Of a stretch of DNA of 32,428 nucleotides, positions 1 through 32,428 are shown piece by piece. Each line of letters opens with the position of its first letter. The first letter of the stretch is position 1. Source of the DNA: a virus. The translations under genes and the position numbers were made by a program. Where the stretch lies: positions 1 to 32,428 of IMG/VR virus record IMGVR_UViG_3300025087_000232; one strand, given 5' to 3'. Under the pieces are notes generated by a model. That model made no database searches, was not told where the DNA came from, and saw only the letters and a list, made by a program, of their open reading frames with translations.

Positions 1-118
1 TCGATCCGCGGGAATTTTCATTCCCAAGGCCAGCTTAACTTCTCTTTGATTAAACGACCTAAGAAACAAAAGTTTCTCAACCAAAAATGGCCGAAATTAT
101 GGAGTTAATCTCGGCGTA

Positions 119-700
119 TTAAAATCTATCCTTATCTCCAAAAAAATCCTTGACCTTTATTTTAAACATATCGCCAGCGTTCGTATGCCAGACAATTCCT
201 TCAATTCCGCAATCCTTTCCGTATTTACTTTTCTGTGCGGGCAACCATTCTTTTAATCCCTCATAATCAATCGGAACATTTTCAAATACTGGGGCTTGAT
301 TTAGAGAAAAGAAAACTATCCGATTGTTTTCAAGATTAAGAGAGTTTCCTTGTATGTTCGTTCCTACTAGCTCGCCCGACCATTCCCCATCAGAAAGATT
401 TGAAAAATCGGTATTTTTTATTCCGTCAAAAATCCATTTGTCTTCTGGCGAATATTCATCGGCATCCTTATACCAAGGTTCTTCTATGCCTTTTTGTTTC
501 TGTATCTTATCGGGATTTCTCCGCTTTTCTGTTCTTACACAAAGATGATTTCGGAGCGTGATTCTTACATTCATTCCATCTAGTTTTTCAGTAGCAACTG
601 CCCCAATGAGTAAATCTGGCGAAAAACCATCTGTGTATTTATCAACCACTCTCCTATTTCCATTCCAGTCCCTATCAAAAATAGTTTTTATTTTTTTCAT
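119..700 (-). CDS. RNA ligase family nucleotidyltransferase
   Basis: A 193-residue protein with the motifs of ATP-dependent RNA/DNA ligases. Motif I is EKLDG (residues 38-42) with Lys39 as the expected adenylylated residue. A motif III-like GELVG lies near residue 110, motif IV EGIVWH near residue 168 and motif V FKIKVKD near residue 180. It is about the length of a bare nucleotidyltransferase domain, with no obvious C-terminal extra domain, so it matches compact phage RNA ligases better than full DNA ligases. Known role of the family: sealing or repairing RNA, in phages often tRNA repair after host anticodon-nuclease attack. The RNA substrate here is inferred. No polynucleotide kinase partner is seen nearby. 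The start follows a weak GAAGGG-type ribosome site about 20 bases upstream. Confidence 0.8.
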   Translation of the reverse strand: MKKIKTIFDRDWNGNRRVVDKYTDGFSPDLLIGAVATEKLDGMNVRITLRNHLCVRTEKRRNPDKIQKQKGIEEPWYKDADEYSPEDKWIFDGIKNTDFSNLSDGEWSGELVGTNIQGNSLNLENNRIVFFSLNQAPVFENVPIDYEGLKEWLPAQKSKYGKDCGIEGIVWHTNAGDMFKIKVKDFFGDKDRF

Positions 701-772
701 AGTTAGTTTACTTTTACCCTTCGACCTTTTTTACCGCCTCAATGAATAAGTCAGCAGTTAATTTATTGGGAG

Positions 773-1153
773 TTAAAATCTATTCTCGTCCGGCACTCTT
801 GCTCCGTTTAAATATCTTTTCCAGCAAGCTGGGAACTGGCTAGCCAAATTAACTTTATTTCGGATCATGCGCCTCAATATATTTTCTTGAAGCATACTAT
901 CAAACCTATAATCCCAAGCGTTATCCGACTCTTTTAATAAACCATATAAAACCCCAAAACTTTTCAATGTCCCTATTTTGAATTGTAGGCGTCCCCAAGA
1001 GGCGGTGCCATCGCTATCCTTAGGATTTATCGCCCTCGAGTTATGACGAGACTCACAATAGGAGAGAAAATCCACGATCTGATTCTCTTTTTCAATATCT
1101 CCGGAAGCAAACGATATAAGCGGAATAAGTAAAGCCAATAACGCATATTTCAT
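773..1153 (-). CDS. secreted lysozyme-like / lytic transglycosylase-like protein
   Basis: A 126-residue protein beginning with a signal peptide (hydrophobic residues 3-17, ASG-type cleavage region). It continues into a lysozyme-like core: CESRHNSRAINPKDSDGT around residues 33-50 with Glu34 as the presumed catalytic acid, then SWGRLQFK, the usual GLxQF-like motif of the transglycosylase fold. Short secreted proteins of this form are common in Patescibacteria genomes and cut the glycan strands of peptidoglycan. It could be a phage lysis or entry enzyme, or a host-derived wall-remodelling protein. It runs leftward, divergent from the small-gene cassette at 1278, and its leader contains a terminator-like hairpin (1185-1199). 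Confidence 0.7.
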   Translation of the reverse strand: MKYALLALLIPLISFASGDIEKENQIVDFLSYCESRHNSRAINPKDSDGTASWGRLQFKIGTLKSFGVLYGLLKESDNAWDYRFDSMLQENILRRMIRNKVNLASQFPACWKRYLNGARVPDENRF

Positions 1154-1177
1154 AGGGTATTTTTAAGAATAATCCCA

Positions 1178-1199
1178 ACAAAAAATCCCCGAAGGGGAT
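1178..1199 (-). terminator. intrinsic terminator-like hairpin in leader of 773-1153
   Basis: Read leftward, ATCCCC pairs with GGGGAT around a TTC loop and is followed directly by six T residues, the form of a Rho-independent terminator. It sits about 30 bases upstream of the leftward lysozyme-like start, where there is no leftward gene to terminate. It may therefore be a leader attenuator, or it may stop antisense transcription from the cassette. Confidence 0.5.
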
Positions 1200-1217
1200 A
1201 ATTCAATATAGCACATC

Positions 1218-1246
1218 TTAAATAAATTTCAAAGAGATGGTAAAAT
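1218..1246 (+). promoter_or_regulatory. candidate promoter for the small-gene/Pup cassette
   Basis: A -10 like TAAAAT (1241-1246) lies 17 bases after TTAAAT (1218-1223, weak -35), about 30 bases before the first ribosome site of the cassette. It is the only good -10 match in the short gap and is an inference from consensus only. Confidence 0.3.
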
Positions 1247-1277
1247 AAGTCAATGCGATAAGGGAGAGGAGGGTAAA

Positions 1278-1442
1278 ATGCCTAACGGCATTAAGTTCCT
1301 TTGCGTTTGCGGAGCTGAAATGAAGCCGGATAAGGATAATTACATGATGGAATGGGCTATCCTTATCAAGCTCACCTGCGTTAAATGCCAAAAGCAAAAG
1401 GATGTGATGATTAAAGCGGTGTACCTTAACAGATGGAGGTAG
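1278..1442 (+). CDS. small zinc-ribbon-like protein (54 aa)
   Basis: An open frame of 54 codons starting at ATG 1278 after a strong GAGGAGGG ribosome site. It has paired cysteines CVC (residues 9-11) and CVKC (34-37), a plausible four-Cys zinc site. The final codons contain GGAGG, which is the ribosome site for the next gene (ATG 1445), so the two are translationally coupled. No family is recognised. It opens the cassette that includes Pup, and its base composition (G+C-richer, well-formed ribosome site) matches that cassette rather than the flanking genes. Confidence 0.6.
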   Translation: MPNGIKFLCVCGAEMKPDKDNYMMEWAILIKLTCVKCQKQKDVMIKAVYLNRWR

Positions 1443-1444
1443 CC

Positions 1445-1696
1445 ATGGCCGGAGCATACGAATACGGTAGGCGGCCTAAACTCCATCGAATAATGTGCTC
1501 ATGTTGTTACGCTTCTGTTTCAGTCCCCATTTCGAGGAAATTCCTTTGCGATTCCTGTTTCCACGGAGAAGGCAATTATGCCCAAGACTTCCCCACCGCT
1601 AAGGAGGTGCGTCAAGTAACGGAAGCCATCAATAAACTCTGCGGCAAAGCTAGGAGGTTCACCGATGGCGCGTACACAGGAAAGGAAACGGCATGA
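1445..1696 (+). CDS. small zinc-finger-like protein (83 aa)
   Basis: The frame opens at ATG 1433, but ATG 1445 is preferred because it lies 5 bases after GGAGG. The protein has CSCC near residues 18-21 and CDSC near 35-38, giving a likely four-Cys zinc-binding knuckle, then a more polar tail. The function is unknown; it may bind nucleic acid or mediate protein contacts. Its 3' end overlaps the Pup start by 32 bases, and it carries the AGGAGGT site of Pup, so its translation is probably linked to Pup. Confidence 0.6.
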   Translation: MAGAYEYGRRPKLHRIMCSCCYASVSVPISRKFLCDSCFHGEGNYAQDFPTAKEVRQVTEAINKLCGKARRFTDGAYTGKETA

Positions 1697-1874
1697 TAGC
1701 CGCAAAGATGAAATCGTGGAAGAAGTGGTTGCGGACAAAGCACGCACGCAGGCTGTATCTGCGAAGGGAAAGGAGGTACGGGAGGCGGCAGACAAATTCA
1801 TGGATGAGATTGACGTGATTCTGAAAGAAAACGTGGAATTGGTAGGAAAATATATCCAGAAGGGAGGTGAATAG
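1665..1874 (+). CDS. pup: prokaryotic ubiquitin-like protein (Pup) homolog, GGE terminus
   Basis: A 69-residue, highly charged protein that ends QKGGE. The C-terminal half matches the diagnostic Pup pattern: a helical DEIDVILKEN segment (47-56) followed by a short spacer, YIQKGGE (63-69). Mycobacterial Pup has DEIDDVLEEN and YVQKGGQ in the same arrangement and is 64 residues long. Known role of Pup: its C-terminal Glu is joined by PafA to lysines of target proteins, marking them for the Mpa-proteasome or other fates. A genomically encoded Glu needs no prior deamidation by Dop. The N-terminal third is Arg/Lys/Glu-rich and probably disordered, as in Pup. The ribosome site AGGAGGT (1652-1658) fits ATG 1665. 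No ligase, Dop or proteasome gene lies in this window, so conjugation would rely on host enzymes or on genes elsewhere. The cassette context suggests an early or accessory function. Confidence 0.9.
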   Translation: MARTQERKRHDSRKDEIVEEVVADKARTQAVSAKGKEVREAADKFMDEIDVILKENVELVGKYIQKGGE

Positions 1875-2068
1875 TGGAGTTCCTTAAGTGTCCTTCTTGT
1901 AAGTCCGAAGGTATGCCTACTTTCGAGGAGCAAGAAACTGTCGTGTGGTGGTGTCAATTCTGCGCCGAGTTCTTTATTCAAACGAGAGAGGGAATACGTT
2001 TTCTCTTTCTCCATGCGGAGGGGCGATGTATAAGTGCGACTTCTGTGATTCTTGGTTCGGGTCTTTGA
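1874..2068 (+). CDS. small zinc-ribbon protein, GTG start
   Basis: GTG 1874 overlaps the last base of the Pup stop codon (TAGTG). It is served by the GGAGGTGA formed by the final Gly-Gly-Glu codons of Pup, giving tight coupling. The protein has CPSC (residues 6-9) and CQFC (near 27-30), a clear two-knuckle zinc ribbon. The last ~20 residues look less protein-like and overlap a second start at 2026 in another frame, so a frame break near 2000-2020 or a genuine overlap are both possible. The function is unknown. Confidence 0.55.
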   Translation: MEFLKCPSCKSEGMPTFEEQETVVWWCQFCAEFFIQTREGIRFLFLHAEGRCISATSVILGSGL

Positions 2069-2190
2069 CGAGAAAACTTCTTCACATAGAAAAGAAACAC
2101 GGAAAGGAAAAGGAGGAGAAAGATGGAAAGGAAGCTGACGAGGCTCGCTTTTGGCGTGATATCAATATTCGGGTTGCTTCTGGCCGCTAG
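2026..2190 (+). CDS. single C2H2 zinc-finger protein (54 aa)
   Basis: It starts at ATG 2026, 4 bases after GGAGG. The N-terminal 25 residues form a textbook C2H2 finger: Cys4-x2-Cys7-x12-His20-x4-His25, with an aromatic (Trp10-Phe11) and leucines at core positions. A very charged Lys/Glu tail follows. C2H2 fingers are uncommon in bacteria and phages, and single-finger proteins usually bind DNA or protein. It overlaps the upstream zinc-ribbon gene by 43 bases and the next gene by 68 bases. The overlap with 2123-2422 is long, so the C-terminal ~20 residues may matter little. Confidence 0.5.
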   Translation: MYKCDFCDSWFGSLTRKLLHIEKKHGKEKEEKDGKEADEARFWRDINIRVASGR

Positions 2191-2422
2191 ACTCGTTTTC
2201 GGCCAAGAGGTCGAGGCCACTCGCACGCTTCACTGGTCGCAAGTGGCAGAAACTGGCCTCAAGGCTCATTTCAACGCCATGATGGTAGACCTGAAGGCCG
2301 TAGGTTGTCTGGCCGCTCGCGGAGAAGCCCACACTAGCGAGAACAACCACCAAGAAGTGGTACTCAAGCTCAAATGCACGCTTTTCGAGGGCACTAATGC
2401 CATGCCCGAAATTCGCAAATAG
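2123..2422 (+). CDS. small exported protein of unknown function
   Basis: A 99-residue protein. A strong GGAGGAG ribosome site precedes ATG 2123. Residues 8-26 are hydrophobic and end VFG|QEV, a good signal-peptide cleavage candidate, so a mature exported domain of about 70 residues with two Cys is predicted. No family is recognised. It is the last member of the higher-G+C cassette and is followed by an imperfect inverted repeat (2425-2478). It could be a periplasmic or surface factor, or a superinfection-exclusion protein, but nothing in the sequence decides this. Confidence 0.55.
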   Translation: MERKLTRLAFGVISIFGLLLAARLVFGQEVEATRTLHWSQVAETGLKAHFNAMMVDLKAVGCLAARGEAHTSENNHQEVVLKLKCTLFEGTNAMPEIRK

Positions 2423-2424
2423 CT

Positions 2425-2478
2425 CTTTGTTTCGCGGACGCTCCGATTTTTAGAGAAAACCTCGGAGCATCCACAAAG
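2425..2478. repeat. inverted repeat closing the Pup cassette
   Basis: GGACGCTCCGA (2436-2446) pairs with TCGGAGCATCC (2462-2472, one G-T wobble). An outer CTTTGT/ACAAAG stem (2425-2430, 2473-2478) is separated by a one-sided bulge. No T-run follows, so it is not a canonical terminator. It may protect the 3' end of the cassette mRNA or mark a cassette boundary, since base composition drops right after it. Confidence 0.5.
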
Positions 2479-2494
2479 CCAAGACAAGAAAGAC

Positions 2495-2719
2495 ATGAAA
2501 CTATCTAAAATCCCAACCAAATATTACGAAAGAGATTGGATTATTTTACGTTGGTTTCAAGAAGGATATAATTCCAAAAAGATAAAGTTTAAATTGCGTT
2601 ATCTCAAATTCTATCCTACGCTTAGAGAAATTATTGGAATAAAAACGAAATTTGGAACTCCCTATGGTTTGGAATCTCATTGGCGATATTGGGTAGAAAA
2701 TGATATGGCTGAAAGTTGA
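2495..2719 (+). CDS. hypothetical protein (74 aa)
   Basis: A basic, aromatic-rich 74-residue protein (many Lys, Tyr and Trp) starting at ATG 2495 with a weak purine-rich site. The AT-rich codon use differs sharply from the preceding cassette and resembles the methyltransferase downstream. A pattern such as RDWIILRWFQEGYNSKKI suggests a small helical, possibly HTH-like, nucleic-acid-binding protein, but no family is recognised. Confidence 0.45.
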   Translation: MKLSKIPTKYYERDWIILRWFQEGYNSKKIKFKLRYLKFYPTLREIIGIKTKFGTPYGLESHWRYWVENDMAES

Positions 2720-2827
2720 GATATTTATTAATTTATTAACATCTTTCTTTTAGTTGGAGGTGGATAAGTAGAATTATTGTATTTTTAAAGGCCGACACGA
2801 ATTTAATAAGATTTAGAGCCACTAATC

Positions 2828-2924
2828 ATGCCATTTACAAAGTGGAAGAAAATATACTACGAAACAAGTCAGAGCTTATTACGCCACGGGGGGATTTAAA
2901 CGAGCGCCGAGAAAAAAGAAATGA
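2828..2924 (+). pseudogene. short basic ORF with a likely indel in a G6 tract
   Basis: From ATG 2828 a 23-codon frame runs into TAA (2897-2899) just after a run of six G (2888-2893). With one G fewer, the frame continues through a basic tail (FKRAPRKKK) to TGA 2922-2924. That stop overlaps the next start as ATGA, exactly the coupling used elsewhere here. This suggests a small basic protein broken by a homopolymer indel, either real or a sequencing error. Confidence 0.35.
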
Positions 2925-4096
2925 AAGATAGAAATATAGATGAGATAAGACCTTATCCTAAAAATGCCAAAAAACATCCGCTTTATCAAATCAAGCAAGT
3001 AGCGGCTAGTATTAAGGAATTTGGTTTTAATCAACCAATCGTTGTAGATAAGAAAGGCACGATCATAGTCGGTCATGCTCGGTATGAAGCCGCTAAAATG
3101 CTCAAATTAAAGAGCGTGCCTGTTTTAGAGGTTTCCCTTTCAGAAGAAAAGGCTAACGCTTACCGCCTCGCAGATAATAAACTTAACGAATCCGATTGGA
3201 ATATGAATTTAGTTATTGAAGAACTGAAAGGATTAGATACCGAAATGATCGATTTGACGGGATTTGACAGAGATTTGCGAATAGCAGAGGGCTGGAACCC
3301 TTTAAAAACCTATAATGATGATATAGGAGATGGTATTAATGAATTAGTAGGATACAGTTTATCTTCTTTCTGGAAAGATATAAAAAATGAAAATTCCGAA
3401 TTTTTTGATTATTGGATTGAATTACCAGTGCAAGAAAAACAGAATCTAGTTAGACAGAAATACAGTAGAACTAATCTAGAAGAAATAAGGCGTATAGTAA
3501 AAACTTATATGCGGGCAGGCGATTTCTTTCTTGAAAATTGTTGTGGGTGGTCTACTTTCGCTTCATCTGCTGTGATACATGGATTTTCAGGTATTGGAGT
3601 TGATATATGGGATACTGCAATTACACATGGAAAAAAACAGTATGAAAAGTTAAAAGGACATTTTAATAAAATAGGTAATTATCAAATAATAAAAGCTAAT
3701 GGAATGGATTTGCCATTTGATGATGAAAAATTTGATTTTTTATATTGTAATCCTCCCTTTTTAGATGAAGAAAAATACAGTAAAGAAGATCATGAAATAG
3801 GTAATAAGAATATTGATATATTTGGTAAGAATTTTATAAAATTACAAAAAGAGAATTTTCGAGTACTAAAAAATGATAGATTGTGTGTGATTACTATAAA
3901 TGATAAACGGGAAAAAGGTTTTTTAATCCCCGTACAAAAATATATTATAGAATGGTCAGAAATGGTAGGATTTAAATTATGGGATTTTGTGGTAGCAGAA
4001 GTTTTATCTCAAAAGATAAGATTAAGAAGAAAAGATTATGTTTTAAAACGTACTGTAAAATGCCATGAATATATAATAATTTTCAAAAAACCTTAA
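2921..4096 (+). CDS. ParB-like domain fused to DNA methyltransferase
   Basis: A 391-residue two-domain protein. Residues 1-125 are a ParB/Srx-type N-terminal domain: IRPYPKNAKKH, FNQPIVVDK and GHARYEAAK (51-59, the ParB box-II-like signature), then LADNKLNE. Residues ~185-391 are a Rossmann methyltransferase with a motif I-like region around 202-228 (ENCCGWSTFAS then GIGVDIW) and catalytic NPPF (277-280), typical of N6-adenine/N4-cytosine enzymes. ParB-methylase fusions are known in phages and mobile elements and may modify phage DNA against restriction. Base composition becomes more AT-rich from about position 3300, at the domain junction. The linker 126-184 is not recognised. Confidence 0.8.
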   Translation: MKDRNIDEIRPYPKNAKKHPLYQIKQVAASIKEFGFNQPIVVDKKGTIIVGHARYEAAKMLKLKSVPVLEVSLSEEKANAYRLADNKLNESDWNMNLVIEELKGLDTEMIDLTGFDRDLRIAEGWNPLKTYNDDIGDGINELVGYSLSSFWKDIKNENSEFFDYWIELPVQEKQNLVRQKYSRTNLEEIRRIVKTYMRAGDFFLENCCGWSTFASSAVIHGFSGIGVDIWDTAITHGKKQYEKLKGHFNKIGNYQIIKANGMDLPFDDEKFDFLYCNPPFLDEEKYSKEDHEIGNKNIDIFGKNFIKLQKENFRVLKNDRLCVITINDKREKGFLIPVQKYIIEWSEMVGFKLWDFVVAEVLSQKIRLRRKDYVLKRTVKCHEYIIIFKKP

Positions 4097-4278
4097 CGAA
4101 TCAGATAACTAAAAGTAAACGGTTTGTAACGCATATTATGTTTAATAGAAATTTCTTTATTTATTTTATTCATTTTAATTATAAGAGGTTGGGCAAGTTT
4201 TTTGCCTTCCTCATAAGTAATCTTCTTTTTTAGTATAAGATAACGTATATTAAGTATTTTACTTCTATAATCTATCAT
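4093..4278 (-). CDS. hypothetical protein (61 aa), convergent
   Basis: A 61-residue basic protein whose end overlaps that of the methyltransferase by 4 bases. It has a credible protein-like composition: a helical ITYEEGKKLAQPLI segment, then KINKEI, and a conserved-looking tail MRYKPFTFSYLIR. I have an impression of small phage proteins with this style of tail but cannot name a family. The ribosome site is weak. It is the only leftward gene in this stretch. Confidence 0.5.
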   Translation of the reverse strand: MIDYRSKILNIRYLILKKKITYEEGKKLAQPLIIKMNKINKEISIKHNMRYKPFTFSYLIR

Positions 4279-4312
4279 CTAGATACAATAACATATAACA
4301 TCTCAAAGGTCA

Positions 4313-4771
4313 ATGATTAAAGGGGAAAATCTGTGGACAAATTATTCAAAGATGGGAAGATTACACAAACAAAAAAACGGTAAAAATCCAGTAGGTAGGC
4401 CGTGGTTCGATGGAAAAGACGAGAATTCGGTTGTAACGAAACTAGAACAGGTTTTTGCTATTGACGGAACGATAGAGGAGGCGTGCAGTTACGCAGAGAT
4501 TTCTCGTGAGGCTTTTTATAGATATAGTGAAAGATATCCCGAATTTCGTAGCAAAATAGACGATTTAAGGCAAAAGCCTGTGTTAAAAGCTCGTCAAACT
4601 GCTGTTCAAGCACTTTCCGATCCTCACTACGCTTTCAAATATCTTGAGAAAAAACGCAGAAAAGAATTTGGGGATTCCATTGATGTAACTTCTGGTGGAA
4701 AACCCATTCCAATTTTAGAAAATGTATCAGCCAACGACAGCCCTAAGGAAAATACAGAAATTAAAGAGTAG
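4313..4771 (+). CDS. terS: terminase small subunit
   Basis: A 152-residue protein just before the large terminase. VGRPWF (residues ~27-32), a helix-turn-helix-like TIEEACSYAEISREAFYRY (53-71) and the DALSDPHYAFKYLEKK-like region are typical of small terminases that recognise the packaging site on phage DNA. The ribosome site AAAGG is 4 bases upstream of ATG 4313; an internal ATG at 4352 is possible. The 3' 50 bases overlap the true start of the large terminase (4722) in another frame. Confidence 0.75.
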   Translation: MIKGENLWTNYSKMGRLHKQKNGKNPVGRPWFDGKDENSVVTKLEQVFAIDGTIEEACSYAEISREAFYRYSERYPEFRSKIDDLRQKPVLKARQTAVQALSDPHYAFKYLEKKRRKEFGDSIDVTSGGKPIPILENVSANDSPKENTEIKE

Positions 4772-5917
4772 GATTCGCGCCGTTCAAGGAGGCACTGAGC
4801 TTCTAAAACTATCTCCATTCTTCTTTACCTGATAAACGCCGCCCAATCGGATAAAACTCCCACCGTAACCAGCGTAGTTTCTGAATCAGTCCCGCATATA
4901 AAGACCGGAGCATTGCGGGATTTTAAGAATATCATGAAAGCCCATAATTACTGGAATGATAATAGATGGCATGAAACAGATCGTATTTATACTTTTGAAA
5001 CCGGAAGTCAGATGGAGTTCTTCGGAGCTGATCCATCAAACGCCGATAAACTCCGAGGAAGTCGCCGTGATAGACTCTTTCTGAATGAGGCCAATAACGT
5101 AACCCTCACCGCTTTCGATGAACTTGAAGTCCGCACTAAAGAATATATCTTCTTAGACTGGAATCCAGTAAGTGAATTTTGGTTCTATACTGATGTTCTT
5201 GGAAAGCGCGATGACGTGGAACATATAGTGCTTAACTTTCAAGACAATGAAGCTATACCGCCTGAAATATTAAAATCAATAGAACAACGCAAAAATCGTG
5301 AGGGTTGGTATAAGGTTTTTGGCCTCGGCCTCCTTGGGGAGGTGGAAGGCAGGATTTACACAGGTTGGAAAATTATAGATAAAATTCCACATGAGGCTCG
5401 TCTCGAACGCTACGGCCTAGACTTCGGTTATACTAACGATCCTACTGCTATAATCGCTCTCTATTACTGGAATGGAAGTTATATCTTAGATGAAATAACC
5501 TATCAAAAAGGCCTTGCAAATAAGGAAATAGCGGATATTTTAAAGAATCTTCCTCCAAAACTCGTGATCGCGGATTCTGCCGAACCCAAAAGCATAGATG
5601 AAATTAAAAGTTACGGTATCTCAATTCTCCCAACTCATAAAGGTAAGGATTCTAAGAAATACGGAATCAATGTCGTGCAAGATCAACGTGTGAGTATGAC
5701 TAAGCAAAGCGTCAATCTCATTAAAGAATATCGCAATTACTTGTGGGTTATTGACAAGAATGGTAAAATGCTGAACGAAGCCGAAGATGGCAACGATCAT
5801 GCCCTTGACGCGATAAGATATGCGATATGTTCACTGACTCCGATCATAACGAGGAAAGAAATATTATCACAGATGCCGATAATACCGGAAAGATCGCAGA
5901 TAAATCCGGCAGTTTGA
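4722..5917 (+). CDS. terL: terminase large subunit, broken by a frameshift in Walker A
   Basis: The packaging motor ATPase/nuclease. The 5' part opens at ATG 4722 (MYQPTTALRK...) inside the small-terminase gene and reads RAVQGGT up to 4796. The reading then must shift by one base to continue ASKTISILLYLINAAQ (from 4799), so the P-loop GGTxASKT is split by an apparent single-base loss. Adding one base gives a normal 398-residue TerL. Downstream are a Walker B-like RLFLNEAN, then the RNase H-like nuclease with DFGYTNDP, IADSAEP and EDGNDHALDA acidic residues. The uninterrupted frame alone begins only at a TTG (4913) and lacks the P-loop. The cause is either a sequencing/assembly error or an inactivating mutation. 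No good slippery heptamer is seen. Confidence 0.85.
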
Positions 5918-6012
5918 TCGTATATATCCCCGAATGCTGTCGGGAAGGTTGGGAAAGTTGCAAACACGTCGCCAAACCAAGACCAAAACAAGAAATTAAT
6001 CCCGCTTATTGA
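5827..6012 (+). CDS. small Cys-containing protein (up to 61 aa)
   Basis: The conserved-looking part is LIVYIPECCREGWESCKHV, a short Cys/His pattern that could hold a metal, followed by a Lys/Pro tail. The open frame starts at ATG 5827 and overlaps the end of terL by 91 bases. A TTG at 5914, overlapping the terL stop, would give a 32-residue protein containing just that core and is a reasonable alternative. The stop TGA 6010-6012 overlaps the next ATG (TGATG). The function is unknown; it lies in the packaging operon. Confidence 0.45.
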   Translation: MFTDSDHNEERNIITDADNTGKIADKSGSLIVYIPECCREGWESCKHVAKPRPKQEINPAY

Positions 6013-6227
6013 TGAAAACTGAAATTTTTAAACGAGAAACCCTGAAAGATCGAATGCGAAAGGATTTGATTGAAACTCTCGCTACTGGTCATTCCCACGC
6101 CGAGGTAGGGGACTTCTTTAAATGTCATTCTTGCGCCGAAAAGGTTATGGCATGGAAAGCTAAAAAAGCCAAGATGGGTTTGGCTAATCCAAGCGATTAT
6201 CTCAAATGGAATAAGACTAAAAAATGA
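6012..6227 (+). CDS. hypothetical protein (71 aa)
   Basis: ATG 6012 overlaps the stop of the previous gene. The protein is charged and helical with a central CHSCAEKVMAWKAKKAKMG. The CxxC could be half of a zinc site or a redox pair. It ends with the ATGA overlap to the SET-domain gene. No family is recognised; the context is the terminase-portal interval, where small regulatory or head-completion proteins are common. Confidence 0.5.
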   Translation: MKTEIFKRETLKDRMRKDLIETLATGHSHAEVGDFFKCHSCAEKVMAWKAKKAKMGLANPSDYLKWNKTKK

Positions 6228-6661
6228 CAGGTTTAACGAGATCGGAGCAGATAATGGAACTTTCTAGCACTGTCAAATGCAAGTTAGCTCCTTCAAATAT
6301 TCATGGCATTGGGGTATTTGCCATCAGGGATATTAAAAAAGGTGAGAAATTATATGTCCAACCAGCTCTATGGACAAGACCAGCGTGGTTCACTCTCACT
6401 CTCGCGGCTCTCAAAGAAATTCCTCCAGAAGTGCGAGAAATCATTATGGGTCGCTGGCCGCAGGTGGTGAATGGAAGATATTTTATGTCCCCTAACTTTG
6501 ATCAAAGACTTTTGGCTTTTATGAACCATTCAGACATTCCTAATTATGACGAGAAAGACGATACCGCCCTGCGAGATATAAAAGCCGGTGAGGAGATTTT
6601 TGAAAATTATAAAAATATGTTAAATTGGGAAAAAGCATTCCCTTGGCTTACGTTAAGATGA
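6224..6661 (+). CDS. SET-domain protein (putative lysine methyltransferase)
   Basis: A 145-residue protein matching the compact SET fold: HGIGVFAIRDIKKGE (27-41, SAM-binding GxG with the following beta strand), LLAFMNHSDIPNY (97-107, the NHSxxPN signature that binds SAM and forms the pseudoknot) and IKAGEEIFENY (119-129, with the terminal Tyr expected at the active site). Known SET enzymes transfer methyl groups to protein lysines. Bacterial and phage members exist, but substrates are mostly unknown. ATG 6224 overlaps the upstream stop (ATGA), and the gene ends with a second ATGA. A second start at 6254 is possible. It sits in the packaging operon between terL and portal. Confidence 0.8.
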   Translation: MTGLTRSEQIMELSSTVKCKLAPSNIHGIGVFAIRDIKKGEKLYVQPALWTRPAWFTLTLAALKEIPPEVREIIMGRWPQVVNGRYFMSPNFDQRLLAFMNHSDIPNYDEKDDTALRDIKAGEEIFENYKNMLNWEKAFPWLTLR

Positions 6662-6909
6662 AAGAAGAAAATAAAAACATAGTTTATCCCTGCGTTTGCA
6701 TGAAATGCGCTCAGAAGTATGAATCGGAAAATGAACAAGATACATTTGGGGATGGGTACTGCAAGACCTGCATCGTAGAAGTAAAAGCTATCGCCGCCGC
6801 TATTGATGAGAAATTCAAGAATCGTCCGCCCAAGAAACGTCCGCCTAGATTTGACGAACTCCCAATAATGCCGGGTACAAATTACATAGATTATAAAGGG
6901 TTAATATAG
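6658..6909 (+). CDS. small zinc-ribbon protein (83 aa)
   Basis: ATG 6658 overlaps the SET stop (ATGA) and is preferred to the upstream TTG. It has CVCMKC (residues ~13-18) and CKTC (~36-39), a likely four-Cys zinc ribbon, followed by a helix and a Pro/Arg/Lys-rich segment (RPPKKRPPR). The positively charged tail would suit nucleic-acid contact. The function is unknown. Confidence 0.55.
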   Translation: MKEENKNIVYPCVCMKCAQKYESENEQDTFGDGYCKTCIVEVKAIAAAIDEKFKNRPPKKRPPRFDELPIMPGTNYIDYKGLI

Positions 6910-6918
6910 ATTAATATA

Positions 6919-7206
6919 ATGCCGAGAAAAAAGAAAAATTTGGGGAGTACACAAAAACAAGTTTACAAAGCCACATTTTCTATTTTCGGCAAGATTTACA
7001 CCGCCGAAGGAAAAACCGCCTTGGAAGCTATCCAAAATCTTAATCCCGATATCCATAGAGGTGTTGGGATTTTAACTGTTGAAAAGGGCGATATTAGAAG
7101 GGAAAAGATAATCGGGGGGCCGCTAGTAAGGCGTCTTTTCGGCCCCGGAGGCGATCTCGGAAAGCAAATAGCGTTAAAACAAATCAGCACATTATTTGAT
7201 TTTTAA
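6919..7206 (+). CDS. hypothetical protein (95 aa)
   Basis: It has a basic start (MPRKKKN), then a compact alpha/beta-looking region (YKATFSIFGKIYTAEGKTALEAI) and a Gly-rich stretch with GGPLVRRLFGPGGDLGKQ. It lies eight bases upstream of portal and is probably co-translated with it. No family is recognised. Confidence 0.5.
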   Translation: MPRKKKNLGSTQKQVYKATFSIFGKIYTAEGKTALEAIQNLNPDIHRGVGILTVEKGDIRREKIIGGPLVRRLFGPGGDLGKQIALKQISTLFDF

Positions 7207-7213
7207 TTAAAGA

Positions 7214-9043
7214 ATGAACTTTCCCGAAACAATATATTCATATATTCAGCAGGAAGAAAACGCTTACCAAACTAGTGATGTGGAGATTTTTGACAACTAC
7301 AGCTGGAATATGCCCACGCATATTCAAATGAGCGTATCTTTTAAGCACGGAAAGTTTTTAACCGCTTCAAACGATCCCAAATTTAAACCCCCATTTCGTA
7401 TGGTGGTCCTTCCAATTCTCCGTCTTCGCTACCGAGCCGAGGATATAGACGTGAAAGATTCGGTTATTTATGTTGAAGACCCCGATAAATTCCATCTCTC
7501 ATTCCTAGTTAAAAAATACCATGACGATGTTTTCGTGGTTGAAAACGATTTAGACACCTTTTTTGATAAGGCCAAAGAGGAAAAGATTGATCTAGGCGGA
7601 TGTTTGGTTAAAAAAGGTGATGGGCCTGTGCCGGAGTGGATTCCGCTTCAATCCATAGCTTTTTGCGATCAGACTGATATTTTAGGTGGTCCCATAGGAT
7701 TGAAATTCAATTTTACGCCCGATAAATTAAGAACCAAAGCCAAATCTGGCTGGGGCGATCCTAAAAACGGAGCCACGATAAGTTTAGATGAATTAATTAT
7801 CCTAGCTAAAAGTGAAAAAGACCCAGCCACGACGGCTGATTCCATGAAAAATCCGCTTACTGGCAAGAATATCGAGGTTTATATCGTTCGAGGCCAAATG
7901 CCCGCGGCTTATCTGAACGAAAAAGGAAAAATGGAGGATATGGTTAATCAGGTTCAGGTAATAGCTTTTTATAACGATGAAAAAGGGAAAGTGGGGCAGA
8001 CCCTGTATCGTTCCAAAGAAACGGAGGAAGTGTATAAATTCCATAATCCCGAAGAACTTTATAATCGCGCTCTTGGATTTGGAGGAGTGGAAGAACTTTT
8101 TGATGCCCAGATTTGGACTAATTTTGCCGAGATTCATAAAACAGAAATGCTGAAAGCCGCTTCCAAGGTAATTCTCTGGACGGATGACGACGCTTACGCC
8201 AACCGCCAGAAAATCGTCAATCTCAAAAATCTTGAAATAACCACAGTATCTAAGGATTCCAGAGGTATCGCTCAAGTTCCCACAGGTTCTCCCAATATTC
8301 AATTATTCACTCAAGCGCTTGGAGAATGGGAAAATCATGCCCGAGAGATAGGAGGAGCTACTGAACCCCTTTTAGGAAAACAACCTCCGGCCGGCACTCC
8401 TTTTCGGCTTCAGGAACGCGTGGTTTTCGAAGGCAAGGGACTTCACGAATACCGCAAAGGCAAATTCGCTAAATTCATTGAAGAAATCTACAAAGATTGG
8501 ATTATTCCTCATATTAAAAGAGAAATCGTAAAGGGCAAGAAATTCCTTTCGACTCTTTCGGAAGATGAAATGCTTATGGTTTCAGAAAGATTAGCCATAA
8601 ATAAAGCCAATAAATTCGTAAAAGAAAAGATACTAAGTGGCGAGATAGTAACTGAAGAGGAAATAGAAGCACATAAAACTTTAATCAAAGAAACATTCAG
8701 GCAGGGAGGCAATAAGAAATTTATCGAAATCCTAAAAGATGAATTTAAGGACGCTCCACTGGCCGTCAAAGTCGTAATAGCCGGAAAACAAAAAGATTTA
8801 TCAATGATGGTAGATAAATTAGTCAATGTTTTGCGCCAATATATGGCCACCCCGCAGATGAGACAAGATCCGGTGGCTTTGAAACTATTTAATAAAATTC
8901 TTGAAGCGTCCGGCATTTCTCCCTTAGAGTTGGGTGAGTTAGCTTCGTATACTCCTCCACCATCTCAAACGGGACAGGGAGTGGGACAAGGCGCGCCCGA
9001 TTTAAGACCAATGCAAGAAATGACGGGTAAAGGAATGACATGA
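7214..9043 (+). CDS. portal protein (probable)
   Basis: A 609-residue protein placed after terminase and before scaffold and capsid, the position and size of a portal. It has a mixed alpha/beta N-terminal half, a long helical section around 340-560 (including IYKDWIIPHIKREI and a charged coiled region) and a low-complexity Gln/Gly/Pro tail. Portals form a dodecameric ring at the head vertex through which DNA is packaged. I recognise no exact signature, so the call rests on synteny, length and general character. It ends in an ATGA overlap with the next gene. Confidence 0.65.
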   Translation: MNFPETIYSYIQQEENAYQTSDVEIFDNYSWNMPTHIQMSVSFKHGKFLTASNDPKFKPPFRMVVLPILRLRYRAEDIDVKDSVIYVEDPDKFHLSFLVKKYHDDVFVVENDLDTFFDKAKEEKIDLGGCLVKKGDGPVPEWIPLQSIAFCDQTDILGGPIGLKFNFTPDKLRTKAKSGWGDPKNGATISLDELIILAKSEKDPATTADSMKNPLTGKNIEVYIVRGQMPAAYLNEKGKMEDMVNQVQVIAFYNDEKGKVGQTLYRSKETEEVYKFHNPEELYNRALGFGGVEELFDAQIWTNFAEIHKTEMLKAASKVILWTDDDAYANRQKIVNLKNLEITTVSKDSRGIAQVPTGSPNIQLFTQALGEWENHAREIGGATEPLLGKQPPAGTPFRLQERVVFEGKGLHEYRKGKFAKFIEEIYKDWIIPHIKREIVKGKKFLSTLSEDEMLMVSERLAINKANKFVKEKILSGEIVTEEEIEAHKTLIKETFRQGGNKKFIEILKDEFKDAPLAVKVVIAGKQKDLSMMVDKLVNVLRQYMATPQMRQDPVALKLFNKILEASGISPLELGELASYTPPPSQTGQGVGQGAPDLRPMQEMTGKGMT

Positions 9044-9282
9044 TCAACCTCAACGAAAACGAAAAAGGGCGACTCCAAAAGTTAGCGCAAGATAAAACAA
9101 CCATTGAAGCTCTTAAAAAAGTTTTTTTGCGAAGTTTTTTAAGCAGTGATATAATAAAATTTGATGTCAATGTGCTAGCCGCCAGTCGGCTTGCCGTAAA
9201 ATTTCTTGAGGACGGATTTAACGCGTTGCAACGTCTGCAAGACGAAGAAGAAAATAAAGAGCAACCCACAAATTTAGTTTAG
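9040..9282 (+). CDS. small charged helical protein (80 aa)
   Basis: It overlaps the portal stop (ATGA). It is almost entirely helical and charged and ends with an acidic tail (DEEENKEQ). It could be a head-assembly chaperone or accessory to portal or scaffold. No family is recognised. Confidence 0.5.
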   Translation: MINLNENEKGRLQKLAQDKTTIEALKKVFLRSFLSSDIIKFDVNVLAASRLAVKFLEDGFNALQRLQDEEENKEQPTNLV

Positions 9283-9327
9283 ATTTAAATTGGTCAAAGG
9301 TCGCAAATGTAACTCCTATAATTGATT

Positions 9328-9747
9328 ATGGATAATATAATTAATAAAAAAGATGAAAGAATAAATTTACTGCTTTTAGGCGCCATTGTGGTTATTGGAG
9401 TTTTGTTTCTGTTCTTGAGAAGGCCGGATGATACTTCCGGCGCCGCTTTTCAGGGGTCTGGTGCCATAATGGCCACCAGCGCGACAGTTAGTATCGGTAC
9501 CAGCACTAATGTAACTCTTTTCGCCACCAGCACCCCATCTTGCACTTCCAGAGTGGTTTCCACGCAGGGAAAATCCATATTGATTACTTTCGATTCCAAA
9601 TCAGCTCCGGATTTCGCCAATCAATACGGCCATGTCCAAGGAGCCAGTACCACTATCGCGTATGATTCTGACCTCTACGGATGCGGAATAATGAGAGCGG
9701 TTAGTTACGACTCTACTACAACAATAACAGTTTCAGAATTTAGGTAA
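9328..9747 (+). CDS. membrane-anchored Ser/Thr-rich protein (139 aa)
   Basis: ATG 9328 is preferred to an upstream TTG. Residues ~13-31 (LLLLGAIVVIGVLFLFL) form a single N-terminal transmembrane helix. The remaining ~100 residues are Ser/Thr/Gly-rich beta-type sequence (ATSATVSIGTSTNVTLFAT) with Cys residues at about 66 and 116. It resembles Patescibacteria surface proteins and could decorate the head or host surface. It sits just upstream of the scaffold/capsid block. Confidence 0.55.
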   Translation: MDNIINKKDERINLLLLGAIVVIGVLFLFLRRPDDTSGAAFQGSGAIMATSATVSIGTSTNVTLFATSTPSCTSRVVSTQGKSILITFDSKSAPDFANQYGHVQGASTTIAYDSDLYGCGIMRAVSYDSTTTITVSEFR

Positions 9748-9748
9748 C

Positions 9749-9850
9749 ATGAAACACGGCACAAAAAGTAAGAAAACGACGATGCCCAAAATGAAAATGG
9801 GCAAAGGAATGAAGAAGGAAGCTCAAAAAATGATGAAGAAGATGAAATAA
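9749..9850 (+). CDS. Lys/Met-rich micro-protein (33 aa)
   Basis: A 33-codon frame starting one base after the previous stop and ending TAA. It contains 13 Lys and 8 Met, with repeats of the KMKMGKGMKK type and only one acidic residue. Such polybasic peptides could condense DNA inside the head or bind RNA or membrane. The position among head genes favours DNA binding, but this is inference. Confidence 0.5.
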   Translation: MKHGTKSKKTTMPKMKMGKGMKKEAQKMMKKMK

Positions 9851-9888
9851 TTAAGGGAATTTTGGTCGAATAATAAGGAAAACAAATT

Positions 9889-10083
9889 ATGAGTCAAAAA
9901 TTTGGTAACGCGAAAATGTATTCGTTAAAAGATAAACTAGCCGAAGAAGCCAAAGAAGAAGCGGAAAGATTGGCGCGAGAGGCGAAACTAGCAAAATCAG
10001 CAGATTTAGAAGAACCCGTGAGGGTTAAAAGGTCGAGCAAGCAACCAAAAGCGAAGCTAGGTGCTTCGCGTAAAAGAAAATAA
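9889..10083 (+). CDS. charged coiled-coil/basic-tail protein (64 aa)
   Basis: ATG 9889 follows an AAGGAAAA site. Residues ~12-37 form a single amphipathic helix (KLAEEAKEEAERLAREAKLAK), then a Lys/Arg-rich tail ending RKRK. It may be a minor head or DNA-associated protein. It is adjacent to another polybasic micro-protein and could share its role. Confidence 0.5.
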   Translation: MSQKFGNAKMYSLKDKLAEEAKEEAERLAREAKLAKSADLEEPVRVKRSSKQPKAKLGASRKRK

Positions 10084-10084
10084 A

Positions 10085-10681
10085 ATGAATGCTAAACCAG
10101 TTTTATTAAGCGGAGTAGTCGCCCTCGCGGTTGCGTTAGTCACCGTTCTAGGGCTTGCTTCGCTAGATTCAGACAGTGTGCAAACCGTAAGAGAAATAGT
10201 AAAAGAGACTAAAGAGCAAGTGGGAGCATCACCGGGGCCAGATTTATTCGTGCCTTATCTGGGAGTAAATGGCGTCAAGAGATATTACAATCAGGTAGTC
10301 ATGCTTACGGGCACGACTACTCCTTGCGCAATTAAATCCCCATCTGCTACTTCAACATTAGTGAGCGCGGTGGCTCACTTTGATTCGGCCACGACTACAG
10401 GAGCAATAGGATTGAGAGTTAATATGGCAAGAGCCGCAACTGCTTTCGCTACTACAACTTCAATCGGAGGACGCTTCGATATCCCATCCGGAGGAGCTGG
10501 AGCTCCTATGGGTGGTCTATTCACAATGGTAGCCTCTACGACTGATGCCACTACGACTCCGGTATTTTTCACGCCTAATCAATTTTTTGTGCTTGGTGTG
10601 GCTTTCTCCGCTGGGCAGGGTGCGAACATGAGTTCGCAAGCCGTTGGGCAATGTAACGCGACATTTGAAGCGGTAGAATAA
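10085..10681 (+). CDS. membrane-anchored beta-rich surface protein (198 aa)
   Basis: ATG 10085 lies just after the previous stop; an upstream GTG at 10061 is less likely. An N-terminal hydrophobic helix (residues ~6-27) is followed by a charged stalk and a Ser/Thr/Gly/Ala-rich beta domain with repeated TTT/ATTT clusters and two Cys. The form is close to the 9328 protein, suggesting related structural or decoration roles. The family is unknown. Confidence 0.55.
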   Translation: MNAKPVLLSGVVALAVALVTVLGLASLDSDSVQTVREIVKETKEQVGASPGPDLFVPYLGVNGVKRYYNQVVMLTGTTTPCAIKSPSATSTLVSAVAHFDSATTTGAIGLRVNMARAATAFATTTSIGGRFDIPSGGAGAPMGGLFTMVASTTDATTTPVFFTPNQFFVLGVAFSAGQGANMSSQAVGQCNATFEAVE

Positions 10682-10791
10682 AATAATTTGAGTTATGCCT
10701 CTCACTAAAAAGGCACAGGTTCTCAATTAACTTATAAATAATTGACTGGTTATCGCTAACCAAAATTAGTGAATCCGGTTATCATTTCACC
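10682..10791 (+). promoter_or_regulatory. intergenic leader of the scaffold-capsid block
   Basis: A 110-base gap, one of the longest in the head operon. It contains a -35-like TTGACT (10742-10747), a small hairpin GGTTA-TCGC-TAACC (10748-10761) and a second GGTTATC (10777-10783) 29 bases after the first. A promoter or an operator with repeated GGTTATC sites is plausible; no good -10 is seen. Confidence 0.3.
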
Positions 10792-11361
10792 ATGGCAAAC
10801 GAAAATGACAAGATTGATGAGTTAGAAGATTTAGAACCTTCTAACGATTCAACCGACCTGAAATCTCGTGTAATGGAGTTGGAGAATAAAATCTCACGTC
10901 ATAGAGATTCTCGCAAAACAATGAAAGAACAATACGAATCTGAAATAGCGGGACTCAAAGCACAACTTAAAATTACAAGTGATTCAGATACAAAAGACAA
11001 ATCAAACGAATTTGGGCTATTGGAAAAAACCTTCCTGCGTTCAGCGGGTTTTACTGATTCGGAGGAGATAGAACTTTTCAAAAAATGGTCAGAAGAAACT
11101 AAAAAACCCTTGGATGTATTAGTAGATCATCCCTTTGTTAAAGCGGAAATCGAAACCATGAGAACTGCTAAAGCCAACCAAGCCGCCACATCCGGCATTA
11201 AAGGAGAAGGCGGCGTTTCGGGAGCGAAAGACACTCCCGATTATTGGATAGCTAAAGGCGAACTTCCCGAAAAGACTCCTCAAAACAGAAAACTCCGCGC
11301 CAATCTCGCTCGCGCGATGATGGCGAAATCAAAGGAAGGTTCAAAATTCTATAACGAATAA
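10792..11361 (+). CDS. scaffolding protein (probable)
   Basis: A 189-residue acidic, helical protein immediately before the capsid gene. It has an acidic N-terminus, a coiled coil at ~25-65, a Ser/Gly linker and a charged C-terminal helix rich in Arg/Lys (RKLRANLARAMMAKSK), the usual scaffold region that binds capsid protein. Length and order fit internal scaffolds that guide procapsid assembly and are then lost. Confidence 0.65.
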   Translation: MANENDKIDELEDLEPSNDSTDLKSRVMELENKISRHRDSRKTMKEQYESEIAGLKAQLKITSDSDTKDKSNEFGLLEKTFLRSAGFTDSEEIELFKKWSEETKKPLDVLVDHPFVKAEIETMRTAKANQAATSGIKGEGGVSGAKDTPDYWIAKGELPEKTPQNRKLRANLARAMMAKSKEGSKFYNE

Positions 11362-11399
11362 AATCGTTTTTATAACGATAAACCCGTTTGGTCGCTTTA

Positions 11400-11442
11400 G
11401 CCATTTCGCTTGATTCTTAGAAAGTAAGAATCGAAAAGTGGC
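11400..11442 (+). promoter_or_regulatory. hairpin enclosing the capsid-gene start codon
   Basis: GATTCTTA (11412-11419) pairs perfectly with TAAGAATC (11425-11432) around GAAAG. After a small bulge the stem extends through TTT/AAA to GCCA (11400-11403)/TGGC (11439-11442). The GTG start (11438-11440) lies within the outer stem and there is no Shine-Dalgarno site, so translation or mRNA stability of the capsid gene may be controlled by this fold. Confidence 0.5.
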
Positions 11443-12295
11443 GAATACAATTACTTACGAAACTCTTTACGAGGATGTACTCCAAGATAGATTGGATCAT
11501 CCTCAAACATGGAAAGAAGTTTGCGACGTTATTTACACTAACGCGCGGGCAATTTCTACTTCGCGAATGTCCAATCCAACAGTTACTACCGTAACTAAGG
11601 GAACGGGATTTATAATCGCGGACGTTACTGAAACTGCGGAAACTCTTACTCTTGATACACCCAGAGATCTGGGGATATTCGTTGATTGGGGCGATCTAGC
11701 TCAATCTCCTTGGACAAAACCGATGGAGATTTTTGACCGGATTGGGGCTTTACTCAATGAATTCATAGAAGCAAATCTTCTCGCCCAGCACGCTTCTTGG
11801 ACTGACTTCGATAACGCGTCAATCGGCGGAGGCGCGGGGAACATCACAGTTTCCGCTTCCAACATTGACGATATTATCCGAGGCATAAAGAGGGAAATTC
11901 GTGAAGGCAATGGTCAGTTCTTCATGAATCAAAATGGCTCGTTCTCCGTATGGCGAGCGGCTGATTTTGAAATTCTTGAAGCGTTCGTACAGGCTAATGG
12001 ATTTAATTCGGCGGATGCCGCGTTAAAAGCGGGTACAGTAGAAGGACTTAGATATATGGGTATGGATCATTTTTGGTCAAATGATCATACTGCTAATCAT
12101 CTTCTCGCTGGAGTAAAGAAAATCCAAAGACTCGGTGTGTTGAAAGCCGTTTACGGGAAAGCACATACGATTGAATTTCCTGCTGGAAGTTCAAACAACA
12201 ATCTTTCTGGTGTGGCCTATTACAGCCGAGTGGATATCGGTCATCTCACTCCGACAGCTCATGTAGGGTTGGTCTTCGATGTGAATGTGGCATAA
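11438..12295 (+). CDS. major capsid protein (probable)
   Basis: A 285-residue protein directly after the scaffold and before the adaptor, starting at GTG 11438 (MANTITYETLYEDV...). The N-terminal helix, the middle helices with aromatic and Asp residues, and the beta-rich C-terminus ending HVGLVFDVNVA suit an HK97-type shell protein. Its length is typical. Perfect hairpins flank the gene on both sides, consistent with a highly expressed, separately controlled message. The fold assignment is inferred. Confidence 0.7.
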   Translation: MANTITYETLYEDVLQDRLDHPQTWKEVCDVIYTNARAISTSRMSNPTVTTVTKGTGFIIADVTETAETLTLDTPRDLGIFVDWGDLAQSPWTKPMEIFDRIGALLNEFIEANLLAQHASWTDFDNASIGGGAGNITVSASNIDDIIRGIKREIREGNGQFFMNQNGSFSVWRAADFEILEAFVQANGFNSADAALKAGTVEGLRYMGMDHFWSNDHTANHLLAGVKKIQRLGVLKAVYGKAHTIEFPAGSSNNNLSGVAYYSRVDIGHLTPTAHVGLVFDVNVA

Positions 12296-12304
12296 TCTCT
12301 TTCT

Positions 12305-12333
12305 TTTATCCCTTGCTTGTGACAGGGGATAAA
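12305..12333 (+). terminator. hairpin downstream of capsid gene
   Basis: TTTATCCC (12305-12312) is exactly complementary to GGGATAAA (12326-12333) with a 13-base loop. The following sequence is purine-rich (GCTAAGGAAA) rather than T-rich and carries the next ribosome site, so it is better viewed as an mRNA-stabilising or processing hairpin than as a strong terminator. Confidence 0.4.
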
Positions 12334-12346
12334 GCTAAGGAAATTT

Positions 12347-13081
12347 ATGCAGTTTAACAGCCATAGTACAAATCTTGATTTAGTCTCCGAAACCCGCGAT
12401 TTAGTGGACGCTGATTCTAATTCCTACCCGATTGCCGCGGTAACTAGACGCATAAACGCCGGTTATGAAACTCTGATCGGTAAAATCCTCGAAGCCGATG
12501 GAGATTGGCAATGGGATGATACTAATTACACGACTCTCCCTAGGGGCACGGGTAATTTAGTGGACGGCCAAGAAACTTATTCTTTCGCTTCGGAATATCT
12601 GAATATCCAAATGATAGAAATTTTGGATGACAACTCTCCGGCTAGATATTATAAAATAAAACCGATAGATTCTTTGGATTTGGAAATGTCGCCGGAAGAA
12701 TATTTTGGGATTGATTCGAGCGGCAATCCAAATAAAGGGAGACCGGAATATTACGATAAATTAGGAAATACTGTAATTCTTTATCCAGCCCCAGATACGG
12801 ATGATGTAACTTTGACTGCGGGATTAAGAATTTGGTTTCAGCGCACGGCCGATCTCTTTACTACTACCGATACGACCCAGCAACCCGGCATACCTTCTCC
12901 TTTCCATATCCTTCTTTGTTATTATGCCGCCATTCCCTACGCCATGGCTTACAAGAAAGACCGCGTGGCTTGGCTTGAAAAGAAATGGGATGAAGGCGTG
13001 AAAGACATGATGAAACATTTCGGAAAAAGGGAAAAAGACAAGCGTCAAATTATGACCATGGCTCCGATAAATCATATATAA
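12347..13081 (+). CDS. head-tail adaptor/connector protein (probable)
   Basis: A 244-residue protein after the capsid gene, with a good AAGGAAA site. It has an N-terminal helical part (DLVSETRDLVDAD...AGYETLIGKI), a central beta region and a C-terminal helix (KKWDEGVKDMMKHFGKREKDK). This overall pattern and place match podovirus adaptor or tail-tubular-A type proteins that seal the portal. The call is by synteny and character, not by a diagnostic motif. Confidence 0.6.
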   Translation: MQFNSHSTNLDLVSETRDLVDADSNSYPIAAVTRRINAGYETLIGKILEADGDWQWDDTNYTTLPRGTGNLVDGQETYSFASEYLNIQMIEILDDNSPARYYKIKPIDSLDLEMSPEEYFGIDSSGNPNKGRPEYYDKLGNTVILYPAPDTDDVTLTAGLRIWFQRTADLFTTTDTTQQPGIPSPFHILLCYYAAIPYAMAYKKDRVAWLEKKWDEGVKDMMKHFGKREKDKRQIMTMAPINHI

Positions 13082-13083
13082 AT

Positions 13084-13278
13084 ATGACAATTTCCATAAC
13101 TCCCGAAGATAAAAATAATATGACCATCACGAACGAGGATAAGACCGGCTCCACCGTAACTTGGGATGAGGCCGAAATGACTTGGGATGAAGCCAGAGGA
13201 ACTTGGGATTTACCGGGTTTTCCCATAACAAAAGAGTCGAAAAATACCTTAACTATCACGAATGAAGATAAGAACTAA
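13084..13278 (+). CDS. small internal-repeat protein (64 aa)
   Basis: The protein is made of short repeats: MTITNEDK and LTITNEDK near the two ends, plus TWDEAEM and TWDEARG back to back in the middle. It is acidic and lacks Cys and His. Such repetition suggests beta-strand stacking in a virion component, perhaps with the fibre encoded next (TAATG overlap). The function is unknown. Confidence 0.5.
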   Translation: MTISITPEDKNNMTITNEDKTGSTVTWDEAEMTWDEARGTWDLPGFPITKESKNTLTITNEDKN

Positions 13279-14480
13279 TGTCCATTTTACTTAATATTCT
13301 CGTCTCAGCGGCAATCGCTCTTATTACCACGGTGGGAGCGTATAATTATACCCCTCTTTCATTTATTGAAAAGTTTGGCCCGGTACAAGAACAAAAATTT
13401 GGAACAACTATCACGACTATACAAGGCACTGACACGCTTTCGGGTTCCAGGGGTGTCATCAACACGAATTTTAGTAATCTTGATAGGGATAAAATGGAAG
13501 TAAGCACTACCTCGGTAGCCTCCATTACTACGCTTGAAAATTTGGTATCAATCGGAACGATCACCACTGGAACGTGGAATGGCACTACCCTTACCGTAGC
13601 CAAGGGCGGCACGGGTTCCACCACGCTTTCTTCCAACCAGGTGCTTCTGGGGAACGGAACGACAATGCTAAAAACCGTAACCGGATTTGGAACATCCGGC
13701 CAATTTTTAACCTCGCAGGGGAATGGAACGGCTCCGACGTGGACAACCTCGGCCATAGATTTAGCGGGAAGTTATAACTGGACGGGTTTGCATCGTTTCG
13801 GCAATAACACGACTTTTCAATCCACCACCACCATCACTTACGCCACCACCACGATAAATGGAGTGGAAATAGGTTGGCCTTCCGGTGGGCCTGCGGCCAC
13901 CACAACTATCGCTTCAAGCTCCCCCATGTTTCTTGCCGGAGTGAATGTGGGTTCCACCACTGCTCAAATGAGCTGGGCTTATCCCGATTGGAATATTATA
14001 GGAGAATTTACTATTTCAACCGCATCTAATACCGTAACGATTTCAAACTTTCCCGCACGCCAACATTTAAAGATTATCATTCAAAATCTCGGAAATTCCG
14101 CGATTGCTGGAAAATCAAATTTAGGTTTTACCAGTCTGCAATTTAATTTGGATACCGCCGCGAATTACGCCTATCAATTCAGCCGTAATTCTGCGGCTGG
14201 CGCGGCATCCACCACGAAACCCATGATAGGAATAGATGAAACAAACAACTCCGGCGGGGGAAGTTGTTGGGTGGATATTACTAATCATCCGATTGAACCA
14301 AAATATCTGACTTGGAATTGCACTTCTGGGAATAGTCCTCCAAGCACTGCGCCTGATATGATCGAAGGTTCCGGCACTTGGAATAATTCATCAGTTCAGA
14401 TAACTTCCGTTACCGTGCGGGCGGGCAATAATAATTTCGATTCGGGGTCGAAAATTACTATTTATGGTTCAAAAAATTAA
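13278..14480 (+). CDS. tail-fibre-like adhesin with N-terminal anchor
   Basis: A 400-residue protein. Residues 3-22 are a hydrophobic signal or anchor. Next is a repeat region characteristic of phage fibres (VAKGGTGSTTL, LGNGTTML, GTSGQFLTSQGNGTAPTW), then Ser/Thr-rich beta sequence with TTT/STT runs and a C-terminal ~150-residue beta domain with two Cys (probably receptor binding). The GGTGS-type repeats are typical of trimeric tail fibres. The start overlaps the upstream stop (TAATG). Confidence 0.65.
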   Translation: MSILLNILVSAAIALITTVGAYNYTPLSFIEKFGPVQEQKFGTTITTIQGTDTLSGSRGVINTNFSNLDRDKMEVSTTSVASITTLENLVSIGTITTGTWNGTTLTVAKGGTGSTTLSSNQVLLGNGTTMLKTVTGFGTSGQFLTSQGNGTAPTWTTSAIDLAGSYNWTGLHRFGNNTTFQSTTTITYATTTINGVEIGWPSGGPAATTTIASSSPMFLAGVNVGSTTAQMSWAYPDWNIIGEFTISTASNTVTISNFPARQHLKIIIQNLGNSAIAGKSNLGFTSLQFNLDTAANYAYQFSRNSAAGAASTTKPMIGIDETNNSGGGSCWVDITNHPIEPKYLTWNCTSGNSPPSTAPDMIEGSGTWNNSSVQITSVTVRAGNNNFDSGSKITIYGSKN

Positions 14481-16070
14481 ATGGGAAAACAAATCGAAAC
14501 AATTATAAATCGATTCGATGGCGGAATTACGAACGATCCACGCGATCCAGCCGGAAATACCAGTGCTATGGTTTCTAATTTTGACATTCTTTCAAATCCC
14601 CGAAGAATGACGCCGTACCGTTCAAGTGAATCGGGAGATGACGCGGCGGCTACGAGTCAAAAAAAGAATTTCTGTGTTGCTTTGAGAAGTGGCACGGATT
14701 ATAGTTTGTATGCTTTAGGAATTAAATCAGGCGCGGACACGGCGGAAATTCTTTATAAGAATTTGACAATACTCGCGGCAGGTGATCTGGATGATGATGA
14801 CTGGGGAAATACTGGGAACCATCAGTCAGCTTCCGGAACGACCAGCTTTAATCTTTTCATTTATTATAAAAGAGTAGGTTTGATCTTCGGAGCTAAAACC
14901 AATGCTATTTGGGCTTATGATCCCGCGGGTTCCGTAGCATTTGATGAACAAGCCACCACTAACGCGATAACTTTTACCACAGTGGCGCAGGGATTGGTGC
15001 ATTCCAAAGATGATATTCTTTATATTCCGGTGGATAATATAATTATTAAAAATAACAATGGCGTGTGGGCGGATAGTTCTCCCGCGCTTACGCTTCCAAC
15101 TCATTATTTTATCACCTCGATTTGCGAATACGGGAATCAGCTCGCCATAGCGGTCGCCCCAACTTCGGGAGTGGGAAATTCAAGAATCTTTCTTTGGGAT
15201 AGGGATGCTACCCTAACGACTCTTTCGGAAAGTATAGACGGCGGAGATGGGATTATAATGGTTTTGGAAGAAGTGGATGGATATTTGATCGCTATTTCCC
15301 AAAAAGGCGGCACTCCATCTTCATTTGTCGGTATTCCCAATAATATTGTTTCATTCAAAGACAGGTTAATTTTCAGATATTACGCCGGCAATCGAATGGA
15401 AAAATTAATGGAATTGATATCCGGATCGCGTAATACCTTAAAACTTTCCCTTGCCAAACAAAAAGTGGATAATCGCCTTTATTTCATGGCGTTGATTCAT
15501 TTTAACGGAGCGGTCAGAACGGGCGTGTGGAGTTTCGGGCGTTCCTCGCCTTCGGCTCCGTTTGGATTAGTGCATGAGAGGACATTAGGCAACAATACCA
15601 CGACTAATATAGCTGATTCGTTGTATAATTTTATCGTAGTGGGAGATTATTTATTCGCTTCTTACCAGCTTAACGGCGGCTCCGTGGCTTTGGATAAGAC
15701 CGAGGACACTGCGGATACATATTCCCATAATTCCATTTGTGAAACCAAACGCTTTAACGCTGGAGATAGTTCCCTAAAGAAAGATTTGACTGGAATTACG
15801 GTTATGCACGAATATCTGCCAGCGGCCGGAAGCGTTACGGTAAAATACCGAAAAGATGAAGAAACTTCTTTTACAACAATTTTAACTAACACCACAGATA
15901 GTTCCATCTCCAAATCAGCCGTGAATATTGAAAGCTCCGGCGCCGCGCTTCCTAAAGATTATAAAGAGATCGAGTTTCAGATATTAAGCACTGGAGGAGC
16001 CGAGATCACGGGGCTTTCATTCAAAGAAGAAATTACCGGCAAACGTGCTTATGAGGCGATAAAAGAATAA
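14481..16070 (+). CDS. tail nozzle/propeller-like structural protein (probable)
   Basis: A 529-residue, beta-rich protein that begins at the base after the previous stop. Repeating hydrophobic strands with W/Y/D turns (for example DILYIPVDNIII, YGNQLAIAVAP, VDGYLIAIS, GDYLFASY) suggest a beta-propeller. With adaptor just upstream and a fibre between, it fits the podovirus tail-nozzle (tail tubular protein B-like) position. The fold and role are inferred from pattern and synteny. Confidence 0.5.
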   Translation: MGKQIETIINRFDGGITNDPRDPAGNTSAMVSNFDILSNPRRMTPYRSSESGDDAAATSQKKNFCVALRSGTDYSLYALGIKSGADTAEILYKNLTILAAGDLDDDDWGNTGNHQSASGTTSFNLFIYYKRVGLIFGAKTNAIWAYDPAGSVAFDEQATTNAITFTTVAQGLVHSKDDILYIPVDNIIIKNNNGVWADSSPALTLPTHYFITSICEYGNQLAIAVAPTSGVGNSRIFLWDRDATLTTLSESIDGGDGIIMVLEEVDGYLIAISQKGGTPSSFVGIPNNIVSFKDRLIFRYYAGNRMEKLMELISGSRNTLKLSLAKQKVDNRLYFMALIHFNGAVRTGVWSFGRSSPSAPFGLVHERTLGNNTTTNIADSLYNFIVVGDYLFASYQLNGGSVALDKTEDTADTYSHNSICETKRFNAGDSSLKKDLTGITVMHEYLPAAGSVTVKYRKDEETSFTTILTNTTDSSISKSAVNIESSGAALPKDYKEIEFQILSTGGAEITGLSFKEEITGKRAYEAIKE

Positions 16071-16078
16071 AATAAATC

Positions 16079-16414
16079 ATGGAAGAAGAACTCGCGTTAT
16101 TAAAAGAAAGAGTCAAAATTTTAGAAGGCGTTTTGAATTTTATCCGTTCGGATAACTTTATTTTTTCAAAAAATATTCAAATGCAGGATGGTCGAAATAT
16201 TATAATCGCCACGGGAACAGGAACTAAGATCGGGACTTCCGTCAGTTCTAAAATTTCAGTATTTGGCGTAACGCCGGTGATCCAAGCCGGAGGCATAAGC
16301 GCGCCGCCTTCTCCGAGTGGTTCGTATGTGCAAAGTGAAGCGCAAGCGGCAGTAACCGCTATCAATGCTATAAGGGCGGCATTAAGTAATTTCGGGATAA
16401 CTGCTGGAGTATAA
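16079..16414 (+). CDS. head-fibre-like coiled-coil protein (111 aa)
   Basis: Residues 1-25 form a coiled coil (MEEELALLKERVKILEGVL). A central beta-strand region follows (DGRNIIIATGTGTKIGT, KISVFGVTPVIQA), a pattern often seen in short phage head or tail fibre proteins. A helical tail (AQAAVTAINAIRAALSNF) completes it. Likely a trimeric virion decoration or fibre. Confidence 0.6.
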   Translation: MEEELALLKERVKILEGVLNFIRSDNFIFSKNIQMQDGRNIIIATGTGTKIGTSVSSKISVFGVTPVIQAGGISAPPSPSGSYVQSEAQAAVTAINAIRAALSNFGITAGV

Positions 16415-16415
16415 T

Positions 16416-18038
16416 ATGGCTTTATCAAATGTCTATGTAGATGAATCAGGTCGCAGGGTTTATAACGATCCCAACAAGGGAGTGGTGGATGTTAGAACCG
16501 GAGAATTAGTAAAATCCCTAACAACTCTCCCGACACCCGCTCCCACGAGAGAGGCTATGAATCTAGGAACGATCACGGCGGAAAGTATGGCGACTACTCC
16601 GCCGATTACGCCGCAGATACCACAACAAATACCGATTTATCCGGTAGCGGGATTAAACCAAGGAAATATTCAGCCGATTCCTAATTCAGAGTTAACACTA
16701 ACTGCACCCGAAAGAGAAGCTCAAGATATAAATGAAAGATTGCGAAAACTTTACGAAGAACGCGTCGGTGAGGCAGGCTTTAGAGCGGAAAAGGAAATAG
16801 AGGCGAGAATACCAGAACTTAGTAGAACCCAAACTGAATTATCTTCACGTCTAGGAGCCTTACAAAGGGAAGCTCTCGCAATTCCGTTGCAACTTCAACA
16901 AGAAGCCGCTGGGCGCGGGATAACCGCCGGAGGATTGCGTCCCTTAGAGATTGGCGCGTTAAGAACAAATGCGATTCAGGCACTAGGGATTTCTTCACTT
17001 TTAGAAGCATCGAGAGGTAATTTACAACTAGCGTATGATCAAGTAGACAGGGCAGTGGCTCAAAAGTTTGATCCAATTAAGGAAGAAATTGCTGTTAAGA
17101 TGGCCAATCTTGATCTTATATTAAAAAGTCCAGCTTATACATTAGCGGAAAGAAACAGAGCACAAATACAGAAAGATTCACAGGAGGCACGGGCAAGAGA
17201 AATAGCTCGACAAGAATCGATTGAAAAAGAAATAAAAGGTTATGCGGTCGAAGCGGCAAAACGAGGTGCAACTTCTGGTATTCTTCAAAAGATTCAATCG
17301 GCACGAAGTTCCCAAGAAGCACTACAACTTGCTGGGTTTTATTTGGGAGAAGATTTTAGAAGAGAAGTAGAAAAAGAACAGTTCCAAAGATCGTTGCAAG
17401 AAAAAACATTTAATCTTTCAATGGCTAAATTTGATGAAGATAGACGACAATTTAATTTAGAATATGCACTTAGAAATCAAAAAATCGCTACGGAACAATT
17501 TGAAGAGGCACAAAAGAAAAATCCAGTAATAACAGCAGAGGCAACTACCGAAGTATTGCAAGATAAAATAGATCTGATTGATAATCTTATAAATCATAAA
17601 GGATTGGATTCTCGCGTTGGGCCGACATTTCTAACAAGGGGAATTACTTCATTGCAAGATCGTTTTGGTAGTGGTCAAGATTTTGCCGCGGGGGTTGCGC
17701 AACTCGTAAATAAGGAAACAATAGACACACTTGTTAATCTGAAAGCAAGAGGGGGGACATTAGGCGCGCTTTCAGATCAAGAAAGAATTTTACTTCAAAG
17801 TGCGGCTACCAAGATAGGATCGTGGGAAATTAAAAAAGATGGTATTGGAATTGGAAAATATAATACAAGTGAAGAAAATTTCAAAGCAGAATTAAATAGG
17901 ATTAAAGATTTGACTATAAAAGCCAAAGCAAGAGCATTAGGCGGAGGAGGTATGGAAGTTAGAATTACTACCGAAGAAGACGAACTGCGAGCCGCCGGAT
18001 ATTCTGACGAACAAATAAGATTATTAAAAGAATTATAA
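16416..18038 (+). CDS. long helical internal virion protein (540 aa), putative
   Basis: It has a Pro/Thr-rich N-terminal 90 residues, then a very long helical/coiled-coil section (~95-370, many Glu/Arg/Gln heptads). The C-terminal globular region (~380-490) includes FAAGVAQLVNKETIDTLVN, LKARGGTLGALSDQERIL and QSAATKIGSW, a pattern I associate with phage internal or tape-measure-like structural proteins. In a short-tailed layout this would be an ejected core protein. Overlap TAATG couples it to the next gene. Confidence 0.55.
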   Translation: MALSNVYVDESGRRVYNDPNKGVVDVRTGELVKSLTTLPTPAPTREAMNLGTITAESMATTPPITPQIPQQIPIYPVAGLNQGNIQPIPNSELTLTAPEREAQDINERLRKLYEERVGEAGFRAEKEIEARIPELSRTQTELSSRLGALQREALAIPLQLQQEAAGRGITAGGLRPLEIGALRTNAIQALGISSLLEASRGNLQLAYDQVDRAVAQKFDPIKEEIAVKMANLDLILKSPAYTLAERNRAQIQKDSQEARAREIARQESIEKEIKGYAVEAAKRGATSGILQKIQSARSSQEALQLAGFYLGEDFRREVEKEQFQRSLQEKTFNLSMAKFDEDRRQFNLEYALRNQKIATEQFEEAQKKNPVITAEATTEVLQDKIDLIDNLINHKGLDSRVGPTFLTRGITSLQDRFGSGQDFAAGVAQLVNKETIDTLVNLKARGGTLGALSDQERILLQSAATKIGSWEIKKDGIGIGKYNTSEENFKAELNRIKDLTIKAKARALGGGGMEVRITTEEDELRAAGYSDEQIRLLKEL

Positions 18039-19528
18039 TGACCGAAACATTATTACAAAAAGCACAAAGATTGGGAATACAGCCAGCTGGGAGACCAAGA
18101 CAGGATATTATTGAACAAAGAAAAAAAGAGTTTGAAACGGCTAAAATAGAAGAAGAAAGGATAACTAGCCCATTAGGACAGGCCAAGGAATTTGTCAAAG
18201 AATTAGGAGAGATTTCTGGAATCACTCCAACTGGTCGGAGAATCGCGACTGGGATATCTCCTTATGTAACTGCGGAAGAAGAATTACCCTATATTCTTGA
18301 AGAACTTGATCCGGGCGGAATGGCTAAGCCGAAAGATTTAAAATCACAAGCAAAAGAACTTGCTGAAATTGGTTTAGATTTACCAGTTATCTCATTGGGT
18401 TTAAGTAAAACTATCGCGCGAACATTAGAAAAACAATCAATAAAGACTATTCCTGAATTAGCCAAATTTTTGAATAAGCCATTAGTAGAATTCGCTCCAG
18501 ATATTCTCAAAAAAGATATTTCTACTCCAGTAAGAGAAAAAATCAGTGGAGTCATTGGGAGAGGGACTGAAATAACAAAAAGTGCCATCTCAAAAACTAA
18601 GAGTTGGGTACAAGAACCTATAAAAACAAATGTAGAAACAGTCTTGAAAGAAACACCTACAATAACTTTTGATAATTATGTAAATATTGCCAAAAAAGCA
18701 TCGGAAAATAACAAAAATATAACACCTCTTGAATACGCAGGAACGAGAGCACAAGAAGCATTAGATCAAATAAATAGAAAACTAAATACTATTGGACAAA
18801 ATAAATCCGCAGTTTTGGAAAGTGCTGTAGGTCGGAAACCGGTCGGCAATATTATGTTGAAATTCCGTCAAAATTTACAAAATGCAATTAGAAATAAAAT
18901 CCAAGTAGAAGGAAATAAAAAAGTTTATCAAGATATATTAACTGAAGCAGAAAAACTCGGCGATAATCCTTCCGCATTACAAGTAGATGGATTTATAGAT
19001 TTCGTTCAAGACAGGATTTATACAGGAAGGCGCGATTTGACTATTCCCATTACAAGTGATGTACAACAAACATTAAGACCGATTACTGGAGAACTTAACG
19101 AAGCATTAAAATCACAGTTGTCGAATAACTATCGTAATCTTAATAGTAGATATTCGGAACTCGTTGATACGAGAAATGAACTTAATCTTAAACTTGGAGT
19201 TGAAGGAGAAAAAGGTGGCGCATTAATGAAGCGTGTATTCAGTCCATCAGATGCTAATACAAAAAAGTTATTTGCGGATGTACTTGATGAAACCAATATC
19301 GATTTAGTAAACGAAGCTACATTAGCTCGTTATATAATGGATGTTTTAGGAGATGCTAGACAAAAAAGTATGCTCGAACAATTAAATATTTCAGCAACAA
19401 AACCGACATCTAATTCACTTATAATGTGGGCTTTTGATCAATTAAAGAAAAAAGCAAACACACCAGATGAACTTATTAGACGAGCAAGAAAGATTACTGT
19501 CGGTGAACCCACTGCCGCCAAGAAATAA
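18038..19528 (+). CDS. helical internal virion/ejection protein (496 aa), putative
   Basis: A 496-residue, mainly helical and charged protein translated in tandem with the previous long helical gene and ending the rightward block before the convergent gene at 19594. It has no membrane segment and no catalytic motif recognised. The Lys/Glu-rich sequence and partner position suggest a second internal core or ejection protein. It could also be a minor tail component. Confidence 0.45.
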   Translation: MTETLLQKAQRLGIQPAGRPRQDIIEQRKKEFETAKIEEERITSPLGQAKEFVKELGEISGITPTGRRIATGISPYVTAEEELPYILEELDPGGMAKPKDLKSQAKELAEIGLDLPVISLGLSKTIARTLEKQSIKTIPELAKFLNKPLVEFAPDILKKDISTPVREKISGVIGRGTEITKSAISKTKSWVQEPIKTNVETVLKETPTITFDNYVNIAKKASENNKNITPLEYAGTRAQEALDQINRKLNTIGQNKSAVLESAVGRKPVGNIMLKFRQNLQNAIRNKIQVEGNKKVYQDILTEAEKLGDNPSALQVDGFIDFVQDRIYTGRRDLTIPITSDVQQTLRPITGELNEALKSQLSNNYRNLNSRYSELVDTRNELNLKLGVEGEKGGALMKRVFSPSDANTKKLFADVLDETNIDLVNEATLARYIMDVLGDARQKSMLEQLNISATKPTSNSLIMWAFDQLKKKANTPDELIRRARKITVGEPTAAKK

Positions 19529-19593
19529 TATATGCTATTCCTTGAATAATTTTATAAATAATATAAATGAGGATGATCCAAAATAAAATCATA

Positions 19594-20451
19594 TTATCTA
19601 ACCACAAAAGTAAAACCAAATGGCTGACCTGAAACATAGTGAATATTGCCGGAGGGAGAAGATAATTTTATCTTTTTGAATGTCAGGTAATAGATTCCAG
19701 AATCTTCGTAAGTTTTAGTACCTTCAAAATTTTCGTCAAGCGTAATATAGAAATCTTTACGGGAATAAAAACTATAAGGATTTAATTCCGTAAGCGATTT
19801 GCCCAGTTTAAACAGAGGACGCTGGCCATCGGCTGTATAAAGTATGAAATACGATGATGTCGCTTCGTTGATATTAGTCTCATATTCGATATCAACAATA
19901 CGCATTTCATCAAATCCCAAGTCTAACGAACCCGACAAAGAAAAGATTCCTATAATTCTATTGTCTTTAGTCGGACTGAAAGATTTTCCACCACTTACTT
20001 CCACATCGTATAAAGTAGTCGGCTTAGGGGGGACATATACAAAAGGAGGATAAATTACGGAATAAGGAGTTGGGGATGTATCAGGAGTTGGGATAATGGG
20101 TGGAAAAGTAGGCATAATAATAGGAGATTGAATTATTGGTTTACTCTGAATTTTTACCTCATTTAACTTAGATGATTTTTCTGATAAAATTATGTTGGCT
20201 CTAGTTCGACTTAACGGCCCGAAATATCCGGTAGAAATAATTCCTTCTCTGATCTGAAAATTCTTTACGGCTTGGCGAGTAAGAGAAAAGAAATTGCCGG
20301 TTACGGGGCCGGAATAAACATTTCGATCTTTCAAGAATTGCTGGAGTTCAGTAACTTGAGGATCATTTTTAACACCATAATAAAGATCGCGGCTGAAATA
20401 AGCCGAAACAAATAAGGGAAAAATGAATAATAGAATTAATAATTTATACAT
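19594..20451 (-). CDS. secreted peptidoglycan-binding (PG_binding_1-like) protein
   Basis: A 285-residue protein. Residues 1-17 are a signal peptide. Residues ~24-87 are a PG-binding-1 type three-helix domain (VTELQQFLKDRNVYSGPVTG, TRQAVKNFQ and GYFGPLSR, in the usual order). Next come a Pro-rich linker (~105-145) and a beta domain (~150-285). This architecture is common in Patescibacteria cell-surface proteins. As a lone leftward gene within phage structural genes it may be a moron-type host-interaction gene. Its start lies 8 bases after the hairpin at 20460-20485, with no classic ribosome site. Confidence 0.75.
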   Translation of the reverse strand: MYKLLILLFIFPLFVSAYFSRDLYYGVKNDPQVTELQQFLKDRNVYSGPVTGNFFSLTRQAVKNFQIREGIISTGYFGPLSRTRANIILSEKSSKLNEVKIQSKPIIQSPIIMPTFPPIIPTPDTSPTPYSVIYPPFVYVPPKPTTLYDVEVSGGKSFSPTKDNRIIGIFSLSGSLDLGFDEMRIVDIEYETNINEATSSYFILYTADGQRPLFKLGKSLTELNPYSFYSRKDFYITLDENFEGTKTYEDSGIYYLTFKKIKLSSPSGNIHYVSGQPFGFTFVVR

Positions 20452-20459
20452 AAATAGAA

Positions 20460-20514
20460 CCGCCCAACGGGAAAGCGTTGAGCGGCCTAGCTAGTAACCT
20501 TCGTATGCTTTCCC
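20460..20514. ncRNA. pseudoknot-capable intergenic RNA element, copy A
   Basis: CCGC-C-CAACG pairs with CGTTG-A-GCGG (20460-20469/20476-20485, one mismatch) around a 6-base loop GGAAAG. GCTTTCCC at 20507-20514 is fully complementary to the loop plus its closing pair (20469-20476). The 21-base connector contains TAACCTT. Copy B (31041-31114) shares the same plan. The strand of action is unknown because the gap lies between divergent genes. It could be a riboswitch-like leader, an RNA pseudoknot regulator or a cis-acting DNA structure. Confidence 0.45.
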
Positions 20515-20529
20515 ACACGATTATCTAAC

Positions 20530-20556
20530 TTTATACCATGCCACACGAATTGTCAA
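20530..20556 (-). promoter_or_regulatory. candidate leftward promoter for 19594-20451
   Basis: Read leftward, a perfect TTGACA (20551-20556) is followed by 15 bases and TATAAA (20530-20535). It overlaps the first codons of the divergent gene at 20538. A transcript from here would carry the whole copy-A element in its leader. The spacing is 2 bases short of optimum. Confidence 0.35.
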
Positions 20557-21341
20557 GAAAAGATGAACGAATTGTCAGTTTAGCCGAAAAAGGCGGTAAA
20601 AACGCCGATCTTTATGTTCTTGATACTGTGGAAGAACTTGAAAATCGGCTGGATGAACATATCGCCTATATGGACAAAGAAATGGGCGAGATGAAAGAAA
20701 CGATGGATAAGATGGATGAGAAAATGAAGAACCACATGACTGAAATGAAAGAAATGATGCGCCATAAATCCACTCCCGACGAAGAAACGGAAAATATAGT
20801 AATGCGTTTAATGATGAAGTTAGCTTTGGTTGATAGAGGTGAGAAAGGGGACATAGGCTCGATAGGCCCGAAAGGGGAGCGAGGGGAAGTCGGGGAGGAC
20901 GGATTGGACGGCAGAAACGGGATCGACGGTAAAGACGGTCGGGACGGCAAGGACGGCTCGCCCGATACTTCAGAGCAAATACGCGATAAGATTCATTCCT
21001 TAACGGGTGAGAACCGAGTTTCCATAGACGCTATCAAAGGAGTCAAGGAACAATTATCGGCGATAGATCAGAGATTTAACAATATGCCTCGTCAGGTTTC
21101 AATTTTCGGGGGAAGACAAATGAGAATAGAACCGTTTGCTTTTTCGGGAGATGATGTTACTACCGCTTTTACCCTTCCCAAAGAACCAGCGGCCAAGGGC
21201 AGATCTATATGGGCGTTTTACCAAGGACAATGGTTGCAAAGAGTTACTCATTTCACAGTCGTGAAAAGAACATTTACCACGGTCGGTTTCACCGCGGCCA
21301 CGGGAACCACTATTGAAGGATTTATAATTTACCAAGCATGA
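20538..21341 (+). CDS. collagen-like tail fibre protein (267 aa)
   Basis: Three regions are visible. A helical coiled coil (~25-75) has Met/Lys/Glu repeats such as KETMDKMDEKMK. Next is a collagen-like Gly-X-Y stretch of about 15 triplets (~101-143: GEKGDIGSIGPKGERGE... to GKDGSPD). The C-terminal beta domain (~170-267) ends in a hydrophobic strand. Collagen-like segments with coiled coils are typical of trimeric phage tail fibres. The gene overlaps the next (ATGA) and probably forms one fibre operon with 21338 and 24300. Confidence 0.7.
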   Translation: MPHELSRKDERIVSLAEKGGKNADLYVLDTVEELENRLDEHIAYMDKEMGEMKETMDKMDEKMKNHMTEMKEMMRHKSTPDEETENIVMRLMMKLALVDRGEKGDIGSIGPKGERGEVGEDGLDGRNGIDGKDGRDGKDGSPDTSEQIRDKIHSLTGENRVSIDAIKGVKEQLSAIDQRFNNMPRQVSIFGGRQMRIEPFAFSGDDVTTAFTLPKEPAAKGRSIWAFYQGQWLQRVTHFTVVKRTFTTVGFTAATGTTIEGFIIYQA

Positions 21342-24298
21342 AATTATTAAAATTATTTTTAATAGGCATAACTGGATTCCTGATGGGATTGCTTTTCTTT
21401 GTTCCTTATTTTGGAAATGCGCAACTTAGAGTTTTACAAGTGAATCAAGGCGGAACCGGCGCGGCGACTTTTAATTCGGGAGAATGTCTAATAGGAAATG
21501 GCACTGGCGCGATTACGACAACCTCATGCGGCGGTGGCGGCGGAGGTGGAGGCGCCGGAGGCTGGGACGATAATGGGGTCAGGGTCAATCTTTCAACTAA
21601 TAATGATTTGGTTGAAATAGGAGCACAGGCTTCAACTACGATAGGTGCTCAACTCTCGGTAACTTCAACCACTACAGCCGCCATCTTATTTGGTCTGAAG
21701 GGCGCGGCTGGACAAGATGGGGATTTTCTAAGAATTTTAGATTCCAACAGCAATATCCTTACTAGAATAAACGCGGCAGGGGGATTGGCCATATCCGGTA
21801 CAACCACGCCCGGAGTTTCCTTGCACGCTTCCTCAACTATCTTTTCGGCTTCTACTACGGTTTATGGACTCCTTTCCGCCGGAGTTTTGCAATCTACCAC
21901 AACCGCCACCTCTACCTTTGGAGGCGGACTTTCGGTGAATGGAGGCGGTTTGGCTTCTGCGGCAGGTCTTACTATTACGGGTGGGAATATTCAATCTAAT
22001 GGAAATATAGACCTTTCGGGAACTGCGACCTCTACATGGGCGGGAGGTTTAATTGTGGCTACGGGTGGGTTGAATACAAATGGATTAACTCTTTCCGGAA
22101 CTATAAAGGGTTCTTCCGCTGGAACTTCCACGCTTGCCGGAGGAATTGATTTATCAGCTGGGTGTTTCGCTATAAATGGAGTTTGCGTCGGGGGAGGAGG
22201 AGGTTCGGGAACTGTAACCTCAATTACTGCCGGCGGAGGGTTAACTGGAGGAATAATAACAACTTCGGGAACAATCGCGCTTGATTTGACGGCTACGAAT
22301 GCTTGGACATCAGTATCTACTACGACTTTCGCCGGAGGGATTTCAGTGGCCGCTATTGGGGGATTAACTTCCGCTTCGGGATTGACCCTCACGGGAGGGA
22401 ATATTCAATCTTCGGGTAATATTGATATTTCTACCACGGCCACATCTACTTGGGCTGGAGGCTTACAAGTAGCCACGGATGGTTTAAATACTACTGGTCT
22501 TTTGGTAAGCGGTAATATACGGCAAACCAATGCTGGGACTTCAACATTCACGGGAGGAATAAGTGTCGGCACGGGCGGATTACATTCTGCGACAGGACTA
22601 ACTATTTCTGGTGGAAGTATTGAAAGCGCGGGAGTTATAGATATTTCAGCCGCCGCCACATCTACTTGGAGTGGAGGTCTTATTTTAGCTACAGGTGGGC
22701 TTTCAACGAATGGATTAACTCTCGGGGGGACGATACGGCAGACAACGACTGGCACTTCCACTTTTACCGGCGGGCTTTCGGTTAGCGGACTGGAAAATAT
22801 CGCGACTACCACATCAGCGGGATTGAGGATTCCTACTGGCGGAATACGTTTGGCTACCTTGCTTAATTGTAATGGAAATTCAACTTTAGACACGGACGCG
22901 GATGGGAATATCGTTTGCGGAGCTGATGGCGGCGGGAGTGCTTACGCCACGATTCAAAATGAAGGTTCTAACCTTACACAACGGGTTATTCTTAATTTCA
23001 TAGGGGCGGGAGTGGATTGCGTTGATGATGGAGCTGACTCCACCGATTGCACAATCGCGGGCGGAGGAGGCGGAAGTGGTGGGGCAGGCGGCTGGGACGA
23101 TAATGGGGTGAGGATAAATCTCACTACCAATAATGATTTAGTCGAAATCGGAGCTACTGCTTCGACTACAATCGGAGCGGCTTTATCCGTAACATCAACC
23201 ACAACCTCGGCGATTCTCTTTGGGCTTAAAGGAGTGGCCAACCAACGAGGAGATTATTTCAGGATTCAAGATTCTTCCGATAATAGACTTCTGACCATAA
23301 ACGCGGCTGGAGGATTGGGGATAGGCACGACTAGCCCTGGATTTGGCTTATCAGTGGCTACTACTTCGGGTTTTACAGCTAGTTCAACCTTATTTGCTGG
23401 TTTAATTACTCCGCATATCGCGGCCACTTCAACTCTTAATTTTTATGTTGGAGGAGGTGCTCCCAGAATGATTATAAATTCATCCGGAGCGGTAGGCATT
23501 GGAACGACCAGCCCGGTGGGTTCACTCAATGTGGCCGATGGAGGGTTTTATACTAATCAAATAAATTTTGTGGAGGATTCGAGCGAATGGATACAATCTT
23601 TGAGTGGAACAGGAATTGATATAGGGACAGGAAATGTAGCCAGAATAACTATTCTGGACGGAGGAAACGTGGGGATTGCTACGGATACGCCCGGAGCTAT
23701 TCTTTCGGTTAGTGGAGCTACTCTTTTTTCTCACGCCACTTCCACGATTTTAGGTGGCATACTCACCCCGGTAATTAACGCTTCGGGTACGCAATTTACT
23801 ATCTCAACTGGGGGATTATCCCGTGCCACTATCGCGGCTACTTCCACGTTCAGAGATTGGATTATTTCAAATTCGGGTATTGGTATAGGAACTTCCACTC
23901 CTTACGGAGCTTTGGGAGTTGTCGGGAATATCGGTTTAAATGGGCAATTCTTTAAGTATTTCGCTTCCACCACTGGTTCGGCGGCTTATATTATCAACTG
24001 GAATGATGGAAATGACCAAAGAATTATTCTCAATCAAAATGCGACTATTGTGGTAAATTCAACCTCTTCTAATCCCAGACCGGGGAATTATTCCATAAAA
24101 TTCTGCCAAGATAGTATCGGCTCAAGAACAATCACATGGATACACCCGGATAAATTAATTTGGTGGAATGGCACTACTACGATTAACCCCAACCCTAATG
24201 GAGCCACATGGATTGGAATGAAATATGACAACCGCACTCAAAGATACGACATAATAGCCAGTTCAACGAAGATAGATTATAGAAGTTGTCTGCCGTAA
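21338..24298 (+). CDS. giant Ser/Thr/Gly-rich repeat fibre/adhesin (986 aa)
   Basis: An N-terminal signal or anchor (residues 7-29) is followed by VNQGGTGAATFNSGECLIGNG (fibre-type), poly-Gly linkers and dozens of TATSTWAGGL/TGTSTFTGGL-type repeats. Three GIGTTSP/GIGTSTP motifs lie in the last third. A ~90-residue module starting GGWDDNGVR occurs twice (about residues 74 and 584). The last ~100 residues are a folded beta domain (IKFCQDSIGSRTITWIHPDK) likely for receptor binding. TST and GIGTTSP repeats are the style of Patescibacteria surface proteins. It may be a host-recognition fibre or an anchored adhesin. Confidence 0.65.
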   Translation: MKLLKLFLIGITGFLMGLLFFVPYFGNAQLRVLQVNQGGTGAATFNSGECLIGNGTGAITTTSCGGGGGGGGAGGWDDNGVRVNLSTNNDLVEIGAQASTTIGAQLSVTSTTTAAILFGLKGAAGQDGDFLRILDSNSNILTRINAAGGLAISGTTTPGVSLHASSTIFSASTTVYGLLSAGVLQSTTTATSTFGGGLSVNGGGLASAAGLTITGGNIQSNGNIDLSGTATSTWAGGLIVATGGLNTNGLTLSGTIKGSSAGTSTLAGGIDLSAGCFAINGVCVGGGGGSGTVTSITAGGGLTGGIITTSGTIALDLTATNAWTSVSTTTFAGGISVAAIGGLTSASGLTLTGGNIQSSGNIDISTTATSTWAGGLQVATDGLNTTGLLVSGNIRQTNAGTSTFTGGISVGTGGLHSATGLTISGGSIESAGVIDISAAATSTWSGGLILATGGLSTNGLTLGGTIRQTTTGTSTFTGGLSVSGLENIATTTSAGLRIPTGGIRLATLLNCNGNSTLDTDADGNIVCGADGGGSAYATIQNEGSNLTQRVILNFIGAGVDCVDDGADSTDCTIAGGGGGSGGAGGWDDNGVRINLTTNNDLVEIGATASTTIGAALSVTSTTTSAILFGLKGVANQRGDYFRIQDSSDNRLLTINAAGGLGIGTTSPGFGLSVATTSGFTASSTLFAGLITPHIAATSTLNFYVGGGAPRMIINSSGAVGIGTTSPVGSLNVADGGFYTNQINFVEDSSEWIQSLSGTGIDIGTGNVARITILDGGNVGIATDTPGAILSVSGATLFSHATSTILGGILTPVINASGTQFTISTGGLSRATIAATSTFRDWIISNSGIGIGTSTPYGALGVVGNIGLNGQFFKYFASTTGSAAYIINWNDGNDQRIILNQNATIVVNSTSSNPRPGNYSIKFCQDSIGSRTITWIHPDKLIWWNGTTTINPNPNGATWIGMKYDNRTQRYDIIASSTKIDYRSCLP

Positions 24299-24299
24299 T

Positions 24300-26804
24300 A
24301 TGCCTCCCGTAAAGAAAATCTTAATCGGAGCAGGAGGTTTACTTCTGGTAGGGGGAGTAACTTTATTTACTGACGCTAAGATAAATCCTTTCACGGATAA
24401 GATAGATTCGGCCGAGGTCAGAATTGTGGAGAATCTTACTAGTGCTGGAGAATCTAAGGTGGAAGTATCTAAAAATCTACCCGAAATCAGATTAAAAAAA
24501 TGGAATGGAGAGATAGATTTGGGAATAAAGTATGATTCTATTATTGCTTCGGGTACTCGGCCATTTCTGACTAATAAATTTGCTTGGAAAGGAACGAATG
24601 AAGAATTAAATGTTTATCCTGTTTCATTTGAAGGGGATGAGGGAATAGAGATTGATATTATCCTGGATAAAAAGCCAGTTAAGAATGTTTTTGATTTTCA
24701 GATTGAAGGAGCTGAAAGTCTTGATTTTTTTTACCAACCAGCTCTGACCCAGCAAGAAATTGATAAAGGAACTATTATGCCGGAAAACGTAATAGGAAGT
24801 TATGCGGTGTACCATAAAACGAGAAAGAACCACCAAATTGGTTTAACTAATTATGCTACGGGTAAAGCATTTCATATTTATCGACCAGAAGTTATTGACG
24901 CAGATGGAAAAGAAGAATGGGGAATTTTAGATTATCAGAATGGAATTTTAAGCGTAACTGTCCCGCAAGACTTTTTGGATACTGCGGTTTATCCCATAAG
25001 AATTGACCCTACGCTTGCGTTTAGAGCATTGGGTTCTGTTCAAATTGCGACATTAGCTTGGCAAGGTCTTGGCACAGTACAACATGGTAGACCAGAGATT
25101 CTGCCTGAAGCTGGGACTCTCAGTTCTATCCATGTTGGTTTAGAAGGGAGTGCCGTGTCTGAAACTATTGATGCTTTCGCCGCTTTATATAGAGAAGATA
25201 GTGCGGGGGCTAATTCACATAATCTTGTAGCAAGTGTTGAAATTCTTGATTTAGTAATTACTACAACTGCTGGATTTAAAACTTTTACCGCCGCTTCTGA
25301 GACTCTCACTAGTAATGACGATTACATTATGTCTATTCTTTTAGATTATGAAGATATTGCAGGTGTTGGAGAAGAATTATATTTACGAGGAGATGTTAGT
25401 GGGCCATCAGTTCGTAAATATATAGAAGAAACTGATGGCGCGGGGGCTTACGCAACAAGAAAAGCCGAAGACCCTTGGACAGAAGTGGACGCCTCCGATA
25501 CTAATATATATTCTATTTATGTTACCTATGCAGAGCCTTCTCGCGTTATTAACGCCACTAATTACACTTATTGTCGCACGGTTACCAGTAATAATAATGG
25601 TTATACTGATGGCATAGCTACTACCACAATAGGATTATTTCCTTTAGTAGCGACTTCTACTGTTTCTTCTTTGGCAGCTACTTCTTCATCGGGAAATATC
25701 CAACTTATCGGCACGACTACTAATCCCACTCTTTTTACTGATACGCCCATAGATGTTATTTTTGTGGATGAATCCACTTGTTCATTTGGCGTTTCCCTTA
25801 CAGCTATACCTCATTATTTTGAGAAATACGCTTCGACCACGGGAGCTTTTACTGTTCATTTGGGTACTTCTAATATTTCGTCCACCACGGCTAAAGTATT
25901 AGCCATGTATTATGGAAATGCTAATGCCATAGATTTAAATTCTCCAGGGCAAACTTACGCCACATCTTCACCTATTAACCCTGTGGGAATTTGGGATTTA
26001 TCTGTGCCGGAGTTCGCGACTACAACCTCGCCCGATTTTACGGATTCGACTTATAACGCTAATAATGGTCAATCTAATAAGATGAATAATGCTGATTTAG
26101 TAACTGGATATATTGATGGAGCTTTGGATTTTGATGGGAGTAATGATTATGTGGATGTCGGTAAAACAGCCAGTTTGAAGGGGTTGAGCAAGGCAACTAT
26201 TAGTCTTTGGTATAAGGCGCGCGGAACTCCTTCTATCGAAGCATCCCTATATTATGAATCAACGAACACTAGTGGCTTTGGTCGTTTTGCTCTTTCTCAT
26301 AATTCCAACGGAGACTTGCGAATAATAATGCGGGATACAAACATCGGGTCGGCATTCATCGCAACCGATGTGAGTGGCGGTGCCAACAACATTGGGAAAT
26401 GGATTCATCTCGTCGCTACGGTAGATGCAGCGACCGATAATTTACTCCTCTATCGGAATGGTGTTCAAGTCGGGAATAATACTACGGCAAAGGGGCCATT
26501 TACTTCAGATGATCCAGTCAATCCTATAACCATAGGTGCCTATCTGACGAACTATATCAACGGCCTCATTGACGAAGTCCGAGTTTATAAACAAGCACTA
26601 AGCACAGCCGATATTTTGACTATTTATAATAATACATCAGATTCCACTACATTTTGGACATTTGGCAATGAACAAACTCAAGGAGCAGGCGGAGCCGACA
26701 ATAAACAATCCGAAGATTTGGAAGATGGCTGGTTTATGCTGTTTGATTTCGTGGATTGGCTAATGCCGGATTTTTCCGTGATTAAGAATCTATTATATGC
26801 TTAA
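24300..26804 (+). CDS. membrane-anchored DUF2341/LamG-type adhesin (834 aa)
   Basis: An N-terminal transmembrane segment (~6-22) is followed by a beta-rich region (30-250), another beta domain (~250-390), a DUF2341-like segment (~430-550: cysteine pair, DVIFVDESTC, VLAMYYGN) and a concanavalin/LamG-type domain (~575-790: GALDFDGSNDYVDVG, ATISLWYKARG, WIHLVATVDA, LYRNGVQVG, IDEVRVYKQALS). LamG domains bind glycans or proteins. The last ~30 residues are hydrophobic (LFDFVDWLMPDF). Probable surface or fibre receptor-binding protein; whether it is on the virion or the cell is not clear. Confidence 0.65.
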   Translation: MPPVKKILIGAGGLLLVGGVTLFTDAKINPFTDKIDSAEVRIVENLTSAGESKVEVSKNLPEIRLKKWNGEIDLGIKYDSIIASGTRPFLTNKFAWKGTNEELNVYPVSFEGDEGIEIDIILDKKPVKNVFDFQIEGAESLDFFYQPALTQQEIDKGTIMPENVIGSYAVYHKTRKNHQIGLTNYATGKAFHIYRPEVIDADGKEEWGILDYQNGILSVTVPQDFLDTAVYPIRIDPTLAFRALGSVQIATLAWQGLGTVQHGRPEILPEAGTLSSIHVGLEGSAVSETIDAFAALYREDSAGANSHNLVASVEILDLVITTTAGFKTFTAASETLTSNDDYIMSILLDYEDIAGVGEELYLRGDVSGPSVRKYIEETDGAGAYATRKAEDPWTEVDASDTNIYSIYVTYAEPSRVINATNYTYCRTVTSNNNGYTDGIATTTIGLFPLVATSTVSSLAATSSSGNIQLIGTTTNPTLFTDTPIDVIFVDESTCSFGVSLTAIPHYFEKYASTTGAFTVHLGTSNISSTTAKVLAMYYGNANAIDLNSPGQTYATSSPINPVGIWDLSVPEFATTTSPDFTDSTYNANNGQSNKMNNADLVTGYIDGALDFDGSNDYVDVGKTASLKGLSKATISLWYKARGTPSIEASLYYESTNTSGFGRFALSHNSNGDLRIIMRDTNIGSAFIATDVSGGANNIGKWIHLVATVDAATDNLLLYRNGVQVGNNTTAKGPFTSDDPVNPITIGAYLTNYINGLIDEVRVYKQALSTADILTIYNNTSDSTTFWTFGNEQTQGAGGADNKQSEDLEDGWFMLFDFVDWLMPDFSVIKNLLYA

Positions 26805-26805
26805 G

Positions 26806-26886
26806 ATGATGTTTTTGATTTGGGTGATATTTGTGATAGCGGCGAGCGTGAGTATGGCGATAATTCTTAGAAAAGATGAGGAATGA
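26806..26886 (+). CDS. single-span membrane micro-protein (26 aa)
   Basis: A 26-codon frame one base after the previous stop. It is almost wholly a transmembrane helix (FLIWVIFVIAASVSMAIIL) with a short charged tail RKDEE. It overlaps the next gene by 11 bases. It could be a holin/antiholin-like or small regulatory membrane peptide. The ribosome site is poor, so translation may depend on coupling. Confidence 0.4.
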   Translation: MMFLIWVIFVIAASVSMAIILRKDEE

Positions 26887-27088
26887 AAGATTAAAATTTT
26901 TATTGGAAACTTTAGTGGTTACGATAGTTGGGGCGGGTTTCGTGTTTTTTGCCATGAGATTCCTACTGCAAGATATGGATTTTAAATTGGACATTCCACA
27001 AGAGGAAAAGTCTTTAAAAAGGCCGATGATTCCCAATAAAGATAGCTGGGACAGGGATTGGATAGATACTGGAGGAGAAAAAGGATGA
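26876..27088 (+). CDS. small membrane protein (70 aa)
   Basis: A basic start (MRNERLKF) precedes one strong transmembrane segment (~10-31, TLVVTIVGAGFVFFAMRFLL) and a charged C-terminal tail. The stop overlaps the next ATG (ATGA, 27085). A lysis-associated or anchoring role is possible; no family is recognised. Confidence 0.5.
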   Translation: MRNERLKFLLETLVVTIVGAGFVFFAMRFLLQDMDFKLDIPQEEKSLKRPMIPNKDSWDRDWIDTGGEKG

Positions 27089-27408
27089 CAACAGAAAATA
27101 AAAATAACGCGGATAATTTCAAAGAATGGATATTTAAGATTGATCCTAAGTGGTTAATTCTTAATTCTTTCGGGATTTTGGCCGCTATCGTGATTGGGTT
27201 TCTTTATTATAGGACGATTAACGCTCAATTAAATGAAAGTAATGCCGGTATCGTGGCGAAAGTTGAGGCGCATGAACAAAATTCTTCACAAGCCGCGAAA
27301 GAAGATCGGGAAGTAAAAGAACGCTTAGTTAGGGCAATGGACGAAAATACCAGAGCAGTGAACAATTTATATAATTTATGGAAGGTGAATGGGACTTCGG
27401 CTAGATAA
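27085..27408 (+). CDS. membrane protein with coiled coil (107 aa)
   Basis: ATG 27085 with upstream GGAGGAG is preferred to a TTG at 27058. It has one transmembrane segment (~26-44, LNSFGILAAIVIGFLYY) and then a charged coiled coil (~50-100). Membrane-anchored coiled coils next to lysis enzymes resemble i-spanin/Rz-like proteins by shape only. Its end overlaps the peptidase start by 20 bases. Confidence 0.5.
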   Translation: MTTENKNNADNFKEWIFKIDPKWLILNSFGILAAIVIGFLYYRTINAQLNESNAGIVAKVEAHEQNSSQAAKEDREVKERLVRAMDENTRAVNNLYNLWKVNGTSAR

Positions 27409-28297
27409 TATGGATGAAATTATTGAAGGTGAAAGAAATTTTGGGTTAAAACCAACTCCGCCGGATGAGCGGGATTTCAAACTGGGAGCAATCCTGAAAC
27501 TTCCAAAACCTGAAACCTTGCCTGTGGAGTTTATTTTCGATGTCCCTAAGGTGGAAAATCAATATAATACGGATTTTTGTACCGCCTTTGCCACGGGTTA
27601 TATGTCTGAAATTCAGGAAGGGATAGATATCGAACCAGCCTGGACGTTTGCCATGAGTAAGGTGATCTCGGATGACGTAGCCGAATGGGGTCAAGATATT
27701 CGGACAGCCATGAAAACTCATATAAAGTACGGAGCTTTGAATAGAGAAAACTCCCCATTGACGTTAGACGAAAAAAACGGGGATATATTGCGGGAAATAG
27801 ATAACTGGCCGGATAATATAGAGTTTTGGGTTGAAAAAGCCAAACCTTATAAGAAAAAGAGTTTTTTTAAGATAACCGGCCACTACGATCATTTTGACAA
27901 TATTAGGGCTTCTATTTATGAATTTAGGGATTTAAAAAGGGCTGTTGGGCTGGGCGTGGATTGGGCGTGGAATTTATATGAACCCATGATACCCGATCTG
28001 GTTACTAATGGAACCGGCCACATGATTTGCGTCGTGGGCTGGAAAACGGTAGACAATGAGCCTTATTTAGTTATTCAAAATAGTTACGGTAAAGAAGTCG
28101 GAGATGAGGGCAAGCATTATTTTCCCAGAAGGGTGATAAATACCATGGTTGAGAAATATGGAGCTTATATGTTTGTTGATTTGCCCAAAGAACAAGCCAA
28201 ATACTACCTAGATAATGGTATTTTACTTACGGATAACTGGGTTACGGGACTTTGGAAGGCTTTGAGGGTGTTTTTTGGGGGATTGGCGGGGAAATAG
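27389..28297 (+). CDS. papain-like (C1) cysteine peptidase
   Basis: A 302-residue protein with the C1A catalytic layout: NQYNTDFCTAFATG (Gln58 for the oxyanion hole, Cys64 nucleophile), GHMICVVGWK (His211) and IQNSYGKEVGDEGKHYF (Asn231, usual NSWG position). The region before residue 45 (PPDERDFKLG) is the short, propeptide-like lead common to bacterial C1 peptidases. No clear signal peptide; the C-terminal ~20 residues are mildly hydrophobic. It could cleave host surface or virion proteins. The final 56 bases overlap the convergent methyltransferase gene. Confidence 0.85.
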   Translation: MGLRLDNMDEIIEGERNFGLKPTPPDERDFKLGAILKLPKPETLPVEFIFDVPKVENQYNTDFCTAFATGYMSEIQEGIDIEPAWTFAMSKVISDDVAEWGQDIRTAMKTHIKYGALNRENSPLTLDEKNGDILREIDNWPDNIEFWVEKAKPYKKKSFFKITGHYDHFDNIRASIYEFRDLKRAVGLGVDWAWNLYEPMIPDLVTNGTGHMICVVGWKTVDNEPYLVIQNSYGKEVGDEGKHYFPRRVINTMVEKYGAYMFVDLPKEQAKYYLDNGILLTDNWVTGLWKALRVFFGGLAGK

Positions 28298-29279
28298 TTA
28301 AATTTAAAATATTTTGTTTCAGACGTTTTTCAGCTAATTTTATATATTCGGGATTTAATTCTATTCCAATATAATTTCTTCCCAAATAGCATGCGACTTC
28401 GGCGGTTGTGCCAGAACCCATAAAGGGATCAAGGACGATTCCATTTTTCGGACATCCGGCCTTGATCGGCACTTCAATCAACGCAGGTGGAAATGTAGCG
28501 AAGTGAGCGCTGGCATAGGGTTTGGTTGGAATCTTCCAAATAGAACGCATATTCCGACCTCGTTCGTCCGGTCTCATATTTCTACTTCTTGCCGCAATCG
28601 CATATTGTTGTTGTTCTTTTTCACTCGCTATATATTGTGAACTTTTTGCTTTCTTCGCGTTCGGGACGCGAAGATTAAAATAGTTTCCACCCCACCTATT
28701 TATTGGCCCCTGATATGGCTCGTATTGAGTTTCAAAATAATACTTTTTCGATTTCGTAAAAAAGAAAACCGGCTCAAAATCCACTGTGAATCTATCTTTT
28801 ACTGATGAAGGCATACAATTCGGTTTATGCCATATAATCGTATTACGTAAAATCCATTTTTGTTCATCTATCATTCGTATTATCAAACGATAATTTTGAA
28901 AGAGGAGAGATTTTTCATATCCGGGGACGCTCGCCTTTCCCTCCTTCTGCCAACCCTCATTCGTTTGTGTTCCACGATTCGTTGCTTGCTTTCCTTCTCG
29001 TACTCCAGCCCCGCTCCCAGTTCCATAAGAGTCCCCATGATTCCACCAAAGGGTGCCCGTCTTTTTTAGGACTCTTTTTAATTCATTCGTGATCAAAAGC
29101 ATCTTTTTTAAATACTCATCAAAAGTTTTCTCAAGACCAATCTGTCCTTCTACGCCATAATCGCGAAGGCCAAAATAAGGGGGAGAAGTTACAATACAAT
29201 CCACAAATTCGTCTGGCCATGATTTCAAAACCTCCAAAGTATCACCAAGATAAATTTTATTTAATTCAACCTTCTCCAT
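28242..29279 (-). CDS. site-specific DNA methyltransferase (beta class, TSPPY)
   Basis: A 345-residue enzyme with catalytic motif IV TSPPYFGLRD (31-40) before SAM-binding motif I DPFMGSGTT (284-292), followed by LGRNYIGIELNPEY. This beta-class order is typical of N4-cytosine or N6-adenine methyltransferases. A variable ~200-residue middle section (including a Gly/Arg-rich insert near 85-110) would set the DNA target. No restriction endonuclease partner is seen, so it is an orphan, probably protecting phage DNA or changing its regulation. The 3' end overlaps the convergent peptidase gene by 56 bases. Confidence 0.9.
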   Translation of the reverse strand: MEKVELNKIYLGDTLEVLKSWPDEFVDCIVTSPPYFGLRDYGVEGQIGLEKTFDEYLKKMLLITNELKRVLKKTGTLWWNHGDSYGTGSGAGVREGKQATNRGTQTNEGWQKEGKASVPGYEKSLLFQNYRLIIRMIDEQKWILRNTIIWHKPNCMPSSVKDRFTVDFEPVFFFTKSKKYYFETQYEPYQGPINRWGGNYFNLRVPNAKKAKSSQYIASEKEQQQYAIAARSRNMRPDERGRNMRSIWKIPTKPYASAHFATFPPALIEVPIKAGCPKNGIVLDPFMGSGTTAEVACYLGRNYIGIELNPEYIKLAEKRLKQNILNLTISPPIPQKTPSKPSKVP

Positions 29280-29427
29280 GAGTTTTTAAGCAACAATGAT
29301 GTTTTCGTATAGATTTTTTAGGCCATTTTAGACGTTTTAACTCGTGACAAGAACATTTGCAACTCAATTTATGACAGGAACATTTGCAGTATATCTTCAT
29401 TTTACTAAAAGATAGATTTTGAGCCAT
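29266..29427 (-). CDS. Cys/His-repeat micro-protein (53 aa)
   Basis: A leftward 53-codon frame that begins one base after the stop of the ATPase gene and ends inside the methyltransferase start, so it fills the gap exactly. It carries two near-identical units, CKCSCHKL and CKCSCHEL (residues 14-21 and 23-30), and later HHCC. The unit repeat is also visible in DNA (TGCAAATGTTC...TGTCA twice). Ten Cys/His in the two units could bind one or more metal ions. No family is recognised. Confidence 0.55.
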   Translation of the reverse strand: MAQNLSFSKMKIYCKCSCHKLSCKCSCHELKRLKWPKKSIRKHHCCLKTHGEG

Positions 29428-29428
29428 T

Positions 29429-30829
29429 TTATTCTAAATCTTCGGACAACTCGGACTTATCGGACTGTGTTTGGGTGAGTGAGTTATTATTCTCTTTCCA
29501 TTCTAAACCATACGAAACCACTAACTGCCTTAATAAGTCAATATCATAGAATATACCCCTTAATGTTCTATGACTATTTCTTTTTGAAATAAACCCCATT
29601 GCTTTTGTAATACTGGATATTACTTTTTCATCTAATTGTAATCTTATATTCCTACCTTCATTGTATTGATCCGTAATATCTTTAAAAGTTAATACGGCTG
29701 TTCCTAATTCTACTTTATTCTCTAAGTCCATAATTATTTGGACTAGTTTCGCTTCTAAAGTATCAACTGCGGATTCCTTCTTTTGTTTTTTTACTACTTC
29801 CTTTAATTTTAAAAATTTATCTTCTATCTGTGGGATTAATGTTTTTACCATCCTATGAAAACCTATAAATAAATCTTCTACTCTGCCCGTGTCTGGTTTT
29901 TCTAATTCTATAAGATTAGTAGAAATATGATTAAATCTCATAGCAGTCAGTCTTTCTTTTAAAGGTAATGCTAATTCTTTGATTGGTTCTTTTTTAAATA
30001 TTTGTTTACTTGGCTTCATTTCTATAAGAAAAACCCTAGATTCTCCTATATCATCAATCATTCTATTGGAAGTAACTATTGTAGGGCCAAATACTTCAAA
30101 TCTAACTGTATCTTTGAACGCTCCTTTTTCCGGATATAAGACCCTAGAAGCCGTAACTCCCCTTTCTACCCTTCCATAAATTAAATCTTCTGTCTGATTT
30201 CTAACTAATTTTTTAGGAAAGTCTTTAATATCGAAATAAAGAGTAGCTCTATGATCCCTTCCCCATCGAATTAAATTAGCTTCTCTTAATGTTTCCGTCA
30301 TTATACCTCTACGAGCTACATTTATCATTCCTTTAGAAGTTCTACTCTTACCCCGTTCTTTTACTGCAAAGAAATAGATAATAGGGGAAAAATCAAATTT
30401 CTCTATTAAATATGTATGGAAGTCCCACAAAGCTAATAGATCATAATATGAATCATTCGGGAGTTCAGAGAATTGTTTGTGATAATCTACTAAATCATTA
30501 AAAAGCCTCAAACATTCGCCACATCCGCGTTTGTCGTCCGATAAGTCCTTATCGTCCGAATGTTTAGAAATATGAGGTTCTATGCCATCATATCGGGGTA
30601 AAAGCCAATCGAAAGAATTGCTTGGAGGTGGGCTGTACGTCCGATCATTTATGTCCATTTCATCTACAAGTTCTCCATCCGCCAAAAGAAAACGTGGATG
30701 TGAGTCATTTGCAACTATATCAACTAAATCTTCAAAATCAGCGATATAATCTACTCTCGCGATGGGTTCTTTGACCTTTTTTAGCTTTTTAAGTGCCTTT
30801 TTCCCTTCTCCTATCGGCAATTCGTTCAT
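29429..30829 (-). CDS. P-loop ATPase/helicase-like replication protein (probable)
   Basis: A 466-residue protein. It has a non-standard P-loop AVKERGKSR (residues 155-163; the first Gly is Ala), a Walker B-like TLYFDIKDF (196-204) and a sensor-type IVTSNRMIDDIGESRVFLIEM (251-271), where TSNR resembles sensor 1 and R265 an arginine finger. This resembles DNA primase/helicase-type ATPases of phages and plasmids. The N-terminal ~140 residues hold a Cys pair (RGCGEC); the C-terminal ~150 are charged, helical and possibly DNA-binding. It lies next to the DnaA-box-like region and a coiled-coil protein, so a replication role is likely but inferred. Confidence 0.5.
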   Translation of the reverse strand: MNELPIGEGKKALKKLKKVKEPIARVDYIADFEDLVDIVANDSHPRFLLADGELVDEMDINDRTYSPPPSNSFDWLLPRYDGIEPHISKHSDDKDLSDDKRGCGECLRLFNDLVDYHKQFSELPNDSYYDLLALWDFHTYLIEKFDFSPIIYFFAVKERGKSRTSKGMINVARRGIMTETLREANLIRWGRDHRATLYFDIKDFPKKLVRNQTEDLIYGRVERGVTASRVLYPEKGAFKDTVRFEVFGPTIVTSNRMIDDIGESRVFLIEMKPSKQIFKKEPIKELALPLKERLTAMRFNHISTNLIELEKPDTGRVEDLFIGFHRMVKTLIPQIEDKFLKLKEVVKKQKKESAVDTLEAKLVQIIMDLENKVELGTAVLTFKDITDQYNEGRNIRLQLDEKVISSITKAMGFISKRNSHRTLRGIFYDIDLLRQLVVSYGLEWKENNNSLTQTQSDKSELSEDLE

Positions 30830-31031
30830 ATTCAGATGTTAATTTCTTGATAATTTCATATATTTCATCGGCCTTTTCGTTTAATTCCTCGTATTTACGT
30901 CTCAATTCATTGAAATTACGAGCATTAGGTTTAAGAGAATCTAAAAAGTAATCGTTGGCGGCGTAAACATATGTTCCCCGTAGTTCGATCCATTCTTGAA
31001 TCTCTTTTGAAATTTGATCTAATTTATCCAT
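30789..31031 (-). CDS. coiled-coil protein (80 aa)
   Basis: The longer frame opens at 31115, but its first 28 codons run through the GC hairpin at 31041-31066. ATG 31031, 9 bases after that hairpin, is the better start. From there the protein is almost completely helical (KLDQISKEIQEW..., RRKYEELNEKADEIYEIIKKL). It overlaps the next leftward gene by 41 bases. A replication accessory or regulator is possible; no family is recognised. Confidence 0.5.
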   Translation of the reverse strand: MDKLDQISKEIQEWIELRGTYVYAANDYFLDSLKPNARNFNELRRKYEELNEKADEIYEIIKKLTSEYERIADRRREKGT

Positions 31032-31040
31032 AAAACAATC

Positions 31041-31114
31041 GCCCCCGGTGAGTTGGCACCGGGGGCTTCTTAAATATTCAAGAAGATAACCTTGCTTGGT
31101 ACGATGCCAACTCA
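31041..31114. ncRNA. pseudoknot-capable intergenic RNA element, copy B
   Basis: A perfect 10-base-pair stem GCCCCCGGTG/CACCGGGGGC (31041-31050/31057-31066) has loop AGTTGG. TGCCAACTCA (31105-31114) is fully complementary to loop plus two stem bases each side (31049-31058). The 38-base connector holds a small TTCTT/AAGAA stem and a TAACCTT as in copy A, and just before the pairing segment both have a GTAT/ACGAT-TGC-like junction. Read leftward the stem is followed by GATTGTTTT then ATG 31031, so a role as an attenuator or start-site switch is possible. Confidence 0.5.
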
Positions 31115-31118
31115 TCTA

Positions 31119-31145
31119 TTTACAGAATACAACTTATGATATAAT
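31119..31145 (+). promoter_or_regulatory. candidate rightward promoter for 31196 lysis gene
   Basis: TTTACA (31119-31124, one mismatch to -35) is followed by 15 bases and a perfect TATAAT (31140-31145), 51 bases before ATG 31196. The short spacing lowers certainty. The triple repeat (31161-31193) lies just downstream. Confidence 0.4.
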
Positions 31146-31160
31146 TCAGCAAATTACTTT

Positions 31161-31193
31161 TGTGGATATAAAAGTGGATAACTAAGTAGATAA
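31161..31193 (+). repeat. DnaA-box-like triple direct repeat
   Basis: TGTGGATAT, AGTGGATAA and AGTAGATAA recur with a 12-base period (31161, 31173, 31185). The inverse of the consensus DnaA box TTATCCACA is TGTGGATAA; the matches are 8, 8 and 7 of 9. They sit in an AT-rich divergent gap between a replication-type gene block and the lysis gene. This could be an origin or an operator; both readings are inference. Confidence 0.45.
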
Positions 31194-31195
31194 TT

Positions 31196-32245
31196 ATGGA
31201 TCGCCTAAAAGAATTCGCGCAAGCCATACAAGATCACGAGGGCTATTTTCCCGGCAGTCGCGCTTGGAGAAATAAAAACCCAGGAAATTTGAGATTATCG
31301 AAATTCCAAGCCGGAACACGGGATGGTTTTTCTTATTTCGATTCCTATGAGGAAGGACTTGCCGCCCTAATTTTCGATCTCAAAAAGAAATGCCTCGGCC
31401 AAACTCGCACCAGCCTCGACCCCAGCTCCACCATCCTCGATTTCTGCAATGTCTGGGCGCCGTCTTGGGACTCCAATAATCCCCTAATATACGCCCAATT
31501 TATAGCCAAACGCCTCAATTTATCCATTTCCGCTACCCTAGGGGAGATATACTCCGAAGAAGCTCCCAGACCCCTCGAAAATGCCCAACCAGAGGCCAAT
31601 TTCACCCCAAAAATCCAACGCATCGTCTTCTTCCTAGTGGATATCGAAAATAAAGATCCAATCCTAAATGCTATCGGCAAAGTAACGAATTGGTTTGAAA
31701 ATCTTGGCATTGGAACAACCACTAGTATCTTCTATAAAAGCGAAATCCTAAAAATAACCGAGGCTCATGTTCTTACCGGTGCGAATAACACAATGACCAC
31801 AGTAAAAATAATTGATCCCGACCTCGTGAAAGCCATTATAGCCCCAGACATAAAAAATCATCACTTCGCCATATTCACCTATAAGTCCGGCGGCCAGCTT
31901 ACCCCAGTAGAATTTCCCCAACTCTATCTAGGAGCAAACATAATCCAATTCCCAATTTTAAATATTAGCACTCCCGAATATATCACCGAATATATAATCC
32001 ACGAAATCCTGCATGGCTGGTATGCCCGCCTTGCTTATAATGGTATAATTTTAGAGGATGACGTTCACACAAAATCCTTCACCGATACCCGTCCCGAAGC
32101 CAATTATAAAAGAATCGTCGAATCCCTTTTCCCACATGGAGATACGATTTTTCGAGAATTTACCATCCCAGAAAAAATATCCGGCCTCCGGCTTGCCATA
32201 GATCAGCTTTGGAAATATTTACTAAAACTTATAAAGGTCGCTTAA
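31196..32245 (+). CDS. lysozyme-like domain fused to HExxH metallopeptidase-like domain
   Basis: A 349-residue protein. Residues 1-115 match phage muramidase-type domains: QDHEGYFPGSRAWRNKNPGNLR (Glu15 and the NPGNLR signature). Residues ~140-320 form a beta-rich region with HEILH (269-273, a zinc metallopeptidase HExxH) and His291 as a possible third ligand. No signal peptide; release may depend on the holin-like gene downstream. Dual glycan- and peptide-cutting activity would suit an endolysin or an entry enzyme. The metallopeptidase call rests on one motif. Confidence 0.65.
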   Translation: MDRLKEFAQAIQDHEGYFPGSRAWRNKNPGNLRLSKFQAGTRDGFSYFDSYEEGLAALIFDLKKKCLGQTRTSLDPSSTILDFCNVWAPSWDSNNPLIYAQFIAKRLNLSISATLGEIYSEEAPRPLENAQPEANFTPKIQRIVFFLVDIENKDPILNAIGKVTNWFENLGIGTTTSIFYKSEILKITEAHVLTGANNTMTTVKIIDPDLVKAIIAPDIKNHHFAIFTYKSGGQLTPVEFPQLYLGANIIQFPILNISTPEYITEYIIHEILHGWYARLAYNGIILEDDVHTKSFTDTRPEANYKRIVESLFPHGDTIFREFTIPEKISGLRLAIDQLWKYLLKLIKVA

Positions 32246-32259
32246 AAATAAAATAAATT

Positions 32260-32428
32260 ATGAGTAATTACTTTAGACTAAATAATCGCGATCTAATTCG
32301 TGGTCTAATTGTCGCCGTAGGTTCGGGGATATTCACTTATCTTGCCTCCGCTTTCAATGCTCCGGGTTTCGATCCGGCGAGCATTGATTGGGCTTATATC
32401 TTAAAGGTTGCGGCGGCTTCTATGGTAG
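32260..32428 (+). CDS. holin-like membrane protein, truncated by window end
   Basis: The frame from ATG 32260 is open to the window edge (56 codons). It begins with a basic-polar leader (NNRDLIRG), has a hydrophobic segment (GLIVAVGSGIFTYLASAF), a short loop, and enters a second hydrophobic helix (ILKVAAASMV). Two-span small proteins next to endolysins are typical holins that open the membrane for lysis. The 3' end is not seen. Confidence 0.55.
   Translation, partial: MSNYFRLNNRDLIRGLIVAVGSGIFTYLASAFNAPGFDPASIDWAYILKVAAASMV

Follow-up and report, generated by a model that had tools for sequence, protein, structure and literature searches.

In some bacteria proteins are tagged with Pup, itself a small protein, and Pup is known as a tag produced by the cell for its own purposes. 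What, then, might a Pup gene be doing in a virus that brings neither the enzyme that joins the tag to its targets nor the proteasome, and how did such a gene come to be there? The question is raised by a viral record of 32,428 bases, here called the window and analysed over its whole length, in which a frame of 69 codons ahead of the virion genes reads as Pup.

The window as a tailed phage

With terminase, capsid, and tail-type genes on one record, the window is a tailed phage, as the preliminary description of this DNA had supposed in calling the Pup gene phage-borne. It lacks Ns, an end repeat, tRNA, and Rfam matches, and PADLOC returned nothing on it. The landmarks outside the immediate surroundings of the Pup gene are the following:

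119..1153, minus strand: left flank, comprising an RNA ligase gene (119-700) and a gene for a small protein (773-1153), without Shine-Dalgarno sites
2921..4096, plus strand: ParB-like/methyltransferase gene, whose ParB part also lies before the terminase in a sister phage
4802..5917, plus strand: terminase large subunit
11438..12295, plus strand: major capsid protein, the query that found 27 sister phage contigs

Related capsid proteins in these 27 other viral contigs reach about 75% identity, and the sister contigs and the window have the genes from the terminase to the tail region in common. Soon after the terminase the window encodes a SET-domain protein of the lysine methyltransferase type (6224-6661), with relatives in 21 of the related loci, and further on a papain-family cysteine protease (27389-28297), here in a phage. 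The Pup gene does precede the terminase, as first described, but the terminase match starts about 3 kb downstream of it and not 2.5 kb. The record encodes a Pup-family protein without a ligase, deamidase, or proteasome subunit of its own: profile searches of the window for the PafA/Dop family (PF03136) and for 20S subunits (PF00227) were negative, in keeping with the earlier reading that the contig has no ligase, and no deamidase was found on it.

Identity of the Pup gene

The gene and its translation signal are as follows, the conceptual translation being MARTQERKRHDSRKDEIVEEVVADKARTQAVSAKGKEVREAADKFMDEIDVILKENVELVGKYIQKGGE:

1652..1658, plus strand: AGGAGGT ribosome-binding site, 6 bases 5' of the ATG, Shine-Dalgarno score 7
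1665..1874, plus strand: Pup-family protein of 69 amino acids, ending KYIQKGGE, the ligation-ready Glu form

The Pfam Pup model (PF05639) matches residues 5-69 at E 1.6e-11 and 45.3 bits, above its curated cut-off of 27 bits, and in a phmmer search of the PDB every match below E 0.01 is a Pup chain. The protein ends QKGGE, the C-terminal Gly-Gly-Glu/Gln arrangement by which Pup is recognized; aligned with 19 other Pups, it retains I49, L53, N56, Q65, G67, and G68 together with the DEIDxxL..N helix and the hydrophobic pattern of the C-terminal half. At the level of sequence, membership of the Pup family is established, and what the preliminary description had seen here, a 69-residue Pup with an AGGAGGT ribosome site and a Glu already in place, holds in each particular, including under the family profile by which it was to be checked. 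Like the cellular Pups of Mycobacterium, Streptomyces, and Corynebacterium (PF05639), the window Pup has a DEID helix, a GG(E/Q) end, the conserved positions L, N, and Q, and a charged N-terminal part of about the same length. Unlike them, it lies in a phage, is unaccompanied by PafA, Dop, or 20S genes, has one residue fewer in the linker between its helices, and has 9 lysines where cellular Pups average about 3.

The linker may matter for classification. The NCBIfam model TIGR03687 gives the window Pup 22.6 bits against a cut-off of 41.45, in an alignment that reaches the end of the protein, and the likely reason for the low score is the deletion of one inter-helix residue, next to which F is replaced by L in the alignment with the other 19. 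Judged from its sequence, the protein is a divergent member of the Pup family and not a proven Pup equivalog. It is the most divergent of the phage Pups scored and sits on a long branch in an unresolved tree of 79 Pups; since it also scores about equally with a phage-Pup profile (44.9 bits) and a cellular-Pup profile (47.7 bits), its source cannot be named. An AlphaFold model predicts a single long helix at modest confidence (mean pLDDT 68), unsurprising for the disordered Pup, and does not bear on the assignment either way. A scan of viral contigs for close relatives gave no match, and PHROGs returned no Pup family for this protein or for five other phage Pups tested. UBact is likewise a short disordered modifier with a Glu-type end, but the window protein ends in the QKGGE of Pup, and UBact is not among its Pfam and NCBIfam matches up to E 10, in libraries that may or may not include a UBact model. 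An antisense frame at 1520-2014 was set aside because it lacks the Shine-Dalgarno site that the plus-strand genes have.

A foreign cassette

The Pup gene belongs to a compact cassette of six small genes, the remaining parts of which are these:

1278..1442, plus strand: cassette gene 1, small zinc-ribbon-like protein with paired cysteines (CxC and CxxC), preceded by a strong Shine-Dalgarno site
1445..1696, plus strand: cassette gene 2, small Cys-rich protein overlapping the Pup start, no relative in viral contigs
1874..2068, plus strand: cassette gene 4, small protein resembling a zinc ribbon, whose GTG start overlaps the stop codon of Pup
2026..2190, plus strand: cassette gene 5, small C2H2-like protein, GGAGG upstream (by eye), weak Pfam match
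2123..2422, plus strand: cassette gene 6, 99 amino acids, N-terminal segment hydrophobic and signal-like, without detected relatives
2423..2484, plus strand: stable hairpin at the cassette end (2415-2500 folded, z -3.6), possible transcript end

Scans of viral contigs for two cassette proteins other than Pup gave no relatives. The cassette had been called unlike its surroundings, and translation signals and codon usage bear this out. Shine-Dalgarno matches are 6-7 bases long in the five cassette genes scored, whereas the 30 scored genes outside the cassette have a mean of 2.3 (p 2e-4); among large genes a clear site is present in 8% in the window and in 0-23% in sister phages. TTA accounts for 0% of cassette leucines against 34% elsewhere in the window, and AAG for 54% of lysines against 25%. 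Because strong Shine-Dalgarno sites are rare in the rest of this phage and in its relatives, the 1.2-kb cassette is foreign.

Foreign DNA can enter a genome or merely an assembly. If the cassette derives from a different organism or phage and became attached to the window phage in assembly only, then its distinct Shine-Dalgarno sites, its want of TTA, and its absence from the corresponding place in sister phages would all be explained, and to that extent the foreign translation signals count against the reading favoured below, conjugation by host PafA. Such a chimera, however, requires two false joins within 1.2 kb, as both flanks are phage-like DNA of the non-Shine-Dalgarno type; the record has no N, the cassette boundaries fall in intergenic DNA, and cassette tetranucleotides are no more extreme than those of other parts of this mosaic phage genome. 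The left flank, moreover, has phage credentials of its own. Its RNA ligase is of the RLIG1 type, and relatives up to 76% identical occur in 11 viral contigs, some of them in phages having other window genes too, and in one contig (L143) the relative adjoins a relative of the window's methyltransferase. With phage-type DNA on both sides and such kin for the RNA ligase, recent acquisition is favoured over a double false join, and we consider a chimera, the junction of two organisms between 1250 and 2450 envisaged in the preliminary description, unlikely. A scan with the other left-flank gene (773-1153) found a single contig with nothing else in common with the window.

Two further observations concern the cassette margins. 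Direct and inverted repeats of 16 and 15 nt, 87-88% alike, lie just outside it (1171-1186/2509-2524 and 1240-1254/2535-2549); they may be insertion traces or chance, short AT-rich matches of this kind being common by chance. Ahead of the minus-strand left-flank genes there is a promoter-like site, TTGAAA-16-TATATT (1232-1185, minus strand), and directly after it a hairpin with a T run that resembles a terminator, an attenuator-like arrangement.

Ligase-less Pups across phages

Is the window Pup an oddity of one contig? A scan of IMG/VR, using an alignment of known and new Pups and the patterns ID..L..EN and Q.GG(E/Q), found 51 contigs with Pup, which, with the window and the Streptomyces phage Dagobah included, collapse at 90% identity to 37 distinct Pups. 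A frame or partial frame ending in GG(E/Q) is present at all 51 loci and none failed the frame filter, a constancy partly built in, as one of the two search patterns and the filter required that end. None of the 51 records, nor the window or Dagobah, carries PafA or Dop, and no 20S subunit was found on the phage Pup records searched. Where a Pup occurs in a phage record with virion genes and without PafA/Dop we speak of a ligase-less phage Pup, and the window, with its terminase, its capsid, its Pup, and no PF03136 match, belongs to this group. Terminase or portal genes are present on 29 of the listed Pup records, in 17 of these within 4 kb of Pup and on the same strand, and where the two are near each other Pup is mostly upstream, as in the window; many of these Pups lie directly upstream of the terminase/portal module.

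In the 34 phage Pups that could be compared without gaps there is no variation at L47, N50, F54, Q60, or the GG pair (Mtb numbering), and in 42 distinct cellular Pups little or none; the search patterns impose some of this uniformity on the phage set. Of the phage Pups 21 end in E and 16 in Q, a division like that of the cellular ones (26 and 16). Eight other phage Pups, seven from IMG/VR and that of Dagobah, score 42.9-68.5 bits with TIGR03687, all above the cut-off of 41.45 under which the window Pup falls. Lysines are more numerous in phage Pups, at 5.5 per protein against 3.1 in cellular Pups (p 2e-6, base composition not corrected for). Representative IMG/VR cases (L158 in the 174-kb record G028, L163, L186) share with the window the GG(E/Q) end and the missing ligase; where terminase kin tell, as in L044, the host looks actinobacterial.

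Among 50,697 phage records in INPHARED the sole genuine Pup found is that of Dagobah, a cultured phage (QMP84414.1, MT711977), which resembles the window Pup in being phage-borne, ligase-less, and GGE-ended, and differs in lying in an actinophage replication region and in ending VQVGGE. The record annotation names it as Pup, and the paper on the phage does not mention it (PMC7650747). A second candidate, MT835496.1 (L127, 'Bacteriophage sp.', fecal, 159 kb), was rejected because its Pup lies between two PF03136 genes; it has the look of an actinobacterial chromosome fragment deposited as phage. Nothing relevant on phage Pups was found in the open-access literature, so a paper may exist, and a 2025 review on bacterial proteasomes leaves phages unmentioned. 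Ligase-less phage Pups constitute a widespread and apparently undiscussed class. Since they recur in many phages, the window Pup is not a one-off.

This recurrence bears on the reading in which the cassette was picked up recently as mere cargo, functionless in the window phage and not yet adapted or lost. The foreign composition and translation signals fit it, as do the divergence of this Pup, its linker deletion, and its score below the TIGR03687 threshold; yet frame, ribosome site, and C-terminal end are all intact, and many other phages keep Pup at a similar place. We therefore think a functionless passenger improbable.

The host and its tagging enzyme

The preliminary description took the host to be a member of the Patescibacteria. 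That host is plausible and was not confirmed: a capsid profile gave no hit among 380 genomes of what is inferred to be that phylum, in a search that for want of a positive control carries little weight, and no named phage related to the window was found. The phylum itself came into view through Pup. One relative was found in a genome of about 1.0 Mb (G091), most genomes sampled from its phylum measuring 0.5-1.4 Mb, and there the Pup gene is directly followed by a Pup-ligase gene (L053:6001-7734). In a second genome (G403) Pup lies near EF-Tu (L219:8061-8258) and the ligase gene 24 kb away (L220:6088-7494), and the ribosomal operon, which extends from S5 to L15, lacks L30. Such an operon is a mark of Patescibacteria, and from the small genomes and the missing L30 we infer that G091 and G403 belong to that phylum.

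Both of its Pups end GGE, but the system is scarce, with the PafA family (PF03136) in 5 and Pup in 2 of the 380 genomes, so that a GGE tag could find a ligase in a few such hosts, but most have none. No 20S subunit was detectable in G091, the one Pup genome tested. Redirection of host proteins to the proteasome, as first suggested, is weakened by both results, and proteasomal degradation in a Patescibacteria-type host is neither supported nor expected. A narrower proposal is that the Glu-form Pup of a Patescibacteria phage works with a minimal host Pup-PafA pair lacking a proteasome, pupylation of host or virion proteins then being non-degradative; we hold this to be doubtful.

How a phage-borne Pup might act

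In cellular pupylation PafA uses ATP to activate the Glu at the C terminus of Pup and links it to a lysine; Dop converts Gln ends by deamidation and also takes the tag off again (PMC3511204). The best explanation of the window, in which our confidence is about evenly balanced, is that host PafA conjugates a ready-made GGE tag supplied by the phage, from a gene recently acquired in a foreign cassette. During infection, host PafA would join the C-terminal Glu of the phage Pup to lysines of host or phage proteins; Dop would not be needed, as the end is already Glu, and the phage would raise the supply of Pup and shift the choice of tagged proteins. Where the host has a proteasome, these would be marked for degradation, and where it has none the tag would be a modification only. 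The gene would have arrived recently, with the other five of its cassette, from an organism or phage in which Shine-Dalgarno sites are in use. That the GG(E/Q) end is retained speaks for ligation over binding alone, and the want of enzymes of its own argues that the phage Pup depends on the host. The divergence of the window Pup and the rarity of PafA in the presumed host phylum weaken this explanation.

Its main rival is that the phage Pup acts as a decoy, occupying PafA, and in hosts that have them Dop or the Mpa coiled coil, and thereby blocking host pupylation or proteasomal degradation and sparing phage proteins. Free Pups without a ligase on phages would suit such a role, as would the loss of the lysine that precedes GG, replaced in 7 of the 37 phage Pups and in none of 42 cellular ones, and the altered linkers of three phage Pups, one residue shorter in the window and longer in two others (L195, L196). 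For a pure binding decoy, however, the ligatable GG(E/Q) end would be superfluous, and the N-terminal part is nearly of cellular length (38.9 residues against 41.6), so that the threading tail is kept. We regard the decoy as a possible but less probable role than conjugation by host PafA.

The broader finding is the recurrence in phages of Pup without its ligase; the literature found discusses no phage Pup, and that of Dagobah is annotated only. The phage probably either borrows or jams the tagging enzyme of its host. If phages commonly bring the tag but not the enzyme, pupylation would be a point of contact between phage and host, and perhaps a point of conflict.
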